DNA of 64,000 nt from Ruegeria arenilitoris (GTDB lineage: Bacteria; Pseudomonadota; Alphaproteobacteria; Rhodobacterales; Rhodobacteraceae), in the NCBI RefSeq assembly GCF_013030265.1, contig NZ_WPZQ01000012.1, positions 64,501-128,500 of the forward strand, read 5' to 3'. This document shows, one piece after another, positions 1-64,000 of the stretch (within the stretch, counting starts at the first letter, position 1; every line of letters starts with the position of its first letter). The position numbers and the translations under genes were made by a program. The notes beneath the pieces were generated by a model. The model was not told the origin of the DNA. It did no database searches and was given only the letters and a program-made list of their open reading frames with translations.

Positions 1-269
1 GTACCCGGTTTCTCTTGTGACAGCGATTTCAGGCGGTTTTCGGACAGCCGTGAAAACACCGAGTTGGTGTTGTATGTGACGCCATCAAGCTCAACATCTA
101 TCCGGGCACCATCTTTTTCGTGAGTCAGCGTCCAGTCTGTCTTGGGCGGTATCTGAAGGACCAGCCTTGTAAAGCCGTCATGCTCACCCGAGCGCACTCG
201 GACTTCCTGTGCATTTGCACATGTTGCGGAAAAGACCAGGATAAACGAGAGGACGCATTTCCTGATCAT
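1..269 (-). CDS. Exported protein of flagellar cluster, N-terminal part only
   Basis: The gene runs off the left edge; 89 codons are visible. It begins at an ATG that overlaps the motA stop codon (ATGA), so it is the next gene of the motA operon. The first 20 residues form a signal peptide ending in ANA before QEVRVRSGEHDG. The mature start, with RSGEHDGFTRLVLQIP, looks like the N-terminus of the large periplasmic proteins often found behind motA in Rhodobacterales, some of which carry TPR repeats further on. That C-terminal part is outside the window, so the family call is an inference from position and the short visible stretch. Confidence 0.75.
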   Translation of the reverse strand, partial: MIRKCVLSFILVFSATCANAQEVRVRSGEHDGFTRLVLQIPPKTDWTLTHEKDGARIDVELDGVTYNTNSVFSRLSENRLKSLSQEKPG

Positions 270-1135
270 GCTGCCGCCTGTTTCAGTTCTTTCAGCGCAT
301 CTTCAAGCTCAGTAAAACCGGGTCGGTTATGCGTCGGAGTATTCTGGCGTCCAACTTCGATACACATCGCGGTGTTGTGGTTGTGCAGGTTGGCTACCAG
401 AACCTCTTTGATCAGTTGGTAGAAGTGGTTGTCCTCTTCAACGACGGCCTTCACCTTTCCCGCGAACGGCCCCACCAGCCCGTAGGCCAGGAATACACCC
501 AAAAATGTGCCGACAAGAGCACCACCGATCAGCTTGCCCAGAACTTCCGGAGGCTGGTCGATTGATCCCATCGTCTTGATCACGCCAAGAACCGCAGCAA
601 CGATACCCAACGCAGGCAGGCCGTCTGCCACGGTCTGCAGCGCATGGCTGGAGTGCATCGCGTGATGGAAGTTTGCTTCCATCCGCTTCTCCAAAACCTC
701 CTCAACCTGATGCGGATCATCATAATTCATCGAGGCTGAGCGCATCGTGTCGCAGATCAAGTCAACAGCTTCGCGATCGGCCTGAATTTTTGGGTAGGTG
801 GAAAACAGCGAAGAGCTCTCGGGATCTTCGATATGTTGCTCTAACTCGACGGGATTTGCCCGTGCGATGCGGATCAGTGAAAACAATAGGCACAACAGAT
901 CTCGATAGTCTTCGGGTTTCCATTTCGGCCCCTTGAACACTTTTCCGATGTCCTTGGCGGTATGTTTGACCCCGCCAAAATCATTACTGATCATGAATGC
1001 GCCGACTGCGGCGCCTCCAATCATCATCATTTCAAAGGGAAGCGACTTCATGATGATGGCCATCTTGCCGCCAGCAGCCAGATATCCGCCGAATACCATC
1101 ACGAAAATGACGACAATACCTACGATCCCAAGCAT
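266..1135 (-). CDS. motA: Flagellar motor stator protein MotA
   Basis: This is the proton-channel stator subunit that drives flagellar rotation with MotB in the inner membrane. The 289-residue length fits the family. Four membrane segments are visible: residues 1-20, about 32-52, 173-189 (LPALGIVAAVLGVIKTMG, the conserved channel helix with its proline) and 202-224. The cytoplasmic loop between segments two and three holds the charged residues expected to meet FliG. The gene sits 46 bases behind the motE-like gene and overlaps the exported-protein gene that follows. No motB is in the window. Confidence 0.95.
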   Translation of the reverse strand: MLGIVGIVVIFVMVFGGYLAAGGKMAIIMKSLPFEMMMIGGAAVGAFMISNDFGGVKHTAKDIGKVFKGPKWKPEDYRDLLCLLFSLIRIARANPVELEQHIEDPESSSLFSTYPKIQADREAVDLICDTMRSASMNYDDPHQVEEVLEKRMEANFHHAMHSSHALQTVADGLPALGIVAAVLGVIKTMGSIDQPPEVLGKLIGGALVGTFLGVFLAYGLVGPFAGKVKAVVEEDNHFYQLIKEVLVANLHNHNTAMCIEVGRQNTPTHNRPGFTELEDALKELKQAAA

Positions 1136-1181
1136 ATACGATCTCCAACGGCGCGAACTGAGGGTTTGAAAGACACAGGTG

Positions 1182-1772
1182 TCACTCCTGTGGAGCCAGC
1201 GCGTTGCGCCCGGCCATTACAACACTGATGGTATAGGCGGCTTCGGGGTTTAGACCGGCCATGACACCAGCGGCTGTATCGGGCGGCATACGAGACAGGA
1301 AACCGGCTGCAAAAATTGGATCCATAGTCTCAAACAACGCCGCGGCGTCTTTCGGCTTCATGTTCTGATAGACATCAGTAAGTCGGGTCAGATCTGCCTC
1401 GGCGGCGTTATCGGCGACTGCAACAGTTGCGCGAAGCGCATCTTCTGCCTCGCGTAGTGTGATCAACCGGCTCGCAATGGCCAGATCAGCTATTTCCAAA
1501 GCCTTCTCACGATCCTGCACGATCCTTTCACGCCTCTCGATTGCCTCTTCACGCCGCCGTAATTCGGTCAGCACGACTTGTAGTTCCTGTTTTTCAAACC
1601 CCGATTGTTGGGATTGAGGTTGCGATGTCGATCCTGTCTGATCGCCACGCGCCAGAGCGGGTCCGGCCTCCAGGCTCAACCGAATAACGGCGGAGCCGAT
1701 CATCAGGGCCGATATCAATGTCAGAACGCCGCTGCGCTGGCGGCCTGATTTGCCCTTTCTGTTCAGCCTCAT
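1182..1772 (-). CDS. MotE-like flagellar protein with MgtE-N type C-terminus
   Basis: A 196-residue membrane-anchored protein. A hydrophobic segment lies at about residues 17-38. It is followed by a long charged coiled coil (about 56-115, rich in REEAIERRE-like heptads). A C-terminal helical domain at about 134-183 (YQNMKPKDAAALFETM and MPPDTAAGVMAGL) resembles the MgtE intracellular N domain. This architecture is that of MotE, the chaperone of the MotC periplasmic motor protein in Rhizobiales, and related proteins occur in Rhodobacterales motor operons. Its ATG overlaps the stop of the upstream gene, so translation is probably coupled. The exact role here is inferred. Confidence 0.75.
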   Translation of the reverse strand: MRLNRKGKSGRQRSGVLTLISALMIGSAVIRLSLEAGPALARGDQTGSTSQPQSQQSGFEKQELQVVLTELRRREEAIERRERIVQDREKALEIADLAIASRLITLREAEDALRATVAVADNAAEADLTRLTDVYQNMKPKDAAALFETMDPIFAAGFLSRMPPDTAAGVMAGLNPEAAYTISVVMAGRNALAPQE

Positions 1773-2257
1773 CTGCTGGCCTCGTCCAGCTGCGGTGCGT
1801 GGCGAAAGAACATCAGCCCTTCGGGAGGTTTTGTGGCCTCTTTGGCAGGGGGCTCAAGCTCCTGATTTTCTCTGAAATCTTCAATGTTAGTCTCTGTTTC
1901 AGCAGATTCTTCTTCCGATTCTTCTCCCGGTTCAGCCTCAGCCGGGGGCGTATTTTCATCTATGGAGTCTTCAGGAATCACATCGTGCATCGATGCCATC
2001 ATCAGTTCCAGGCGCTGGGCAACGGATTCCGCCCTCTGCGTCAGATCCTGCAGTGTTAGACCGGACTGGTCCGATGCGTGTCGGGCCGATTCGAGCGAAT
2101 TTTTCAGCTCCTCAGCCTGCGCTGACAGAACCGATACAGCTCCGCCCACGCCCTTTTCCAGATCAGTAAATCGTTTCAGGCGCCGGGCCAGAACAAAGCA
2201 GTACAGACCCGCCCCAAGCGCGCCTGCGACCAGCAGAATATCCGCGATAAGTTCCAA
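1769..2257 (-). CDS. Membrane-anchored coiled-coil protein of flagellar operon
   Basis: A 162-residue protein of no recognised family. It has an N-terminal hydrophobic segment (residues 4-24), then a helical, glutamine- and serine-rich stretch likely to form a coiled coil (about 30-90), then a very acidic low-complexity tail (about 95-130). It lies between fliL (9 bases away) and the motE-like gene (4-base overlap), so it is certainly cotranscribed with them. Position suggests a role in the flagellar motor or basal body, but nothing in the sequence proves this. Confidence 0.7.
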   Translation of the reverse strand: MELIADILLVAGALGAGLYCFVLARRLKRFTDLEKGVGGAVSVLSAQAEELKNSLESARHASDQSGLTLQDLTQRAESVAQRLELMMASMHDVIPEDSIDENTPPAEAEPGEESEEESAETETNIEDFRENQELEPPAKEATKPPEGLMFFRHAPQLDEASR

Positions 2258-2266
2258 CTTCGTCTC

Positions 2267-2797
2267 CTAGTTCAGTACGAATTCCATAACCAAAACATCG
2301 CGCACGCGACCTTCGCCGGTGACGATGGCGATGCGCCGCAGCAGATGTCCGCGGATGCGGATCAGGGCCAGCGAATCCTCAAGATCCGAGATCTCGAGCG
2401 CGCGAAGATACCCGTTCAACACATCCATGATTCGGGGCTGCATCTTTTCCACGTCGGCGATGTACTTGGCATTCACCTCTAGCTGAGCGTGGAATTTCAG
2501 ATGACGGGAATCACCGGCATTTACCGAGACAATCACCGGTGGAAGATCGACGAAACCGACAGCAGGTAAGGCCTTTGCAGGCGTGCCATCGGCATTCTCA
2601 TTGGCCGCCTGAACATCTGCTTTCCCGCCAATTGGCAATACACCCGACGTGGTCAGGAAGTATCCGCCCGCAGCCCCGGCCAAGGCCAGGACAACGCCTG
2701 CGATAAGCCCTTTTTTCCCTGATTTTTCGGAGGCTTCCGCCTCATCCATAGCTGCGTCAGTCATGACGTCCTCATCGATCTGTTCGGCAACTGTCAT
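2267..2797 (-). CDS. fliL: Flagellar basal body-associated protein FliL
   Basis: FliL is an inner-membrane protein that rings the stator and supports torque. The 176-residue product has a short acidic cytoplasmic tail (1-29), one membrane helix (about 30-52) and a periplasmic domain. That domain carries the FliL pattern PPVIVSVN followed by LKFHAQLEVN and the terminal LVMEFVLN. It is the first gene of the leftward motor operon and is divergent from fliF with 80 bases between the start codons, which hold a CtrA-like site. Confidence 0.93.
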   Translation of the reverse strand: MTVAEQIDEDVMTDAAMDEAEASEKSGKKGLIAGVVLALAGAAGGYFLTTSGVLPIGGKADVQAANENADGTPAKALPAVGFVDLPPVIVSVNAGDSRHLKFHAQLEVNAKYIADVEKMQPRIMDVLNGYLRALEISDLEDSLALIRIRGHLLRRIAIVTGEGRVRDVLVMEFVLN

Positions 2798-2810
2798 AAC
2801 CCCGCAGGGA

Positions 2811-2825
2811 CTAACCGATTGTTAA
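2811..2825. promoter_or_regulatory. CtrA-box-like site between fliL and fliF
   Basis: CTAA, seven bases, TTAA: one mismatch from the CtrA consensus TTAA-N7-TTAA. It overlaps an inverted repeat, CGATTG at 2816-2821 and CAATCG at 2829-2834. CtrA is known to control flagellar genes in Rhodobacterales, and the site sits in the middle of the divergent promoter region. The match alone is short and could be chance. Confidence 0.45.
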
Positions 2826-2877
2826 GGGCAATCGTCCAAACAGAGGCAGAGCCGCACAGAATGTCGGCGAGTCGGAG

Positions 2878-4482
2878 GTGAGCGTGCAGCAGATCGGAAC
2901 TGTCTGGGCAAGTTTGGACAGGCGCAAACAAATTATCGTCGCTGGCGCCGTAGCGCTGGTGTTTCTTGGAATCCTCGGCATGTCCCGTCTGGTGACCGCG
3001 CCGTCGATGACACTGCTATACGCCGGGCTCGAAAGTGGCGCAGCCGGCGATATCGTACGTGCGCTTGATCAGCGCGGGGTTACTTACGAAATCAGAGGCG
3101 GCTCAATCTATGTGCCCGGTGCGCAGCGTGACGAATTGCGTATGACGCTGGCGAGCGAGGGCCTGCCCGCCAACGGAAATCGAGGCTACGAACTGCTCGA
3201 TTCCCTCAGCGGATTTGGCACCACGTCGCAGATGTTCGACGCTGCATACTGGCGCGCAAAGGAAGGCGAGCTGGCGCGCACTATCGTGGGCAGTTCCTAT
3301 GTCAGCCAGGCGCGCGTTCACATTGCGAACGGATCAGCCAATCCGTTTCAGCGCAGCGTGTCGCCAACAGCATCGGTCTATTTGGTGCCTTCAGGTGGCC
3401 AGATCACGGGCGATCAGGCCAAGGCAATCCGGTTTCTGGTTTCTTCGGCAGTTAGCGGTTTGGCCCCGGAAAACGTCTCGGTGATCGATTCGAATGGCAC
3501 AGTGATCGGACCTCAGGAGACCGCAGTCGCCGCCGATACTGCCGATGACAAGGCGCGCCAGCTGCGAGAAAGGGTGATGCGCCTGGTCGAAGCGCGTGTT
3601 GGCGCCGGGAATGCGGTTGTCGAAGTCAGTGTAGATACTGTGACCGAAACCGAATCCATTCGCGAACGACGCATTGATCCAAAAGGTCGAGTAGCGATCA
3701 GTACAGATGTTGAGGAAAGGTCGGACAGTGCTCACAACCAATCCTCTGATGTCACCGTTGCGTCGAATTTGCCGGATGGCGATGGATCCGGAGGGGATGA
3801 ATCGAATTCGAACGCCACCCAAACGCGCGAACGGGTGAATTATGAAATCTCCGAAACCGAGCTCGAAGTGCATCGTGCCCCGGGTGCGATCAAGCGCTTG
3901 ACCGTTGCGGTATTGGTCAATGGGGAACGAACCATTGATGCCGCAGGTGTCGAGACATTCGTTCCGATGCCGCAGGTCGAACTGGATGCCTTGGGTGAGC
4001 TCGTCGCCTCTGCCGTTGGTTTCGATGCCGAAAGGGGTGATGTGATTACGCTCAAATCCCTCGACCTTCCGGCGGTTGAACCACAGGGCACATTGGCGTC
4101 ATCTTCACTTTTGAGCCGAGTTCACCTCGACGTCATGTCCTTGATTCAAATGACAGTTCTGGCGCTGGTCACGTTGGTTCTGGCACTGTTTGTGATCCGT
4201 CCGATACTATCCAAGCAAGCTGTCGTACCTGCATTGCTACCTGCTGGCGGCGCACCCGATGGAGAGGCCGCGCCCTATCTGACGGGTGAGATTGCAGCAG
4301 ATGAATCATCGGAATTCGCTCCGTTGCCGGGTCAGGCGCAAGCAGAGGCAGGCGTACCCGCACTGCCGTCAGCCAAAGGCGAGGATGCCGTGGATCGCCT
4401 GCGTGCGATGATCGGTGACAAGCAGGAAGAAACGGTTGAGATCCTGCGCAGCTGGCTCGAGGAAAGCGAGGAGAAGGTGTGA
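2878..4482 (+). CDS. fliF: Flagellar MS-ring protein FliF
   Basis: FliF builds the MS ring in the inner membrane, the base of the flagellum and mount for the FliG rotor. The 534-residue length and two membrane segments (about 19-39 and 423-445) fit. Between them lie the YscJ-like ring domains (VYLVPSGGQI, then the ERVNYEISETE region). The last 30 residues (DRLRAMIGDKQEETVEIL) form the FliG-binding helix. The start is GTG at 2878; a second GTG at 2884 is better spaced from the GGAG at 2875-2878 and may be the real one. First gene of the rightward fliF-fliH-fliN-fliP operon. Confidence 0.95.
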   Translation: MSVQQIGTVWASLDRRKQIIVAGAVALVFLGILGMSRLVTAPSMTLLYAGLESGAAGDIVRALDQRGVTYEIRGGSIYVPGAQRDELRMTLASEGLPANGNRGYELLDSLSGFGTTSQMFDAAYWRAKEGELARTIVGSSYVSQARVHIANGSANPFQRSVSPTASVYLVPSGGQITGDQAKAIRFLVSSAVSGLAPENVSVIDSNGTVIGPQETAVAADTADDKARQLRERVMRLVEARVGAGNAVVEVSVDTVTETESIRERRIDPKGRVAISTDVEERSDSAHNQSSDVTVASNLPDGDGSGGDESNSNATQTRERVNYEISETELEVHRAPGAIKRLTVAVLVNGERTIDAAGVETFVPMPQVELDALGELVASAVGFDAERGDVITLKSLDLPAVEPQGTLASSSLLSRVHLDVMSLIQMTVLALVTLVLALFVIRPILSKQAVVPALLPAGGAPDGEAAPYLTGEIAADESSEFAPLPGQAQAEAGVPALPSAKGEDAVDRLRAMIGDKQEETVEILRSWLEESEEKV

Positions 4483-5078
4483 TGTCCATCGCTCATCTCC
4501 TTGAAGATTTCACGGCCCAGTCCGACGGTGCCGCAGTTCATCTGCTGGATGAAGATGCGCTGGAAGAACAGCGTCTGGCCGCTTTTGAAAACGGCTACGG
4601 TGCCGGATGGGAAGACGCGATAAAGGCGCAGGAACAGCAGAGCGGGCGCCTCACGGATGAGCTGGCAAGATCACTCGAGGATGTGTCCTTTACCTATCAC
4701 GAGGCAATGACACGAATGACTCTGTCTCTGGAGCCGATGTTTCAGAGTCTAATAGGTGTCATTTTGCCTGAAGTGGTCGATCGAAGCTTTGCAACACAGA
4801 TCGTCGAGCAGTTATGCCAAATGGCACAGGATCAGATTGGCCAACCCATGCAGCTTGTGGTGCCTGAAGGTTCATCAGAAGCGGTGCAGAACCTAGTGCC
4901 CGACGCGCTTTCACCATCCCCACAGGTCATCGAAGACCCTGCGCTTCAGCCGGGGCAGGCGCGGCTGCAGGTTGGTACGGCGCGGCGCGCGGTTGATCAC
5001 AGCGCGTTGCTGTCCACCATCGCGCGGGCATTCGACGCATATCTCCATGAAGCAAAAGAGGCTTTGTCAAATGAGTGA
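4482..5078 (+). CDS. fliH: FliH-like flagellar export regulator
   Basis: A roughly 198-residue cytoplasmic protein in the position of fliH, which binds and restrains the FliI export ATPase. The middle part (about residues 20-90) is helical with repeated E and Q; the C-terminus (VEQLCQMAQDQIGQPMQLVV) fits the FliH/YscL C-domain. I chose ATG at 4482, which overlaps the fliF TGA; a GTG one codon earlier is possible. Similarity to FliH is weak by eye, as is usual in this family, so the call leans on gene order between fliF and fliN. Confidence 0.7.
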   Translation: MSIAHLLEDFTAQSDGAAVHLLDEDALEEQRLAAFENGYGAGWEDAIKAQEQQSGRLTDELARSLEDVSFTYHEAMTRMTLSLEPMFQSLIGVILPEVVDRSFATQIVEQLCQMAQDQIGQPMQLVVPEGSSEAVQNLVPDALSPSPQVIEDPALQPGQARLQVGTARRAVDHSALLSTIARAFDAYLHEAKEALSNE

Positions 5079-5355
5079 TCCCCAGACCCCGAAACCCGAA
5101 AAGAACCCGTTCGAGGCTGTGCCGATCGAGGTCACCGTGTCAGTTGGGCGCGCCCGTCCTCTGATCCGCGATCTGCTGAACATGGGTGAGAATGCCGTGC
5201 TCACGCTGGACAAACGCATAGAAGATCCGGTGGATCTATATGTTGGCGATCAACTGGTCGCGCGCGGATTGTTGGAGGAGCTTGAGGGAGACCAGTCAGG
5301 CCGGCTCGCCGTACGCTTAACTGAGATATCTGACCTGCAGAACGGTATTGGATGA
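5071..5355 (+). CDS. fliN: Flagellar motor switch protein FliN
   Basis: A 94-residue C-ring protein. Almost all of it is one SpoA domain: IEVTVSVGRARPLIRDLLNM, then LTLDKRIEDPVDLYVGD and a closing VRLTEI. FliN caps the rotor ring and helps switch direction and dock export cargo. I start it at the ATG at 5071, which overlaps the fliH end by 8 bases; the open frame extends further upstream, but that part (from 4972) lies inside fliH and has no domain. The stop overlaps the fliP start. Confidence 0.93.
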   Translation: MSDPQTPKPEKNPFEAVPIEVTVSVGRARPLIRDLLNMGENAVLTLDKRIEDPVDLYVGDQLVARGLLEELEGDQSGRLAVRLTEISDLQNGIG

Positions 5356-6086
5356 TGCGCCAATTGTTCTGGCTGGGTCTCGCAGGCCTTCTGTTGATGC
5401 CTTCATTTGCAACGGCGCAAGAACTGTCCCTGTCATTGGGTGATGGCGGCTCGATCTCGGCTAGAACAATACAGCTGATCCTGCTGATCACGATCCTCAG
5501 CCTGGCGCCGGGTCTGGCAATCATGATCACCTGTTTTCCTTTTCTTATCACGGTTCTCGCCATTCTGAGACAGGGTATTGGCCTGCAGCAATCACCACCG
5601 AACATGCTGATTGTCAGCCTCGCTTTGTTCCTGACCTATTTCATAATGGAGCCGGTCTTTACCGAAGCTTGGGACACGGGCATTCGTCCAATGGTAGAAG
5701 AAACGCTTGATGTAGAGCCTGCTTTGGAACGGGCATTGGTTCCGTTTCGTGAATTCATGGCCGCCCGATTGGATGCCGATACGTTTTATTCGATGGCAGC
5801 GCTGCGCCCGGGTGGTGAGGCGATGCAGCTGTCACCCGAAGCGCCAATCTCGGTGCTGATGCCATCCTTCATGCTGTCCGAGATTGCGCGTGCCTTTCAA
5901 ATAGGTTTCCTGATTTTTCTGCCGTTTCTGATCATCGATCTCGTGGTTGCTGCCGTGCTCATGTCGATGGGCATGATGATGGTGCCGCCTGCAACGGTGT
6001 CTCTTCCGTTCAAACTGGCGTTCTTTGTCATAGCTGACGGTTGGGCCCTGATCGCCGGAGCGCTGGTGCGCAGCTACGTGCCATAG
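5352..6086 (+). CDS. fliP: Flagellar type III export gate protein FliP
   Basis: FliP forms the core of the flagellar export gate with FliQ and FliR. The 244-residue protein has a cleavable signal peptide (1-22, ending ATAQ), as FliP has. It carries the strongly conserved TMs: LILLITILSLAPGLAIMITC, then ITVLAILRQGIGLQQSPPNM, then the C-terminal pair with MGMMMVPPATVSLPFKL. ATG at 5352 overlaps the fliN stop. fliQ and fliR do not follow: the next gene is on the other strand, so those are encoded elsewhere. Confidence 0.97.
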   Translation: MMRQLFWLGLAGLLLMPSFATAQELSLSLGDGGSISARTIQLILLITILSLAPGLAIMITCFPFLITVLAILRQGIGLQQSPPNMLIVSLALFLTYFIMEPVFTEAWDTGIRPMVEETLDVEPALERALVPFREFMAARLDADTFYSMAALRPGGEAMQLSPEAPISVLMPSFMLSEIARAFQIGFLIFLPFLIIDLVVAAVLMSMGMMMVPPATVSLPFKLAFFVIADGWALIAGALVRSYVP

Positions 6087-6101
6087 TGCTGAGGTGACAA
6101 T

Positions 6102-7544
6102 CTATTGGCGCGTAATTCGAAGCCGCGCCCGCAGACCCTGATCACCGGCCTCAAAGCTGAGCGTCCCGCCGTGTTGTTCGGCTACGGTGGCGGCAATCGT
6201 CAGGCCCAGTCCAAACCCATCCGAAGAGCCTGTGTTAGAGCCGCGTTGGAACGGCGCCATCAGGGCCTCGACATCCTCGACAGACAGATCGGTTCCCTTG
6301 TCTTCGACGACGATTGTCGCTGTCTGCGCATCGGTTTCCAATGCAACTTCGGCATGGCGGCCATATTTCAACGCATTGTCGATAAGGTTGCTGAGTGCGC
6401 GTTTGAGGGAGATCGGCCGGCCCATGATCAGAATGCGCCTGGTTTCAGGCAGCGATCCCTGCCCGCGCCGGGATGCAAAGACTGATTGGGCGCCTTCTAC
6501 CACTACAGGAGCAACTTGTTTCAGCGAAACCGGAAGGTCCATATCCTGATAGTCGGCGACCAGAGATTCGACTAAAGCAGTCAATGAAATCTGGCGTGGG
6601 TCTTCGATGCTGAGTTCGGACCGGGTATAGGTCAGGACGCTTTCGATCATGCCGGTCATCTGATCCACATCGGCCTCAAGCTTTTCGCGCAACTCATCAT
6701 CCGGGATCAACGCCGCGCGCAGACGTACCCGGGTGGCGGGTGTGCCGAGATCGTGGCTGACACCCGACAGGACAATCGCACGTTTCTCAAGCTGGGCACG
6801 TTCATCGTCCAGATGGTCATTCACGGCGGAAACGATTTCGCGCAACTCCTCGGGGCCGTCCGCGTCATAGCTGTCCGGCCCACCCCTGCGTCTGCGATCC
6901 CGCAGTGCCTGAGCGAACCGGGCAAAGGTGTCGGTCACGTTGCCCACTGACGTCAGGATGACGGCAAGCGCGATTACAGCAATCAATATGGCGGGCAGGC
7001 GCAGATCGGTTGGTGCCGCCTCGCATCCCCAGACAGCAGTTCCATCGACACTTTGCCAGTCACCCCGACCGAATCTGGCGATCAGGATCGGCTCACTGCA
7101 ATAGGTCGCCAGCAACCGGGTCAGGTTTCCCATCTTTTGCGGCCCGGTCTGATCGCTGCCCGAAACAATATCAGAAACCGGATAGACCAGCCGGTCGGAC
7201 ATCACCGCCAGCGTCAGTTCGCGCCCGCTGAGCGGTGAAGAACTGTCGGTCAATATCGACAGGTTGGTTACGAAACGGCGGCCCGAAAAGCCCGGAATTT
7301 GTTCAAATTTGCCTTCTTCGGCCAAGATCGCCGCGTCCGGTGACAATGGCGTAATCGAAACATCCTGCGGCGAAGCCATGCCGGTTCGCAATTCTTCGTA
7401 CACGGCAAAGCCGGCCACAAAGGACTGTGTCAGATACCGATCCCAGGACTGCGCCGAGGTAAACCAAAGCCCTCCGGACAAAAGGCCCGCAGCAAATGCG
7501 GCCAGTGTCCAGATCCAGCCAAGGCGGCGCAGTGGCAGGGTCAT
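6102..7544 (-). CDS. Membrane sensor histidine kinase
   Basis: Senses a periplasmic signal and phosphorylates the response regulator encoded just upstream, whose stop overlaps this start by 4 bases. Of 480 residues, two membrane helices (about 11-30 and 183-203) bracket a sensor domain of about 150 residues; a HAMP-like linker follows. The H box is SHDLGTP with His264, the N box runs to N390 (SNLIDNALKYG), and the G2 box is GFGLGL (443-448). The G1 box reads EDKGTDLS instead of the usual DxGPG. Position next to a GtsABC-type transporter suggests a role like the glucose-sensing kinase of Pseudomonas. Confidence 0.88.
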   Translation of the reverse strand: MTLPLRRLGWIWTLAAFAAGLLSGGLWFTSAQSWDRYLTQSFVAGFAVYEELRTGMASPQDVSITPLSPDAAILAEEGKFEQIPGFSGRRFVTNLSILTDSSSPLSGRELTLAVMSDRLVYPVSDIVSGSDQTGPQKMGNLTRLLATYCSEPILIARFGRGDWQSVDGTAVWGCEAAPTDLRLPAILIAVIALAVILTSVGNVTDTFARFAQALRDRRRRGGPDSYDADGPEELREIVSAVNDHLDDERAQLEKRAIVLSGVSHDLGTPATRVRLRAALIPDDELREKLEADVDQMTGMIESVLTYTRSELSIEDPRQISLTALVESLVADYQDMDLPVSLKQVAPVVVEGAQSVFASRRGQGSLPETRRILIMGRPISLKRALSNLIDNALKYGRHAEVALETDAQTATIVVEDKGTDLSVEDVEALMAPFQRGSNTGSSDGFGLGLTIAATVAEQHGGTLSFEAGDQGLRARLRITRQ

Positions 7545-8278
7545 GCATCTTCTTCCACGGTCACCTCGGCGGAAAAGATGTAACCCACACCGCGTTCGGT
7601 GCGCAGCATTCTGGGTTCTTTGGGGTTGGTTTCAATCTTGGATCGCAGACGACCCACCAGCATATCGATCGCGCGACCCTGAGCCTCGGGCTTGTCATCG
7701 CTACCGGTGACGTCGAGTGCTGCCGCGATTTCATCACGCTTCAGAGGGATATGCGGATTTGCCAGCAGCACCTTGAGCAGTGCGGTCTCACGCTGGGACA
7801 GGGATACGAGATAGCCATCAGGTGAATGTACCTCATCCCGCTTGCCGTCGAAAACCCAGCCGTCAAAGCGGAATGTTTTGGTGCGCCGACGATAGGCCAG
7901 CGATGGTGTCCGTCTTGCGCGCTGCATCACCGCCCGGACCCGTGCCAGCAAAAGCTGGGGGTTGAAGGGTTTGGCTATATAGTCATCGGCGCCCACTTCG
8001 TAGCCTGCCATACGCTGATGATCTGCAGACAGCGCTGACACGAAGATAATCGGCACATCTTGTTCGTTGCGCAGGCGGGCGCAGATCTCTACCCCGTTTT
8101 CGTCACCCAGCATGACGTCCAGCAGGATCAGATCGATCCGGCCCGCGCGCAAATGGGTCAGCACATCTTTTTCAGTCGCGGCGGGCAGCGCGATGAAACC
8201 GTTTTTTTGAAAGAACTGGGTCATCATCGACCGCATGTCCGGGTCGTCATCCACCACCAATAGACGCGGAATGGTCAC
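7541..8278 (-). CDS. OmpR-family response regulator
   Basis: A 245-residue two-domain regulator. The receiver has the acidic pocket D10-D12, the phosphoacceptor D54 (LILLDVMLGDENG) and the KPF motif. The C-terminal winged helix starts near residue 145 and ends with the typical RTERGVGYIFSAEV. It is cotranscribed with the kinase gene and divergent from the sugar transporter genes, with 216 bases between starts that hold GTAAC repeats. By analogy with GltR of Pseudomonas it probably controls the transporter. Confidence 0.9.
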   Translation of the reverse strand: MTIPRLLVVDDDPDMRSMMTQFFQKNGFIALPAATEKDVLTHLRAGRIDLILLDVMLGDENGVEICARLRNEQDVPIIFVSALSADHQRMAGYEVGADDYIAKPFNPQLLLARVRAVMQRARRTPSLAYRRRTKTFRFDGWVFDGKRDEVHSPDGYLVSLSQRETALLKVLLANPHIPLKRDEIAAALDVTGSDDKPEAQGRAIDMLVGRLRSKIETNPKEPRMLRTERGVGYIFSAEVTVEEDA

Positions 8279-8318
8279 CTTATCCTCCCCGGTTCCCCCT
8301 CAACCGTTGCCGTCAATT

Positions 8319-8363
8319 GTAACGAACGGCAACAGATTCAAGGCCAACGTAACACGCTGTAAC
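8319..8363. promoter_or_regulatory. GTAAC direct repeats upstream of sugar transporter
   Basis: GTAAC occurs at 8319-8323, 8349-8353 and 8359-8363, so the copies are 30 and 10 bases apart, all on one face of the helix. OmpR-family regulators bind tandem direct repeats at about 10-base spacing, and such a regulator is encoded directly alongside. Candidate binding site for the regulator at 7541-8278; binding itself is inferred. Confidence 0.5.
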
Positions 8364-8494
8364 AAAAGGGGTGAATATTTCCACCTTCTTTGGGTCTTGC
8401 CCCAGAATACGCGTTGCCAGACCGTATCCGACAACCCGTAATATCGCGCATCGCTGCCGGATCGGCGGCACTGAAGTTTCTGGGAGGATACCAA

Positions 8495-9739
8495 ATGAAA
8501 CGTTTTGCACTGTCTGCAGTTTCGACTCTGGCCGTGGTGGCAGGCACCTCGGTTATTGCCGAGCCGCAGGCCGAAGTTCTGCACTGGTGGACATCAGGTG
8601 GCGAGGCCAAGTCGGTCGCCGTTCTGCAGGAAGAGTTTGCCTCGAATGGCGGAACCTGGACCGATATGCCCGTTGCGGGTGGTGGTGGTGACGCGGCAAT
8701 GACCGCGCTGCGTGCCCGCGTTCTGGCCGGCAACGCACCAACCGCCGTTCAGTTGAAAGGTCCTGCCATTCAGGAATGGTACGAAGAAGGCGTTCTGGCT
8801 GACATCTCGAACGTGGCTGAGGCTGAAGGTTGGGCGGACGTACTGCCTGCATCGATTGCCGGTCACATGATGTGCGAAGGCACATGGTGCGCCGCACCTG
8901 TAAACGTCCACCGCATCGACTGGATCTGGGCAAACGCCGACGTGCTGGCTGCAAACGGTATCGAAATGCCCACCACATGGGAAGAATTCAACGCCGCAGC
9001 TGAGAAGCTGCAGGCTGCCGGTGTGATCCCGCTGGCCCATGGTGGACAGGCATGGCAGGACGCGACCGTGTTCGAAGCCGTTGCGCTGGGTCTTGGCGGA
9101 CCTGAATTCTATCAGAAGGCTTTTGTCGATCTGGACCCAGAGGCGCTGACCTCGGACACGATGGTTCAGGTTTTTGACCAGATGCGCACCCTGCGTGGTT
9201 ACGTGGACGAGAACTTCTCAGGCCGTGACTGGAACCTAGCCACTGCCATGGTGATGAATGGCGAAGCAGCCTTCCAGATCATGGGTGACTGGGCCAAGGG
9301 TGAATTCCTTGCGGCTGGCAAAAAGCCCGGCGAAGACTTCCTGTGCGCCTCGACCCCCGGCGACGGCTACCTGTACAACGTCGACAGCTTTGCCATGTTT
9401 GACGTGGAAGGTGACGACAAGCGCGCCGGTCAGGAACTGCTGGCCAAGCTGATCGTTGCGCCAAACTTTCAGGAAGTGTTCAACCTGAACAAAGGCTCGA
9501 TCCCGGCCAGGACCGACGTTGCACTGGATGCGTTCGACATCTGCGCGCAAATCTCGGCCGAAGACATGGGCTCGACCTCGGCAGGCGGTTCGCTGCTGCC
9601 GTCCTACGCGCATGGTATGGCACTGCGCGGTGCGCAGGCTGGTGCGATCACCGACGTTGTGACCGCGCATTTCAACTCGGATATGTCCTCGGCTGACGCG
9701 GTTCAGCAATTGGCGGACGCAGTGGCAAACAGCTACTGA
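8495..9739 (+). CDS. gtsA: Glucose/mannose-type ABC transporter substrate-binding protein
   Basis: Periplasmic sugar-binding protein of 414 residues with a signal peptide (MKRFALSAVSTLAVVAGTS, cleaved near residue 22). The mature start EVLHWWTSGGEAKSV, then PVAGGGGDAAMTALRARVL and QLKGPAIQEW, matches the GtsA glucose-binding family of Pseudomonas as I know it. The ATG at 8495 follows a GGGAGG site; the open frame begins earlier but has no signal there. Four-gene operon with two permeases and an ATPase. A strong hairpin follows this gene, which would let it be made in excess over the membrane parts. Confidence 0.9.
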   Translation: MKRFALSAVSTLAVVAGTSVIAEPQAEVLHWWTSGGEAKSVAVLQEEFASNGGTWTDMPVAGGGGDAAMTALRARVLAGNAPTAVQLKGPAIQEWYEEGVLADISNVAEAEGWADVLPASIAGHMMCEGTWCAAPVNVHRIDWIWANADVLAANGIEMPTTWEEFNAAAEKLQAAGVIPLAHGGQAWQDATVFEAVALGLGGPEFYQKAFVDLDPEALTSDTMVQVFDQMRTLRGYVDENFSGRDWNLATAMVMNGEAAFQIMGDWAKGEFLAAGKKPGEDFLCASTPGDGYLYNVDSFAMFDVEGDDKRAGQELLAKLIVAPNFQEVFNLNKGSIPARTDVALDAFDICAQISAEDMGSTSAGGSLLPSYAHGMALRGAQAGAITDVVTAHFNSDMSSADAVQQLADAVANSY

Positions 9740-9747
9740 TCCAATAC

Positions 9748-9776
9748 GCTCTGCCCCCTATACTGAGGGGCAGAGC
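9748..9776 (+). terminator. Intercistronic hairpin after gtsA
   Basis: GCTCTGCCCC and GGGGCAGAGC form a perfect 10-base-pair stem around a 9-base loop, with no run of T behind it. Lying between the binding-protein gene and the permease genes, it probably acts as a partial terminator or as a block to 3' exonucleases, raising the ratio of binding protein to permease. Nearly the same stem occurs at 18456-18484. Confidence 0.75.
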
Positions 9777-9796
9777 ATCTTTCCCCGGAGGAAAAA

Positions 9797-10669
9797 ATGT
9801 CCGAATGGCTGGAAAACCACCTGCCCAAGGTGGTGCTGGCACCGTCGTTCATCGCCGTATTGATCTTTGTCTACGGATTTATCGGATGGACCGCGTGGGT
9901 GTCGCTGACCCGATCGAAACTACTGCCGAAATACGAGATCAAGGGATTCATCCAGTATGAACGCCTGTTCGACTCGCCCCGTTGGGATACGGCGATCAAC
10001 AACCTGTATATCTTTGGTGCGTTGTTCATCGTAATCGCGATGGTGCTGGGCCTGTTGCTGGCCATCCTGCTGGATCAGAAGATCCGCGTCGAAGGGGCCA
10101 TTCGCACGATCTATCTGTACCCTATGGCGCTGTCGATGATCGTAACCGGCACTGCATGGAAATGGATTCTCAACCCGGGTCTGGGGATCGAGGCGATGGT
10201 GCAGGGCTGGGGATTTCCGAATTTCGAGTTCGATTGGCTGGTGAACCCGGACTACGCCATCTACACCATTGTTCTGGCTGCGATCTGGCAAAGTTCGGGA
10301 TTTGTCATGGCGCTGTTCCTTGCCGGGCTGCGCTCGGTTGATGGTGAAATCATCAAGGCCGCGCAGGTCGATGGTATCCCAACATGGCGCATCTACACAG
10401 CGATCATCATCCCCTCAATGGCCCCCATTTTCCTGTCTGCTTTCATCGTGCTGGCGCACCTTGCAATCAAAAGCTTTGACCTTGTCATCGCGTTGACCGG
10501 CGGCGGCCCGGGCTATGCCACAGACATGCCTGCAACCTACATGTACGCCATGGCCTTTTCGCGCGGCGATATCGGTCAGGCAGCTTCGTCCGCGATGATC
10601 ATGATGCTGGTCGTCTTTGCCATCGTGGTTCCATATCTCTACTCAGAACTGAGGGCGAAAAATGACTGA
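9797..10669 (+). CDS. gtsB: Sugar ABC transporter permease, MalF type
   Basis: First inner-membrane permease of the sugar transporter, 290 residues with six membrane helices. The ATPase-contact EAA loop is visible as EIIKAAQVDGIPTWRIYTAI. A GGAGG site sits 7 bases before the ATG. The C-terminus overlaps the second permease gene by 8 bases. The binding protein next door suggests glucose or mannose as substrate; permeases of this family do not reveal the sugar by themselves. Confidence 0.92.
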   Translation: MSEWLENHLPKVVLAPSFIAVLIFVYGFIGWTAWVSLTRSKLLPKYEIKGFIQYERLFDSPRWDTAINNLYIFGALFIVIAMVLGLLLAILLDQKIRVEGAIRTIYLYPMALSMIVTGTAWKWILNPGLGIEAMVQGWGFPNFEFDWLVNPDYAIYTIVLAAIWQSSGFVMALFLAGLRSVDGEIIKAAQVDGIPTWRIYTAIIIPSMAPIFLSAFIVLAHLAIKSFDLVIALTGGGPGYATDMPATYMYAMAFSRGDIGQAASSAMIMMLVVFAIVVPYLYSELRAKND

Positions 10670-11555
10670 TCTGTCGATGCCCCAAACCCGCACCCAAAGC
10701 GCCATGGGCAAGATCGCCCTGCGCTGGCTGCTCTATGTCCTTCTGGGCCTCTTTGCGCTCTATTACCTCATGCCGCTTTTTGTGATGTTGACCACTTCAC
10801 TGAAAAGCCTTGAGGAGATCCGGACCGGAAGCCTGATGTCGCTGCCCCGCGAGGTCAGCCTGGACGCTTGGAAAACCGCGTGGTCCGGGGCCTGTACCGG
10901 AATCCAGTGCGAAGGTCTGCGGCCCTATTTCTGGAACTCGGTCCTGATCGCGGTGCCTGCGGTGGCGATCTCGACCCTGCTGGGTGCGCTGAACGGCTAT
11001 GTCGTGGCGCAGTGGCGGTTCAAAGGGGCGAACATCATCTTCTCGCTGATGCTGTTCGGCTGCTTCATCCCGTTTCAGGTTGTACTGCTGCCGATGGCGC
11101 GTCTGCTGGGGATCATGGGGATTGCCGGGACCATTCCGGGCCTGATCTTCGTCCACGTGATCTATGGTCTTGGTTTCACCACGCTGTTCTTCCGCAACTA
11201 CTACGTCACCATTCCGGCCGAGTTGACCAAGGCGGCCCGCGTTGATGGGGCCGGGTTCCTGCGGATTTTCTGGTCGATCTTCCTGCCGCTGTCGCTGCCC
11301 ATCATCGTGGTGACCGTCATTTGGCAGTTCACACAGATCTGGAACGACTTCCTGTTCGGCGTGTCGTTCAGCCAGGCGGGCACCCAGCCCGTGACCGTTG
11401 CGCTCAACAACATCGTAAACTCCACCACCGGCGTCAAAGAATACAACGTCGACATGGCCGCCGCGATCATCGCGGGGCTGCCGACGCTGCTCGTCTATGT
11501 CGTTGCCGGTAAGTATTTCATCCGCGGTCTGACCGCTGGTTCCGTGAAGGGATAA
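10662..11555 (+). CDS. gtsC: Sugar ABC transporter permease, MalG type
   Basis: Second permease, 297 residues, six membrane helices. The EAA loop reads ELTKAARVDGAGFLRIFWSI. The stretch LEEIRTGSLMSLPREVSLDA after the first helix is typical of the MalG class. The gene overlaps gtsB by 8 bases and is followed after 3 bases by the ATPase gene, so the three are translated together. Confidence 0.92.
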   Translation: MTDLSMPQTRTQSAMGKIALRWLLYVLLGLFALYYLMPLFVMLTTSLKSLEEIRTGSLMSLPREVSLDAWKTAWSGACTGIQCEGLRPYFWNSVLIAVPAVAISTLLGALNGYVVAQWRFKGANIIFSLMLFGCFIPFQVVLLPMARLLGIMGIAGTIPGLIFVHVIYGLGFTTLFFRNYYVTIPAELTKAARVDGAGFLRIFWSIFLPLSLPIIVVTVIWQFTQIWNDFLFGVSFSQAGTQPVTVALNNIVNSTTGVKEYNVDMAAAIIAGLPTLLVYVVAGKYFIRGLTAGSVKG

Positions 11556-11558
11556 CCC

Positions 11559-12656
11559 ATGGCTCCCATCCTCGATATCAACAATCTCTACAAGAATTAC
11601 GGCGCGACCGAGATTCTGAAAGACATCAACATCTCGATCGAACCGGGCGATTTCCTGGTGCTGGTCGGCCCCTCGGGTTGCGGTAAATCCACCCTGCTGA
11701 ACTGCATCGCCGGGCTTGAGCCGATCACCGGTGGGACACTGGCCATTGGCGGCAAGGACATGACCCATGTCAGCCCCAAGGACCGCGACATCGCCATGGT
11801 GTTCCAGTCATACGCTTTGTACCCGACGATGTCGGTCGCCAAGAATATCACCTTTGGCATGAAGGTGCGCGGCGTGGATGCGGCAACGCAGGAGGCCAAG
11901 CTCAAAGAGGTCTCATCCCTGCTGCAGATCGAGCAGTTGCTGAACCGGCGCCCAAGCCAGTTATCCGGTGGACAGCGGCAGCGTGTGGCGATGGGCCGAG
12001 CGCTGGTGCGCGATCCCAAGCTGTTCCTGTTTGATGAACCGCTATCAAACCTCGACGCCAAACTGCGGGTCGAGATGCGGACCGAAATCAAGAAGCTGCA
12101 CCAAACACTGGATGCTTCCATCGTCTACGTGACCCACGACCAGATCGAGGCGATGACGCTGGCCACTAAGATCGTGGTGCTAAAAGGCGGCATCGTGCAG
12201 CAGATCGGCAGCCCGGCCGAGATCTATAACAACCCGGCCAACCTGTTCGTAGCGGATTTCATGGGCTCACCTGCGATGAACCTGATTCCGGCCAGAACCG
12301 AGCGGAATGGGACCGGTACGCATATCTCGATCGCCCGCGATTCCGGATCACCAATCACTCTGACGGATTCGCGCGATCTGAATCTGCCTCAGGATGTCAT
12401 TCTGGGCCTGCGCCCCGAAGACATCGCCGAGGCAGGCTTCCGGGCAGGTGCAGGGGTGCAAGAGGCAGAGTGCCTTGTTGATATGGTCGAACCGGCCGGG
12501 GCGGACACTTACGTGGTCTCTGAACTTGGCGGAAAACAGGTCACCGCACGACTGCACGCCGAGACCAGTGCACAGGCAGGTGAGATGCTGAACCTCGCCT
12601 TTGACATGAGCAAGGTTTCGTACTTTGCCAAGGAAACTGGTGAGCGGTTGAATTGA
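11559..12656 (+). CDS. gtsD: Sugar ABC transporter ATP-binding protein, MsmK/UgpC type
   Basis: ATPase that powers sugar import, 365 residues. Walker A is GPSGCGKST (37-45), the Q loop is VFQSYALYP, the signature is LSGGQRQRVAMGRAL, Walker B is LFLFDEPLSNLDA, and the switch is VTHDQIEAMT. The last 120 residues form the OB-like regulatory domain of the MalK/UgpC class (LGLRPEDI). Last gene of the gts-like operon. Proteins of this kind can serve more than one sugar transporter. Confidence 0.93.
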   Translation: MAPILDINNLYKNYGATEILKDINISIEPGDFLVLVGPSGCGKSTLLNCIAGLEPITGGTLAIGGKDMTHVSPKDRDIAMVFQSYALYPTMSVAKNITFGMKVRGVDAATQEAKLKEVSSLLQIEQLLNRRPSQLSGGQRQRVAMGRALVRDPKLFLFDEPLSNLDAKLRVEMRTEIKKLHQTLDASIVYVTHDQIEAMTLATKIVVLKGGIVQQIGSPAEIYNNPANLFVADFMGSPAMNLIPARTERNGTGTHISIARDSGSPITLTDSRDLNLPQDVILGLRPEDIAEAGFRAGAGVQEAECLVDMVEPAGADTYVVSELGGKQVTARLHAETSAQAGEMLNLAFDMSKVSYFAKETGERLN

Positions 12657-12677
12657 CCCAGTTATGATACTTCGGTT

Positions 12678-12700
12678 GGCCGCGAAGACTTGCGGCCTTT
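12678..12700 (+). terminator. Probable terminator after sugar operon
   Basis: GGCCGC (12678-12683) pairs with GCGGCC (12692-12697) over an 8-base loop, followed by TTT. It is short and weakly U-rich, but correctly placed 22 bases after the ATPase stop. Confidence 0.5.
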
Positions 12701-12843
12701 CGAAATACCTTCAAAATTGCCTTGATCGATAGGCGTTTCTAAAACCAGCCGTCTGCACCAAAATTGCGTATGAGCTGATCATAAACTACGCGATGGCGCA
12801 TCTAGCTTTCCCGGACACTTCAATTCCGTGTTTGGAAACGCGC

Positions 12844-13563
12844 ATGTCAAAGTACATCTCTGTACCCCAGTTCCTGCTCTGCCTTGTTATTGCCTGCTGC
12901 GCATTCCCGCTGATTTACGTGGTACTGGCGACAAAAGGGAACACTTGGGTCTACCCCTCACTTGTGGTTGGCCAGCGCTCGACACTCATCTTGTTTTGTG
13001 CGGTTCTTCTGCTTGTCTATGTGGATAGGTCAAAGCGTTTGTTTTTAGGCGTTTTTATCGCAACCTTGATCTTGGTATTCGGTTCGTTACTTAGTGGACT
13101 CGAATGCGCCTTTGGCGGGCTGTCAGGAGGATACAACAGGTTCACCAATTGTGGTCTTGATTTCGTGATCTACGCAGGTCTCGTCGCACTTGGATTTGCT
13201 ATCATATCCAGTAGGCGATCGGCGGTATATTTGGTGTGTTTATTGGTCCTGAGCTTCCCTATAGGCGTCGCATTTGCTCATTTCGTTTTGACGGCGGAGT
13301 TAAAACGCACTCTTACCGGGATGGATTTGCAGGCTGAGTGCGTTGTTCGCCAACCGATCAGGTTTTATTTCGCGTCGGAATTGAGCGGCTCGCGTCGAAT
13401 TCAGCAGATAGAAGATCTGGATCTGACCTGGATTATTGGCGAGCAATCGCCCCGAATCTACAAATTCTTGGAAGGTGACGCTTACATTTGGAAATACGAC
13501 CAAAAGTCCTTTGAAAGGATGAGGGCCAGCTCACATCTCGTCGCAGTTTGCGAAGGTAGCTAG
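12844..13563 (+). CDS. Unknown polytopic membrane protein
   Basis: A 239-residue protein of no recognised family. About five membrane helices fill residues 5-160 (for example FLLCLVIACCAFPLIYVVLA and FLGVFIATLILVFGSLLSGL). A soluble C-terminal part of about 75 residues follows. I start at the ATG at 12844, before MSKYISVPQ, because the upstream part of the frame (from 12793) is not membrane-like. Codon choice is more A/T-rich than in the neighbours (TTG, TTT, ATA are frequent), which hints at an acquired or fast-evolving gene. It stands alone, between two terminators. Confidence 0.65.
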   Translation: MSKYISVPQFLLCLVIACCAFPLIYVVLATKGNTWVYPSLVVGQRSTLILFCAVLLLVYVDRSKRLFLGVFIATLILVFGSLLSGLECAFGGLSGGYNRFTNCGLDFVIYAGLVALGFAIISSRRSAVYLVCLLVLSFPIGVAFAHFVLTAELKRTLTGMDLQAECVVRQPIRFYFASELSGSRRIQQIEDLDLTWIIGEQSPRIYKFLEGDAYIWKYDQKSFERMRASSHLVAVCEGS

Positions 13564-13590
13564 CTTGAAGGGCGGATTTCAAGAGGCTGG

Positions 13591-13621
13591 GCTAAGAAAG
13601 CCGTTTGCGGGCTTTCCTAGC
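13591..13621. terminator. Bidirectional terminator hairpin
   Basis: GCTAAGAAAGCC and GGCTTTCCTAGC pair with a single A-C mismatch around a 7-base loop. It lies between the convergent membrane-protein gene and mlaC, so it can end transcripts from both sides. Confidence 0.65.
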
Positions 13622-13672
13622 ATATAGTGTTTCGAACGAGTACTGCGATTGTACAAGCCGCGCTTGCAGTTA

Positions 13673-14287
13673 TCAGCTGAGCCTGTTCTGTTTCATGTCT
13701 TTGATCAAACGGTTCAGGTCGCCGCCGCGCGCATCCAGCATGGCGCCAACCTCGGTCCGCTCGGTCAGCAGCATATTCACGCCTTCGATGAACATGTTGA
13801 AGAATTTGTCACGCCCCGATTTGTCCGAGACAAGGAAGGTCACCTCAAACGGGGACGAGCCCTGAAGCTTGACCGAGGTGCGCACCTCGTAGCCCGCCTT
13901 GATCTTGCGTGCATTTCGGACAGTGACCTGACCGCCGATGAACTCGCGGAACCGGCGGCCATATTTGTTCGCGATATAACCCTGAAACGCATTGGTGAAC
14001 TGCTTCAGCTGCGACGGGCTGGCCGAACGGGCATCAGCCCCCAGCACATAGCGGGCCATGATCGGCACATCGGCGTATTGCACGAAGATTTTTTCGAAAT
14101 CTCGGATCATCGCCTTCTCGGATTTGCCCGAGGCAATTACCCGATTGATGTCATCAACGACGCTGACGACAAGCGCCTTGGCCTCAGCTTCGGTCTGAGC
14201 AAAAGCGGGCAGGGGAAGGGCTGTAAGCGCCAGACCGGCAAGGCCAGTGGCGACAAAACCACGACGGTTCAAATGGTTACTCGGCAT
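13673..14287 (-). CDS. mlaC: MlaC-type phospholipid-binding periplasmic protein
   Basis: A 204-residue protein of the MlaC/Ttg2D family that ferries phospholipid between the MlaA outer-membrane complex and the inner-membrane Mla ABC transporter. The N-terminus has a twin-arginine-like signal (NRRGFVATG, cleaved after PAFAQ). The family core is visible in YVLGADARSASPSQLKQF and KYGRRFREF. Its ATG lies inside the end of mlaA, an 11-base overlap. The inner-membrane mlaFEDB genes are not in the window. Confidence 0.9.
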   Translation of the reverse strand: MPSNHLNRRGFVATGLAGLALTALPLPAFAQTEAEAKALVVSVVDDINRVIASGKSEKAMIRDFEKIFVQYADVPIMARYVLGADARSASPSQLKQFTNAFQGYIANKYGRRFREFIGGQVTVRNARKIKAGYEVRTSVKLQGSSPFEVTFLVSDKSGRDKFFNMFIEGVNMLLTERTEVGAMLDARGGDLNRLIKDMKQNRLS

Positions 14288-15092
14288 AGGGGTCCTCGTA
14301 GGGGTCTAGGTAGGGGTCCCTGACAGGGTCGGTCCCGGTTTCGGCATAGGGGTCATCATACAGACCCAGATAGGCGTCCTCATCATCCCTTGCCAGTTCA
14401 AAGCGACGGTTTTGCAGGTAGATGGTCCTTGCCTGAGCATAGCTGTCCGCGCTTTCATACAGGATCGAGTCCACCGTATCCGAGAATCGACCACGATCCC
14501 CCATCCGGCGGACAACTTCGGCGTAAACACCCAGGTTGTCGGCTGGCCGTGTCGGGGTGAAGTTGATCGGATTCGAAAACAGGTTGACCACAACTCCAAC
14601 GGCATCACGGGTAGTTGAGGGGCCATAAAACGGCAGTTCAACATAAGCACCTTCGCCAAAACCCCAGACATGCAGGGTTTCGCCGAAATCCGTATCCACG
14701 GGCGGCAGGTTCAGCTCGCTGGCTGGATCGGACAGGCCAATGCCACCGACAGTCATGTTGATGACGAACCGCAACAGCGCATTACCCATTTGCTTGGGAT
14801 TGCCCTGCAGCAGGTAATCCACAGCCTGACCGGGCAGCGAGATGTTTTCGGCGAAATGATTGAAGCTTGTCACCATCGGGTCGGGGACGATCTTCACATA
14901 GCCTTTTGAGGCAGGGCGGAACAGGAACCGGTCGACACCCAGATTGAATTTATGAATTCCGCGATTGGCATTTTCGTAAGGGTCAAACACTTCGCCGCGG
15001 GCTGCCTGATCCGCAGGTTGCGATGCACAGGCGCTCAGCACCGTCATAACGGACAGAATGATAAGGTGCTTCAAACGGAGTCTGCTCGACAC
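14277..15092 (-). CDS. mlaA: MlaA (VacJ) outer-membrane lipoprotein
   Basis: A 271-residue lipoprotein that removes misplaced phospholipid from the outer leaflet. The lipobox LSAC puts the lipidated Cys at residue 22. Family blocks include DPYENANRGIHKFN, FRPASKGY and FINMTVGGIGLSDPA-like text, and the TDFGETLHVWGFGEGAY region. The C-terminus is odd: after LGLYDDPYAE come DPVRDPYLDPYEDPYAE, a run of DPY units beyond the usual end of the family. This tail is coded over the mlaC start region. Confidence 0.93.
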   Translation of the reverse strand: MSSRLRLKHLIILSVMTVLSACASQPADQAARGEVFDPYENANRGIHKFNLGVDRFLFRPASKGYVKIVPDPMVTSFNHFAENISLPGQAVDYLLQGNPKQMGNALLRFVINMTVGGIGLSDPASELNLPPVDTDFGETLHVWGFGEGAYVELPFYGPSTTRDAVGVVVNLFSNPINFTPTRPADNLGVYAEVVRRMGDRGRFSDTVDSILYESADSYAQARTIYLQNRRFELARDDEDAYLGLYDDPYAETGTDPVRDPYLDPYEDPYAE

Positions 15093-15386
15093 GATATTTG
15101 TACTCCAAGGTGCCAGAGGTGAATGATCTGGCTTTCAATCAATACTGTTGCGGTCGGACTTCAAGGGTTCAAGTGGCTGTCACATAGAAGTTTCAAACTC
15201 TAATTGAAACAACTAGCGTTTAACCCGCATGCCCGACCGAGGTAAAGTGACACAGGATCAACACTCCGGAATAAGAGAAGTTACGCCCAGATCTTGTACA
15301 TTTGTAAAATTGCCGTTTCCGGCTTTCCCAAGTCGGGCTTCCCGGTTAGCGTCCGCGCGAGTCGATTTTAAGGTGAGGACCATCAA
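15093..15386. other. Gene-free divergent promoter region of mlaA and ridA
   Basis: 294 bases with no convincing gene. It contains an inverted repeat, GTTTCAA at 15190-15196 and TTGAAAC at 15204-15210, which could be an operator, and a GGTGAGGAC ribosome site 12 bases before ridA. Nothing else is recognised. Confidence 0.5.
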
Positions 15387-15842
15387 ATGAGCATCGCAGC
15401 AAAACTGGAAAGCCTCGGCGTCAGCCTGCCGGACGCACCTGCGCCAGCAGCGAACTATGTGCCTTTTGTTCGTGTGGGCAATATCGTCTACGTATCTGGC
15501 CAGATTTCCAAGGCAGACGATCTGATCACCGGAAAACTGGGTGATGACATGGATGTCGACGCGGGCGCAGCGGCGGCGAAAGTCTGCGCGATCAACCTGC
15601 TTGCTCAGGTTAAAGCCGCTTGCGGTGGTGACATCGAAAAGCTGGTGCGCGTGATCAAGCTGACCGGATTCGTGAACTCGACCGCTGACTTCACGGCGCA
15701 GCCGCAGGTGATCAACGGTGCCTCCGATTTCCTCGTCGAGGCGCTGGGCGATGCAGGCCGCCATTCACGCTCTGCCGTCAGCGCAGCGTCTCTGCCTCTG
15801 GGTGTTGCGGTTGAGATCGAAGGTATCTTCGAAGTCCAATGA
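15387..15842 (+). CDS. RidA-family protein
   Basis: A 151-residue member of the RidA/YjgF superfamily. RidA proteins hydrolyse reactive enamine/imine intermediates released by PLP enzymes. Visible family features are YVSGQIS near residue 35, the GAAAAKVCAINLLAQVKAACG helix stretch, and the active-site arginine block RSAVSAASLPLGVAVEIE (R128 by alignment). It is somewhat longer than E. coli RidA (128 residues), like the RidA subgroups outside the archetype, so the deaminase activity is likely but not certain. It overlaps the next gene by 4 bases. Confidence 0.85.
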   Translation: MSIAAKLESLGVSLPDAPAPAANYVPFVRVGNIVYVSGQISKADDLITGKLGDDMDVDAGAAAAKVCAINLLAQVKAACGGDIEKLVRVIKLTGFVNSTADFTAQPQVINGASDFLVEALGDAGRHSRSAVSAASLPLGVAVEIEGIFEVQ

Positions 15843-16609
15843 CGCCGAGCCTGCCAAAAGAATTCATGCAACGCCCGATCGCGCATCGGGCGTTGCATGA
15901 CAAAGCGGACAAACGCCCGGAAAACAGTCTCGCAGCCGTACAAGCGGCGATGGATGCCGGGTATGGGGTCGAGATTGATCTGCAGCTCACCTCTGATGGC
16001 CGAGCGATGGTGTTCCACGACTACGATATGACCCGTTTGACCGGACAATCAGGACCGATCCGGCAGATCTCGTCGGATGAGGCCGCGGCTGTGACGCTGC
16101 TGCATTCCGATGATGAAAGCATTCCGTCGTTGCAGGACGTGCTGGAACTGATTGATGGCAAAGTGCCCTTGTTGATCGAATTCAAGGATCAAGACGGGGC
16201 GATGGGCAAAGGCATCGGGCCGTTGGAACAGGACGCGATCCGTGCGCTTGAAGGCTATGATGGCCCATTGGCGTTGATGTCATTCAATCCCAACAGCGTA
16301 GCTGAATTGGCGCGTTTGGCACCGCATGTACCCCGGGGTATCGTCACCAGTTCCTATGACCCGAAGGAGTGGTTGCTGCCTGCGGACATCTGCGACCAAT
16401 TGCGGGATATTCCAGATTTCGACCGTGTTGGCGCAAGCTTCATCAGCCATGAAGTGCATGATCTGGACCGGCCCCGCGTTGCCGAACTAAAGGCGCAAGG
16501 TGTGCCCATCCTGTGCTGGACCGTCCGCTCGGTAGAACAAGAGGCTGAAGCGCGCAAGGTTGCCGACAATGTGACCTTCGAAGGCTATTTGGCCGCGTAT
16601 TCGGGTTGA
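15839..16609 (+). CDS. Glycerophosphodiester phosphodiesterase
   Basis: A 256-residue enzyme that splits glycerophosphodiesters into glycerol-3-phosphate and an alcohol. The catalytic signature is IAHRALHD (the family's HR pair), then RPENS, then EIDLQLTSDG with the metal-binding E-D pair, then VFHDYDM. It has no signal peptide, so it acts in the cytoplasm. ATG at 15839 overlaps the ridA stop; an internal ATG at 15866 (MQRPIAHR) is also possible and lies in the arm of a large palindrome. Calls such as UgpQ would need a tree. Confidence 0.9.
   Translation: MTPSLPKEFMQRPIAHRALHDKADKRPENSLAAVQAAMDAGYGVEIDLQLTSDGRAMVFHDYDMTRLTGQSGPIRQISSDEAAAVTLLHSDDESIPSLQDVLELIDGKVPLLIEFKDQDGAMGKGIGPLEQDAIRALEGYDGPLALMSFNPNSVAELARLAPHVPRGIVTSSYDPKEWLLPADICDQLRDIPDFDRVGASFISHEVHDLDRPRVAELKAQGVPILCWTVRSVEQEAEARKVADNVTFEGYLAAYSG
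15864..15900. repeat. 37-base palindrome inside glycerophosphodiesterase start
   Basis: Two perfectly complementary 16-base arms, TCATGCAACGCCCGAT and ATCGGGCGTTGCATGA, flank a 5-base loop CGCGC. It lies in the first codons of the phosphodiesterase gene and codes for the catalytic IAHRALHD block. As RNA it forms a very stable hairpin that hides an internal ATG. Confidence 0.9.
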
Positions 16610-16654
16610 ACCTGTCCTTCGCTGTCACAGATAATGTTGAAGCGCGGAGGGTAC

Positions 16655-17842
16655 ATGGATCAGGCACAAATTGAAGTTCAGGTTCTCGGATCGCTCTCGC
16701 AGATTTCTGCTGCGGACTGGGATAGTTGTGCCTGCCCGGAAACAGCTGATGGTGGTCGCCCGCTTGACCCGTTCACCACGCATCGATTCCTGCTGGCGCT
16801 TGAGGAAAGCGGATCGGTTGGTCGGGGAACAGGGTGGCAGCCGCAATATCTGACCGCGTATCTGGACGGTCTGCTGATAGCTGCGGCACCGCTCTATGCC
16901 AAGTCACACAGTCAGGGTGAATACATCTTTGACCACAGCTGGGCGCATGCTTATGAGAGCGCTGGCGGGCGCTATTATCCCAAATTGCAGATTGCTGTTC
17001 CGTTTACACCAGCCACGGGCAGACGTTTTCTGGTTCGCCCCGGATATGAGGCGATCGGCATGTCCGCTCTGGTTCAGGGCGCCGTACAGCTAGCCGCTGA
17101 CAACCGCGTATCTTCGCTGCACGCCACATTTTGTACCGAGGCCGAGGCCCTCGCGGGGGCAGAAATGGGGCTGCTGACTCGCAGTTCACAGCAGTTTCAC
17201 TGGCTCAACGACACCTATTCGGATTTCGATGGCTTTCTGGCCGCGTTGTCTTCGCGCAAGCGTAAGAATATTCGCAAAGAACGTGCACAGGCGTGTGATT
17301 TTGGTGGGGAAATCCGCACCCTGACCGGGTCTGATATTCAACCCGAACATTGGGATACCTTCTGGCAGTTCTATCAGGATACCGGCGCGCGCAAATGGGG
17401 GTCACCTTATCTTACGCGTCAGTTCTTTGATATTGCGCATGAAACCATGGCTGATGACATGGCATTGGTGCTTGCGGAGCGCGACGGCTATGCGGTGGCT
17501 GGTGCGCTGAACTTCATCGGGCGCGAAACGCTCTATGGCCGCTATTGGGGCTGCACCGAACACCATCCCTGTCTGCATTTCGAATTGTGCTACTATAGGG
17601 CGATCGACTTTGCCATTGCCCATGGCCTGGCCCGGGTCGAGGCCGGTGCGCAGGGCGAGCACAAGCTTGCGCGTGGATATCTTCCTGTGCGTACGCATAG
17701 CCTGCATTGGATCGGTGATCCGGGTTTTGCCGACGCGGTGTCGAAATATCTTGATGCCGAGGGCCGTGCAGTGGGAGAAGAGATCGAGATTCTGACGGAT
17801 TATGGCCCGTTCAGAAAGTCGAACCCGGAGGAACAGCAATGA
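16655..17842 (+). CDS. FemAB/DUF482-like acyltransferase
   Basis: A 395-residue protein of the COG3146 (DUF482) group, built on a GNAT/FemAB fold and sometimes called peptidoglycan-biosynthesis acyltransferase. Group features are the [19 protein letters not shown] block and [13 protein letters not shown]. The stretch [15 protein letters not shown] and a late [15 protein letters not shown] also fit. I start at the ATG at 16655, which has a GGAGG site 5 bases upstream; the upstream ATG at 16634 has none. The substrate is unknown. It overlaps the next gene by 4 bases. Confidence 0.82.
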
Positions 17843-18132
17843 CGGAACTTTTGTCGACCGAGACCCGCGGCCCGCTGCTGGATCCGCTATTCAAAAACGG
17901 CTGGACCATGGTTGAAGACCGGGACGCCATCACCAAGACCTTCATTTTCGAAGATTTCGTCCATGCCTTCGGCTGGATGACACAGGTGGCGATTTTCGCG
18001 GAAAAGTGGAACCACCACCCCGAATGGTCGAATGTCTATCGTACGGTCGAAGTTGTGTTGTCGACACATGACGTGGGTGGCCTGTCCTCGCTGGATGCCA
18101 AGCTGGCGCGCAAGATGGACAGTCTCTGTTAA
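17839..18132 (+). CDS. phhB: Pterin-4a-carbinolamine dehydratase
   Basis: A 97-residue protein of the PCD/DCoH family, which dehydrates 4a-hydroxytetrahydrobiopterin. The active-site block [18 protein letters not shown] and the closing [17 protein letters not shown] are both present. No phenylalanine hydroxylase gene is nearby; in many bacteria the enzyme works with molybdopterin or other pterins instead. Its TAA overlaps the TTAA end of the convergent lipoprotein gene by 4 bases. Confidence 0.93.
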
Positions 18133-18434
18133 CGATTACCCGATCCCACACCACCTGCCAGAGAGGCGGCGACACCCATCTGCTCGAATTCAGCAGGTGT
18201 GACGGTTCCGCTGCTGACATCAATATTGCCCGGGATCCTTGTCGTCCGATTCCCAACTGATCGAACACTGCGTGCGGCCGGATTGATATCCAGGCACCGG
18301 GTGTTGTAGCAGGTCAAACCGCTGGTATTGATCTGAATACGCGCCTGACCGTCTGCCCCGGTTACGACGGGCGCTTGCGGAACATCACATGCGGCAAGCA
18401 GGCTCAGAACGCCCAGATAAACCCATTTGTTCAT
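18129..18434 (-). CDS. Small lipoprotein of unknown function
   Basis: A 101-residue lipoprotein with lipobox LAAC (Cys16). The rest is a short extracytoplasmic domain with two further cysteines ([18 protein letters not shown]) and a glycine-rich end. No family is recognised. It faces an EF-hand gene and a glycine-zipper lipoprotein gene on the same strand, each with its own spacing, and may belong to the same loose group of envelope proteins. Confidence 0.7.
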
Positions 18435-18455
18435 TGCACGCTCCTGTTTTGCGAT

Positions 18456-18484
18456 GCTCTGCCCGGTACATTCCGGGGCAGAGC
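18456..18484 (-). terminator. Terminator hairpin after EF-hand gene
   Basis: GCTCTGCCC (18456-18464) pairs with GGGCAGAGC (18476-18484) over an 11-base loop. It lies 21 bases behind the stop of the EF-hand gene on the minus strand. The stem is nearly identical to that at 9748-9776. Confidence 0.65.
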
Positions 18485-18505
18485 GTTAATCTAATCCGCT
18501 GATGT

Positions 18506-18853
18506 TCAGTCCAGCAGGCCGTTTCCGTCCTGATCGGCATTGATGAAGTCTTCGTTCATCTGCGTATCGTACTCGGCTCGGGATATAGCGTTATCCTCGT
18601 CCCGGTCGACCTTTTGAAATTGCTTGATGTCAAGAAACGGCTTGGCTTCGTCCAGCCCCAGCGTGCCGTTCTTGTCTTCATCCATTTCCTGAAAGGCATA
18701 ATCGGAAAAGGCGTTGAACTCGTCCTTTGACAGAAAGCCGTCATTGTTCGAGTCGATCGCGTTCAATTCCTTTTCATTCAATTCAGCGACGCTTTCGGCT
18801 GAAGCTGCACTGGCCATCATCACAGCCGCAATTACGAAAATTCCACGTTTCAT
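18506..18853 (-). CDS. Exported EF-hand protein
   Basis: A 115-residue periplasmic protein with a signal peptide (1-19, ending ASA). Three full EF-hand calcium loops follow: DSNNDGFLSKDE (34-45), DEDKNGTLGLDE (58-69) and DRDEDNAISRAE (83-94). A fourth, DQDGNGLLD (107-115), is cut off before its last position by the stop codon. It probably binds calcium; the partner is unknown. I start at MKRGIF, with GAGGAG ten bases upstream; the longer open frame reaches into the next gene and has no support. Confidence 0.85.
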   Translation of the reverse strand: MKRGIFVIAAVMMASAASAESVAELNEKELNAIDSNNDGFLSKDEFNAFSDYAFQEMDEDKNGTLGLDEAKPFLDIKQFQKVDRDEDNAISRAEYDTQMNEDFINADQDGNGLLD

Positions 18854-18864
18854 TCCGGCTCTCC

Positions 18865-19110
18865 TCAGCATGAGTATCTCTGACCTTCGAACCCACCTGC
18901 AGCGGCACCTGCCGCGGTCAGAATGGTTTTGCCCGAACCGCCCCCAAATTGGTTGCCGATCACGCCGCCGATCAATGCGCCACCCAGCGTACCGCCGAGG
19001 CAGGCAATCTCGTGCTGTCGTGCAGCCTGCTGTTGCGGGGTTGGGGCCGGGCCACAAGCGGCCAATGCACCGGCAGTGCCCAAGGCAAGAGTGATTAATT
19101 TAAGTTTCAT
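18865..19110 (-). CDS. Glycine-zipper lipoprotein
   Basis: An 81-residue lipoprotein: signal and lipobox LAAC with Cys19, then a glycine-zipper membrane segment (LGGALIGGVIGNQFGGGSG). That pattern is typical of the small Rick_17kDa/SlyB-like outer-membrane proteins. The C-terminus ends QRYSC. The start ATG at 19110 has a GGGGAG site. It lies 11 bases before the EF-hand start and is probably cotranscribed with it. Likely a structural envelope protein. Confidence 0.8.
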   Translation of the reverse strand: MKLKLITLALGTAGALAACGPAPTPQQQAARQHEIACLGGTLGGALIGGVIGNQFGGGSGKTILTAAGAAAGGFEGQRYSC

Positions 19111-19182
19111 CAATGAACTCCCCAGTTGTATGCTCAAGTATTTGCACATCGGGGCGTTGCAGGCCAAGTTAAATACGATTGG

Positions 19183-19207
19183 TTGGCCCCGGGGCTGCCG
19201 GGGCCAA
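19183..19207 (-). terminator. Terminator hairpin after peroxiredoxin gene
   Basis: TTGGCCCCGG and CCGGGGCCAA pair perfectly around GGCTG, 5 bases behind the stop of the peroxiredoxin gene. No clear T-run follows on the minus strand. Confidence 0.65.
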
Positions 19208-19212
19208 TGAAA

Positions 19213-19698
19213 TCAGATTGCTTCCAGCAATCCTTCCCCCGCCGAGATTTCGCAGGCACCGGGATTTTCCTCAAGGTTCAGCGCGACAACTTTGCCGTCA
19301 TCAACCAGCATCGCATACCGTTTGGATCGTGCTATCAGCCCGGCTGGCGGCGCATCGAAATCCATGCCGATGGCCTTGGTGAATTCAGATGCTGCGTCGG
19401 CAAGCATGGTCAGGCCCGCGTCGGTTGCACCGGTTGCCTCGCCCCAGGCTTTCATGACAAACGGGTCATTGACCGAGACGCAGATGATCTCGTCCACACC
19501 CTTGGCGTCGAACTGATCTTTGGTGCGCATGAAGCTAGGCACATGCGCGGAATGACAGGTTGGCGTAAACGCGCCCGGAACGGCAAAGATCACCACCTTG
19601 CGCCCATTGAGCTTGCTGGAGATACGTACCTCCTCAGGCCCTTCGGCACCTATCTGTGTCAATGTCGCATCTGGCAAAGTATCACCGGCTGAAATCAT
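19213..19698 (-). CDS. Prx5-type peroxiredoxin
   Basis: A 161-residue thiol peroxidase. The active-site block is VPGAFTPTCHSAHVPSF with the peroxidatic Cys, followed by ICVSVNDPFVMKAWGE, both typical of the Prx5 subfamily. A second Cys in ENPGACEIS may be the resolving residue. These enzymes reduce peroxides with glutathione/glutaredoxin or thioredoxin. The start at 19698 has AGGAG eight bases upstream; the frame continues upstream without a recognisable domain. It is divergent from the reductase gene. Confidence 0.92.
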   Translation of the reverse strand: MISAGDTLPDATLTQIGAEGPEEVRISSKLNGRKVVIFAVPGAFTPTCHSAHVPSFMRTKDQFDAKGVDEIICVSVNDPFVMKAWGEATGATDAGLTMLADAASEFTKAIGMDFDAPPAGLIARSKRYAMLVDDGKVVALNLEENPGACEISAGEGLLEAI

Positions 19699-19797
19699 CT
19701 TATTACTCCTGTCGATTGGATTTGCAGAGTCAGTCCTAAGCGCAATATAGGGGTGCAGGTGGATGAAACCACGGGAATTCGACAGGGCGGGAGAAAC

Positions 19798-21009
19798 ATG
19801 AGCCATATTGTCGTAATTGGTGCCGGACAAGCGGGTTCTTCGCTTGTTGCCAGGCTTCGCAAGGACGGGTTTGAAGGGGACATCACTTTGATCGGTGCCG
19901 AGCCGCATCTGCCCTATCAGCGACCGCCTTTGTCCAAAGCTTACCTTTTGGGAGAAATGGAGCTTGAGCGACTGTTTCTGCGGCCCGAAAGTTTTTATTC
20001 CGAAAACAACATCACGCTGCGTCTAGGTCAGCGGGTGACAGGTATCGATCCTCAGGCCAAAACAGTGACCCTGGGTGACGAAGTCATCTCGTATGACGAG
20101 CTTGCATTGACCACAGGTTCTGATCCGCGTCGTCTTCCTGCAGCGATTGGTGGCGATCTCGAAGGTGTTCATGTCGTGCGTGATCTCGCACATGTTGACG
20201 ATATGGGGCCATGGGTGACCGAAGGTTCCAAGGCACTGATCGTGGGCGGCGGTTACATCGGGCTCGAGGCTGCTGCAGTTTGCGCCAAACGCGGCGTCAA
20301 GGTCACATTGGTTGAGATGGCAGACCGTATCCTGCAGCGTGTAGCGGCCCCTGAAACCAGCGACTATTTCCGGGCACTGCATAACGAATACGGCGCCGAT
20401 ATCCGAGAAGGTGTCGGGCTGGACCGTCTGGTGGGTGAGAACAGCAAGGTTACCGGGGCAATTCTGACCGACGGGGCCGAGCTGGACGTTGATTTCGTCA
20501 TCGTGGGTGTGGGCATTGCCCCGTCGACCGAATTGGCTGAGATGGCAGGGCTTGAGCTGGACAACGGCATCAAGACGGATGCCCATGGCCGCACCTCTGA
20601 CCCATCGATCTGGGCGGCGGGCGATTGCGCGTCGTTCCTGCATCAGGGCGAGCGTATCCGGCTCGAAAGTGTGCCGAACGCAATCGACCAGTCCGAGATC
20701 GTGGCGCAGAACATGTTGGGCGCTGCCAAGGATTATGTCGCGACGCCATGGTTCTGGTCGGATCAGTATGATGTCAAACTGCAGATTGCAGGCCTCAATA
20801 CCGGTTATGACCGCGTTGTGACCCGTCAAGGCGAAGGTCAGACGGTCTCCTTCTGGTACTATAAGGGTGATCAGTTGATTGCGGTCGATGCAATGAACGA
20901 CCCGCGCGCCTACATGATCGGAAAGCGTCTGATCGACTCGGGTAAGACCGCTGATCCGGCTGTTGTTGCCGACCCGAGCGCGGATCTGAAGCCGCTTCTC
21001 AAGGCGTGA
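19798..21009 (+). CDS. FAD-dependent ferredoxin/rubredoxin-type reductase
   Basis: A 403-residue flavoprotein of the putidaredoxin/rhodocoxin reductase group, which passes electrons from NAD(P)H to a small iron-sulfur protein. The FAD site is VVIGAGQAGSS, the NAD site is LIVGGGYIGLEAAA, and the second FAD block is IWAAGDCASF. The C-terminal reductase domain carries WFWSDQYDVKLQIAG. ATG at 19798 is preceded by GGGAGAAAC. The redox partner is not in the window. It overlaps rsmD by 4 bases (GTGA). Confidence 0.9.
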   Translation: MSHIVVIGAGQAGSSLVARLRKDGFEGDITLIGAEPHLPYQRPPLSKAYLLGEMELERLFLRPESFYSENNITLRLGQRVTGIDPQAKTVTLGDEVISYDELALTTGSDPRRLPAAIGGDLEGVHVVRDLAHVDDMGPWVTEGSKALIVGGGYIGLEAAAVCAKRGVKVTLVEMADRILQRVAAPETSDYFRALHNEYGADIREGVGLDRLVGENSKVTGAILTDGAELDVDFVIVGVGIAPSTELAEMAGLELDNGIKTDAHGRTSDPSIWAAGDCASFLHQGERIRLESVPNAIDQSEIVAQNMLGAAKDYVATPWFWSDQYDVKLQIAGLNTGYDRVVTRQGEGQTVSFWYYKGDQLIAVDAMNDPRAYMIGKRLIDSGKTADPAVVADPSADLKPLLKA

Positions 21010-21566
21010 GGATCATCGCCGGAGATTTCCGGGGCCGTGCTTTGGCCTCGGTCGGCAAAGGGGATGCGGGCGCACATCTGCGCCCGACCACCGACCGGGT
21101 TCGCGAGAGTCTGTTCAATGTCCTGAGCCATCAGATCGACTTTGGCGATCTGCGTGTACTCGACCTGTTTGCCGGAACCGGCGCACTGGGGCTTGAGGCA
21201 CTGTCACGTGGTGCGGCGCATGTCACATTTGTCGATGATGGTCGCGTGGCGCAGGGACTTATCCGCAAGAACATCGAACTGACCCGAAGTGCGGACAGTA
21301 CAGATCTAGTCCGCCGTGACGCAACGCGTCTGGGGCAAAACCCAAACGCGGCTTATGACCTGATCTTTCTGGATCCGCCCTATGGCAAGTCGCTTGGGCA
21401 AAAGGCGATAGCAGCGGCAATCGCCGGTGGCTGGTTGGCCGAAGGCGCCCTTCTGGTGTGGGAGGAAAATGCTCCGATGGCGGCTCCGGACGGGTTTGAA
21501 CTGCAGGACGCGCGAAAATACGGCGATACCCATATCTCTTTGATGTGGCGCAGTGTTTCAGGCTGA
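21006..21566 (+). CDS. rsmD: 16S rRNA (guanine966-N2)-methyltransferase
   Basis: Methylates G966 of 16S rRNA using S-adenosylmethionine. The 186-residue protein begins MRIIAGDFRGRAL, then RPTTDRVRESLFNVL, then the SAM-binding DLFAGTGALGLEALSRGA, and the catalytic DPPYG. All are characteristic. The start is GTG at 21006, overlapping the reductase stop. Confidence 0.95.
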   Translation: MRIIAGDFRGRALASVGKGDAGAHLRPTTDRVRESLFNVLSHQIDFGDLRVLDLFAGTGALGLEALSRGAAHVTFVDDGRVAQGLIRKNIELTRSADSTDLVRRDATRLGQNPNAAYDLIFLDPPYGKSLGQKAIAAAIAGGWLAEGALLVWEENAPMAAPDGFELQDARKYGDTHISLMWRSVSG

Positions 21567-21653
21567 AACAGGCGAGGCAGGTTAATGCCGAATGCCGATT
21601 TGCATGTGTTCCACGTCCCGGCTACGCCGAGTTTGTAAACGGCGGAGGTTCAC

Positions 21654-22289
21654 ATGCACGATCTGGTCATCTTTGATTGCGATGGCGTTCTGGTAGACAG
21701 CGAAGTTGTCTCGAACCAGGTTCTGGTCAGCAATCTGGCCCGGTATGGTCTGAACCTGACGCTACAGGAATGCATGTCTTTGTTTGTCGGAGGCACCATG
21801 GTTGGGGTCCGGGACAAGGCACGGGATTTGGGCGCTGCATTGCCCGATAACTGGATCGACGAAGTTTATGCTGAAACCTATGATCGGTTGCGATTGGGCG
21901 TGCCGCTGGTCGCCGGGGTGTCCCAGCTTCTGGACCGCCTTGATCAGCAGGATATTCCTTATTGTGTCGCTTCGAACGGCAGTCCGGACAAAATGCAGAT
22001 CACTCTGGGGCAGAACGGTTTATGGGACCGGTTCAAGGGCGTGATGTATTCCGCGCATGTATTAGGAACTGGCAAACCTGATCCAGCGATGTTTCTGAAG
22101 GCCGCCGAACGCTTTGGATCAGCCCGCCCGGTTGTCATCGAAGACAGCGAGAATGGTGTCACCGCAGCTATCCGGGCCCAGATGCGATGCCTCGGATTTG
22201 CCGCCCATGATGATGGTGCGCGCCTCGCGGTCCTGGGTGCTGAAGTTTTTAGTGATATGGCTGAGGTGCCAGAGCTTTTGGGAATATGA
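21654..22289 (+). CDS. HAD-superfamily phosphatase or phosphomutase
   Basis: A 211-residue HAD hydrolase of subclass I. Motif I is FDCDGVLVDSE (nucleophile D8, acid D10), motif II is CVASNGSP, and motifs III-IV are GTGKPDPAMFLKAAERF and VIEDSENGV. This set covers beta-phosphoglucomutase-like and phosphoglycolate phosphatase-like enzymes. The sequence alone does not choose between them. The gene stands 87 bases behind rsmD. Confidence 0.9.
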   Translation: MHDLVIFDCDGVLVDSEVVSNQVLVSNLARYGLNLTLQECMSLFVGGTMVGVRDKARDLGAALPDNWIDEVYAETYDRLRLGVPLVAGVSQLLDRLDQQDIPYCVASNGSPDKMQITLGQNGLWDRFKGVMYSAHVLGTGKPDPAMFLKAAERFGSARPVVIEDSENGVTAAIRAQMRCLGFAAHDDGARLAVLGAEVFSDMAEVPELLGI

Positions 22290-22313
22290 CCGGGACATGT
22301 TACTATCTGTCTC

Positions 22314-22493
22314 ATGGATCGTGCCATAGCCCCATCATACTGGGCTTTCGCTCAGGATACGGACACAGCCACCGGCCCACCGCCAAAACCCATGCGCGCG
22401 CCGGTGTTCATCCACGATGCGGTGACACCATGGGGGGCTGAGACGATGTTGCTGAAGCTCTGGCGCGAGCAGTCTGCCGATCAGGAAGAATAG
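22314..22493 (+). CDS. Possible 59-residue small protein
   Basis: A short frame from ATG 22314 to TAG 22491-22493, reading MDRAIAPSYWAFAQD, then KPMRAPVFIHDAV, then TMLLKLWREQ and an acidic end. It overlaps the end of the convergent map gene by 13 bases. It begins 24 bases after the HAD stop, and its composition (proline, tryptophan, no membrane segment) looks protein-like rather than random. No ribosome site of note precedes it. No family is recognised. Treat as a candidate only. Confidence 0.45.
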   Translation: MDRAIAPSYWAFAQDTDTATGPPPKPMRAPVFIHDAVTPWGAETMLLKLWREQSADQEE

Positions 22494-23293
22494 GTCGGAT
22501 GGAACTTGCCGCCGGGTGAGAGCGTAAAGATCTCAACCCCATCTGCCGTCACACCTACCGAGTGCTCGAACTGGGCCGACAGCGATTTGTCGCGGGTCAC
22601 GGCGGTCCAGTCATCGGCCAGAGTTTTGGTTTCCGGGCGGCCCAGGTTCACCATCGGTTCGATGGTGAAGAACATGCCTTCTTCCAGAACCGCACCTGTG
22701 CCGGGGCGGCCATAATGCAGCACATTCGGCGGTGCGTGGAACACGCGACCCAGACCGTGACCGCAGAAATCGCGGACAACACTCATCCGGTGTGCTTCGA
22801 CATAAGCCTGAATGGCGTGGCCGATATCACCGAACGTGTTGCCCGGCTTGACCGTTTCGATGCCTTTGAACAGTGCATCGTGAGTCACCTGAATCAAGCG
22901 TTCGGCTTTGCGCGGCAGTTTGCCGGCAACATACATGCGCGAGGTATCGCCGAACCAGCCATCAACGATGACGGTGACGTCGATGTTCAGAATATCGCCA
23001 TCCTTCAGCCGCTTGTCGCCGGGAATGCCGTGGCAGACTACGTGATTCACACTGATGCAGCTGGCGTGCTGATAACCCTTGTAGCCAATGGTCGCCGAGG
23101 TCGCGCCTGCGTCCTCAACCATTTGTGTGATGAGCCCGTCAATCGCGCCCGTGGTTTGGCCGGGAAAGACATGGTCGGCAATATCGTCGAGTATCCGCGC
23201 GGCCAAGGCCCCTGCCGCGTGCATGCCGGCAAAGTCACCCTGTTCGTAGATGCGGATGCCGTCCTTGGTCAGGCGGCCACGATGTTCTTTCAT
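22481..23293 (-). CDS. map: Type I methionine aminopeptidase
   Basis: Removes the initiator methionine from new proteins. The 270-residue enzyme has the metal ligands in place: NIDVTVIVDGWFGDTSRM (two Asp), CGHGLGR (His), FTIEPMV (Glu) and QFEHSVGV (Glu). The start chosen is MKEHRGRL at 23293; the frame runs 36 codons further, but without similarity to the family. No signal peptide. It is convergent with the small frame at 22314-22493. Confidence 0.96.
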   Translation of the reverse strand: MKEHRGRLTKDGIRIYEQGDFAGMHAAGALAARILDDIADHVFPGQTTGAIDGLITQMVEDAGATSATIGYKGYQHASCISVNHVVCHGIPGDKRLKDGDILNIDVTVIVDGWFGDTSRMYVAGKLPRKAERLIQVTHDALFKGIETVKPGNTFGDIGHAIQAYVEAHRMSVVRDFCGHGLGRVFHAPPNVLHYGRPGTGAVLEEGMFFTIEPMVNLGRPETKTLADDWTAVTRDKSLSAQFEHSVGVTADGVEIFTLSPGGKFHPTYSS

Positions 23294-23464
23294 CGACGCT
23301 AAGCTCCAAATGTTGCGCGCAGCACTTCTTTTACGCTGCTTGTGCAGAAAGTACCAGAGGGTGTGCGAGTTCTTGAGATCGAACAAATGGCGTCGAAACA
23401 CAATTGTTCAAGTGAATTTCCAAGAGGTGGTCGGAGACGTTGGCGGCAGCTGCCGAACTACTGG

Positions 23465-24304
23465 TCAGGAATCGCTTTCACCTTCTGCACGGCTCTCATA
23501 GATGATCACTCCCTTGCCGGGCGCATAGTTAGAAGGGGCTTTGGGCAGGTTTTCAACGATTGGGGTCAGATCAAATGCTGAAAAAAATGCCTCAAGCTCT
23601 TCGTTTGATGCGTCAGATACAACCGTGATCTCCACCTGACCATCCATGTAAATTGACAGGAGTTGGTAGTCGGTCGGCGTATAGTCTCGTGTCACCATAC
23701 TGTATGAGAATTGCGGATGCTTACGGACGAGGACGCCGTCGATTTCAGCAAAGGGCTTAGTCGTCTTTCTCAGACGAAACTTTTCGCCATCTCTGGCGGC
23801 ATGCAGCCCCTCTCGGTAGATCTTGATACCAAGTGCAATGGTCTTGTCGCCTTGGCGATAGACACGGACGGCACCCGACTTGGCCTGTTTGGTGACCCGG
23901 TTCAGATCTGACCATAGATCGTGTTCGCTCGTTGTGCCAATTCTACCGTTTGTCTTCGGCTGGCCCAGCATTGGTTCGAGTGCTTCGATACTGAATCCAG
24001 TCATTGTCCAACCTGGTTGAGTTGCCGGAAAAACTTCGGACGGATCAAAGGGCAGAGACAGGAATATACCATCTCGTATATTGACGATGAGATGCGAGAG
24101 GGACCCAAGGCCTCCGCACCGGCGTCTGCACCCATCCTCGCGACTTTTCTCATATTCGGCTGCGCCCTCATCCAACTGAGCGTTCAGGGCATCGCGGGCT
24201 GCCGTACGGCGATCATCCGTCATGTATGTGTCGAACGCCATCAATGCGGCACCAATCATCAATATGGCCCCAAGCGTGAAGACAACCCCAGCCAGTATTC
24301 TCAT
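23465..24304 (-). CDS. Unknown membrane-anchored protein
   Basis: A 279-residue protein of no recognised family. One N-terminal membrane helix (residues 1-25) is followed by a charged helical stretch with a cysteine-arginine pair (GCRRRCGG) and a large extracytoplasmic part. That part ends with two beta-rich blocks (KHPQFSYSMVTRDYTPTDYQ and IYMDGQVEITVVSDASNEE). Probably a single-pass inner-membrane protein facing the periplasm. It is alone, between map and sfsA. Confidence 0.7.
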   Translation of the reverse strand: MRILAGVVFTLGAILMIGAALMAFDTYMTDDRRTAARDALNAQLDEGAAEYEKSREDGCRRRCGGLGSLSHLIVNIRDGIFLSLPFDPSEVFPATQPGWTMTGFSIEALEPMLGQPKTNGRIGTTSEHDLWSDLNRVTKQAKSGAVRVYRQGDKTIALGIKIYREGLHAARDGEKFRLRKTTKPFAEIDGVLVRKHPQFSYSMVTRDYTPTDYQLLSIYMDGQVEITVVSDASNEELEAFFSAFDLTPIVENLPKAPSNYAPGKGVIIYESRAEGESDS

Positions 24305-24431
24305 TTCTCTGCCTCACCCATTGGTAAAACTCACATGCGCAGCCGCGGTATAATTTTGTCAGGGAAATTGAGGCGATTTCATGATCTTTCGCACCGATTG
24401 GGCGATAAAAATCAATTGGGTGTAGGGGAAG

Positions 24432-25133
24432 TTAAGTCGAAAATTTCTGCTGGCTAACCCAAACCCCTTCCGGTGATATCCGTGTCCCATAGATCAATCG
24501 CTCCACGCCTTTTGCCTGCGCTTCTTCAAATGCAGCCGCATAGGCCGGGTCGATATCCGCTGCCAAAGCAAACCGGTCACAATCTGTGCGCTGCACCAGA
24601 TACAACATGATCGCGCGATGTCCCTGAGCCACCATCGTGGCCAGTTCTCCCAGATGCTTGGTGCCGCGCGCGGTGACGCTGTCGGGAAACTCTGCCAGAC
24701 CGGGTTCGCGCGACAGAGTCACGCTTTTGACCTCGACATAGGCGTCGGGCAGCCCCGGTTGGGTCAGAAGAAAGTCGATGCGGCTGTTTTCCCCGTATTT
24801 CACCTCGGGTCGGACAGTTTCATAGGAGGCAAAATCGGGGATCTGTTGGTCTTCCAACGCCTTACGTAGAGCCTTGTTTGGCACCGAAGTGTCGACACCT
24901 GTGAGGTGCCCGTTTTCGTGATCAACCAGCCGCCAGCCGTATTTCAGCTTTTTTTTCGGATCGTCATTGGGCTCCAGCCAGATTTTCTCACCTGGTTCGG
25001 CCAACCCCATCATTGAACCGGGATTGGCACAATGCGCGGTAATCTCGCGCCCGTCCTCCAACCGGCAATCGGCCAGAAAGCGTTTGTAGCGGCGGATAAG
25101 GCGGGCGGGGACAAGCGGCGTGGCAAATTTCAT
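24432..25133 (-). CDS. sfsA: SfsA-family nuclease
   Basis: A 233-residue protein of the SfsA family, once linked to sugar fermentation and now known to have DNA-binding and nuclease activity with a PD-(D/E)xK-like site. The family blocks are ARLIRRYKRFLADC, ANPGSMMGL, RIDFLLTQ and YVEVKSVTLSR. The start is the ATG at 25133 before KFATPLVPARL; the seven upstream codons in frame add nothing. Confidence 0.94.
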   Translation of the reverse strand: MKFATPLVPARLIRRYKRFLADCRLEDGREITAHCANPGSMMGLAEPGEKIWLEPNDDPKKKLKYGWRLVDHENGHLTGVDTSVPNKALRKALEDQQIPDFASYETVRPEVKYGENSRIDFLLTQPGLPDAYVEVKSVTLSREPGLAEFPDSVTARGTKHLGELATMVAQGHRAIMLYLVQRTDCDRFALAADIDPAYAAAFEEAQAKGVERLIYGTRISPEGVWVSQQKFST

Positions 25134-25172
25134 GCCTACCGCCTTACCCCGCACCTGCCTGCAAGGGAAGTG

Positions 25173-25928
25173 TCAGACCAGACCGGCCATGACACCCCCG
25201 TCAACATCCCAGACCGCGCCGGTAACCCACGAAGCGTCCTCGGACAGCAGATGCGTAATCGTGCTGGCCACATCTTCGGGCCGGCCCACACGGCCGATCG
25301 GATGGAACGCATCAAACCCGCCGGTCAGTGTTTCCTCGATCTTTTCCGGTTCAATGAAGGCCCCATAAATCGGGGTGACAACAACTGCGGGCGATACAGC
25401 GTTCACCCGAATACCATGCGGTGCGAGCTCCAACGCCAGATGCTGAGTCAGTGAATGAAGCCCGGCCTTGGCCATTGAATAAGCCGATGACGGGGTCGCA
25501 CGAACGGCCTGTTTTGCCCACATAGAGCCTATGTTGACGATGCTGCCACCACCATTGGCTTTCATGTTCTCGGCGACTGCCTGCGTGATGAAAAACGTGG
25601 CGCGATTGAGGTCCATATAGCTTTCGTAGTCTTCGGAGGTGTGCTCCAGAAATGGTTTGGGTGAGAATGTTCCTGCAGCATTGATCAGACCCTGAATATG
25701 ACGATTGTTCTCCTTGATGTTTTCAATCAAGCCATCAACTTGCCCCGCGTCGCGCAAGTCTACCTGATGGATATCTGCCAAAGCACCCAGCCCGGTCCTG
25801 GCGGCATTCAGTTTGTCAGCTGAAGAGCCGACAAGCGTTACATGCCCCCCCTTGGCCACGATTTGTTGCGCTGCTGCCAGACCCATTCCACTGGATCCGC
25901 CGATGATGAGTGTTGTTGTGTCAGTCAT
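25173..25928 (-). CDS. SDR-family oxidoreductase
   Basis: A 251-residue short-chain dehydrogenase. The cofactor motif is GGSSGMGLAAA, the NAG-like block is LINAAGTF, the catalytic part is SMWAK..SAYSMAKAG (Ser, then Y and K), and the end is SWVTGAVWDVDGG, all classical. The substrate is unknown. It is divergent from a TetR gene, and two matching operators lie between the start codons, so the TetR protein almost certainly controls it. Confidence 0.92.
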   Translation of the reverse strand: MTDTTTLIIGGSSGMGLAAAQQIVAKGGHVTLVGSSADKLNAARTGLGALADIHQVDLRDAGQVDGLIENIKENNRHIQGLINAAGTFSPKPFLEHTSEDYESYMDLNRATFFITQAVAENMKANGGGSIVNIGSMWAKQAVRATPSSAYSMAKAGLHSLTQHLALELAPHGIRVNAVSPAVVVTPIYGAFIEPEKIEETLTGGFDAFHPIGRVGRPEDVASTITHLLSEDASWVTGAVWDVDGGVMAGLV

Positions 25929-25939
25929 GATCTGATTCC

Positions 25940-26004
25940 CTATCTACTGATAGGTAGATATATTGAAGTAGCAATTTCAAAATCAACCCCCTATCTAACG
26001 ATAG
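25940..26004. promoter_or_regulatory. Twin operators between SDR and TetR genes
   Basis: Two copies of CTATC-TANN-GATAG, at 25940-25953 (CTATCTACTGATAG) and 25991-26004 (CTATCTAACGATAG), each followed by GTA. They are 51 bases apart, about five helical turns, and each sits near one of the two divergent start codons. Strong candidate for the binding sites of the TetR protein encoded at 26029. Confidence 0.85.
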
Positions 26005-26028
26005 GTAAAATTTCTGGGTGGACGACTG

Positions 26029-26592
26029 ATGAAAAAACCTGACAAAGCACTGTCCGACACGGCGATCCAAATTCTGGATGTGGCCGAGCGTATGGCGCGG
26101 CAAGGCGGCTACAATGCGTTCAGCTTCCGGGATATCGCACGTGAGATCGGCATCAAATCCGCCAGCATTCACTACCATTTCCCAACCAAAGAGGACTTGG
26201 GAGAGGCGCTGGTCGAGCGATACACCAACCGCTTTCTGGACGCATTGGGTGCAGCTGACGATGCAGAACCAATTGAAATGCTTTCGCGCTATGTGTCGAT
26301 CTACCGGGCAGCGTTGATTGAGCAGCAGTTGATGTGCCTCTGCGGCATGTTTGGCGCGGAAATAGCCAAATTGCCCGCGCCGGTTTCAGAGCGAACCCGA
26401 GCCTTCTTCGAACGCAACCTTGAATGGCTTGATACCGTTTTCAAAGCCGCCGGTGTGCAAGACCCACGCAAAAGATCCGGCGAAGTTATTGCTAGGCTGG
26501 AAGGTGCGATGATCCTTGCTCGCGCAATGAACGACATGGATCTGTTCCAGCGTGTTACGGGGGACTTACCGGCAGAATCCCTGCGCTCGTGA
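26029..26592 (+). CDS. TetR/AcrR-family regulator
   Basis: A 187-residue repressor. The helix-turn-helix is FSFRDIAREIGIKSASIHYH followed by FPTKEDLGEAL, with the ligand domain in the remaining 130 residues. It is divergent from the SDR gene, with twin operators between, so it probably represses both itself and the dehydrogenase. The inducer is unknown. The stop lies 72 bases before the CinA-like gene. Confidence 0.9.
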   Translation: MKKPDKALSDTAIQILDVAERMARQGGYNAFSFRDIAREIGIKSASIHYHFPTKEDLGEALVERYTNRFLDALGAADDAEPIEMLSRYVSIYRAALIEQQLMCLCGMFGAEIAKLPAPVSERTRAFFERNLEWLDTVFKAAGVQDPRKRSGEVIARLEGAMILARAMNDMDLFQRVTGDLPAESLRS

Positions 26593-26663
26593 CAAACAAG
26601 TCTTGCGGGGCGGGTCAGGACGGATATTTTGCAAACACCTCCCGCAGCAAGAAAGGACAGGCC

Positions 26664-27386
26664 ATGCCAAACCCAACCGCAGCGATGCTGGTGATCGGGG
26701 ATGAAATCCTGTCCGGTCGCACCAAGGATACCAACACGAACTTTCTGGCACAGGAACTGACCAAGCATGGCATCGATCTGAAAGAGGTGCGCGTCGTCAG
26801 TGATGATGCGGATGCAATCGAAAACGCGGTCAGGGCATTATCCGACAGTTTCGAACACGTCTTTACCAGCGGTGGTATCGGCCCCACGCATGACGACATC
26901 ACCGCGGACTGTATCGCTCGCGCGTTTGGTGCACACATTGATGTGCGGGATGATGCCCGAGCCTTGCTCGAGGCACACTACGAGAAATCCGGGCTTGAGC
27001 TGAACACGGCCAGGCTGCGCATGGCGCGCATTCCGGATGGCGCGGCTTTGATCGAAAATCCGGTTTCAACCGCACCGGGTTTTACTATCGGGAATGTGCA
27101 TGTGATGGCCGGGGTGCCTTCGGTGTTTCAGGCTATGGTGGCAAGCGTTTTACCCACACTGACCGGGGGTGAGCCGCTGCTGTCGCAGACTTTGCGTGTA
27201 AACCGGGGTGAAGGTGACATCGCTGCAACCCTGTCTGTGTTGGCCGAGGATTTCAGTGATTTGGCAATCGGCAGTTACGGGTTTCAGGTCAACGGCGTGT
27301 TCGGTGCGAATGTGGTTGTGCGCGGCACCGATGGCGGACGTATCGATGCGGCAATTACCCGGCTGGCCAGGGAGCTGGAGCTTTGA
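26664..27386 (+). CDS. CinA-like molybdopterin-binding-domain protein
   Basis: A 240-residue protein with the MoaB/MogA-type domain of CinA: IGDEILSGRTKDTNTNFLAQ and TSGGIGPTHDDITAD, then VMAGVPSVFQAM. CinA proteins are tied to pyridine-nucleotide repair and to competence, but the deamidase C-domain of full CinA is missing here. That short form is common in Proteobacteria. I start at ATG 26664, which has an AAAGGACAG site; the open frame begins earlier in the tetR end. The stop overlaps the next gene. Confidence 0.9.
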   Translation: MPNPTAAMLVIGDEILSGRTKDTNTNFLAQELTKHGIDLKEVRVVSDDADAIENAVRALSDSFEHVFTSGGIGPTHDDITADCIARAFGAHIDVRDDARALLEAHYEKSGLELNTARLRMARIPDGAALIENPVSTAPGFTIGNVHVMAGVPSVFQAMVASVLPTLTGGEPLLSQTLRVNRGEGDIAATLSVLAEDFSDLAIGSYGFQVNGVFGANVVVRGTDGGRIDAAITRLARELEL

Positions 27387-28093
27387 GCGTCAACTGGGCT
27401 GACGTGGTCGACGGCACCTGGCCTGCAGCGCGGTATGAGAAGCAAGGTCCATTCCAACTGCGTGAAGGGCAGGGCGGTGGCTCGCGCGTGTCTGCTGCGA
27501 GCAGGATTGGGGATGTGACCGACGCTGATCTGGACAATGCCGAACAGGCGATGCTGGCGATGGGACAGAAACGCATTTTCTGCCTGCGACCAGGGGATGA
27601 GGTGCTGGACACCCAACTGGCTGCCCGCGGTTATGAGGTTCTTGATCCGGTCAACATCTATGACTGCCCGGTTGCGCAGCTGACGGATGTTCCAATTCCT
27701 CGTGTCACGGTTTTCACCATCTGGGAGCCATTGGCCATCATGCGCGAAATCTGGGCGCAGAGCGGCATCGGGCCGGAACGTCTGGCAGTCATGGATCGGG
27801 CCAACGGCCCGAAGACTGGCCTGCTGATGCGTCAAAAGGATCAGCCCGGCGGTGTGGGTTTTGTCGCGATCCATGATGGAATTGCCATGGTGCATGCGCT
27901 TGAGATTCTGCCAAGTCACCGTCGTCAGGGTCTGGGACAGTGGGCCATGCGTGCCGCGGCCTTTTGGGCGCTGGACAACGGCGCCCATACCCTTAGCGTG
28001 ATCTGCACGAAAGCGAATGAAGGGGCGAATGGCCTCTACCATTCTCTCGGGATGCAGATCGTGGGAGAGTATCATTACCGCCAGCTTGTCTGA
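27383..28093 (+). CDS. GNAT-family N-acetyltransferase
   Basis: A 236-residue protein with a C-terminal acetyltransferase fold; the acetyl-CoA loop is LPSHRRQGLGQWAMR and the beta-bulge end is ANGLYHSLGM. The first 110 residues are a less clear domain. The start is TTG at 27383, overlapping the CinA-like stop (TTGA), a rare start codon that suggests low or coupled translation. The substrate is not known. Confidence 0.83.
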   Translation: MSVNWADVVDGTWPAARYEKQGPFQLREGQGGGSRVSAASRIGDVTDADLDNAEQAMLAMGQKRIFCLRPGDEVLDTQLAARGYEVLDPVNIYDCPVAQLTDVPIPRVTVFTIWEPLAIMREIWAQSGIGPERLAVMDRANGPKTGLLMRQKDQPGGVGFVAIHDGIAMVHALEILPSHRRQGLGQWAMRAAAFWALDNGAHTLSVICTKANEGANGLYHSLGMQIVGEYHYRQLV

Positions 28094-28109
28094 GGGGAGA
28101 AAGACAATC

Positions 28110-28682
28110 GTGACTGATCAGAAGATGCCCACTGCGCTGGATTTGCCGATGGTGGATCCACTGCCGCCCGAGACGCAGAAATACTTTGATATCTGCGTTG
28201 AAAAGCTGGGCATGGTGCCGAATGTTCTCAAGGCGAATGCGTTTGATATCAACAAGCTGAACGCGTTCACCGCCATGTATAATGACCTCATGCTGGCAGA
28301 CAGTGGGCTGTCCAAGCTCGAGCGTGAGATGATTGCCGTTGTCGTCTCATCGATCAACAAGTGCTTTTATTGTCTCGTCGCGCACGGGGCCGCGGTGCGA
28401 CAATTGTCGGGTAATCCTCGGTTGGGTGAAATGCTGGTGATGAACTATCGCGTGGCTCCGCTGGATAGTCGTCAGCGCGCAATGCTGGATTTCGCGGCCA
28501 AGATGACTACGGCCAGTGCCGAAATCGAAGAGCAGGACCGCCAGCATCTGCGGGATGTGGGCTTCTCAGATCGTGATATCTGGGACATCGCCAACGTTAC
28601 TGGCTTCTTCAACATGTCCAACCGCGTGGCCAGTGCCACTGCGATGGTCCCGAACGACGAATACCACGCGCAGTTCAGATGA
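28110..28682 (+). CDS. AhpD-like peroxidase-related protein
   Basis: A 190-residue protein of the carboxymuconolactone decarboxylase/AhpD fold. The redox site NKCFYCLVAHG (C85, C88, H92) matches the thiol-peroxidase branch. The gene starts at GTG 28110 after a GAGGGGAGAAAG site; an ATG five codons later is the alternative. It overlaps the OmpA-like gene by 4 bases (ATGA). The likely role is removal of organic or hydrogen peroxide. Confidence 0.87.
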   Translation: MTDQKMPTALDLPMVDPLPPETQKYFDICVEKLGMVPNVLKANAFDINKLNAFTAMYNDLMLADSGLSKLEREMIAVVVSSINKCFYCLVAHGAAVRQLSGNPRLGEMLVMNYRVAPLDSRQRAMLDFAAKMTTASAEIEEQDRQHLRDVGFSDRDIWDIANVTGFFNMSNRVASATAMVPNDEYHAQFR

Positions 28683-29581
28683 ACCGATTTCTCGCCCTCT
28701 GTCTTTGTTTGCTGGCCGCACCGGTAGCGGCTCAGAACCTGACCTTTCCGTCCAGTGCGCGGCAGGTCAGTGAGCGTATCAGCGCTCTGGACAGTTATGA
28801 ATTGCCGATCGGGGCCTTTGCGGATGGCAAAGTGCCCTCTCGCAATGTCGAAGGGCGGGTGGAACGGTATACTTGGCGTTTGCAGGCAGGCTCCAGCACG
28901 ACGTTGCAGATATTGGCCCCGCTACGCGAACAGATCGTGGCGCAGGGCTATGACATTCTGTTCGAATGTGAGGCCCGCAACTGCGGAGGTTTTGACTTTC
29001 GGTTCAACACCGAGGTCGTGCCAACGCCGGATATGTATGTGGCGATCAATGATTACCGGTTCCTTTCAGCCTCGCGCGGCGGGGATGTTCTGAGCTTGCT
29101 GATCAGTCGCAATCCACCTGATGGTTACGTACAGCTGATCCGTGTCACACCGGTCGGGGCAACCACGCCTCCACCACTGGTGATCGAGGAAACGGTGCAG
29201 GGATCAGGTGGCCTGCTGACCGAGTTGCAGCAGGATGGCCACGTTATTCTGGACGATCTGCATTTCCAGACCGGTGAAGTTGCGCTGGGCGCCGGACCCT
29301 TCGCGTCTTTGTCTTTGCTGGCCGGTTATTTGCAGGACAACCCGGACACCCGGCTCGCGCTGGTCGGGCACACTGATGACACTGGTAACCTTCAGGCCAA
29401 TACTGCCGTCAGCACCAAGCGCGCGCAGGCGGTGCGACAGCGTTTGATTGATGCTCATGGCGTAGCGGCAGACCGGATCGAGGCGCAGGGTGTCGGCTAT
29501 CTGGCCCCAATCACTTCGAACGCGACAGCGGAAGGGCGCGATCTGAACCGGCGGGTTGAGGCGGTGCTGCTGGTCAACTGA
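28679..29581 (+). CDS. OmpA-family outer-membrane-associated protein
   Basis: A 300-residue exported protein with signal peptide MNRFLALCLCLLAAPVAAQ. A domain of about 150 residues has no recognised fold (DFRFNTEVVP, YVAINDYRF). The C-terminal OmpA peptidoglycan-binding domain reads LVGHTDDTGNLQANTAVSTK, then RAQAVRQRL, then a closing RDLNRRVEAVL. It probably tethers the envelope to peptidoglycan. It overlaps the AhpD-like gene at its start. Confidence 0.85.
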   Translation: MNRFLALCLCLLAAPVAAQNLTFPSSARQVSERISALDSYELPIGAFADGKVPSRNVEGRVERYTWRLQAGSSTTLQILAPLREQIVAQGYDILFECEARNCGGFDFRFNTEVVPTPDMYVAINDYRFLSASRGGDVLSLLISRNPPDGYVQLIRVTPVGATTPPPLVIEETVQGSGGLLTELQQDGHVILDDLHFQTGEVALGAGPFASLSLLAGYLQDNPDTRLALVGHTDDTGNLQANTAVSTKRAQAVRQRLIDAHGVAADRIEAQGVGYLAPITSNATAEGRDLNRRVEAVLLVN

Positions 29582-29646
29582 ACGATCAGGCTTAGTTGAT
29601 TTGATAATTCCCAAACAGTCTCTAACCTAAGGCAAAAGGAGCTGTC

Positions 29647-30366
29647 ATGTCAGATCATGAACTACTTCCAAAAGCGCTGATTGTCGGCGCAGGGGCGGGG
29701 CTTTCAGCATCATTTGCGCGTGCTTTGGCAAAGGCTGGTTATGGTCTGCATCTGACTGCCCGCAACATCGACGATCTTGAGCCTTTAGCGGCAGAAACAG
29801 GTGCAGAGCTCCACCAGCTTGACGGAACCGATACTGACGGGATGGCATCTCTGGTTGCAGACTTGCCGGGCGAACTGCGCGTTGCCTGCTATAACCCTTC
29901 GGCCCGTCAGCGTGGTCCGATCACTGAACTTGATCCTGAAACAGTTCGCAAAGCTGTCGAAGTGACGGCTTATGGGGCGTTTCTGCTGGGGCAGGCTGCG
30001 GCGCGTCGAATGCTTGAGCAGGATCTACGGGACAATCGGCGCGGGACAATCCTGTTCACCGGTGCCTCGGCCGGGGTAAAAGGGTTTCCCCTGTCTGCAC
30101 CCTTTGCGATGGGCAAGTTTGCACAACGCGGGCTGGCGCAATCCATGGCGCGCGAGCTTCATCCCAAAGGCATACATGTCGCTTGGGTCAACATTGACGG
30201 GGCCATACGGAACCCGGCACGTGCAGGATACAGTGACAGTGCCGACAATCCCGACAGCTTTCTGAACCCGGATGCAATCGCGCAGGAATATATGCACCTG
30301 ATCCAGCAGGATCGCTCGGCCTGGAGCAATGAACTGACGCTTCGGCCTTGGGTTGAAACATTCTAA
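29647..30366 (+). CDS. SDR-family NAD(P)-dependent oxidoreductase
   Basis: A 239-residue short-chain dehydrogenase. The cofactor loop is IVGAGAGLSASFARALAKAG and a Ser stands in ILFTGASAGVKG. The catalytic site departs from YxxxK: the segment reads SAPFAMGKFAQRGLAQ, with Phe where Tyr is usual but K retained. That makes classical dehydrogenase activity uncertain. The substrate is unknown. It is convergent with the LysR gene; a terminator lies between. Confidence 0.85.
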   Translation: MSDHELLPKALIVGAGAGLSASFARALAKAGYGLHLTARNIDDLEPLAAETGAELHQLDGTDTDGMASLVADLPGELRVACYNPSARQRGPITELDPETVRKAVEVTAYGAFLLGQAAARRMLEQDLRDNRRGTILFTGASAGVKGFPLSAPFAMGKFAQRGLAQSMARELHPKGIHVAWVNIDGAIRNPARAGYSDSADNPDSFLNPDAIAQEYMHLIQQDRSAWSNELTLRPWVETF

Positions 30367-30402
30367 GCCGCTGCTGGTTACACCGGACTACACAAAAAAA
30401 AA

Positions 30403-30423
30403 CCCGCGCAAAGTTCGCGCGGG
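30403..30423 (-). terminator. Rho-independent terminator of LysR gene
   Basis: CCCGCGC (30403-30409) and GCGCGGG (30417-30423) form the stem. On the minus strand it is followed by a run of nine T, so it ends the LysR transcript. Confidence 0.9.
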
Positions 30424-30446
30424 CTGTGCAAGTTCACCGGGAGAAA

Positions 30447-31352
30447 TTACCAGTCCATCGGACCCTTTTCGGCAAAGGATTCGACAAGAAAATCTATGAA
30501 GGCCCGCACTTTAGGCTGGGTAAAACGGCCGGGCGGGTACACTGCGTAAACGCCCTGAACCTCATCCGGCAGGGATGGCATTGCATCCACCACCTGTCCT
30601 GTTTTCAAAGCCTCCGCATAGAGGTAGCTGGGCAGATAGGCGATCCCCAGACCTGAAATCGCTGCATTCAGCAGCGACTGGCCGTCATTGACGCTCAGCC
30701 AGCCAGCTGTACGAACCTGCCTCTTTTCGCCCGAAGGCGCAGTCAGCTTCCAGACATTGCCGGAAGACTGGCTGGAGTAATGCAGCAGCTTGTGCTCGTT
30801 CAGATCGTCAATCTTCTGCGGCCGCCCGAACTTTTCGATATAGCTGGGGGCAGCTACCATGCGTTTGACAGTTTCCGTGAGTTTACGCGCACGCAGAGTG
30901 CTGTCTTCCAGTTCACCGATGCGCACCGCAACATCGAATCCTTCGGAAATCAGCTCAACATAGCGGTTGTTCAGCACCATGTTCACCGTGATGTCGGGGT
31001 AGGCAGACAGGAACCCGGACAATACAGGTGACAGGTGATTAACGCCGAAATCGGTTGCAACGCTTATGCGCAGCAGGCCCGAAGGCGCTGACTGCATCGA
31101 GGTTACCAGCGCATCCGCCTCGCCTGCATCATTCAATACGCGGCGCGCGCGGTCATAATAGGCCAGTCCGATCTCGGTCGGAGATACACGGCGTGTGGTC
31201 CGGTTCAGCAGGCGAGCGCCGAGTCGTGCTTCAAGGCTCGACACGTGCTTTGACACTGCCGATTTGGATATGCCCATCTTTTTGGCCGCATCGGTGAAGC
31301 CACCCTGGTCCACCACATTGGCAAAGGCCTCCATTTCGGTCAGTCGATCCAT
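30447..31352 (-). CDS. LysR-family regulator
   Basis: A 301-residue regulator. The N-terminal helix-turn-helix is FTDAAKKMGISKSAVSKHVS, followed by the dimer helix, and the C-terminal effector domain (PLP2-like) starts near residue 90. The start is the ATG at 31352 before DRLTEMEAF; the longer frame is not supported. The nearest divergent gene is the DUF4399 protein at 31580, 227 bases away. The regulated gene is not known. Confidence 0.92.
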   Translation of the reverse strand: MDRLTEMEAFANVVDQGGFTDAAKKMGISKSAVSKHVSSLEARLGARLLNRTTRRVSPTEIGLAYYDRARRVLNDAGEADALVTSMQSAPSGLLRISVATDFGVNHLSPVLSGFLSAYPDITVNMVLNNRYVELISEGFDVAVRIGELEDSTLRARKLTETVKRMVAAPSYIEKFGRPQKIDDLNEHKLLHYSSQSSGNVWKLTAPSGEKRQVRTAGWLSVNDGQSLLNAAISGLGIAYLPSYLYAEALKTGQVVDAMPSLPDEVQGVYAVYPPGRFTQPKVRAFIDFLVESFAEKGPMDW

Positions 31353-31469
31353 TCTCGTTCCCCAGGTCTTTGTTCGTTGAGGTACCTTCGCGTCAAATCT
31401 GGGCAAGATCGCGGCAGACATGGGATAATATCAGGGATTTGAATCGGATCGTTTGCACTTCGGAAACGC

Positions 31470-31485
31470 GGAAACAGTGGTTTCC
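31470..31485. promoter_or_regulatory. Inverted repeat between LysR and DUF4399 genes
   Basis: GGAAAC at 31470-31475 and GTTTCC at 31480-31485 with a 4-base gap, in the 227-base region between divergent genes. It could be an operator; no direct evidence. Confidence 0.3.
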
Positions 31486-31579
31486 AGTATCGCTCCAGAC
31501 CCTTATTGGGCGGGTTTTCTGGAAATTTCTTAAATCATGCTATCCTGAGAATGGCATTTTTGTGACGAGGGAGGAGATC

Positions 31580-32020
31580 ATGAAAGCCATTATTGCAGCC
31601 ACTTTATTCACCCTTTCAGCGTCCATCGCATGGGCCGGAGGGGAAACACCGTCGAACCCGGATGCGAAAGTCTATTTTGTAAATCTCGCGGATGGCGACA
31701 CAGTTCAGTCGCCTGTGACCGTTGTTTTTGGCCTGAGTGGTATGGGTGTCGCCCCATCAGGTGTTGAAAAGGAAAACACAGGTCATCACCATCTGCTGAT
31801 TGACCGTCCGCCGATTGGTGAAGGCGAAGATGGTGCGGATGAACTGGCCTACGGCCTGCCCGCTGACGACAACCATCTGCATTTTGGTGGTGGCCAGACC
31901 GAGGTGACTCTGGATCTGGCGCCGGGCCCCCACACCCTTCAACTGGTGCTGGGTGATGCCGGGCATGTGCCGCATGCGACCCCGATTGTGTCCGAAGTCA
32001 TAACGATCACTGTCGAGTAA
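31580..32020 (+). CDS. Exported DUF4399 protein
   Basis: A 146-residue periplasmic protein with a signal peptide (1-19, ending AWA). The domain carries the family pattern KVYFVNLADGDTVQSPVTV, then GHHHLLID, then a second His-containing block DNHLHFGGGQTEV, and ends in TPIVSEVITITV. Its histidine-rich loop (HHH, HLH) could bind a metal. The molecular function of DUF4399 is not established. The start has GGAGG seven bases upstream. Confidence 0.85.
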   Translation: MKAIIAATLFTLSASIAWAGGETPSNPDAKVYFVNLADGDTVQSPVTVVFGLSGMGVAPSGVEKENTGHHHLLIDRPPIGEGEDGADELAYGLPADDNHLHFGGGQTEVTLDLAPGPHTLQLVLGDAGHVPHATPIVSEVITITVE

Positions 32021-32023
32021 TGC

Positions 32024-32704
32024 TCAGGTCCCGAACTGCTCTGAGAACTTAGCGGACCCGCTGCGTGAAAACTGAATGATACGGCTGCCCGGTTTCCGGG
32101 ACAGCCACCCCAACTCTTCCATTCGGGACAACATCGCGCGCCCCAACTTGCCAGCCAAATGGGTTTCGCGTTCGCTCCAATCCAGACAAGGACGGCAGAG
32201 CGGTGCGCGACTTTTGTTCAGACCATCCAGATCGATTCCGAAATCTGTACAGAAACGCGCGCCGGTTTCGGTCAGCGACACCAGATCATCCGAAACATCA
32301 AGGAAACCCCGCGCCCGCATTGAGGTGAACAACTGAACCCCCCTGCTGCCCGCGAGATGGTTGTAGCAAACCCGCGCCTCACGCATTTCCAGATCATTGG
32401 GTCCGGTACGTGTCCGCAAATGACCGTGACCGGCTGCCAGACCCATCAGGTTTTCCAGCGTATGCGCCACATCGTCGCCAGACAGGCCATAATACTTGTG
32501 CCGGCCCTGTCCTTTAACTCGCAGCAACCCGCCATCCAGAAGCTTTTTCAGGTGTGAGCTGGCGGTTTGCGGGCTGATTCCGGCCTCTCGCGCCAGTTCC
32601 CCGGCTGTCAGAGCCTTTCCCGACATGAGTACGGTCAGCATGTTTGCGCGCGCGGGGTCTCCGATCAACGCAGCGATCTGGGCGATATCCGGTCCGTCTT
32701 TCAT
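32024..32704 (-). CDS. ArsR-family winged-helix regulator
   Basis: A 226-residue regulator. The first 90 residues are the ArsR winged helix (LTAGELAREAGISPQTASSH). The rest is a longer C-terminal domain with cysteines in RAPLCRPCLDWSERE, which is unlike plain metal-sensing ArsR proteins and closer to the larger two-domain group. It is divergent from the NIPSNAP and ABM genes, with an inverted repeat just before its start codon, so it probably represses them and itself. Confidence 0.87.
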   Translation of the reverse strand: MKDGPDIAQIAALIGDPARANMLTVLMSGKALTAGELAREAGISPQTASSHLKKLLDGGLLRVKGQGRHKYYGLSGDDVAHTLENLMGLAAGHGHLRTRTGPNDLEMREARVCYNHLAGSRGVQLFTSMRARGFLDVSDDLVSLTETGARFCTDFGIDLDGLNKSRAPLCRPCLDWSERETHLAGKLGRAMLSRMEELGWLSRKPGSRIIQFSRSGSAKFSEQFGT

Positions 32705-32706
32705 AG

Positions 32707-32722
32707 TTCGACCATAGTCGAA
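32707..32722. promoter_or_regulatory. Candidate operator for ArsR-like regulator
   Basis: TTCGAC at 32707-32712 and GTCGAA at 32717-32722 separated by CATA, immediately upstream of the ArsR-family start codon and in the promoter region of the divergent NIPSNAP gene. Confidence 0.5.
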
Positions 32723-32775
32723 ACATATGCGTCAGTCGAGCGTGTAATCTGAGCTGGTAAATTAAGGAGCCTTTT

Positions 32776-33099
32776 ATGCTGACCTGTATCATCCGCTATC
32801 AGATCGATCCGACCAAAAAACAACAGTTCAATACCTATGCTCAAAACTGGGGGCAGGCGATACCGCGCTGTGGGGCGGATCTGATTGGCTATTTCGCCCC
32901 GCACGAGGGGTCATCGACCCTGGCCTATGGTATCTATAATGTCGAAAGCCTCGCCGAATACGAAGCCTATCGCACGCGACTGGCTGCGGATCCCCTGGGG
33001 CAGGAGAACTATGCCTTTGCCCAGAAAGAACGGTTCATTCTGCGCGAAGACCGTACATGGCTCAAGCTCGCCTCGACCCCGCACGGAGGACAATCATGA
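32776..33099 (+). CDS. NIPSNAP-family protein
   Basis: A 107-residue protein with the ferredoxin-like fold of the NIPSNAP family: CIIRYQIDPTKKQQFNTYAQ, then GYFAPHEGSSTLAYGIYNVE, then the YEAYRTRLAADPL block. The biochemical role of the family is not known. It overlaps the ABM gene by 4 bases (ATGA), so the two are translated together. The divergent ArsR-like gene is the likely regulator. AAGGAG lies nine bases before the ATG. Confidence 0.85.
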   Translation: MLTCIIRYQIDPTKKQQFNTYAQNWGQAIPRCGADLIGYFAPHEGSSTLAYGIYNVESLAEYEAYRTRLAADPLGQENYAFAQKERFILREDRTWLKLASTPHGGQS

Positions 33100-33434
33100 T
33101 TGCTGTCATTTTTGAAGTGGAGCCTGCCGAGGGTGAAACGCAGACCTATCTCGACATTGCAGCCGATCTTCGTCCCCTGCTGGATAATATCGATGGGTTC
33201 ATTTCTGTTGAGCGGTTTGAAAGTCTTGTAACACCCGGCAGATATCTGTCGCTTTCCTTCTGGCGCGATGAGGATGCGGTTGCCGAGTGGCGCCGCATGA
33301 ACGAGCACCGCACAGCACAATCGCGAGGGAAATCGGGTCTGTTCAAGGGATATCGACTGCGTGTAGCAGCGGTCATGCGCGACTATGGGTTGACCGATCG
33401 TGAACAGGCGCCGACCTCAGGCCGCATCGGGTAG
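33096..33434 (+). CDS. Antibiotic biosynthesis monooxygenase-domain protein
   Basis: A 112-residue ABM-domain protein: IAVIFEVEPAEGETQTYLD, then FISVERFESL, then LSLSFWRDEDAVAEWR and HRTAQSRGK. The domain occurs in small cofactor-free oxygenases and in proteins of unknown use. It follows the NIPSNAP gene with overlap and ends in an 18-base convergent overlap with the next gene. Confidence 0.87.
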   Translation: MIAVIFEVEPAEGETQTYLDIAADLRPLLDNIDGFISVERFESLVTPGRYLSLSFWRDEDAVAEWRRMNEHRTAQSRGKSGLFKGYRLRVAAVMRDYGLTDREQAPTSGRIG

Positions 33435-33809
33435 CAGGAAAACACCGCGGGCAAGATCCGAGTTCAGCCTGTCATTTCCGTACCACTTGCCAAGGACATT
33501 CTTCGACATCAGATCAGGGTTTTCACTGACAAACTCATTGAAATTCTGATGGGAATTGCCAGCCATACGCTCGGCAATCAGGCTCATGAACGCATAGGTG
33601 ATTGTCAGGTTGAACTTACCGGGCGCACCGGCGTTTGTGGCCAGTGTGCGAATGCCCTTGGCATAGATCGCAGCCGCATCGATGAAGTCATATTTCCTCA
33701 ACAGGTCAAAGGCCACCTGTACATGCTCGGCATGAGCGAAAGTCGTATTGTCGATGGCATGCGCTTCGAACGCGCGGGTAATCTCAGATATCTGAACTGC
33801 TTCGGTCAT
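33417..33809 (-). CDS. Small protein paired with an RHH protein
   Basis: A 130-residue protein of no named function. The early FAHAEHVQVAFDLL motif, with its two histidines, and the following YAKGIRTLATNAGAPGKFNL recall a family seen in many bacteria with an F-H-x-x-H start. It has no signal peptide or membrane segment. Its ATG overlaps the stop of the RHH gene, so the two form an operon. The role is unknown; a toxin-like role with the RHH protein is possible but not shown. Confidence 0.75.
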   Translation of the reverse strand: MTEAVQISEITRAFEAHAIDNTTFAHAEHVQVAFDLLRKYDFIDAAAIYAKGIRTLATNAGAPGKFNLTITYAFMSLIAERMAGNSHQNFNEFVSENPDLMSKNVLGKWYGNDRLNSDLARGVFLLPDAA

Positions 33810-34057
33810 TCCCCGATCTCCTTGAATTTGTGGCTGTGCTCGGCGGTCCAGTCCAACTCGTAAACCTCTTTTAACTGGCTGATCTTTTTGAGCGTCTCAG
33901 GCGAGAATGGCGGTTTGTTTTCAAAACTATGCAAGGCGATGCCCTCAATCAGGTCGCCAACGGACATGTCCAGCGATTCTGCCAGCCCCTTCAGGACTTT
34001 CAGCAATCGCTTTTCGATTCGAATTCCGGTCTGGGTACGTTCAATTCTCTCACTCAT
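33806..34057 (-). CDS. Ribbon-helix-helix-like small protein
   Basis: An 83-residue protein. Residues 8-40 (TGIRIEKRLLKVLKGLAESL then MSVGDLIEGIAL) fit the ribbon-helix-helix DNA-binding fold: a short strand, then two helices. An acidic C-terminal helix follows. It overlaps the partner gene by 4 bases and has its own inverted repeat 2 bases before its start. This arrangement, with DNA-binding protein, partner and operator, is that of an autoregulated pair. Confidence 0.75.
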   Translation of the reverse strand: MSERIERTQTGIRIEKRLLKVLKGLAESLDMSVGDLIEGIALHSFENKPPFSPETLKKISQLKEVYELDWTAEHSHKFKEIGE

Positions 34058-34059
34058 GA

Positions 34060-34081
34060 GTTACCAATGTACCAAGGTAAC
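34060..34081. promoter_or_regulatory. Candidate autoregulatory operator of RHH gene
   Basis: GTTACC at 34060-34065 and GGTAAC at 34076-34081 are the arms of an inverted repeat; TACCA is repeated inside. It lies just upstream of the RHH start codon, where the RHH protein would repress its own operon. Confidence 0.6.
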
Positions 34082-34104
34082 AAAAGAGTCAATGCGTAAA
34101 CAGA

Positions 34105-34134
34105 AAAAGGCCGCCTCTGCAGAAGCGGCCTTTT
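34105..34134. terminator. Terminator of fadH
   Basis: AAAAGGCCGC and GCGGCCTTTT pair perfectly over a 10-base loop, with T-runs on either side. It ends the fadH transcript on the minus strand and could also work on the plus strand. Confidence 0.85.
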
Positions 34135-34185
34135 AGTGTCTAAACAACGTGATTCAGCGGATGCGCGTTGCCACGGCTCTGAAAA

Positions 34186-36267
<2,082 letters not shown>

Positions 36268-36337
36268 TCACGCGAAACCTAACGTCACCCCCTTTGCTGC
36301 CGTCGCGACGCTTGTTAGAGGTGGGCAGACCAAACCC

Positions 36338-36835
36338 ATGAGGCCGCGCATGACCCCTGAAGACATTGCCAAACTGCCCTATCGCCCCTGCGTTGGCCTG
36401 ATGCTGATGAATGCCGACGGCAAGATTTTCGTGGGTCAGCGCAATGACCGCCACAAGGACGCCTGGCAAATGCCCCAGGGCGGCGTAGACAAGGGCGAAA
36501 ACCCCCGCGATGCAGCCCTGCGCGAACTATGGGAAGAAACCGGTGTGACGGCTGATCTGGTTGAGATCATCGCCGAGACCGACGGTTGGCTGCCCTATGA
36601 CCTGCCCCACGACATCGTGCCGAAGATTTGGAAAGGCCGCTACCGCGGGCAAGAGCAGAAATGGTTCCTGATGCGGTTCACCGGTCGTGACGACCAGATC
36701 AATATCCAGACGGAACATCCCGAATTCACGCACTGGAAATGGCAAGAGCCCAATCGTCTGATTGAGGAAATCGTTCCCTTTAAACGCGTAGTGTATGAGC
36801 AGGTGGTTGCTGCCTTTGCGGACAATCTGACCTAG
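36338..36835 (+). CDS. rppH: RNA pyrophosphohydrolase RppH
   Basis: Removes pyrophosphate from mRNA 5' ends to start decay. The 165-residue Nudix protein has the box [24 protein letters not shown] in order (quoted in parts: [23 protein letters not shown]) and the RppH-specific [11 protein letters not shown] and QMPQGG. The ATG at 36338 has GAGGTG 13 bases upstream; the ATG at 36350 is an alternative. The stop overlaps the convergent NYN gene by 4 bases. A second, diverged copy of its last 24 codons lies at 37619-37690. Confidence 0.95.
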
Positions 36836-37509
36836 GCCTGCCGTGAGAACCCCTGTGGTTTGAATCGCACATTAGTATTCTGTCCCGCTTCATCCAGATC
36901 ATACAATTCTGGTTTGGATTGCAGATATCGCCGCCATGTTTTTTCCTGGCTTTCACTGATCTTAACGCCGTGTTGCCGATGCATCTTTGCCCCGAGTATC
37001 ATCAGCCGCATTCCTGCCCCGTTCTTGCTGTTGGCAGCTATGATGGTCCGGATCTGTTGATCCATTTCAGAGACGGGCTTTTCGACCGCGCCGGTTTTGG
37101 AACTACCTGACAAAGCCTCGAGTTCACAGAACTTCGAGCACGCTTTGCGAACCACTTCCGGGGTCTTTGCCTCACCTGCGCCAATTGTGGTTACGCCATG
37201 CTCGCGCAACCGGCGGTGAAGGTGCACAAAATCTCCGTCAGAACTGGCGATTACAATGGTCGCAATGTCACGTTGTAAAGCAAACTCAATACCGTCAATG
37301 GCCAACAGCAGGTCTGTGGCGTTCTTTCCTGTTCCGCTGTGGATGAGGTGATACGCAGTGGCATCATGCCAGGCTGAATGACTCTGAGCGTTCAAATAAA
37401 CCCGTGAGATATCGATCTGGCCAAATCTCCGGGCAATCTTGTGAATGTTTTCCGCATGGACGGGACTAAGATTATCGCCGTCTACCAAAACAGCTACTCG
37501 AAGTGTCAT
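36832..37509 (-). CDS. NYN-domain protein with LOTUS-like C-terminus
   Basis: A 225-residue putative RNase of the NYN (PIN-like, LabA/DUF88) fold. The acidic residues of the site are visible: VDGDN (D10, D12), [11 protein letters not shown] (D66 and others) and ASSDGDF (D91, D93). Residues 150-216 resemble an OST-HTH/LOTUS RNA-binding domain ([17 protein letters not shown], then [15 protein letters not shown]). I start at the ATG at 37509 before TLRVAVLV. The gene is convergent with rppH (4-base overlap) and is flanked by two copies of the rppH 3' end, so it was probably inserted there. Confidence 0.85.
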
Positions 37510-37618
37510 AAAAAAAACCGATCTCAAATTAGTCAGCAAAGACTTAAAGTGAGACTGAGGCAAATTTTGGACGTCTGGAGCTGACTTTTCTGCGTGGTGC
37601 GATTTCAACTGCTCAGTC

Positions 37619-37690
37619 GAGGAAATCGTTCCCTTCAAACGCGCAGTGTATGAGCAGGTGGTTGCTGCTTTCGACGCTCACCTGTCATAA
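37619..37690 (+). pseudogene. Remnant of a second rppH 3' end
   Basis: In frame this reads [20 protein letters not shown], then HLS and TAA, against [20 protein letters not shown], then NLT and TAG of intact rppH (36764-36835). The two 72-base blocks are 59/72 identical by my count, with the first 51 bases 48/51. No Nudix box is present upstream, so it is a broken tail. It is followed by the sigma factor promoter region. Confidence 0.85.
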
Positions 37691-37720
37691 TCCGGGCTGA
37701 ACCAGCCGTAGGGACGTGAC

Positions 37721-38260
37721 ATGCGTATTGATGATATCTGGCCCAAGTACCGCGCCCGCCTGAAGGCGTTTCTTCATTCGCGGGTCTCAAACCCTGCGGA
37801 TGTGGATGACTTGTTGCAGGATATCTCGATCAAGGTGTTCACCGGTCTGCCCGGTCTGCAGGATCCGGCCAGGCTGCAGCCTTGGTTGTTTCAGACCGCC
37901 GACCGAACCATCATTGATTTCTACCGTAAATCCGGCCGGTCCGCCGCGCATCCAGATGATCTTTGGTATCACCGGGACGATCCGGAAACGCGTCAGGATC
38001 TCGAGGGCTGTGTCGAACCCTTCATTCTCGGCCTGCCTGAAGAAACTGCAGAGATGCTGATGGCCATTGATATACAGGGTATGTCGCAGCGAGATTATGC
38101 TGAGCAACACGGTCTGTCCTACTCGACCCTGAAATCACGCGTTCAAAAGGGGCGGGCGGAATTGCGCAAGGCATTTGAGGCATGCTGCAATATTTCGATG
38201 GACGTGCGGGGAAACATCTCGGACGTTCAGGAAAAACCGGCCAGCTGCAAAAATTGTTGA
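37721..38260 (+). CDS. ECF sigma factor, SigZ-like
   Basis: A 179-residue sigma-70 family factor: region 2 with DVDDLLQDISIKVFTGL, and region 4 with QGMSQRDYAEQHGLSYSTLK. It resembles the SigZ group. The C-terminal tail carries four cysteines (C155, C156, C176, C179) in ACCN and CKNC, suited to bind metal or respond to redox state. No anti-sigma gene stands beside it. It is followed after 64 bases by the GST gene and then the radical SAM and DUF547 genes, which it may control. Confidence 0.87.
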   Translation: MRIDDIWPKYRARLKAFLHSRVSNPADVDDLLQDISIKVFTGLPGLQDPARLQPWLFQTADRTIIDFYRKSGRSAAHPDDLWYHRDDPETRQDLEGCVEPFILGLPEETAEMLMAIDIQGMSQRDYAEQHGLSYSTLKSRVQKGRAELRKAFEACCNISMDVRGNISDVQEKPASCKNC

Positions 38261-38324
38261 TCTGAACGTCGTCTTTTGGGCGCGGGCTTCGTCTGACAGA
38301 TGAAACCACCAAAAGGAAAGACAA

Positions 38325-39035
38325 ATGATCCGTATCATTAGTTTCAAAATCTGCCCCTTCGTTCAGCGTGTGACCGCCATGCTCGAAGCCAAACAGGTAC
38401 CCTATCAGATCGACTATATCAGCCTCAGCGACAAGCCGGATTGGTTTCTTGAGCTGTCCCCGACAGGGCAGGTTCCGGTTCTGGTCACCGAGGGTGGCGT
38501 GTCTCTGTTCGAATCCGATGCGATTGTCGAATATATCGATGAAATCACCGCCCCTCTGCAGGCAGATCTGACGCCCGAGCAGCGTGCGCTCAACCGGGCA
38601 TGGAGCTATCAAGCCAGCAAACACTATCTCGTACAATGCAGCACCATGCAAAGCGCGGACAAAGCTATCTTTGATGAGCGTATGGAAAAGCTGAGCAAGT
38701 CCTTCGAGAAGGCCGAAAGCCAGCTTGGTGAAGGCCCCTATTTCTCGGGGGCGACGCTTGGCAATGTGGATATGGCCTGGTTGCCACTGCTGCATCGTGC
38801 AGCGATTGTGTCAGACCACAGTGGCCATGACATGCTTGCCGCCTATCCAAAGGTGAAGGCATGGCAGCAGTCATTGCTGGACACAGGTCTTCCGCAGAAA
38901 TCGGTCTCTGAGGATTTTCTCGGCCGGTTTACTGACTTCTATCTGGCGGAACGCACATGGTTGGGTCGTGGTGCAAACATCGATGAAGCACCGACCGCCC
39001 CGGCTGCCAAAGTGTCAGGCGGTTGCTGCGGCTGA
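38325..39035 (+). CDS. Glutathione S-transferase family protein
   Basis: A 236-residue protein with an N-terminal thioredoxin-like domain (KICPFVQRVTAMLEA, a CPF site with C10) and the GST C-terminal helical domain. The block SPTGQVPVLVTEGGVSLFES is the usual cis-Pro and glutathione-binding part. The last residues, SGGCCG, are an unusual paired-cysteine tail, matching the Cys-rich tail of the neighbouring sigma factor. AAGGAAAG stands before the ATG. Substrate unknown. Confidence 0.88.
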   Translation: MIRIISFKICPFVQRVTAMLEAKQVPYQIDYISLSDKPDWFLELSPTGQVPVLVTEGGVSLFESDAIVEYIDEITAPLQADLTPEQRALNRAWSYQASKHYLVQCSTMQSADKAIFDERMEKLSKSFEKAESQLGEGPYFSGATLGNVDMAWLPLLHRAAIVSDHSGHDMLAAYPKVKAWQQSLLDTGLPQKSVSEDFLGRFTDFYLAERTWLGRGANIDEAPTAPAAKVSGGCCG

Positions 39036-39107
39036 TGTGATCACCGCCCAGCACGTTGCCGTGAGGGGGCGTGGTCCGCCATAAACTGCAGCTTTAGCTT
39101 GGCGCGT

Positions 39108-40481
39108 ATGAAAGATATCGCGCCAGGCCATTCCAATGTCGTTCCCGCAGGGCGAGTGTTTCGCGGCTCCGACCGTCGTGCGACTTTGCGGGAAGGTTTG
39201 CAAGGATGTGGCGAATACGGACATTCTCAAACCGCGGGCCGCTTTTATCCGATCGCCTGTGTTGCGCTTGAGGTGACCCAGCGATGCAATCTTGATTGTA
39301 CGCTCTGCTACCTCTCGGATCGGGCGGAGATGACCTATGATCCGCCTTTGTCGGTTCTCTTTGCGCGGCTGGCCACGATCCACAGCCATTATGGCCCGGG
39401 TGTTTCGGTGCAACTCACCGGAGGTGACCCAACCCTGCGCAAAGTCGAGGATCTTGAGGCGCTTTGCCGTGAAATTCGCCGCCTTGGAATGCGGTCGTGT
39501 TTGATGACCAACGGTATCCGCGCGAGTCGCGCGTTCTTGTCCCGACTGGCAGCGGCAGGTTTGGACGATGTGGCGTTTCACGTGGACATGACCCAAGAGC
39601 GCAAAGGTTTTGACAGCGAGATTGAGCTGAACACCGTACGTCGCAACTACATAGTCGCAGCGCACGGGCTTGGTCTGCGCATTTTGTTCAACACAACTGT
39701 GTTTGATGGCAATCTGTCCGATCTCCCCGCATTGGCGCGGTTCATGCGGGACCAGCCCGAGATCGCATTTGTCTCCTTCCAGATGCAGGCCGACACCGGC
39801 AGGGGTGTTCTGCGTGAGCGACCGGATTCAATCACACAGAGCAGTGTCATGCGGGCGGTGGAGCAGGGGTATGGCACCCCACTGCATTTCGATGCGGCGG
39901 CGGTCGGGCATTCCGGATGTAATCGATACGCTTCTGTCCTGACCGCCGGTGGGCGGGCGATTTCCGTCCTGTCGCATCAGCGTCTGGTGCAACAGGTAAT
40001 CGCCGCATTGGAGCAGATGGACAGATCGGCGGATGCATATCTCGACACGCGCGACAGCGTTCGGCGGTTGGTTCTTCGGAGGCCGGGCCTTGCCTTGCGG
40101 GCCGCTGCGCATCTTGCGGGCTGTGTCCTTCGATTGGGGATGGGTCTGTTGCGTGGTCGGGTCAGGCGACAGGCGGTATTCATCCATAACTTCATGGCTG
40201 CCGACGCGCTGGAGGAAGATCGCTGTGCGTCCTGTGTGTTCATGGTCGCCACGGGCAACGGCCCGTTGTCCATGTGTGTTCACAACGCCCAGCGTGACCT
40301 GCATCTGGCCATGCCTGACAAAGTTGACGGTCCAATGGGGACCTATTGGTGGAACTCTGCCATGCGAGATCTGTCCCGCCACCCTGAGTTGCCCGGTCTG
40401 GATAGTCCTGAACAGGCCCCGATCAAGAAGCTCAAAGGTCAGCTGCGTGCGCGGCGTCAGAACCGGAAGGGAAAATCATGA
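39108..40481 (+). CDS. Radical SAM protein of unknown reaction
   Basis: A 457-residue enzyme. The iron-sulfur motif is CNLDCTLCY (C60, C64, C67), then QLTGGDPTLR (about 102-111), typical of radical SAM cores. The C-terminus carries three more cysteines (C373, C376, C390; CASC then MC), perhaps an auxiliary cluster. I start at ATG 39108; TTG at 39099 is the other choice. It overlaps the DUF547 gene by 4 bases (ATGA). It does not match MoaA, PqqE or other common enzymes by eye. Its substrate is open. Confidence 0.85.
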   Translation: MKDIAPGHSNVVPAGRVFRGSDRRATLREGLQGCGEYGHSQTAGRFYPIACVALEVTQRCNLDCTLCYLSDRAEMTYDPPLSVLFARLATIHSHYGPGVSVQLTGGDPTLRKVEDLEALCREIRRLGMRSCLMTNGIRASRAFLSRLAAAGLDDVAFHVDMTQERKGFDSEIELNTVRRNYIVAAHGLGLRILFNTTVFDGNLSDLPALARFMRDQPEIAFVSFQMQADTGRGVLRERPDSITQSSVMRAVEQGYGTPLHFDAAAVGHSGCNRYASVLTAGGRAISVLSHQRLVQQVIAALEQMDRSADAYLDTRDSVRRLVLRRPGLALRAAAHLAGCVLRLGMGLLRGRVRRQAVFIHNFMAADALEEDRCASCVFMVATGNGPLSMCVHNAQRDLHLAMPDKVDGPMGTYWWNSAMRDLSRHPELPGLDSPEQAPIKKLKGQLRARRQNRKGKS

Positions 40482-41317
40482 AAGCTCTTTGGCTCATCCT
40501 GCTTCTGCCTCTTCTGGCGGCTTGCGCCAGTGTCGAACGTCTGGCGCTGCCCAGTGCTGTGCCGTTTGCCGACACCAATCTGACCCGCGCGGCGCAACCG
40601 CCCGGTGATCGTGTCGATCATCGCGATTGGAGCAGCTTTCTCGCGCGCTACGTCGCTACCGACACACAAGGGGTAAACAGGGTCGCCTATGCGCAGGTCA
40701 CTCAGGCTGATCAAACTCGATTGGACCAGTACCTGAGTGATCTTCAATCGGTTGATCCTGCCCGTCTGACACGTGATCAGCAACTGGCCTATTGGATCAA
40801 TCTTTATAACGCACTGACCGTGGACCTGATCCTTGAAAACTATCCCGTCGCTTCGATCCGCGACATTACAGATGGTGCGTTTTCCTTTGGCCCGTGGGAT
40901 CGGCCTTTGGCGCAGGTCGCGGGTCAGGTCCTGACGCTGAACGATATCGAACACCGCATCATACGACCTACATTCAACGAACCACGAATTCATTACGCGT
41001 TGAACTGCGCTGCGGTGGGGTGTCCGAACCTGATGGATCGGGCGTGGCAGGCTGAGACGCTCGAACGTGATTTCTCGGTCGCCGAAAATGCCTACGTTAA
41101 CGACCCGCGCGGCGTCAGGTTTGACACCCGCGGGCGGCTGATCCTGTCAAAGATCTACATCTGGTTCCGAGAGGATTTCGGGCCAGACGACCGGGCCGTG
41201 CTTGCTTATCTTGCGACTGCGGCGGATCCGGCTCTCAGCGCCCGTCTGTCTCAAACCTCCCGCATCAGCGGATATGAGTATGACTGGGCGCTGAATGATG
41301 CCGCCGCTGGATCCTGA
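40478..41317 (+). CDS. DUF547 lipoprotein
   Basis: A 279-residue lipoprotein: lipobox LAAC with Cys16, then the DUF547 domain with LARYVATDTQGVNRVAYAQV, QLAYWINLYNALTVDLIL and PRIHYALNCAAVGCPNL. DUF547 resembles a papain-like/transglutaminase-related fold, and a Cys-His-Asn arrangement may be present (HYALNC). It is translationally coupled to the radical SAM gene, which suggests a common pathway. Enzymatic function is not established. Confidence 0.85.
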   Translation: MKALWLILLLPLLAACASVERLALPSAVPFADTNLTRAAQPPGDRVDHRDWSSFLARYVATDTQGVNRVAYAQVTQADQTRLDQYLSDLQSVDPARLTRDQQLAYWINLYNALTVDLILENYPVASIRDITDGAFSFGPWDRPLAQVAGQVLTLNDIEHRIIRPTFNEPRIHYALNCAAVGCPNLMDRAWQAETLERDFSVAENAYVNDPRGVRFDTRGRLILSKIYIWFREDFGPDDRAVLAYLATAADPALSARLSQTSRISGYEYDWALNDAAAGS

Positions 41318-41325
41318 AAGACCGC

Positions 41326-42315
41326 TTACAGCAGCCCTTCTTCGCGCAGCAGCTCCAGCATGTTTGCTTCGGGCCGTGGGCCAATGTGGCTGATCACTTC
41401 ACGGGCACAGGCATTGCCGATACGGGCGCAGGTTTCATAGTCGCGGCCTGTGGCCATTCCGAACAGGAAGCCGGCAGCGAACTGATCGCCTGCGCCGGTT
41501 GCATCCACCGGTACAACCTTTTCCACTGCCACGTCGATGCGCTTGCCTTCGTTCAGAACGGTCACCCCGTCACCGGAACGGGTGCAAACAACCAGCGGGC
41601 AGATCTCACCGGTTTTGGCCAGTGCGTCCTCCAGATCATCGGTTTCGAACAGCGATTTGATTTCCGCTTCGTTACCGATGACGAAATCCAGCTCGTTCTC
41701 AATCAGCAGCAGGAAATCGACCCGGTGGCGTTCGACGCAGAACGGATCGGAAATCGCGATGCCCGCCTTGCCGCCGCCCTTGTGGCAATTGCGCGCTGCC
41801 TCAAGAAACGCGGCTTTGCCCTTTTCCTTGTCGAACAGGTAGCCTTCCAGGAACATGATCTGGCTGTTGCCTGCCACATCCCCGGACACGTCCTCGGATG
41901 ACAGTTCCGAAGAAATCCCCAGATAGGTGTTCATCGACCGCTCACCATCGGGCGAGACAAAGATCATCGAACGCGAGGTTGGCAGCTCGCCGCCCGGCAC
42001 CGGTGGGTTCACAAAATCAACACCGTCTTCATTCATCGCATCCGCATAGAACCGACCCAGCGCATCGTCATGCACGCGGCCGATAAAGGCTGCATCCAGT
42101 CCCAGCGCACCGGCACCCGCAATCGTGTTGGCAACCGAGCCGCCGGGCGTCTGCACCCGTGATTCCATCGAGGCATACAACACTTCGCCGCGTTCCTGCT
42201 CGATCAGCTGCATGATGCCTTTTTCAATGCCCATCAGCTCCAGGAAACTGTCGTCGGCTTGGGAAATCACGTCCACAACGGCATTCCCGATGCCCGTCAG
42301 CTGGTAAGTTTTCAT
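41326..42315 (-). CDS. Adenosine kinase-like PfkB-family sugar kinase
   Basis: A 329-residue ribokinase-family kinase. The first motif is GGSVANTIAGAGALG, the active site is DATGAGDQFAAGFLFG, and the whole length and the MKTYQLTGIGNAVVDV start match the alpha-proteobacterial adenosine kinase group. It phosphorylates adenosine or a related nucleoside. It overlaps nth by 4 bases at its start and is convergent with the DUF547 gene at its end. Confidence 0.9.
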   Translation of the reverse strand: MKTYQLTGIGNAVVDVISQADDSFLELMGIEKGIMQLIEQERGEVLYASMESRVQTPGGSVANTIAGAGALGLDAAFIGRVHDDALGRFYADAMNEDGVDFVNPPVPGGELPTSRSMIFVSPDGERSMNTYLGISSELSSEDVSGDVAGNSQIMFLEGYLFDKEKGKAAFLEAARNCHKGGGKAGIAISDPFCVERHRVDFLLLIENELDFVIGNEAEIKSLFETDDLEDALAKTGEICPLVVCTRSGDGVTVLNEGKRIDVAVEKVVPVDATGAGDQFAAGFLFGMATGRDYETCARIGNACAREVISHIGPRPEANMLELLREEGLL

Positions 42316-42956
42316 AGGTTTTTATCCTCAAATTCGCAAAGATCGCGGATGATACAGGTGGGGCACATCGGTTTGCGTGCCTTGCAGTGATAGCGGCCAT
42401 GCAGGATCAGCCAGTGATGCGCATGCAGCTGAAAATCGGTTGGTATGTTGTCCTCGATAGCGCGTTCAACAACGTCGACGTTTTTACCGGGACAGATACC
42501 GGTGCGGTTACCGACCCGAAAGATATGCGTGTCTACTGCCTGCGCCGGATAATGCCACCACATATTCAGAACCACGTTGGCGGTTTTTCGCCCGACGCCG
42601 GGCAAAGATTGCAGGGCGGCACGAGAATTAGGGACTTCACCGCCGTAGTCTTCGACCAGAATGCGGCTCAGCTTGATGACATTTTTGGCTTTCTGACGGA
42701 ACAGGCCGATGGTCTTGATATGTTCGATCAGACCCTCTTCGCCCAGATCCAGCATCTTCTGCGGCGTGTCAGCGATTTTGAACAGTTCGCGTGTCGCCTT
42801 GTTGACACCCGCATCGGTCGCTTGCGCTGACAGCGCCACTGCCACGACCAGGGTGTAGACGTTCACATGATCAAGCTCGCCCTTGGGTTCCGGGTCGGCC
42901 TGTTGAAAGCGTGTAAAGATCTCGCGGATCGTGTGGTAGTCGAGTTGTTTAGCCAT
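42312..42956 (-). CDS. nth: Endonuclease III
   Basis: DNA glycosylase/AP lyase for oxidised pyrimidines. The 214-residue protein has the helix-hairpin-helix LPGVGRKTANVV with K124, the catalytic D142 (AVDTHIFRV) and the cluster CKARKPMCPTCIIRDLC, that is, four cysteines in 6-2-5 spacing. I start at the ATG at 42956 before AKQLDYHT; the longer frame adds 12 unrelated codons. First gene of the pair with adenosine kinase. Confidence 0.96.
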   Translation of the reverse strand: MAKQLDYHTIREIFTRFQQADPEPKGELDHVNVYTLVVAVALSAQATDAGVNKATRELFKIADTPQKMLDLGEEGLIEHIKTIGLFRQKAKNVIKLSRILVEDYGGEVPNSRAALQSLPGVGRKTANVVLNMWWHYPAQAVDTHIFRVGNRTGICPGKNVDVVERAIEDNIPTDFQLHAHHWLILHGRYHCKARKPMCPTCIIRDLCEFEDKNL

Positions 42957-43053
42957 CCAGCACGGTATGCCCTGCCGGATCGCTGCTCGCAATTGAAAAG
43001 GCCGGGAATTGGCAACACGAATGGCTGAGTGTTGGGTGGCTGCTATAGGAGTA

Positions 43054-43698
43054 TCACGCCGATAGCCCGCGGAGTTCCGCCCCCTTTACCTCCAGTTTCT
43101 CTTTAACCTTCGCCCAATGTGCTGGATTGGCTGCCAGAACAGCTGTCGGATCGATGTGTACCCGATAGCCCCGGTTCAGCGCCCCCTGCGCTGTCTTGTT
43201 GACGCAATGGCATCCATCAAGTCCGGTCAGGATCAGGGTTCCGATCTGGTTGTCTTCCAAAAACTGCTCAAACGCGGTCGAGGAAAAGGCATCGCCTACG
43301 GTTTTTACAAACTCCGTATCCGCATTCAGTCCGAGGCGCGGATCGGTCTCGATCCCGGCCGACCCTTCATTGCCACGCCCCTGATTGAACCAGCCGTTCA
43401 GCAGGTTCGCCAGCTTGCCCTTGAAAACGTGCCGAATGGCGATCACGGGCATCCTGTCCTCGCGGGCCTGCTTGACGGAGTCTCTTATGTTCGAAATTGC
43501 TGCATCCAACTCAGCGGCATCCCATCCGGGTGCCGAGGTGAAGTCAGTCTGCATGTCGATCACCACCAGCGCTGTTTTCGGGCGCACGGCCAAATCAATT
43601 GCCGGTCCTGTTGTGGGTGTACCGATCCTGCGAATTTCAATGAGAATATAGAGAACCGCGATCACAATTCCGGCGACGATGATCCAAAGAACCGACAT
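43054..43698 (-). CDS. Membrane-anchored isochorismatase-family hydrolase
   Basis: A 214-residue cysteine hydrolase. Residues 3-22 form a membrane anchor, unusual for this family, then the fold begins at KTALVVIDMQTDF. The triad is D52 (MQTDF), K132 (EFVKTV) and C165 (LDGCHCVNKTAQGAL). The substrate is unknown. It starts 1 base after the MarR stop and has AGGAGG at the right distance, so the two are cotranscribed. It probably acts at the inner membrane. Confidence 0.88.
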   Translation of the reverse strand: MSVLWIIVAGIVIAVLYILIEIRRIGTPTTGPAIDLAVRPKTALVVIDMQTDFTSAPGWDAAELDAAISNIRDSVKQAREDRMPVIAIRHVFKGKLANLLNGWFNQGRGNEGSAGIETDPRLGLNADTEFVKTVGDAFSSTAFEQFLEDNQIGTLILTGLDGCHCVNKTAQGALNRGYRVHIDPTAVLAANPAHWAKVKEKLEVKGAELRGLSA

Positions 43699-43699
43699 C

Positions 43700-44149
43700 T
43701 CATACCTCCTCAGCCAGATCGGCAAAAAACCGTGTGAGCGCCAGTTGTACCTTATGGTAAGTCGCAAGCTCTTCGGGAGAGAAGTCTTTGGAAAAACTGG
43801 CCAGTTTTGACATCTCATCTGCTCGGATCGCGGTGATGATGTCTTGGCCTGTGGGTGTCAGCCGATAGCAGTAAGAACGCGCGCGCTTGGGGTTGGCGCG
43901 ACTGTCGATCAGACCGGCCTTCATCACTTCCTGCAGGATGCGCGCGACGTATTGCCGTTTCAGCTGCAACTCGGTGCATAACTGCGGGGCTGTCGCTCCG
44001 GGGAAAAGGGATAGCCCCTCAAGGATGGCACGTTGTCCTACAGTTACGCCTTCACGATTGCTGCCGCGTTCAACCGCGGCGGTGATGTTGCGCAGCAGGG
44101 GCCGCGTGGCCTGAACTGCCTGATAGAGCTGATCCAATGAATGTCCCAT
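43700..44149 (-). CDS. MarR-family regulator
   Basis: A 149-residue winged-helix regulator. The recognition part is TAPQLCTELQLKRQYVARIL, followed by the wing and the dimer helices. Its promoter holds a near-perfect GTCAACTCAGTTGAC palindrome, and the hydrolase gene lies directly downstream. It probably represses this pair until a phenolic-type inducer arrives; the inducer is not known. Confidence 0.88.
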   Translation of the reverse strand: MGHSLDQLYQAVQATRPLLRNITAAVERGSNREGVTVGQRAILEGLSLFPGATAPQLCTELQLKRQYVARILQEVMKAGLIDSRANPKRARSYCYRLTPTGQDIITAIRADEMSKLASFSKDFSPEELATYHKVQLALTRFFADLAEEV

Positions 44150-44180
44150 GCCCTTAATCTAGATAGGCGCAAAGCGATTC

Positions 44181-44195
44181 GTCAACTCAGTTGAC
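44181..44195. promoter_or_regulatory. MarR-type operator
   Basis: GTCAACTCAGTTGAC is an inverted repeat of 7-base arms around a single central base, 32 bases upstream of the MarR start. The arms match perfectly. It is also 75 bases upstream of the divergent Ada-like gene. Confidence 0.75.
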
Positions 44196-44269
44196 AAATA
44201 TATGCGCAGGTTCCGGGTCGCGGCATTGGTCAGGGCGAGGTAATGTTTATGTAAGCGAAGAGGTGCAAC

Positions 44270-45121
44270 ATGAACGTACAGAACCCAGAAACCGGCTATC
44301 ACTACAACGTCATGCGGCGCGCGATCGAGTTGATCGATCAGGGCGGTGAAACGCTCAGCCTTGATGAACTTGCACGTCAGATGGATATGAGCCCTGCGCA
44401 TTTTCAGCGGCTGTTCTCACGCTGGACCGGAGTTTCGCCAAAGCGATATCAGCAATACCTGACCCTTGGGCATGCCAAGGCGCTGTTGCGGGAACGGTTC
44501 ACGACTTTGGAAACCGCCCACAATGTGGGGCTGTCCGGCAGTGGACGCCTGCACGATCTGTTTCTCAAATGGGAAGCGATGAGCCCCGGCGAATATGCCC
44601 GCAAGGGCGAAGGCCTGACCATCTATTGGGGTTGGTTCGAAAGCCCGTTCGGCCCTGCATTGGTCATGGGCACCGACAAGGGTATCTGCGGCATGGCTTT
44701 TGGTGCGGAAACTGGCGAGGAAGAAGCGATGGAAGACATGCTCTCTCGCTGGCCCAAGGCCAGATTTGTCGAAGACCCGATGCTTCTGCGACCATGGGTG
44801 CTTAGTGCATTCGGGGCAGAAAGTGAAAGGTTAGAGCCTACACCGCTCTTTCTGATCGGCTCACCGCTGCAGATCAAAGTGTGGGAGGCGTTGATGCAAA
44901 TACCATCGGGCCAGGTCACGACATATTCCGAGATCGCCCAGCGAGTGGGATCGCCACAAGCCGTTCGCGCGGTGGGCACGGCGGTCGGGCGCAATCCGGT
45001 CAGCTGGCTGATCCCCTGCCATCGCGCCTTGCGCAAATCCGGTGGCTTGGGTGGTTATCACTGGGGGCTGCCCGTCAAGCGTGCGATGCTGGCCTATGAG
45101 GCAGCGCAGGCCGACGCATAG
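44270..45121 (+). CDS. AraC-type HTH with O6-alkylguanine methyltransferase domain
   Basis: A 283-residue fusion: an N-terminal AraC-type helix-turn-helix (LSLDELARQMDMSPAHFQRL), then the methylated-DNA-protein-cysteine methyltransferase with PCHRALRKSG (acceptor C250). It lacks the N-terminal zinc/Cys domain that Ada uses to sense phosphotriester damage. It can repair O6-methylguanine, but its activation would need another trigger. Related two-domain proteins are common in alpha-proteobacteria. It is divergent from the MarR gene. Confidence 0.92.
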   Translation: MNVQNPETGYHYNVMRRAIELIDQGGETLSLDELARQMDMSPAHFQRLFSRWTGVSPKRYQQYLTLGHAKALLRERFTTLETAHNVGLSGSGRLHDLFLKWEAMSPGEYARKGEGLTIYWGWFESPFGPALVMGTDKGICGMAFGAETGEEEAMEDMLSRWPKARFVEDPMLLRPWVLSAFGAESERLEPTPLFLIGSPLQIKVWEALMQIPSGQVTTYSEIAQRVGSPQAVRAVGTAVGRNPVSWLIPCHRALRKSGGLGGYHWGLPVKRAMLAYEAAQADA

Positions 45122-45176
45122 GCGTCGGCTGAAAAAAGCCGCCCCCAAGCCTGACCCTTGTGGTAGACGATAGGGG

Positions 45177-46073
45177 ATGACGCAAGAAATTAGGCTGATG
45201 TCTCAGAAGTTTGCCGCCTGGTCCATTCCGGTGTCCCTTGCCGTGTTGCTGCTGAAGCTGTTGGCCTGGTGGCTGACTGGCTCGGTCGCGCTGCTTTCGG
45301 ATGCGCTCGAGTCCATTGTGAATGTTGCGGCCGCACTTCTGGCCTATTTTGCGGTGCAGATTTCGGGCCGACCACCGGACAAGAAACACCCTTTTGGGCA
45401 TAAGAAGGCCGAGTATCTCTCGGCCGTTGCTGAAGGGACGTTGATCGTTCTGGCGGCGTTGTTGATCATTCGCGAGGCTGTCTCGGCGCTGCCATCTCCG
45501 CATTTGGATCATGCTCCGATGATCGGAATAGCTGTCAACGCCGTCGCGACCTGCATCAACGGCGCTTGGGCTGTCATTCTGCTGCGCGTTGGAAGACGCG
45601 AGAAATCGCCCGCGCTGGAGGCCAGCTCAAAGCACATTTTCACCGATGTCATGACCTCTGTCGGGGTTGTTGTGGGTCTTCTATTTGCGCTGGCTACGGG
45701 CTGGCTGATCCTTGATCCGATTATCGCCATTCTGGTCGCTCTGAACATCCTTTGGGAGGGCTGGAAAGTCATTCGTTCCTCTGTTGACGGGCTCATGGAT
45801 GCCTCATTGTCTGAACAGGATCTGCAAACCGTTCGCGCAGCGATCGATGCCAATCTCGGACCCGCGCTGGAGTATCACGATCTGAGGGGTCGCAGGTCAG
45901 CAAGCGTCATTTTCGTCGAGTTCCACCTTGTCGTAGCCGGCGATATGTCAGTGGCTGCTGCTCATGACATCTGCGACGATATCGAAGAGGCGCTGCTGAA
46001 AAAATACCCGGGGTCGGTATTTGTAATCCATCTCGAGCCGGATTCTGAGCTGAAGGCAGCGGTGGCCAATTGA
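45177..46073 (+). CDS. Cation diffusion facilitator transporter
   Basis: A 298-residue six-helix zinc/cation exporter. The transport site shows SDALES (D42) and the first H-D pair region HPFGHKKAEY, then the second pair HIFTDVMTS. The C-terminal cytoplasmic domain (about 205-290) ends with HLEPDSEL, as in ZitB/FieF-like proteins. Metal is probably Zn, Fe, Co or Mn. The ATG at 45177 is close to GGGG; a later ATG at 45198 is possible. Confidence 0.9.
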   Translation: MTQEIRLMSQKFAAWSIPVSLAVLLLKLLAWWLTGSVALLSDALESIVNVAAALLAYFAVQISGRPPDKKHPFGHKKAEYLSAVAEGTLIVLAALLIIREAVSALPSPHLDHAPMIGIAVNAVATCINGAWAVILLRVGRREKSPALEASSKHIFTDVMTSVGVVVGLLFALATGWLILDPIIAILVALNILWEGWKVIRSSVDGLMDASLSEQDLQTVRAAIDANLGPALEYHDLRGRRSASVIFVEFHLVVAGDMSVAAAHDICDDIEEALLKKYPGSVFVIHLEPDSELKAAVAN

Positions 46074-46246
46074 CAGTTCGTGTGACCGATGTCAGGAATT
46101 GCGCAGGTTCGGGAACCCTGCCGTTCGCGGTCGTTGGCCATGGTGAAACCCGATTGAACTAACATCTGATGCCCCATTTCTGGCGCGCGGATGGCAATGC
46201 GAACACCGTCCAGACTTCGCGCCCGTTAAAGGAAACGAGGCAAAGA

Positions 46247-46681
46247 ATGGCAAATACGAAAAACATCGCTTCGATTGAAGAATTGAAGACGCAGGCGAGG
46301 CGGCTGCGTGAACGACTGCGCGGCGCTGGTGTTAAGCTGTCCCACAGCGAGGCGCTGGAAACAGTTGCGCATCAGCATGGTGTAAAGGACTGGAATACGC
46401 TGCATGCAATGGCGGGCAACCGGATGCGGCTTCGGGTCGGCGACCGGGTCGAGGGCCGCTATCTCGGACAGTCTTTTTCAGCAGAAATCCGGGGTTTAAC
46501 CATGATGGGCGACGGCTCTCATCGACGCATAACCCTGCATTTTGATACGCCGGTAGACGTGGTTCAATTCGACAGTTTCTCGGCGTTTCGTCAGCGTGTT
46601 ACGGGCGAAATTGGCTGGGACGGCCGATCCACCCGGCATACATCGAACGGAGAGCCACAGCTGATCGTGCGACCTGCCTGA
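46247..46681 (+). CDS. Stand-alone glyoxalase-related N-domain protein
   Basis: A 144-residue protein. The first 50 residues (ASIEELKTQARRLRERLRGA, then VKLSHSEALETVAHQHGVKD) match the helical domain found attached to some glyoxalase-superfamily proteins. The rest (RVGDRVEGRYLGQSFSAEI) looks like a small beta-barrel. The glyoxalase domain itself is absent. ATG at 46247 follows AGGCAAAG; the longer frame upstream is not supported. Function unknown. Confidence 0.65.
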   Translation: MANTKNIASIEELKTQARRLRERLRGAGVKLSHSEALETVAHQHGVKDWNTLHAMAGNRMRLRVGDRVEGRYLGQSFSAEIRGLTMMGDGSHRRITLHFDTPVDVVQFDSFSAFRQRVTGEIGWDGRSTRHTSNGEPQLIVRPA

Positions 46682-46690
46682 CAGAAAAAA

Positions 46691-46713
46691 GCGAGGCACG
46701 AAACCGTGCCTCG
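46691..46713 (-). terminator. Terminator of aldehyde dehydrogenase gene
   Basis: GCGAGGCACG (46691-46700) and CGTGCCTCGC (46704-46713) pair over a 3-base loop. On the minus strand six T follow, a rho-independent terminator. Confidence 0.9.
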
Positions 46714-46739
46714 CCTTAGATCATCAGCAAGCGGAATGC

Positions 46740-48179
46740 TTACTCTGCAGCCCAGCCGCCAACCGCTTTGACCTCAAGAAAGTCTTCCAGACCCCAAAGG
46801 CCGCCTTCGCGCCCGTTGCCTGACTGTTTCATACCGCCAAAGGGTGAGCCAGCCGCGCGGGACTGGCCATTCATCTCGACCATGCCCGAGCGCAGATGCC
46901 GTGCCATCCGATTGGCGCGTGCGCCATCCTGTGTCTGGACATAGTTGGTCAGGCCGTAAGGGGTGTCATTGGCAATCTCGATGGCTTCCTCTTCGGTGTC
47001 GAAGGGGATCATGGTCAGAACCGGGCCAAATATCTCTTCGCGCGCGATGGTCATCTGATTGTTCGCATCGGCAAAGACGGTCGGACGTACATAATAGCCC
47101 TTGTTGAGACCTTCGGGGCGTCCGGTGCCACCTGCAACCAGACGCGCACCTTCATCGATGCCCTTTTGGATCAGGTCCTGAATCTTGCCCCACTGCACCT
47201 CGTTCACGACGGGACCGATATGGCGACCTTCGTCCTGAGCGGGGCCAACAGCAACTTTGTTTGCAACCTCTGCCGCAGTCTCAACAGCCTGATCGTAGAT
47301 CGGGCGCTGCACCAGCATACGGCTGGGTGCGTTACAGCTCTGGCCGGTGTTGTTCATCATGTGCAGAACACCCCGCTTGACCGCCTTTTCATCGGCATCG
47401 GCAAAGACGACATTCGCACCTTTGCCACCCAATTCCAGATGCACCTTCTTCAGCGTATCGGCTGCATTCTTGGAAATCGCGGTTCCGGCGCGGGTCGAAC
47501 CGGTGAAGCTGACCATATCCACATCGGGGTGCCCCGAAAGCTGCGAACCAACGCCGGCACCGTCCCCGTTCACCAGATTGAAGACACCGGCGGGGAAGCC
47601 TGCCTCATCCATCATCTCGGCAAAGATCATCGCGTTCAGCGGGCTCTGCTCGGATGGTTTCAGCACCATCGTGCAGCCTGCGATGGCTGCTGCACCGACC
47701 TTGAGCGTGACCTGATTCATCGGCCAGTTCCATGGCGTGATCAGCGCGGCAACACCTACGGCTTCATAAATGATGCGGTCGTTGGGGGCATGATCCCCCA
47801 GCGGGCGATCGAACTGAAACGCCTTGGCTGCTCGGATGAAGTTTTTCAGATGCCAGGTCCCGGCACCAACCTGCTGTGTACGCGACATGTTGATCGGCGC
47901 GCCCATTTCCAGCGACATGGCCTGCGCTAGATCTTCGGCGCGGGTCTGGTAGATTTCGATCAGCTTTTCCACCAGCGCGATACGCTCTTCCACTGGCGTT
48001 TCCATCCAGCCGGGCAGCGCTGCCTTGGCGGCGGCGACCGCAGCATTCGTATCAGCTTCGGCCCCCAGAGAAATCACGGCACAGGGCTCTTCGGTCGACG
48101 GGTTGATTACCTGGAAATCATTTGCCGCCGAGGGGGCGACCCATTTGCCGTTGATATAGAAATCGCGTTTTTCGATCAT
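46740..48179 (-). CDS. Aldehyde dehydrogenase
   Basis: A 479-residue NAD(P)-dependent aldehyde dehydrogenase. The active residues are visible: E249 in LELGGKG, C282 in NTGQSCNAPSR and K174 in LKPSEQSP, with N151 in TPWNWP. The substrate is not shown by sequence. It stands alone, with a terminator behind and two perfect palindromes upstream (48207-48220 and 48271-48290), so a TetR-type or similar regulator likely controls it. Confidence 0.93.
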   Translation of the reverse strand: MIEKRDFYINGKWVAPSAANDFQVINPSTEEPCAVISLGAEADTNAAVAAAKAALPGWMETPVEERIALVEKLIEIYQTRAEDLAQAMSLEMGAPINMSRTQQVGAGTWHLKNFIRAAKAFQFDRPLGDHAPNDRIIYEAVGVAALITPWNWPMNQVTLKVGAAAIAGCTMVLKPSEQSPLNAMIFAEMMDEAGFPAGVFNLVNGDGAGVGSQLSGHPDVDMVSFTGSTRAGTAISKNAADTLKKVHLELGGKGANVVFADADEKAVKRGVLHMMNNTGQSCNAPSRMLVQRPIYDQAVETAAEVANKVAVGPAQDEGRHIGPVVNEVQWGKIQDLIQKGIDEGARLVAGGTGRPEGLNKGYYVRPTVFADANNQMTIAREEIFGPVLTMIPFDTEEEAIEIANDTPYGLTNYVQTQDGARANRMARHLRSGMVEMNGQSRAAGSPFGGMKQSGNGREGGLWGLEDFLEVKAVGGWAAE

Positions 48180-48206
48180 GGCTCATCCTCCGGAGCAGAA
48201 ATCAAT

Positions 48207-48220
48207 CGACCGATCGGTCG
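48207..48220. promoter_or_regulatory. 14-base perfect palindrome upstream of aldehyde dehydrogenase
   Basis: CGACCGATCGGTCG, centred 34 bases upstream of the aldehyde dehydrogenase start. GACCG-CGGTC palindromes are typical operators of TetR-family repressors. No TetR gene is nearby. Confidence 0.65.
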
Positions 48221-48270
48221 GTTTTCTAGGGCACTCTGTCACCCGACCCGATGCGGGGCAAGTGGGAAAT

Positions 48271-48290
48271 CATAATTTGATCAAATTATG
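48271..48290. promoter_or_regulatory. 20-base perfect palindrome between divergent genes
   Basis: CATAATTTGATCAAATTATG is a perfect palindrome, between the aldehyde dehydrogenase and the peroxiredoxin genes, 109 bases before the latter's ATG. It is AT-rich in a GC-rich genome. A chance 20-base palindrome is very unlikely, so an operator is likely. Confidence 0.75.
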
Positions 48291-48398
48291 TATCTGCCAA
48301 ATCTTCTGACAGAGCAACATGAATGGTTTAACCTCTGCGCAAAGTGATTAGGTTGGCATCAACCGACTCGGAGTTTTTCACAGGAAAGGAGATTCCTA

Positions 48399-49049
48399 AT
48401 GGGTTTGCGCATCAACGATACCGTCCCGAATTTCACCGCTGAAACGGATCAGGGCACCGTTCAGTTTCACGACTGGATTGGCGACAGTTGGGCCATCCTG
48501 TTCTCGCACCCCAAGGACTTCACCCCTGTCTGCACCACCGAGTTTTCGGCCGTTGCACAGTTGAACGACGAATGGGCGGCGCGGAACACCAAGGTCATTG
48601 GTGTGTCGGTCGATGGTGTCGAGGACCACAAGAAGTGGAAAAAGGACATCGAGGAATACGGCAAGGCCAACCCCGGTTTCCCGATTATCGCTGATGATGG
48701 TCTGGCCGTGTCGAAAGCCTTCGACATGCTGCCGGCCGAAGCCTATCTGCCCGATGGCCGTACGCCTGCCGACAGCGCCACTGTGCGCTCGGTCTTTATC
48801 ATTGGCCCGGACAAGCAACTGAAACTGTCGATGACCTATCCAATGACTGTTGGTCGGAACTTTGCCGAAATCCTGCGCGCGCTGGATGGTCTGCAGATGA
48901 GCGCCAAAGGTGTCGCGACGCCGGCAAACTGGGTTCCGGGTGAGGATGTAATCATCCCGCCGACCGTCTCGAACGAAGACGCCAAAGAGAAATTTGGCGA
49001 GTTTGAGACAATCTTCCCCTACCTGCGCAAGACCAAAGCGCCTGAGTAA
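48399..49049 (+). CDS. 1-Cys peroxiredoxin (Prx6 type)
   Basis: A 216-residue peroxiredoxin. C45 in PKDFTPVCTTEF is the only cysteine in the protein, so it is a 1-Cys enzyme of the Prx6 group, whose long C-terminal dimer arm (about 165-216) is present. It reduces peroxides with an outside thiol. AAAGGAG lies ten bases before the ATG. It is divergent from the aldehyde dehydrogenase gene, with a hairpin behind it. Confidence 0.95.
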   Translation: MGLRINDTVPNFTAETDQGTVQFHDWIGDSWAILFSHPKDFTPVCTTEFSAVAQLNDEWAARNTKVIGVSVDGVEDHKKWKKDIEEYGKANPGFPIIADDGLAVSKAFDMLPAEAYLPDGRTPADSATVRSVFIIGPDKQLKLSMTYPMTVGRNFAEILRALDGLQMSAKGVATPANWVPGEDVIIPPTVSNEDAKEKFGEFETIFPYLRKTKAPE

Positions 49050-49070
49050 GGGTTAAACCCTTCTGAAATT

Positions 49071-49106
49071 CCGCGTGCCCTGATCCTTCAGATACAGGGC
49101 ACGCGG
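49071..49106 (+). terminator. Terminator hairpin after peroxiredoxin
   Basis: CCGCGTGCCCTG and CAGGGCACGCGG pair perfectly (12 base pairs) over a 12-base loop, 21 bases behind the stop. No T-run follows, so it may act as an RNA-stability hairpin as well. Confidence 0.75.
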
Positions 49107-49146
49107 GTAGAGGAAACGGAACCGAGACGTTTCCCCTGTGCTGCGT

Positions 49147-49836
49147 TCAGAAGCTGTAGCGCAGACCGAAGTTCACGCTGAACGTATCCAGATCATCCTC
49201 AACCGTGCCGGTCGACGCTCCGTTTGGTGCCAGCCGTTGCGAGGACACATCGAAGGCACGGGAATAGCGGGCATCGACGGTAAACGCGGTTGAGCTGTTG
49301 ATTTCATAGGCCACACCCGCAATCAGCTGTGCCGCAAAATTGGTGTCGCTGTCATCCAGTGCTACGCCGGGTCCATAGACAAAGTTCAGATCAGAATAGG
49401 TGGCGCCCAGACCAAACCCGGCAAATGGAGTGACCTTGCCGCTCTGTTTGAAGTCAAACAGCACGTTGGCAAACAACGAGGTCTGGCTGACATCGCCCGA
49501 CACGTTGCCTTCGGGCGCCGGGCCGTTGCCCGAGAAATTCACACCATCCACATCATTGTCTCGATAGGACAGTTCCAGCTCGATCCGTGTGCCGACATTG
49601 TCGTTCGACCATTGTGGTATTTCCTTACCTATGGCCAGGCCAAGCCCGTATCCACCATCAAAATCCGTATCGACCGACTGAGTCGCAGCGCCGATTGTGC
49701 CCGAGAAGTCGCTGTCCTGCAGTTGGCTGTATCCAATAAAGCCCTGAATATAGGCGCCGTCCGACAGGCTTTGGGCGGCCAATGCCGATGCGCTCAGCGT
49801 CAGGGCGGCCGATGTCAGGAGAAGACGAGTAACCAT
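49147..49836 (-). CDS. Outer-membrane beta-barrel protein
   Basis: A 229-residue OmpA/Omp25-like eight-strand barrel with signal peptide MVTRLLLTSAALTLSASALA. Alternating strands are visible throughout (YIQGFIGYSQLQDSDFSGTI, TPFAGFGLGATY, INSSTAFTVDARYSR). The C-terminal LRYSF ends in Phe, the usual barrel-assembly signal. The start at 49836 has AAAGGACAC. No porin or adhesion role can be proven. Confidence 0.88.
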   Translation of the reverse strand: MVTRLLLTSAALTLSASALAAQSLSDGAYIQGFIGYSQLQDSDFSGTIGAATQSVDTDFDGGYGLGLAIGKEIPQWSNDNVGTRIELELSYRDNDVDGVNFSGNGPAPEGNVSGDVSQTSLFANVLFDFKQSGKVTPFAGFGLGATYSDLNFVYGPGVALDDSDTNFAAQLIAGVAYEINSSTAFTVDARYSRAFDVSSQRLAPNGASTGTVEDDLDTFSVNFGLRYSF

Positions 49837-50119
49837 AACTGTGTCCTTTGTTCCGAATGGTGCATGGCGCACATGTGGGAGAGAGGGCAGCAAAAGGAAG
49901 GCTCCGGGCCTTCACGCCGGGTCACTCTTAGTTGGCGCTGCGTGAGCGAATAAATTCTGCTCGTGAATTGTCCTTTGCTTTGCCGCCAACCGGCAGTCAT
50001 TCGCCACCTGCAGTGCGGCATGGTGGTTGATGCCAATTTAGGGATTGCTCTGAAATTCCAAACGGGGGTAGGTCAGGTTGAGGGCAGGGGTCTCAGCAAG
50101 GCCGATGTAAGAGCTTAAA
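49837..50119. other. Gene-free stretch upstream of outer-membrane and His-rich genes
   Basis: 283 bases between divergent genes. It has GGCTCCGGGCCTTCACGCCG, which may fold into a weak hairpin. No open frame of note, no tRNA and no clear operator were found. Confidence 0.4.
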
Positions 50120-50488
50120 GTGCAACTGGAACCGGGCAAAGATATCAGGAATTGGACGAGACGGGTCTTCGTTTCGGTTATGGCCCTGTCACTGCTCGTC
50201 TGGTCGCTGGCCCCGTCGTTTTCGCACCCAACAGATTTTCTGCTGACCGAAGCCCGTGCTGAGGCTATTCACGACGATCACGGGCATTCACATGGCGACA
50301 GCGTCGATCGTTACTGGTCGTTGCACGGTCACAGTCATGATGTGGCCGATCACGACCACAGCTCGGCCATTCTGATCCGCAATGGTTCGGCCCTGCCGGT
50401 TACGGAGTACCGGCTGGCCGGGGTTCTGGACCCGTTCGTCGACCCACCCAATCCGGTTTATCGGCTCGAACGACCTCCGCGCGTCTGA
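50120..50488 (+). CDS. Small His-rich exported protein
   Basis: A 122-residue protein with a hydrophobic signal or anchor (VFVSVMALSLLVWSLAP) and a loop of alternating His and Asp (HDDHGHSHGDSVDRY, then HGHSHDVADHDHSS). About one residue in eight is His, so metal binding (Ni, Zn, Co or Cu) is likely. Start is GTG at 50120; an ATG at 50180 would still leave a membrane segment. It precedes a HupE/UreJ-type transporter gene by 59 bases, so it may be its metal-binding partner. Confidence 0.65.
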   Translation: MQLEPGKDIRNWTRRVFVSVMALSLLVWSLAPSFSHPTDFLLTEARAEAIHDDHGHSHGDSVDRYWSLHGHSHDVADHDHSSAILIRNGSALPVTEYRLAGVLDPFVDPPNPVYRLERPPRV

Positions 50489-50493
50489 TCTGT

Positions 50494-50509
50494 CCCGCCC
50501 TATGGCGGG
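50494..50509 (+). repeat. Short hairpin after His-rich gene
   Basis: CCCGCC and GGCGGG pair over CTAT, in the 59-base gap before the HupE gene. Too short to call a terminator; perhaps a stability hairpin. Confidence 0.4.
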
Positions 50510-50547
50510 CTCAAAGATCATTCCTACAAAAAAGCGGAGATATTCTC

Positions 50548-51276
50548 ATGCACGCAGTCCAAAGGGGCTGGGGCGGGTTGGCGATGCGCCAATCCCTGCT
50601 TCTGGCAACCCTTATCCTTGCGGCGCTCGGGTTCAGTGCAACCTATGCCGCCGCGCATAATGTAACCGCCGGTGATGCCGGCTATATCCAGCAGATCTGG
50701 GGCGTCAAACTGATCCCCTTTGCCTATCTTGGCGCCAAGCACATGGTGACGGGATATGACCATATCCTGTTCCTGTTCGGAGTCGTGTTTTTCCTGTACA
50801 GGGCCAAACACGTCGCCACCTATGTCAGCATATTTGCCCTTGGGCATTCCACGACCATGCTGGCAGGGGTTTACTTCGGTTGGAACGTCAACGCCTATAT
50901 CGTTGACGCGATCATCGGCCTGTCCGTCGTCTACAAGGCGTTGGACAATCTGGGCGCTTATCAGCGCTGGTTCGGGTTTCAGCCAAATACCAAGCTGGCG
51001 ACGCTGATCTTTGGGTTTTTCCACGGCCTCGGTCTGGCGACCAAAATCCTTGATTATGACATTCCGCAGGACGGGCTGCTGCCCAACCTTCTGGCCTTCA
51101 ATGTCGGGGTCGAGATTGGCCAGATGCTGGCCCTGGCGATGATCCTGATCGTCATGGGTTTTTGGCGAAAGTCCCCGTTCTTCTGGAAACACGCCTACAC
51201 GGTCAACGTGATGATGATGTCAGCCGGCTTTGTCCTGATTGGCTATCAGCTCACCGGCCTTTTCACCACAACCTGA
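50548..51276 (+). CDS. HupE/UreJ-type metal permease
   Basis: A 242-residue membrane protein of the HupE/UreJ family with about seven helices. The metal-binding motif HMVTGYDHILFLF (His, Asp, His in one helix) is the family signature. HupE proteins import nickel for hydrogenase or urease. No hydrogenase or urease gene is in the window, so metal could also be cobalt or zinc. A GCGGAG site precedes the ATG. It stands between the His-rich gene and the anchor gene. Confidence 0.88.
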   Translation: MHAVQRGWGGLAMRQSLLLATLILAALGFSATYAAAHNVTAGDAGYIQQIWGVKLIPFAYLGAKHMVTGYDHILFLFGVVFFLYRAKHVATYVSIFALGHSTTMLAGVYFGWNVNAYIVDAIIGLSVVYKALDNLGAYQRWFGFQPNTKLATLIFGFFHGLGLATKILDYDIPQDGLLPNLLAFNVGVEIGQMLALAMILIVMGFWRKSPFFWKHAYTVNVMMMSAGFVLIGYQLTGLFTTT

Positions 51277-51292
51277 ATTCGCGGAGAAACAC

Positions 51293-51913
51293 ATGTACAA
51301 CTCTGAAAAACCTTCCCCTGAGGAGCTGCCAAGCTCGCAGCAACTCATTCGGTCCACCATTATCGCCGCGATTGCGGCCGTGGCCATTCTGATCACCATC
51401 GTTTTGCCAGCAGAGTACGGTATTGATCCCACGCGGATTGGCCGGGTTCTAGGGCTGACCGAAATGGGTGAGATCAAGACCGAACTGGCGGATGAGGCCG
51501 CCCGGGATGCACAGGCGGCAAGTGACGAGCAATCGAATCTGCTGCTGGATATCATGGGGGCCTTTGTTGGGGCCGCCTATGCACAAGAAAGCACTGAGCC
51601 CTGGTCAGACGAATTTTCATTCACCCTGACACCGGGCGAAGGGATCGAGTGGAAGTTGGTCATGGAAGAAGGTGCCGTCGCAGAATATGAGTGGGTCGCC
51701 GAAGGTGGGCGCATCAACTTTGATCTGCATGGCGACAATTCGGATCAGTCGATCAGCTATGAAAAGGGCAGGGGCAAGACCGACGACCGCGGCGATCTGG
51801 TTGCAGCCTTTGATGGCAATCACGGCTGGTTTTGGCGCAACCGGGACAAGCAGGACATCACGGTGACCGTGAAACTGCGCGGTGCCTACAGCGATCTGAA
51901 ACGCACTTACTGA
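51293..51913 (+). CDS. Single-pass anchor protein of HupE operon
   Basis: A 206-residue protein with one membrane helix near residues 17-37 (LIRSTIIAAIAAVAILITIV) and a periplasmic domain with several acidic and tryptophan-rich beta blocks (FSFTLTPGEGIEWKLVM, HGWFWRNRDKQDITVTV). It looks like the so-called transmembrane anchor protein often found near heavy-metal or HupE-type transporters. It is 16 bases behind the HupE gene, so the three form an operon. Role unproven. Confidence 0.72.
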   Translation: MYNSEKPSPEELPSSQQLIRSTIIAAIAAVAILITIVLPAEYGIDPTRIGRVLGLTEMGEIKTELADEAARDAQAASDEQSNLLLDIMGAFVGAAYAQESTEPWSDEFSFTLTPGEGIEWKLVMEEGAVAEYEWVAEGGRINFDLHGDNSDQSISYEKGRGKTDDRGDLVAAFDGNHGWFWRNRDKQDITVTVKLRGAYSDLKRTY

Positions 51914-51919
51914 TCAGGA

Positions 51920-51947
51920 TGCCCCGGCTCAATCGCGAGTCGGGGCA
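51920..51947 (+). terminator. Terminator hairpin after HupE operon
   Basis: TGCCCCG (51920-51926) and CGGGGCA (51941-51947) pair, extended inward by CTC and GAG, over a 6-base loop, 6 bases after the stop. No long T-run. Confidence 0.6.
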
Positions 51948-52032
51948 ACCACGGGCTTTGGCTCGATACCTCTCAAGTGAAATCATCGCATGTCGACGGG
52001 CCAGACGCTGCCCGGTTCAGCATCATGGCTGA

Positions 52033-52944
52033 CTAGCCGTGCAAATTGTCTTTCAAGTAACGCAGACCGGTGTCGATGATCACGGTCACCACGGTTTTAC
52101 CCGGTCCAAGTTCCCGGGCTTTTTGTAGGGCTGCCCAAATGTTCGCACCGGACGTAACCCCGCCAAGCAGACCCTCGCTATGGGCCAGCGTTCGGGCGCC
52201 CCAATAAGCGTCTTCATCCTTCACCGGGATAACCGAGTCGATAAGGTCCCGGCGTAGTATCGCAGGCACAAAGGAAAGCCCGATCCCTTCAAGCTTGTGC
52301 GTACCGCCCGTATCCCCGCCCGAGATGTTGCGGACATGGTAGGGTTCGATCGCAACGATTTCGGTCCCCGGATTGTGGGCTTTCAGAACCTCGGCATTGC
52401 CAGAGATACAGCCACCCCCTCCGGCAGCCATGACAAAGGCATCGATTGGGCGGCTGGCCTGTGTCAGAATCTCCTGCGCCATGCCGTGGTAACCCAGCTT
52501 ATTGTCCATGTTGTTGACCTGATCCGGCCAGAATGTACCGGGTTCGCCGGTCAGTTCCTTGGCCCGTGCGATCATCCGGTTGATCACATCGGCAGTCAGC
52601 ACACCGCCTTCTGCATGAACAATCTCGACTCCGGCGCCAAAGGCCCGCATCGTCTGTAGCTTTTCTTCGGAAAACCCGTTCGAGGATACAAAATGCGCCT
52701 CATAACCGCGCGTTGCGCAAACCATTGCAAGCGAACTTCCGGTGCTACCGCCCGTATATTCGACGACGCGCCCTCCGGGTTTCAGTTCACCGCGCCGTTC
52801 TGCGCCTTCGATCATCGACAAGGCCATACGGTCTTTCATGCTGCCCGTCGGGTTTGCCCCCTCCCACTTAACATAGATGTCGGCGTGATCCGGTCCGGTC
52901 AGACGGGTCAGCTTGATGAGAGGTGTGTTTCCGATGGCGAGCAT
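52033..52944 (-). CDS. Cysteine-synthase-like PLP enzyme
   Basis: A 303-residue beta-family PLP enzyme. The PLP lysine is K37 (NPTGSMKDRM), the phosphate-binding loop is GGSTGSSLAM, and GGVTSGANIWAAL closes the fold. It resembles O-acetylserine sulfhydrylase, but the asparagine loop differs (EYTGGSTGSSL rather than TSGNTG), so it may use another substrate. It is divergent from an HxlR regulator; duplicated operators lie between. Probably induced under that regulator. Confidence 0.88.
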   Translation of the reverse strand: MLAIGNTPLIKLTRLTGPDHADIYVKWEGANPTGSMKDRMALSMIEGAERRGELKPGGRVVEYTGGSTGSSLAMVCATRGYEAHFVSSNGFSEEKLQTMRAFGAGVEIVHAEGGVLTADVINRMIARAKELTGEPGTFWPDQVNNMDNKLGYHGMAQEILTQASRPIDAFVMAAGGGGCISGNAEVLKAHNPGTEIVAIEPYHVRNISGGDTGGTHKLEGIGLSFVPAILRRDLIDSVIPVKDEDAYWGARTLAHSEGLLGGVTSGANIWAALQKARELGPGKTVVTVIIDTGLRYLKDNLHG

Positions 52945-52969
52945 GATCAGGTCTTTCGAAGGTGAGAGT

Positions 52970-53026
52970 AGTAACTTCCATAAATTAAGTTACTATTTAC
53001 ATCAAGCTTCCATTTTTTAAGTTACT
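52970..53026. promoter_or_regulatory. Repeated operator between PLP enzyme and HxlR genes
   Basis: Two 20-base direct copies, CTTCCATAAATTAAGTTACT (52975-52994) and CTTCCATTTTTTAAGTTACT (53007-53026), 17/20 identical and 32 bases apart (three helical turns). The first also forms an inverted repeat: AGTAACTT at 52970-52977 with AAGTTACT at 52987-52994. They lie between the two start codons. Confidence 0.75.
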
Positions 53027-53066
53027 AGAGTAAACCGATGTGTGCATTGCCTGACCAGAGGATGAC

Positions 53067-53444
53067 ATGACTCAAGCCGATCATGAATTTCGCTCCCGCT
53101 GCTCCATTGCGCGCAGTCTTGAAATCCTGGGAGATAAATGGACCCTTCTGGTGGTGCGCGATCTGATGTGGCACGGAAAACATACGTTTCAGGAACTCCA
53201 AAACAGCGAAGAACATTTGCCGCCGAACTTGTTGTCCCAACGTTTGAAACGACTGATGGAATGGGGATTGGTCGAGCGCGAGGCCTATCAGGACCGGCCT
53301 GTTCGCTATCGATATCAACTCACACCCCGGGGACGAGAGTTGGAGCCTGCCTTGTTGCAGATCATGCGCTGGGGTCATGCGCATTTGGGTGGCGGACTTT
53401 ATGATCCAGACAAAGGTGCCACAGTGGCAAATGCTTCCTACTAA
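53067..53444 (+). CDS. HxlR-family regulator
   Basis: A 125-residue winged-helix regulator: CSIARSLEILGDKWTLLVVR, then FQELQNSEEHLPPNLLSQRL and YRYQLTPRGREL. All three are the HxlR family pattern, and the Cys in RCSIARSL is the residue that often senses aldehydes or thiol stress. It probably regulates the divergent PLP enzyme and itself through the repeated operators. It is convergent with the Hint gene. Confidence 0.9.
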   Translation: MTQADHEFRSRCSIARSLEILGDKWTLLVVRDLMWHGKHTFQELQNSEEHLPPNLLSQRLKRLMEWGLVEREAYQDRPVRYRYQLTPRGRELEPALLQIMRWGHAHLGGGLYDPDKGATVANASY

Positions 53445-53459
53445 GGTCGCTTTGTACGG

Positions 53460-54479
53460 CTATGAAAGCCTGACAGCCTCTGGCGCGGTGCAATCAGCTG
53501 ACAGCCCCACTGGAACCGACAGCTCGGATTGCAGCGCGCGTACCTCATAGGGTTTCAGGACCGGCAGCACAGTCGGACCGTAACTCTTTGCATTCAACGT
53601 CAATTCGGGGAAAAGCTCGAAAAGCTCGCGCCTGGTTGCAGGTGAAACCGCACTCATCGTGGTGTCACCGGGATAGAATGACTCAGACCAGACGCCTTCA
53701 ACTTTGACCAGCTCGTGACTGTCGAACAGCAGATGGATGTATATGACATCCTGATCGGGTGGCATCTGCGTGATATCCCGGCCATCGACCATGCCCTTTG
53801 CAGGGGCCAGCATCATGCTGTCGGCATAGTACAACTCCATCGACGCGGATGTGACCGCGATCCGATGTTGAGGCGAGACAAGCAAGTCGCGCTGGGGGCA
53901 GCCTTTGGAAAAACTGTTTGCCCGAATGCGAATGGGGCAAAGATGAGAGTCGATCTTCAACTCATGTGCTGACAAGCGGCGTTTGCCGACCCAGCGCAGG
54001 GGTTTGCAACTGCCATCAGCGGTTACCACGTGGTCACCGGGTTTCAGTGTTTCTATCCGGCGCAGACCTGTCGGGGTTAGGATTCTTGAGCCAGCAGTGA
54101 AACATACGAAGGTGGGTATGGTGTCGTATTCGGTTGGCGGCGCAGTAACGATCGAGTTGTTGGTATTCGCAATCGTGTCCCCAACCGACACTTCGCCAGA
54201 AGTGACGACGACATATTGGGGATTTGAGAACTGAAGCAGCGTAAAGGTGACCGGATTCCCGCCGACGTTGCCGCTGTAAGTCTCAAACACCTGAAAGTTC
54301 GTAGAGTTGCCGATGAACCCGGGTACACCGCTGACATCAAGCTGCGGATTTCCATCCGCATCCGGGTCTTCGAGGCTGTCATCAGTATCGATGATTTCGA
54401 CCTGATAAGCGTTCAGCACTACGACATTGGTGTTACTCAGAGGATCGCTGTTGATCTCGTAAATTGTGATAAATTCCAT
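53460..54479 (-). CDS. Hint-domain protein
   Basis: A 339-residue protein with a roughly 120-residue beta-rich N-terminal part and then a Hint (hedgehog/intein) domain from C126: [15 protein letters not shown], then [25 protein letters not shown] and [11 protein letters not shown]. Hint proteins are abundant in Rhodobacterales, often fused to RTX-type secreted domains; no RTX repeats are seen here. The first block contains [15 protein letters not shown], which may bind calcium. Function unknown, possibly secreted or self-processing. Confidence 0.85.
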
Positions 54480-54637
54480 GGCTGAAAGTCATCCAATCAC
54501 AACAAGAGGTTAAATCTATAATGAAATGATACACTTTTTGCGTGTGTCTTCATAGGGACTTTCACCGCTTGTTGAGTGCAGCGTGATCTGCAGACGTGCA
54601 GTACAGCTAAGTCGCGAAAGGTCGTGCTGGCACAAAA

Positions 54638-54665
54638 AAGGCCCCGGTGTATCCACCGGGGCCTT
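54638..54665 (-). terminator. Terminator of pnp
   Basis: AAGGCCCCGGTG (54638-54649) and CACCGGGGCCTT (54654-54665) pair perfectly over TATC. On the minus strand the stem is followed by TTTTT. Strong rho-independent terminator. Confidence 0.92.
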
Positions 54666-54687
54666 CATCAGTCAAAAGGTGGGCAGA

Positions 54688-56838
54688 TTATTCTGCGCCT
54701 TCCTCTTTCTTTTCTTTCTTCTCGGGAACGATCTCTTCGCCGGTTTCCTGATCGACAACTTTCATCGACAGGCGCACCTTGCCGCGGTCGTCAAAGCCCA
54801 GCAGCTTGACCTTTACTTCCTGACCTTCCTTCAGAACATCCGACGGGTGGTTCAGGCGGCGGTTTTCGATCTGGGACACGTGTACCAGACCATCGCGCTT
54901 GCCAAAGAAGTTCACGAAGGCACCGAAGTCGACGATCTTGACCACTTTGCCGGTGTAGACCTGACCTTCTTCTGGCTCGGCCACGATCGAATAGATCATG
55001 TCATAGGCCTTCTTGATCGATTCACCGTCGGGCGAGGCGATCTTGATGACGCCGTCGTCGTTGATGTCGACCTTGGCACCCGAGGTTTCCACGATCTCGC
55101 GGATGACCTTACCGCCCGAGCCGATCACTTCACGGATCTTGTCGGTCGGGATGTTCATGGTCTCGATGCGCGGGGCGTGGACCGAGAATTCGTTGGTCTC
55201 GGACAGGGCTTTGCCCATCTCGCCCAGAATGTGCATCCGGCCTTCTTTGGCCTGTGCCAGAGCGGTTTCCATGATCTGCGGCGTGATGCCTGCGACCTTG
55301 ATGTCCATCTGCAGCGAGGTGATGCCGTTCTCGGTACCTGCCACTTTGAAGTCCATGTCACCCAAGTGGTCTTCGTCACCCAGGATGTCGGTCAGAACAG
55401 CGTAATCACCGTCATCTTCAAGGATCAGACCCATGGCAACACCGGCAACCGGAGCTTTCAGCGGAACACCCGCATCCATCATCGACAGCGAACCGCCGCA
55501 GACAGAAGCCATCGAGGACGAGCCGTTGGATTCAGTGATCTCCGACACCACACGGATGGTATAGGGGAAGTCGGTCGGTGCGGGCAGAACAGCCTGCAGC
55601 GCGCGCCATGCCAGCTTGCCGTGACCGATTTCGCGGCGACCGGGCGAACCAACGCGGCCAACTTCACCAACCGAATACGGAGGGAAGTTGTAGTGTAGCA
55701 GGAAGTTCGATTTGAAGTTGCCGTGCAGTGCGTCGATGAACTGTTCGTCGTCACCGGTGCCCAGCGTGGTCACTGCCAGCGCCTGTGTTTCACCACGGGT
55801 GAACAGGGCAGAACCGTGCGTACGCGGCAGCAGTGAGGTTTCAGCATCGATGGCACGGACATCGGTGGTCGAGCGACCGTCGATGCGCTTGCCGCCTTTG
55901 ACAACGTCGCCGCGCAGGATGCCTGCTTCCAGCTTTTTCATCGCCGAACCCAGGTTGCCGTCTTCCAGCTGTTCCTCGGTCAGCGCTTCCTTGATCGCTT
56001 CCCGGGCAGCGGCAACAGCGGCGGTGCGCTCTTGCTTGTCGGTGATCGCGAAGGCGGCGCGCATCTGCTCTTCACCGGCGGCTGCAACGGCAGCGTACAG
56101 TTCCGAATAATCGGGCGCTTCGAATTCAAACGGCTCTTTGGCGGTTTCTTCGGCCAGATCGATGATCAGGTCCAGAACCGGCTGGATCTGCTCATGCGCG
56201 AAGTTCACGGCGCCCAGCATTTCAGCCTCGGACAGCTCGTAAGCTTCGGATTCAACCATCATCACGGCGTTCTTGGTGCCAGCAACAACCAGGTCCAGAC
56301 GCTGTTCCGGGTTCAGGCGCAGGTCCTGCATGTCGTCCACGGTCGGGTTCAGGACATATTCGCCATCCACGAAACCAACGCGGGCACCTGCGATCGGACC
56401 ACGGAACGGTGCGCCCGAGATGGTCAGGGCAGCCGAAGCGGCGATCATCGCAACGATGTCAGGGTCGTTGACCAGATCGTGGCTCAGCACGGTGCACATC
56501 ACCAGAACTTCGTTTTTGAAGCCGTCAACGAACAGCGGGCGGATCGGACGGTCGATCAGACGCGCGGTCAGCGTCTCTTTCTCGGTCGGGCGCGCCTCGC
56601 GCTTGAAGAAGCCACCCGGAACCTTACCGGCGGCATAGTATTTCTCTTGATAATGCACGGTCAGCGGGAAAAAATCCTGACCGGGCTTTTGTTGCTTGGC
56701 AAAGGTTACGTTCGCCATGACGCTGGTTTCGCCCAGCGTGGCAATCACGGTGCCGTCGGCCTGGCGCGCAACTTTGCCAGTTTCCAGTGTGAGCGTCTCT
56801 TCGCCCCACTGCATCGATTTCTTAGTTACATCAAACAT
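54688..56838 (-). CDS. pnp: Polynucleotide phosphorylase
   Basis: 3'-5' exoribonuclease of the degradosome, 716 residues. The two RNase PH domains ([20 protein letters not shown], then [20 protein letters not shown]), the KH domain ([15 protein letters not shown]) and the S1 domain ([17 protein letters not shown]) come in order. The C-terminal tail is a short acidic-basic run. The start is the ATG at 56838. rpsO, its usual upstream partner, is not next to it here. Confidence 0.97.
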
Positions 56839-57065
56839 ATGCGTATCCTAGATGGGAGCACTCCCGGCCCTCCGGGTCTCCCGTTTGCATGGCGGCCCCA
56901 TTGCCGCCGACCCCAATTTATCTTCCATTCGAGTGCCGGGGTCAGGGCACAACGTCTCAGATACCGCGCGCATACATGAGAATGGGCCGAATTAAAAGAG
57001 GTCTCACTTTCGTGGGCGATCATCAGCCTCGACAGATCGAAAATCAGCCGAACACCTGCCCAAAC
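56839..57065. other. pnp leader region
   Basis: 227 bases without a gene, between pnp and the membrane protein gene. On the minus strand it would be the pnp leader. GGCGGC at 56891-56896 and GCCGCC at 56903-56908 form a hairpin, as in leaders that PNPase controls with RNase III; that link is inference. Confidence 0.4.
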
Positions 57066-57953
57066 TCAAAACGACCGCTCGCGAGATTTGCGCAGCGCGC
57101 GAATGTCAGTCTCAGTTTCAGGGTCTGTGGGTTGCACTGGTTTCCTCTGGGCCTCGGGGCTTCCGTCAAACTTCAACAGGGCCAGAGCCGATGCCGACCA
57201 GATCCACGAATTCAGCCACAAAAGCCCGGCTAAGGCGGCTATGCCTTGGAGTATGATATCCAGGTCAAAATCCGGCAAAGCCTGCCCCGTAACGATGGAA
57301 ATTATGGATACGACGAGTGGTAGAACCGCGAACAGAAGCGTTAACAGTTCAAAATAAAACTGCAGGAAGAAAGACACGAAAAAGATGCAGAACAGCGGCA
57401 GAAAGCTGCGTCCGAGGCCATAAAAGAAACCATTGCTTGGCGTTCTGTGGCCCGCTTCTCTGGCAGCATTTGCCAGCGGCACCGCCATGATGGCGTAAGT
57501 AACCGTCAGAACCACGACGACGACGGCTATCTTGATGCTCACCGCGATCAAGGCAAAGGCAACTTGGGTGGATTGCGGTGTGTTCTTGAACGCATCCAAC
57601 GAAATGGGTACGCCGACCTGCCACATGGCGACCAGAACAGCGATGGCGTTAGCAAGCAAGACCAAACCGCCCACCACGACAAAAAAGAAGACCCCGTACA
57701 TAAACGAGTTCAGTGCCAGAATCTTGAAGTCAGTCTGGCGTAAATCACCCTTTACTGCCAACGCCACGCGAATGCCGAACAGGCTGATGAACATGGCTGT
57801 GACTGGTCCGCTGACGTAGCTTGCGAAGCCGAGTGTAACGATACCCAGTACAGCCCAAACCACAAACGAAGCGGCGCTGATCAGGATCACGGGAACAACC
57901 ATTCGCGCAAAAACGCCAAATGACAGAAGTAACGAACTGAATATAAGGGTCAT
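57066..57953 (-). CDS. Polytopic membrane protein of unknown function
   Basis: A 295-residue protein with about seven membrane helices (MTLIFSSLLLSFGVFARMVV, FSLVVVGGL-like text, YAIMAVPLANAA, FCIFFVSFFLQFYFELLTLL). The C-terminal 35 residues are charged and cytoplasmic. No family is recognised. It is 112 bases from the pnp leader and stands alone. A divergent or unrelated promoter lies upstream. Confidence 0.65.
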   Translation of the reverse strand: MTLIFSSLLLSFGVFARMVVPVILISAASFVVWAVLGIVTLGFASYVSGPVTAMFISLFGIRVALAVKGDLRQTDFKILALNSFMYGVFFFVVVGGLVLLANAIAVLVAMWQVGVPISLDAFKNTPQSTQVAFALIAVSIKIAVVVVVLTVTYAIMAVPLANAAREAGHRTPSNGFFYGLGRSFLPLFCIFFVSFFLQFYFELLTLLFAVLPLVVSIISIVTGQALPDFDLDIILQGIAALAGLLWLNSWIWSASALALLKFDGSPEAQRKPVQPTDPETETDIRALRKSRERSF

Positions 57954-58180
57954 TGGTAGGCGCCTTTGAAAGAAGGGTGGTACGCACGCCAGACGGCAAT
58001 CCGGTCCGGCCGACGGTTTTATAAGTTTTGAGCAATAGCCTGAATGATCGAATTCTTGTTTTGCGGGAATCTACCTAAAGGAGATTTGTTTGCAAGATCA
58101 ACCAAACCCGAAGTTGGTGAAGCGCTACCCTTCTCAACAGTAAAATTAACATATGGAATTTTGAAAATATGATCTACCAT

Positions 58181-58195
58181 CCGATCAGGGATCGG
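58181..58195. promoter_or_regulatory. CCGATC inverted repeat upstream of amidohydrolase
   Basis: CCGATC (58181-58186) and GATCGG (58190-58195) flank AGG, overlapping the start of the GGAGGGAG ribosome site. It could be an operator or a small hairpin that hides the ribosome site. The rest of the 252-base gap holds nothing recognised. Confidence 0.35.
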
Positions 58196-58205
58196 AGGGA
58201 GTGAG

Positions 58206-59579
58206 ATGAAAGCACGTGCAATCGGACTTGCGTTTGGCCTTTTGGCATCCGCCGCTGCGGCACAGGATGCGCCTGAACAAACGCTGTTCACCAATGTCCA
58301 TGTTTTTGACGGTTTAAATGAACAACGGATTGAGAATGCAAGCGTTCTGGTCGAAGGCAACCTGATCAAGACCGTTTCGACAGATGCGATCGATGCGCCG
58401 GATGCCACGGTGATTGATGGTGGTGGGCGCACCCTGTCACCGGGTTTTATCGAAACACACGCTCATCTGATGCTGATGGGGCCAAGCATTCCCGCGATGG
58501 AGGCAAATGCCACTTGGGAAGACTTTGGCATCCACGGTACCCGCATGGCCGAGATGTATCTGATGCAGGGTTTCACGACCGTGCGGGATGCCGGTGGTGC
58601 AAACGGCGGATTGCGACGGGCAATTGATGCAGGCCAGATTCTCGGCCCACGCTATTATCCCTCTGGCGCATTTCTGGGCACGCGTGGTGGTCACGCAGAT
58701 TTCGCCAGCTTCACCTCGCCACCCGGTGCCTCGACCAATTTCGGACGCCTGAACATGGCGCAGGAGGTGGACAGCGTTGCGGATGTTCAGAAGTTTGGTC
58801 GAAACAATTTCCGCATGGGTGCAACCCAATTAAAATACATGCAGTCAGGTGGTGTGGTTTCGGCCTTTGATCCGTGGCAACTGCTGGCCGGTTCCCCCGA
58901 GGAAATCGAGGCCGCCGTGCAGGTTGCGAATGAGTATGGCAGCTACGTGATGGCCCATTCCTATCGGAAAGAAGCGATCATGAATGCCCTGAATGCGGGC
59001 GTCAAAAGTATCGAACACGGGTTCTCTTTCGACTGTGAAATCGCGGCACTGATGAATGAGAAAGGGGCTTATATCACAACTAATCTGACGGCCTTTGATC
59101 CCGGTCTTCTGGAAATCCCCGCAGTAGCAAGCGTTCCTTCGAGCCTTGCCAAGGCCAAGTCCGCGTCCGAAACCTTTGCCGGGTATATCGACAACATGCG
59201 CGAATGCCCCGTCAAACGCGGTTTCCAGACGGATTGCGTCGGCTCGGTCGAGGCGTGCAATATTCAGATTGCCTATGAAAAGAAGCTCAACAATGATTTC
59301 TTCGGGCCTCTCACTTCGATGGTCACTTTGACCTCAACAGGGGGTGAAATCGTTGCACTGTCCGGTGACTTCATGAACCCTTATCCCGCAGGCAAGCTCG
59401 GCGTGATCGAAGAGGGGGCTTATGCGGATATCCTGCTGATTGACGGCAACCCGCTCGAGGATTTCTCGGTCGTGGGAACAGGCGATCAGTGGTTTGGTGC
59501 CGATCCAAGACCCGAAAGCCCGGAAACGATCCGACTGATCATGAAGGATGGCGTGATCTACAAGAACACGCTGCAATGA
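58206..59579 (+). CDS. Exported metal-dependent amidohydrolase
   Basis: A 457-residue imidazolonepropionase-like amidohydrolase with a signal peptide (1-19). The metal-binding site is ETHAHL (H85, H87) after SPGFI. His in MAHSYRKEAI and IEHGFSFDCE follows, and the final LGVIEEGAYADILLIDGNPL is the family end. Secreted members often cleave X-Pro or other peptide-like bonds; the substrate here is unknown. GGGAG lies before the ATG. It may form a set with the next two genes. Confidence 0.85.
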   Translation: MKARAIGLAFGLLASAAAAQDAPEQTLFTNVHVFDGLNEQRIENASVLVEGNLIKTVSTDAIDAPDATVIDGGGRTLSPGFIETHAHLMLMGPSIPAMEANATWEDFGIHGTRMAEMYLMQGFTTVRDAGGANGGLRRAIDAGQILGPRYYPSGAFLGTRGGHADFASFTSPPGASTNFGRLNMAQEVDSVADVQKFGRNNFRMGATQLKYMQSGGVVSAFDPWQLLAGSPEEIEAAVQVANEYGSYVMAHSYRKEAIMNALNAGVKSIEHGFSFDCEIAALMNEKGAYITTNLTAFDPGLLEIPAVASVPSSLAKAKSASETFAGYIDNMRECPVKRGFQTDCVGSVEACNIQIAYEKKLNNDFFGPLTSMVTLTSTGGEIVALSGDFMNPYPAGKLGVIEEGAYADILLIDGNPLEDFSVVGTGDQWFGADPRPESPETIRLIMKDGVIYKNTLQ

Positions 59580-59624
59580 TCTAAGGTGGAACTGCCGCAA
59601 TACGCGATGCGACGGAGAACGCAG

Positions 59625-60389
59625 ATGAAAACCCTGTTTCGGCTGATCACGATGGCTGCGCTGCTTTTGGCGGGGCAGGCCTCTTTTGCCGCGCCAGGTG
59701 TCGCGCTGGACTGGTCCGATCTGCCCGACCCGTCTGTGCAGGTCTTTGAGGATCCGTATCGCGACCTCAGTCCGGAACAGTTTGATGATCTGCTGTTTGT
59801 CGTCCGGCTGCGGGGCAGGTTGGCTCAGGATATCGGCAGCGCGGAAGAGCGGCAGAAGTGGCAGGAGTTGCTGACTGAGACCGAAGAGGCGCTGGCGGCG
59901 GATGATATCGATGTCGACTGGCTGTTGGACCAGCGGCAGGAGGTGACCGAGCGCCGCAAGAAAGCCGGAACCGCAGGTAACCCGGAATTTGATGGTCAGA
60001 CCATTACGCTTGCGGGATTTGCCATTCCCGCCCCGCCTGATCCGGATGGTCAACCGGTCGCCTATCTGGTGCCCGAACGTGGCATGTGCAGCCATATGCC
60101 ACCCCCACCACCCAACCAGATGATCCGGGTGCGTCTGAACGGTGACTGGGCGCCCGCATACTTTCACGAACCCGTGCGTCTTACTGGGCTGCTTACCATC
60201 GATCCCACGGATCTGAAAATGGTCGTCGTTGACGGGCTGATGCCGATGCGCGCGACATTTCAACTGAATGCAGACAGCGTCGAGACACTTGAAACCCGTG
60301 GTGATCAGCTCGAGTGGACACAAAGCGTCGCCGACCGCCTTCGCGCTGCGGGCAATCGTAAAACCGGCGGCCCTAAGGTTTCTGAATGA
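59625..60389 (+). CDS. Exported DUF3299 protein
   Basis: A 254-residue periplasmic protein with a signal peptide (1-23, ending SFAA). The family hallmark YLVPERGMCSHMPPPPPNQ is present, with Cys and His that may bind a metal. I start at ATG 59625 (KTLFRLITM), with CGGAGAACGC before it; the earlier ATG at 59586 is not a signal-peptide start. It follows the amidohydrolase gene after 45 bases and overlaps the porin gene by 4 bases. Function unknown. Confidence 0.85.
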   Translation: MKTLFRLITMAALLLAGQASFAAPGVALDWSDLPDPSVQVFEDPYRDLSPEQFDDLLFVVRLRGRLAQDIGSAEERQKWQELLTETEEALAADDIDVDWLLDQRQEVTERRKKAGTAGNPEFDGQTITLAGFAIPAPPDPDGQPVAYLVPERGMCSHMPPPPPNQMIRVRLNGDWAPAYFHEPVRLTGLLTIDPTDLKMVVVDGLMPMRATFQLNADSVETLETRGDQLEWTQSVADRLRAAGNRKTGGPKVSE

Positions 60390-61567
60390 TCCGGTCTCTG
60401 GCCCTTGCACTGCTGTCGTTGTTGTTTCTCGACAAAGCGGTTGCGCAAGGTTTATCCGGCCCATCCTCGGTCGAAGCCGAACTTGAACCCGGCGATGGGC
60501 TTACCGATCCGCAATACCGTTCCGATTTTCCGCGTAATATCGCCCCCGGCTGGTTCGCTTGGAAAGATCGGCTGGCTGAAAGTGGGTTCCGTTTCAACAT
60601 CGACTATCTGGCGCTGGGCCAGGCTACAAATGCAGATATTGGCACTGGTGAGGCTGCCAGCGGTATCGCCCGGCTCTACGGCAGTTGGCAGGCCACCGAG
60701 AGGGGTTCTTTGACCTTCAAGATCGAGAACCGACACAGCTATACCGAGGTCGCACCGCAATTTCTGGGTCTGAACGGTGGCGCACAATCGATCACCGGAA
60801 CGGCTTTTAATGACAACGGGTTGCTGCTGACCAACCTGTTCTGGACCCAGCGGGCTGCAGACGGATCCTGGACGTTGCAGTTTGGTCAGATCGACGTGAC
60901 AGACTTTGTCGATGTTTACGGTCTGGTCAGTCCCTATAGCGGGTTTCAGAACCTCGCATTCAACACCAACCCAACTATCAACGCTCCGAATCCGGGGCTG
61001 GGGATTGCGGGGGGTCTCAAGCTCAGCAGTAATTTCTACGCTGTGGCCAGCGTCGCGGATGCCAATGCAGATCCTTCGGACCCGAATTTCGATGTCTTCA
61101 GCGACGGAAACCTCTTCAAGTCACTCGAAATCGGATACACCTCGGGATTTGATCGCATCTATTTCGACAACGTGCACCTGACGCTCTGGCATGCAGATGC
61201 TGCCGATGATGGCAGTCGTCCCGAAGACTATGGTGGTGCATTTTCTGCCGCGTGGTTCGTGGACAACAAATGGATGCCCTTCATTCGTGCAGGCGCAGCC
61301 AAGGGAACGGCTGCTCTGTATCAGCGCTCGGTTTCGGCCGGTTTGGGATATTACGGGCGCAATACCGATCTTGCCGGGCTGGGCCTGAACTGGGCAGAGG
61401 CACGCGGGGTCGATGGGGATCAGTTTACGCTCGAGGCGTTTTACCGGTTCTCGATTTCGCCCGGCTTGCAGATCACGCCGTCGGTACAACTCATCTCAAA
61501 CCCGCTGCTCAACCCCGATCAGGACAGTATCGCCCTGTTCGGATTGCGGACCCGGATCGTGTTCTGA
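60386..61567 (+). CDS. Carbohydrate-selective porin, OprB type
   Basis: A 393-residue outer-membrane barrel: signal peptide 1-20, then repeated amphipathic strands (GSLTFKIENRHSYTEVAP, WTLQFGQIDVTDFVDVYGLV, NPNPGLGIAGGLK-like text), and a terminal RTRIVF ending in Phe, as barrels do. The fold is that of OprB porins for sugars and related small solutes. It overlaps the DUF3299 gene (ATGA). It is convergent with the LysR gene. Confidence 0.83.
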   Translation: MIRSLALALLSLLFLDKAVAQGLSGPSSVEAELEPGDGLTDPQYRSDFPRNIAPGWFAWKDRLAESGFRFNIDYLALGQATNADIGTGEAASGIARLYGSWQATERGSLTFKIENRHSYTEVAPQFLGLNGGAQSITGTAFNDNGLLLTNLFWTQRAADGSWTLQFGQIDVTDFVDVYGLVSPYSGFQNLAFNTNPTINAPNPGLGIAGGLKLSSNFYAVASVADANADPSDPNFDVFSDGNLFKSLEIGYTSGFDRIYFDNVHLTLWHADAADDGSRPEDYGGAFSAAWFVDNKWMPFIRAGAAKGTAALYQRSVSAGLGYYGRNTDLAGLGLNWAEARGVDGDQFTLEAFYRFSISPGLQITPSVQLISNPLLNPDQDSIALFGLRTRIVF

Positions 61568-61576
61568 GCCTGCCTC

Positions 61577-62479
61577 TCACATCGCCAGCTTGCGTAATTG
61601 CTGCCACAACAAATCTACGGCCGGCTGATCCAGATCGGTTTTTCGGGCAGCGCAAATATTCCATGTAATCTGCGGCTCGGTTTCGATCAGTTTTACCGAA
61701 CCGGAAGAGGCCAGTTCGCTGAACGTCTCAGGCATTCCACCAACCACGAAAGCACTGTCATCCAGCAGCGAGGCCAGAAAGGCATAGTCGTCACTTTCGA
61801 TCTGGGGCAGAGTTCTGACCTTTTGTGCCGCCTCTTCGTTCCCACCCAGTGCCTTGGTCAGTGCCGCGCGCCAATGTTTGTGCAAATGTGGTGAGGCAAA
61901 GGGATACTCAAACACGTCACGCAATTTGCAAACGGGGGCGTCGTGCAGCGGATGACTGACATGCGCAGCAAATACCACGGCGCGTTTTTCGAACATCATC
62001 AACTCGATGTTTTCGGTTTCCGGCGTATGGGTCAGATCGCCCACATAGATATCGATTTCGCGGTTCTCCAGCATCTCGATCGGCGCTTGCCGGGCACTGA
62101 CCGACACACTGACCCGTAATCCCGGAGAGACCTGCAGCGCTGCTTGCATCGCAGGTTTGATCAGGGTCCGGGGTGTCAGCGGCCCGCACCCTATCCGCAC
62201 GGCTTGTCCCGCATCTGATCGAATATTCGCAATCTGCAGCTCGCAGGTCTGAAGTTCCGACTGCAGTTTTCGGGCAATGGGCAGAAATTCCTGCCCCTTG
62301 CGTGTCAGACCACTGTTGCCACGCTTTCGGTGAAACAGGGGAAACCCCACTTGGTCTTCCGCCATTGCGACATAGCGTGACAAAGACGCGTTCGACACGC
62401 CCATGCGTTTGGCAGCGTCCTGAAAGTTACCGGTATCGGCAAGATTCAAGAAGGCGGACAGGGATTTCTCATTCAGCAT
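61577..62479 (-). CDS. LysR-family regulator beside arylsulfatase
   Basis: A 300-residue LysR regulator: helix-turn-helix in GNFQDAAKRMGVSNASLSRY, dimer helix, effector domain from about residue 90. It is divergent from the arylsulfatase gene with 148 bases between the starts, and LysR genes usually control the gene they diverge from. The set of porin, amidohydrolase and sulfatase may be its regulon; inferred from position. Confidence 0.9.
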   Translation of the reverse strand: MLNEKSLSAFLNLADTGNFQDAAKRMGVSNASLSRYVAMAEDQVGFPLFHRKRGNSGLTRKGQEFLPIARKLQSELQTCELQIANIRSDAGQAVRIGCGPLTPRTLIKPAMQAALQVSPGLRVSVSVSARQAPIEMLENREIDIYVGDLTHTPETENIELMMFEKRAVVFAAHVSHPLHDAPVCKLRDVFEYPFASPHLHKHWRAALTKALGGNEEAAQKVRTLPQIESDDYAFLASLLDDSAFVVGGMPETFSELASSGSVKLIETEPQITWNICAARKTDLDQPAVDLLWQQLRKLAM

Positions 62480-62627
62480 CGCGGTCTCGAAAATTTCAGA
62501 TTTCGCGTATTACGTTTCAGAATTTGCAAAAATGTAAACCCGCATTGCGAGATGAACGAGCCTGCCGCTAGGAAATATCTAATCTGGCCGTTTGGTCATT
62601 TTTCATCGTTCTCAGGAGTTTAACCCG

Positions 62628-64000
62628 GTGCTTCAGATCAAATCGATAGCGTATACCGCTGCTGCCGCATTCTGTGCGCTCGCGTCGGCAGCCGTTGCAG
62701 AAACCGAAAAACCAAACATTCTCGTCATCATGGCCGATGATGTCGGCTGGGCCAGTCTTAGCAGTTATCATCAGGGCATCAAAAGCATCCAGACCCCCAA
62801 TCTTGATCAGCTTGCGGCTCAGGGTGCGCGTCTGACAGATTACTATGCGCAACCCAGTTGTACGGCGGGCCGGTCAGCCTTCATCACCGGCCAATATCCG
62901 GTACGGACCGGCATGCACACCGTTGGTCTGCCGGGTGATCCGGTGGGTCTGAGCGACGAGGATCCGACACTGGCCAATATTCTGAAATCTTTGGGTTATA
63001 CGACCGGACAATTTGGCAAGAACCATCTGGGCGACCTCAACAAGTTCCTGCCAACGGTCAAAGGCTTCGATGAATACTGGGGCTGGCTCTATCACCTCAA
63101 TGCAATGGAATACACGTCAGACCCGGATTGGCCCAAGGACCCGGAATTTGAACAGCAATTCGGTCCGCGCAACATCATTCATTCTTTTGCGACAGACACC
63201 GTGGACGAAACCGTCGATCCCCGTTGGGGCGTGGTTGGCAAACAGCGCATCGTTGACGATGGTCCCGCCCCACCGGAGCGCCAGAAAACGCTGGATGACG
63301 AGGTCACGGCCCATACCATCGACTTCATCAACCGTGCCGTCGACAGCGAAACACCGTTTTTTGTCTGGATGGCCCCGGCGCGCGCGCATGTCTGGACCCA
63401 TCTCAGCCCCGAATACGAGGCGATGCTGGGCGATGGTCGCGGCCTGCAGGACGTCGTGATGAAAGAGTTGGACGACAATGTTGGCAAGGTCACCGCTCAT
63501 CTCGAAGAACTGGGGATCGCAGACAACACCATCGTCATTTTCACTTCGGATAATGGTCCCGAAACGATGACATGGCCCGATGGCGGTACCACGCCGTTCC
63601 ACGGCGAAAAGGGCACGACGTGGGAAGGCGGATTTCGCGTGCCGGCCATCATTCGCTGGCCCGGCAAGATTGCGGAAGGCCAGGTTTTGAACGGTATCTT
63701 CGACGGCATGGACTGGATGCCCACACTGGTCGCCGCAGCCGGTGGCCCGCAGGATTTGCCTGCTGATCTGCTGGACGGGTTCGAAGGCTACAAGGTTCAT
63801 CTGGATGGCTACAATCAGCTTTCCTATCTGACCGGAGACACGCCAAGCAACCGCAAGGAAATTGTCTATTACGAAGGCACGGATCTGCAGGCAGTGCGCT
63901 ACAACGACTGGAAGGCACATTTCACCATTCAGGAAAAAGGCTGGGCCGGCCCCAAAGAAGAACTGAATGCGCCGCTTCTGTTCAACCTGCGCCGCGACCC
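62628..64000 (+). CDS. Periplasmic arylsulfatase, C-terminus beyond window
   Basis: The first 457 codons of a sulfatase. The start is GTG at 62628, with AGGAG nine bases upstream. A signal peptide fills residues 1-24. Metal residues D37 and D38 (IMADDVG) and the formylglycine Cys78 in SCTAGRSAFITGQY are visible; the motif is C-x-A-x-R rather than C-x-P-x-R. Further on are FTSDNGPET and WEGGFRVPAIIRWPGK. It hydrolyses sulfate esters. The gene runs off the right edge. The frame has no stop in the window. Confidence 0.93.
   Translation, partial: MLQIKSIAYTAAAAFCALASAAVAETEKPNILVIMADDVGWASLSSYHQGIKSIQTPNLDQLAAQGARLTDYYAQPSCTAGRSAFITGQYPVRTGMHTVGLPGDPVGLSDEDPTLANILKSLGYTTGQFGKNHLGDLNKFLPTVKGFDEYWGWLYHLNAMEYTSDPDWPKDPEFEQQFGPRNIIHSFATDTVDETVDPRWGVVGKQRIVDDGPAPPERQKTLDDEVTAHTIDFINRAVDSETPFFVWMAPARAHVWTHLSPEYEAMLGDGRGLQDVVMKELDDNVGKVTAHLEELGIADNTIVIFTSDNGPETMTWPDGGTTPFHGEKGTTWEGGFRVPAIIRWPGKIAEGQVLNGIFDGMDWMPTLVAAAGGPQDLPADLLDGFEGYKVHLDGYNQLSYLTGDTPSNRKEIVYYEGTDLQAVRYNDWKAHFTIQEKGWAGPKEELNAPLLFNLRRD

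Follow-up and report, generated by a model that had tools for sequence, protein, structure and literature searches.

The window analysed here is a 64,000-nucleotide stretch of the Ruegeria arenilitoris contig NZ_WPZQ01000012.1, part of a 4.62-Mb genome. It contains a NUDIX hydrolase gene, which Pfam assigns to that family and which we take to be rppH, and the 3' end of this gene occurs twice. Behind rppH follow a NYN gene on the opposite strand, 109 bases (37510-37618), a 72-base remnant of the rppH tail, a sigma factor gene (sigZ), a glutathione S-transferase (GST) gene, a radical SAM gene, a DUF547 gene and a PfkB-family kinase gene. The features are as follows.

34186..36213, minus strand: FMN oxidoreductase / pyridine nucleotide-disulphide oxidoreductase (FMOR), the left neighbour (Pfam PF00724, PF07992), beside rppH in 54/54 Ruegeria genomes
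36338..36835, plus strand: rppH, NUDIX RNA pyrophosphohydrolase, the anchor gene (Pfam NUDIX E 7e-28), in 54/54 Ruegeria genomes
36764..36835, plus strand: live rppH tail, 51 bases in common with the remnant and then 21 differing bases
36832..37509, minus strand: NYN-LOTUS (LK-nuclease / OST-HTH) predicted ribonuclease gene (Pfam NYN E 3.7e-25), convergent with rppH, 4-base overlap
37510..37575, minus strand: NYN upstream region with the element GGCAAATTTTGGACG (plus-strand form), its distance to the start codon as in other NYN-type loci
37576..37618, no strand: junction between the DNA upstream of NYN and the remnant, some 43 bases without a convincing match in 54 Ruegeria genomes
37619..37690, plus strand: remnant, a displaced rppH tail of the sigZ-type allele, in frame with its own stop, ending TGTCATAA
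37721..38260, plus strand: SigZ-type ECF sigma factor (NCBIfam SigZ above cut-off), start 30 nt after the remnant stop
38325..39035, plus strand: glutathione S-transferase family gene, accompanying sigZ (Pfam GST_N/GST_C)
39099..40481, plus strand: radical SAM protein gene (Pfam Radical_SAM), the next conserved gene in 16/18 other NYN- or sigZ-type loci
41326..42315, minus strand: PfkB-family kinase, the right anchor (Pfam PfkB E 5e-42), in 53/54 loci

The NYN gene is best placed at 36832-37509 because this ATG start is shared with its relatives; an alternative, longer open reading frame from a TTG at 37638 would cross the remnant.

The two rppH tails (36764-36835 and 37619-37690) each run in frame through 24 codons to their own stop. 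They are identical at 59 of 72 bases, with 48/51 in the first 51 bases, where 15 of the 17 third codon positions agree, and 11/21 in the last 21. The first-pass annotation of this DNA had given the overall and first-block counts and the in-frame tail correctly to the base, and its statement that the NYN gene alone lies between the copies, convergent with rppH and sharing 4 bases with it, was confirmed by annotation of the locus. A repeat search returned the pair as a direct repeat of 53 nt (94%, spacing 855), and blastn gave E = 2e-17 within the 12-kb locus; the runner-up among ungapped 72-base matches to the tail in the 64-kb window reached 36/72 on the plus strand and 38/72 on the minus strand. 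DNA-level similarity of the remnant to rppH ended at 37619, and protein searches hinted weakly at an extension to codon 129 or 135 of rppH, on which we do not rely.

We compared this arrangement with the rppH loci of 54 Ruegeria genomes, all of which carried rppH with the FMN oxidoreductase gene on its left. The right flank varied. It held sigZ, GST and radical SAM genes in 10 genomes and sigZ-GST alone in 1, NYN and radical SAM genes in 6 and NYN alone in 1, a radical SAM gene without NYN or sigZ-GST in 10, and other or no content in 23; other inserts behind rppH included HlyIII, FkbM methyltransferase and sulfate permease genes. The window was the sole one of the 54 with both NYN and sigZ-GST, together with a radical SAM gene whose upstream region, judged by eye, is of the S type. 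Strains in which the sigma factor follows rppH directly, with a tail like the remnant, had been predicted from the window, and they were found: sigZ lies directly 3' of rppH in 11 of the 53 other genomes, and in 10 of these 11 the ending is exactly that of the remnant. Nor do all relatives carry the NYN gene with the same remnant, an arrangement that the first-pass annotation had held to speak against recent insertion: 7/53 have NYN directly 3' of rppH without a detectable remnant. On a FastTree tree of the two flanking genes (53/54 loci), the NYN, sigZ and neither types appeared intermixed, NYN and sigZ types being near neighbours in cases such as L056 and L053. At two of the radical-SAM loci (L061 and L080), inspected by eye, the opening codons of sigZ lead straight into the 3' part of the GST gene, and these loci are therefore read as deletion products of the sigZ type. 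At L040 and L062 the sigZ-GST pair lies inverted beyond the kinase gene and has therefore itself moved. Taken with the repeat, we consider it likely that the duplicated rppH tail marks the junction of two alternative gene sets, each of which is carried singly by related species.

The ending of the remnant identifies a candidate parent. The ending TGTCATAA was shared by 10/11 live rppH genes of the sigZ type and by the deletion derivative L080, and was found in 0/42 other live rppH genes, the window's own included. Because the ending is restricted in this way, the remnant is read as a displaced sigZ-type tail, which supports the view that it comes from an rppH once followed directly by the sigma factor. 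The sigZ ATG lies 6 nt behind the rppH stop in 11/11 sigZ-type loci and 30 nt behind the remnant stop in the window; the extra stretch before the window sigZ contains TAGGGAC, which could be a candidate ribosome-binding site. The first 51 bases gave a different picture from the ending. In this block the two window tails match each other at 48/51 and match any other species at no more than 45/51, so both copies of the block appear to share a single lineage, the look of two alleles being confined to the last 21 bases. Among pairs of other species, 7/1378 reach 48/51, a count in which 52 of the 1378 pairs are invalid through a mis-anchored row (L048, EIVPFK anchor). GAG at codon 1 combined with GTT at codon 4 occurs in both window tails but is missing from all 52 other genomes that were correctly anchored. 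The abrupt change in the last 21 bases fits a crossover within the block or at its end, followed by some divergence, and the shared 51 bases also fit a donor from a close relative or a duplication within one lineage. The first-pass interpretation is thus supported in part, in that the remnant is a tail of the sigZ type.

Linkage between the rppH tail and the genes behind it was measured as the identity of the last 105 bases minus that of the first 360 bases of the compared part of rppH, in species pairs whose left-neighbour genes are 86-97% alike. The difference was -0.002 for pairs with the same cassette (n=16) and -0.044 for pairs with different cassettes (n=33), pair counts that are unchanged when L048 is left out. 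The observed linkage was reached by 110/2347 label permutations, and by 33/2117 without the two deletion derivatives. From these comparisons we have moderate confidence that the rppH tail tends to travel with the cassette behind it. On the other side of the insert, an element upstream of NYN (GGCGAAAATTTGACG or similar in relatives) reaches about 37575; it was placed at 45-49 nt by local alignment in 4/7 NYN-type loci, and visual inspection of a multiple alignment showed it in the remaining 3; pairwise scores taken singly were hardly above those of shuffles. Since this element ends at about 37575 and the remnant begins at 37619, the right join falls within about 37575-37619. A convincing match to the 43 bases at 37576-37618 was sought in the 54 Ruegeria genomes and none was found; with these bases lacking a source among the 54 genomes, short homology at the join could not be shown. 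Promoter and terminator prediction around the join returned one of each, with 0.9 expected.

Comparison of each rppH with its own downstream DNA gave a second tail in 3 of the 54 Ruegeria genomes: the window, L051 (225 nt, 93%, behind an FkbM methyltransferase gene) and L081 (80 nt, 78%, behind a sulfate permease gene). The search for other genes between two rppH tails, suggested by the first-pass annotation, was therefore productive. In the other 51/54 genomes the second tail scored at most 35, which is shuffle level (shuffles reach 37). In L050 (G010) the PfkB-type kinase gene, which bounds the interval on its far side, has a duplicated tail of 79 nt (82%; live copy 5232-5310 and second copy 6059-6137 in locus coordinates), near which lies an open reading frame that we take to be a cold-shock protein. 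Among the best 80 of 111 NYN loci, there are two in which NYN is flanked by another gene and by a leftover copy of that gene's 3' end: L116 from Hongsoonwoonella zoysiae (proC-type gene, tail copies 5606-5703 and 6688-6785) and L111 from Celeribacter halophilus (histidine kinase, tail copies 3648-3683 and 4523-4558). In both, the tailed gene lies upstream of NYN and is codirectional with it. Repeat lengths across the cases ranged from 36 to 225 nt. The 127 loci yielded 24 direct-repeat pairs, of which six (L051, L085, L081, L050, L116, L111) resemble scars of gene tails in a sorting that left out L119, the stronger L095 pair, L113, L125, L120 and L123; several of the other pairs fall inside long reading frames. 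L140 has a flanking repeat without assignment to a gene tail. A protein search with the tail in 139 family genomes (135 with any match) gave as second matches only the window remnant and one weak match (G082, on another contig), which disfavours a high rate of tail remnants. Their recurrence behind other inserts, at the kinase gene and in L116 and L111 argues for a general process and not a peculiarity of rppH.

We also modelled the protein encoded by the inserted gene. The AlphaFold model of the NYN protein had a mean pLDDT of 90.9, and a search of the PDB with it gave four matches with E 0.001 or better, all to MARF1 NYN domains (best match E 3e-6, TMt 0.75). Residues D10, N13, D66, D91 and D93, presumably catalytic, were invariant in 40 NYN sequences. 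The C-terminal 81 residues, modelled separately (pLDDT 86.5), had as top three matches the LOTUS domains of Tejas, TDRD5 and TDRD7 (E 8e-3 to 2e-2, TMq 0.59-0.69), none of which reaches E 0.001, and the winged-helix protein RosR came next (E 2e-2). Pfam OST-HTH was detected in 1/40 NYN members (E 0.021) and is absent from the window protein. The models thus suggest a conserved NYN-LOTUS nuclease resembling MARF1, with the LOTUS domain recognised by fold and weakly by sequence, and judged by fold and family the protein is a probable endoribonuclease with an RNA-binding domain. Codon-position identities of 0.76, 0.81 and 0.43 were obtained against the R. arenilitoris copy, a pattern that suggests purifying selection on the NYN coding sequence. 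Away from rppH, a further and more divergent NYN subfamily is common in Ruegeria (19 matches, mostly about 244 aa, E about 1e-40).

Several proposed origins and roles of the NYN gene were examined. Recent foreign origin on the ground of low GC content was rejected, as lower GC is a property of the NYN family: NYN lies below flank GC in 91% of 78 loci (mean -0.041). A phage origin was likewise rejected, with only distant matches in 6 phage records, none covering 80% of the query, as was a plasmid origin, with 352 plasmid records all below 60% identity, 12 of them covering at least 80%, and a best match of 45.6% (a Marivivens plasmid). The suggestion that NYN is defence cargo found no backing in the PADLOC defence families, to which it had no match at E 0.1. 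The suggestion that it is functionally locked to rppH fared no better. Close NYN relatives in Ruegeria lie directly behind rppH in 8/8 cases, and rppH (at least 45% identity) was near NYN in 9 of the best 80 of 111 NYN loci, all of them in Ruegeria; outside Ruegeria it was near 0/71 (flanks up to 6 kb, shorter at contig ends). In L104 (R. pomeroyi) and L105 (Ruegeria sp.) other genes lie between rppH and NYN and there is no remnant. Because of the 0/71 and the separation in these two loci, site rather than function most likely explains the adjacency.

Bacterial proteins that combine an LK-nuclease (NYN/DUF88) domain with OST-HTH (LOTUS) have been described, in genes for which the part of that account available to us reports no conserved neighbourhood with other known RNA-processing systems (PMC2848206). 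In eukaryotes, human MARF1 is described as binding the DCP1-DCP2 decapping complex and plant DNE1 as binding DCP1 and not DCP2 (PMC10226599, in the text available). The window protein shares with these bacterial proteins, MARF1 and DNE1, as they are presented there, the order NYN then LOTUS. Unlike MARF1 and DNE1 as portrayed in PMC10226599, it has a single LOTUS domain and is a predicted RNase only, and its link to a decapping-like enzyme was not seen outside Ruegeria. If NYN moves with the rppH tail, lying convergent directly behind rppH as it does (8/8), NYN-LOTUS and RppH might be considered a bacterial counterpart of MARF1 or DNE1 with the decapping machinery, exchanged as one RNA-decay allele; on the present comparisons we judge this very unlikely. 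A literature search for RppH with a NYN domain gave no paper joining the two in the material returned, the single return being on RNase P.

We favour, as the likely origin of the locus, a one-sided event in which an rppH-NYN allele recombined with an rppH-sigZ-GST allele through homology at one end and was joined to it illegitimately at the other. The interval between rppH and the PfkB kinase gene would be an exchange site for alternative small gene sets in Ruegeria, exchanged through ordinary homologous recombination within the conserved genes on either side, the last rppH codons tending to move along. The window would be the product of a faulty, HFIR-like exchange, homologous on one side and illegitimate on the other, in which the displaced sigZ-type rppH tail was left as the 72-base remnant ahead of sigZ; sigZ would have lost its translational coupling to rppH and may now use its own start region. 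Homology at one end is present in the 51-base block (48/51) and in rppH itself, common to both parental arrangements, and at the other end the join, between about 37575 and 37619, includes the 43 bases without a convincing match in the 54 genomes. Delivery may have been by gene transfer agent (GTA) or transformation; a GTA gene is present in the same genome (GTA_TIM, E 2e-153), which makes it a plausible source of chromosomal fragments. The first-pass view of replacement by homologous recombination is supported in part, by the repeat, both parental arrangements and the sigZ-type remnant, and its likening to the integration of islands finds no support, there being no integrase among the ten genes scanned (33417 to 42315) and no tRNA in the 64-kb window.

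The direction of transfer can be read in two ways. We lean towards entry of NYN into a sigZ-type genome, in which case placing the join upstream of the homologous crossover would require a template switch or a second copy of the chromosome. Entry of a sigZ-GST fragment ending in rppH into a NYN-type genome, where it joined behind the resident NYN, explains the anatomy equally well and has, in our estimate, somewhat less than an even chance. Per-gene nearest relatives gave no signal of direction, the window's species being about equally far from all others, and L051 was not decisive, its two tails differing by both synonymous changes and decay.

Other histories would also yield a gene between two copies of a tail. 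Replication slippage or template switching may have duplicated the genome's own rppH 3' end, with NYN entering separately between the copies. The GAG/GTT codon pair that both tails share, absent from the other 52 correctly anchored genomes, and their 48/51 likeness fit such a duplication, but the copies disagree at 10 of their last 21 bases, the live gene does not end as the sigZ type does and two separate events are required, so that we regard it as unlikely. An ancient tandem rppH paralogue of which the tail alone survives, NYN having arrived later or independently beside it, would account for a remnant in frame to its stop; the first-pass annotation had named such a paralogue as fatal to the replacement model. 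We find this barely credible, as no trace of a second rppH body was found. The two tails are moreover too alike (48/51) to be ancient, the remnant has the ending of live sigZ-type genes, and no remnant rises above background in the 18 other genomes where NYN or sigZ follows rppH.

Alternatively, a small circle bearing an rppH tail and NYN could have integrated by a Campbell-type single crossover, through RecA or an integrase acting in trans. Such an event would leave rppH complete and produce the element-like succession of tail, insert and tail, a layout also seen around the NYN genes in L116 and L111. We hold it to be decidedly improbable. The genes scanned include no integrase and the window no tRNA, inverted repeats are absent from the insert ends (the two pairs found fall between NYN and the sigZ reading frame), no remnant above background was seen at the seven other loci where NYN follows rppH, and the length of the repeat varies from case to case over the range given above. 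A circle of this kind also sits poorly with NYN lying behind rppH in 8/8 Ruegeria genomes, yet rppH near none of the 71 other NYN loci.

One-sided recombination, which we prefer, is an instance of known processes, and the event is mechanistically ordinary. HFIR has been described in Acinetobacter, Pseudomonas stutzeri and Streptococcus pneumoniae (cited in the available parts of PMC2884548 and PMC5361080). As HFIR is outlined there, the window resembles it in that one end is anchored by homology and genes are added at a conserved gene, and the second end may likewise have been joined without clear homology. It differs in that the process is here read from a genome, and in that the window event is a duplication, whereas the title of the S. 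pneumoniae HFIR paper names insertion-deletion. In the passages available, one-sided recombination has also been proposed for T6SS immunity arrays, with the old effector 3' end shifted back (PMC5361080), and for dimorphic loci (PMC2884548). In the Vibrio cholerae arrays, as presented in PMC5361080, a new module displaces the old one and an effector 3' end persists downstream, much as here; here, unlike in those arrays, the anchoring gene belongs to RNA decay and occurs in every genome searched, and what was displaced is a gene tail. Integrase-free hotspots with homologous recombination in flanking core genes have been described as well (PMC5635113, text available). The rppH interval resembles them in its variable content between two conserved genes, in that no mobile-element machinery was seen, and in the proposed recombination in the flanking core; unlike that work, the present comparison is across species of one genus, and tail remnants as scars are absent from the hotspot description in the text available (PMC5635113).

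With the two parental arrangements and their merged product all available, the locus illustrates the part played by core-gene 3' ends in integrase-free gene exchange in a marine bacterium with a GTA gene. It is of use because the case is complete and because tail remnants can be counted: such remnants are a simple, searchable trace of one-sided recombination, present at rppH alone in 3/54 Ruegeria genomes, and could be counted genome-wide to give the frequency of the process and the genes it brings in. The NYN-LOTUS gene, for its part, appears from its modelled fold to be a compact bacterial relative of MARF1.

Two minor observations concern the neighbouring genes. The radical SAM protein (39099-40481) matches viperin models (pVip E 1.6e-11) and TrsS, with NCBIfam matches far below cut-offs. 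A 22-nt inverted repeat (86%) at 37295-37316 and 38049-38070, between NYN and sigZ, is probably a chance similarity of two coding stretches.
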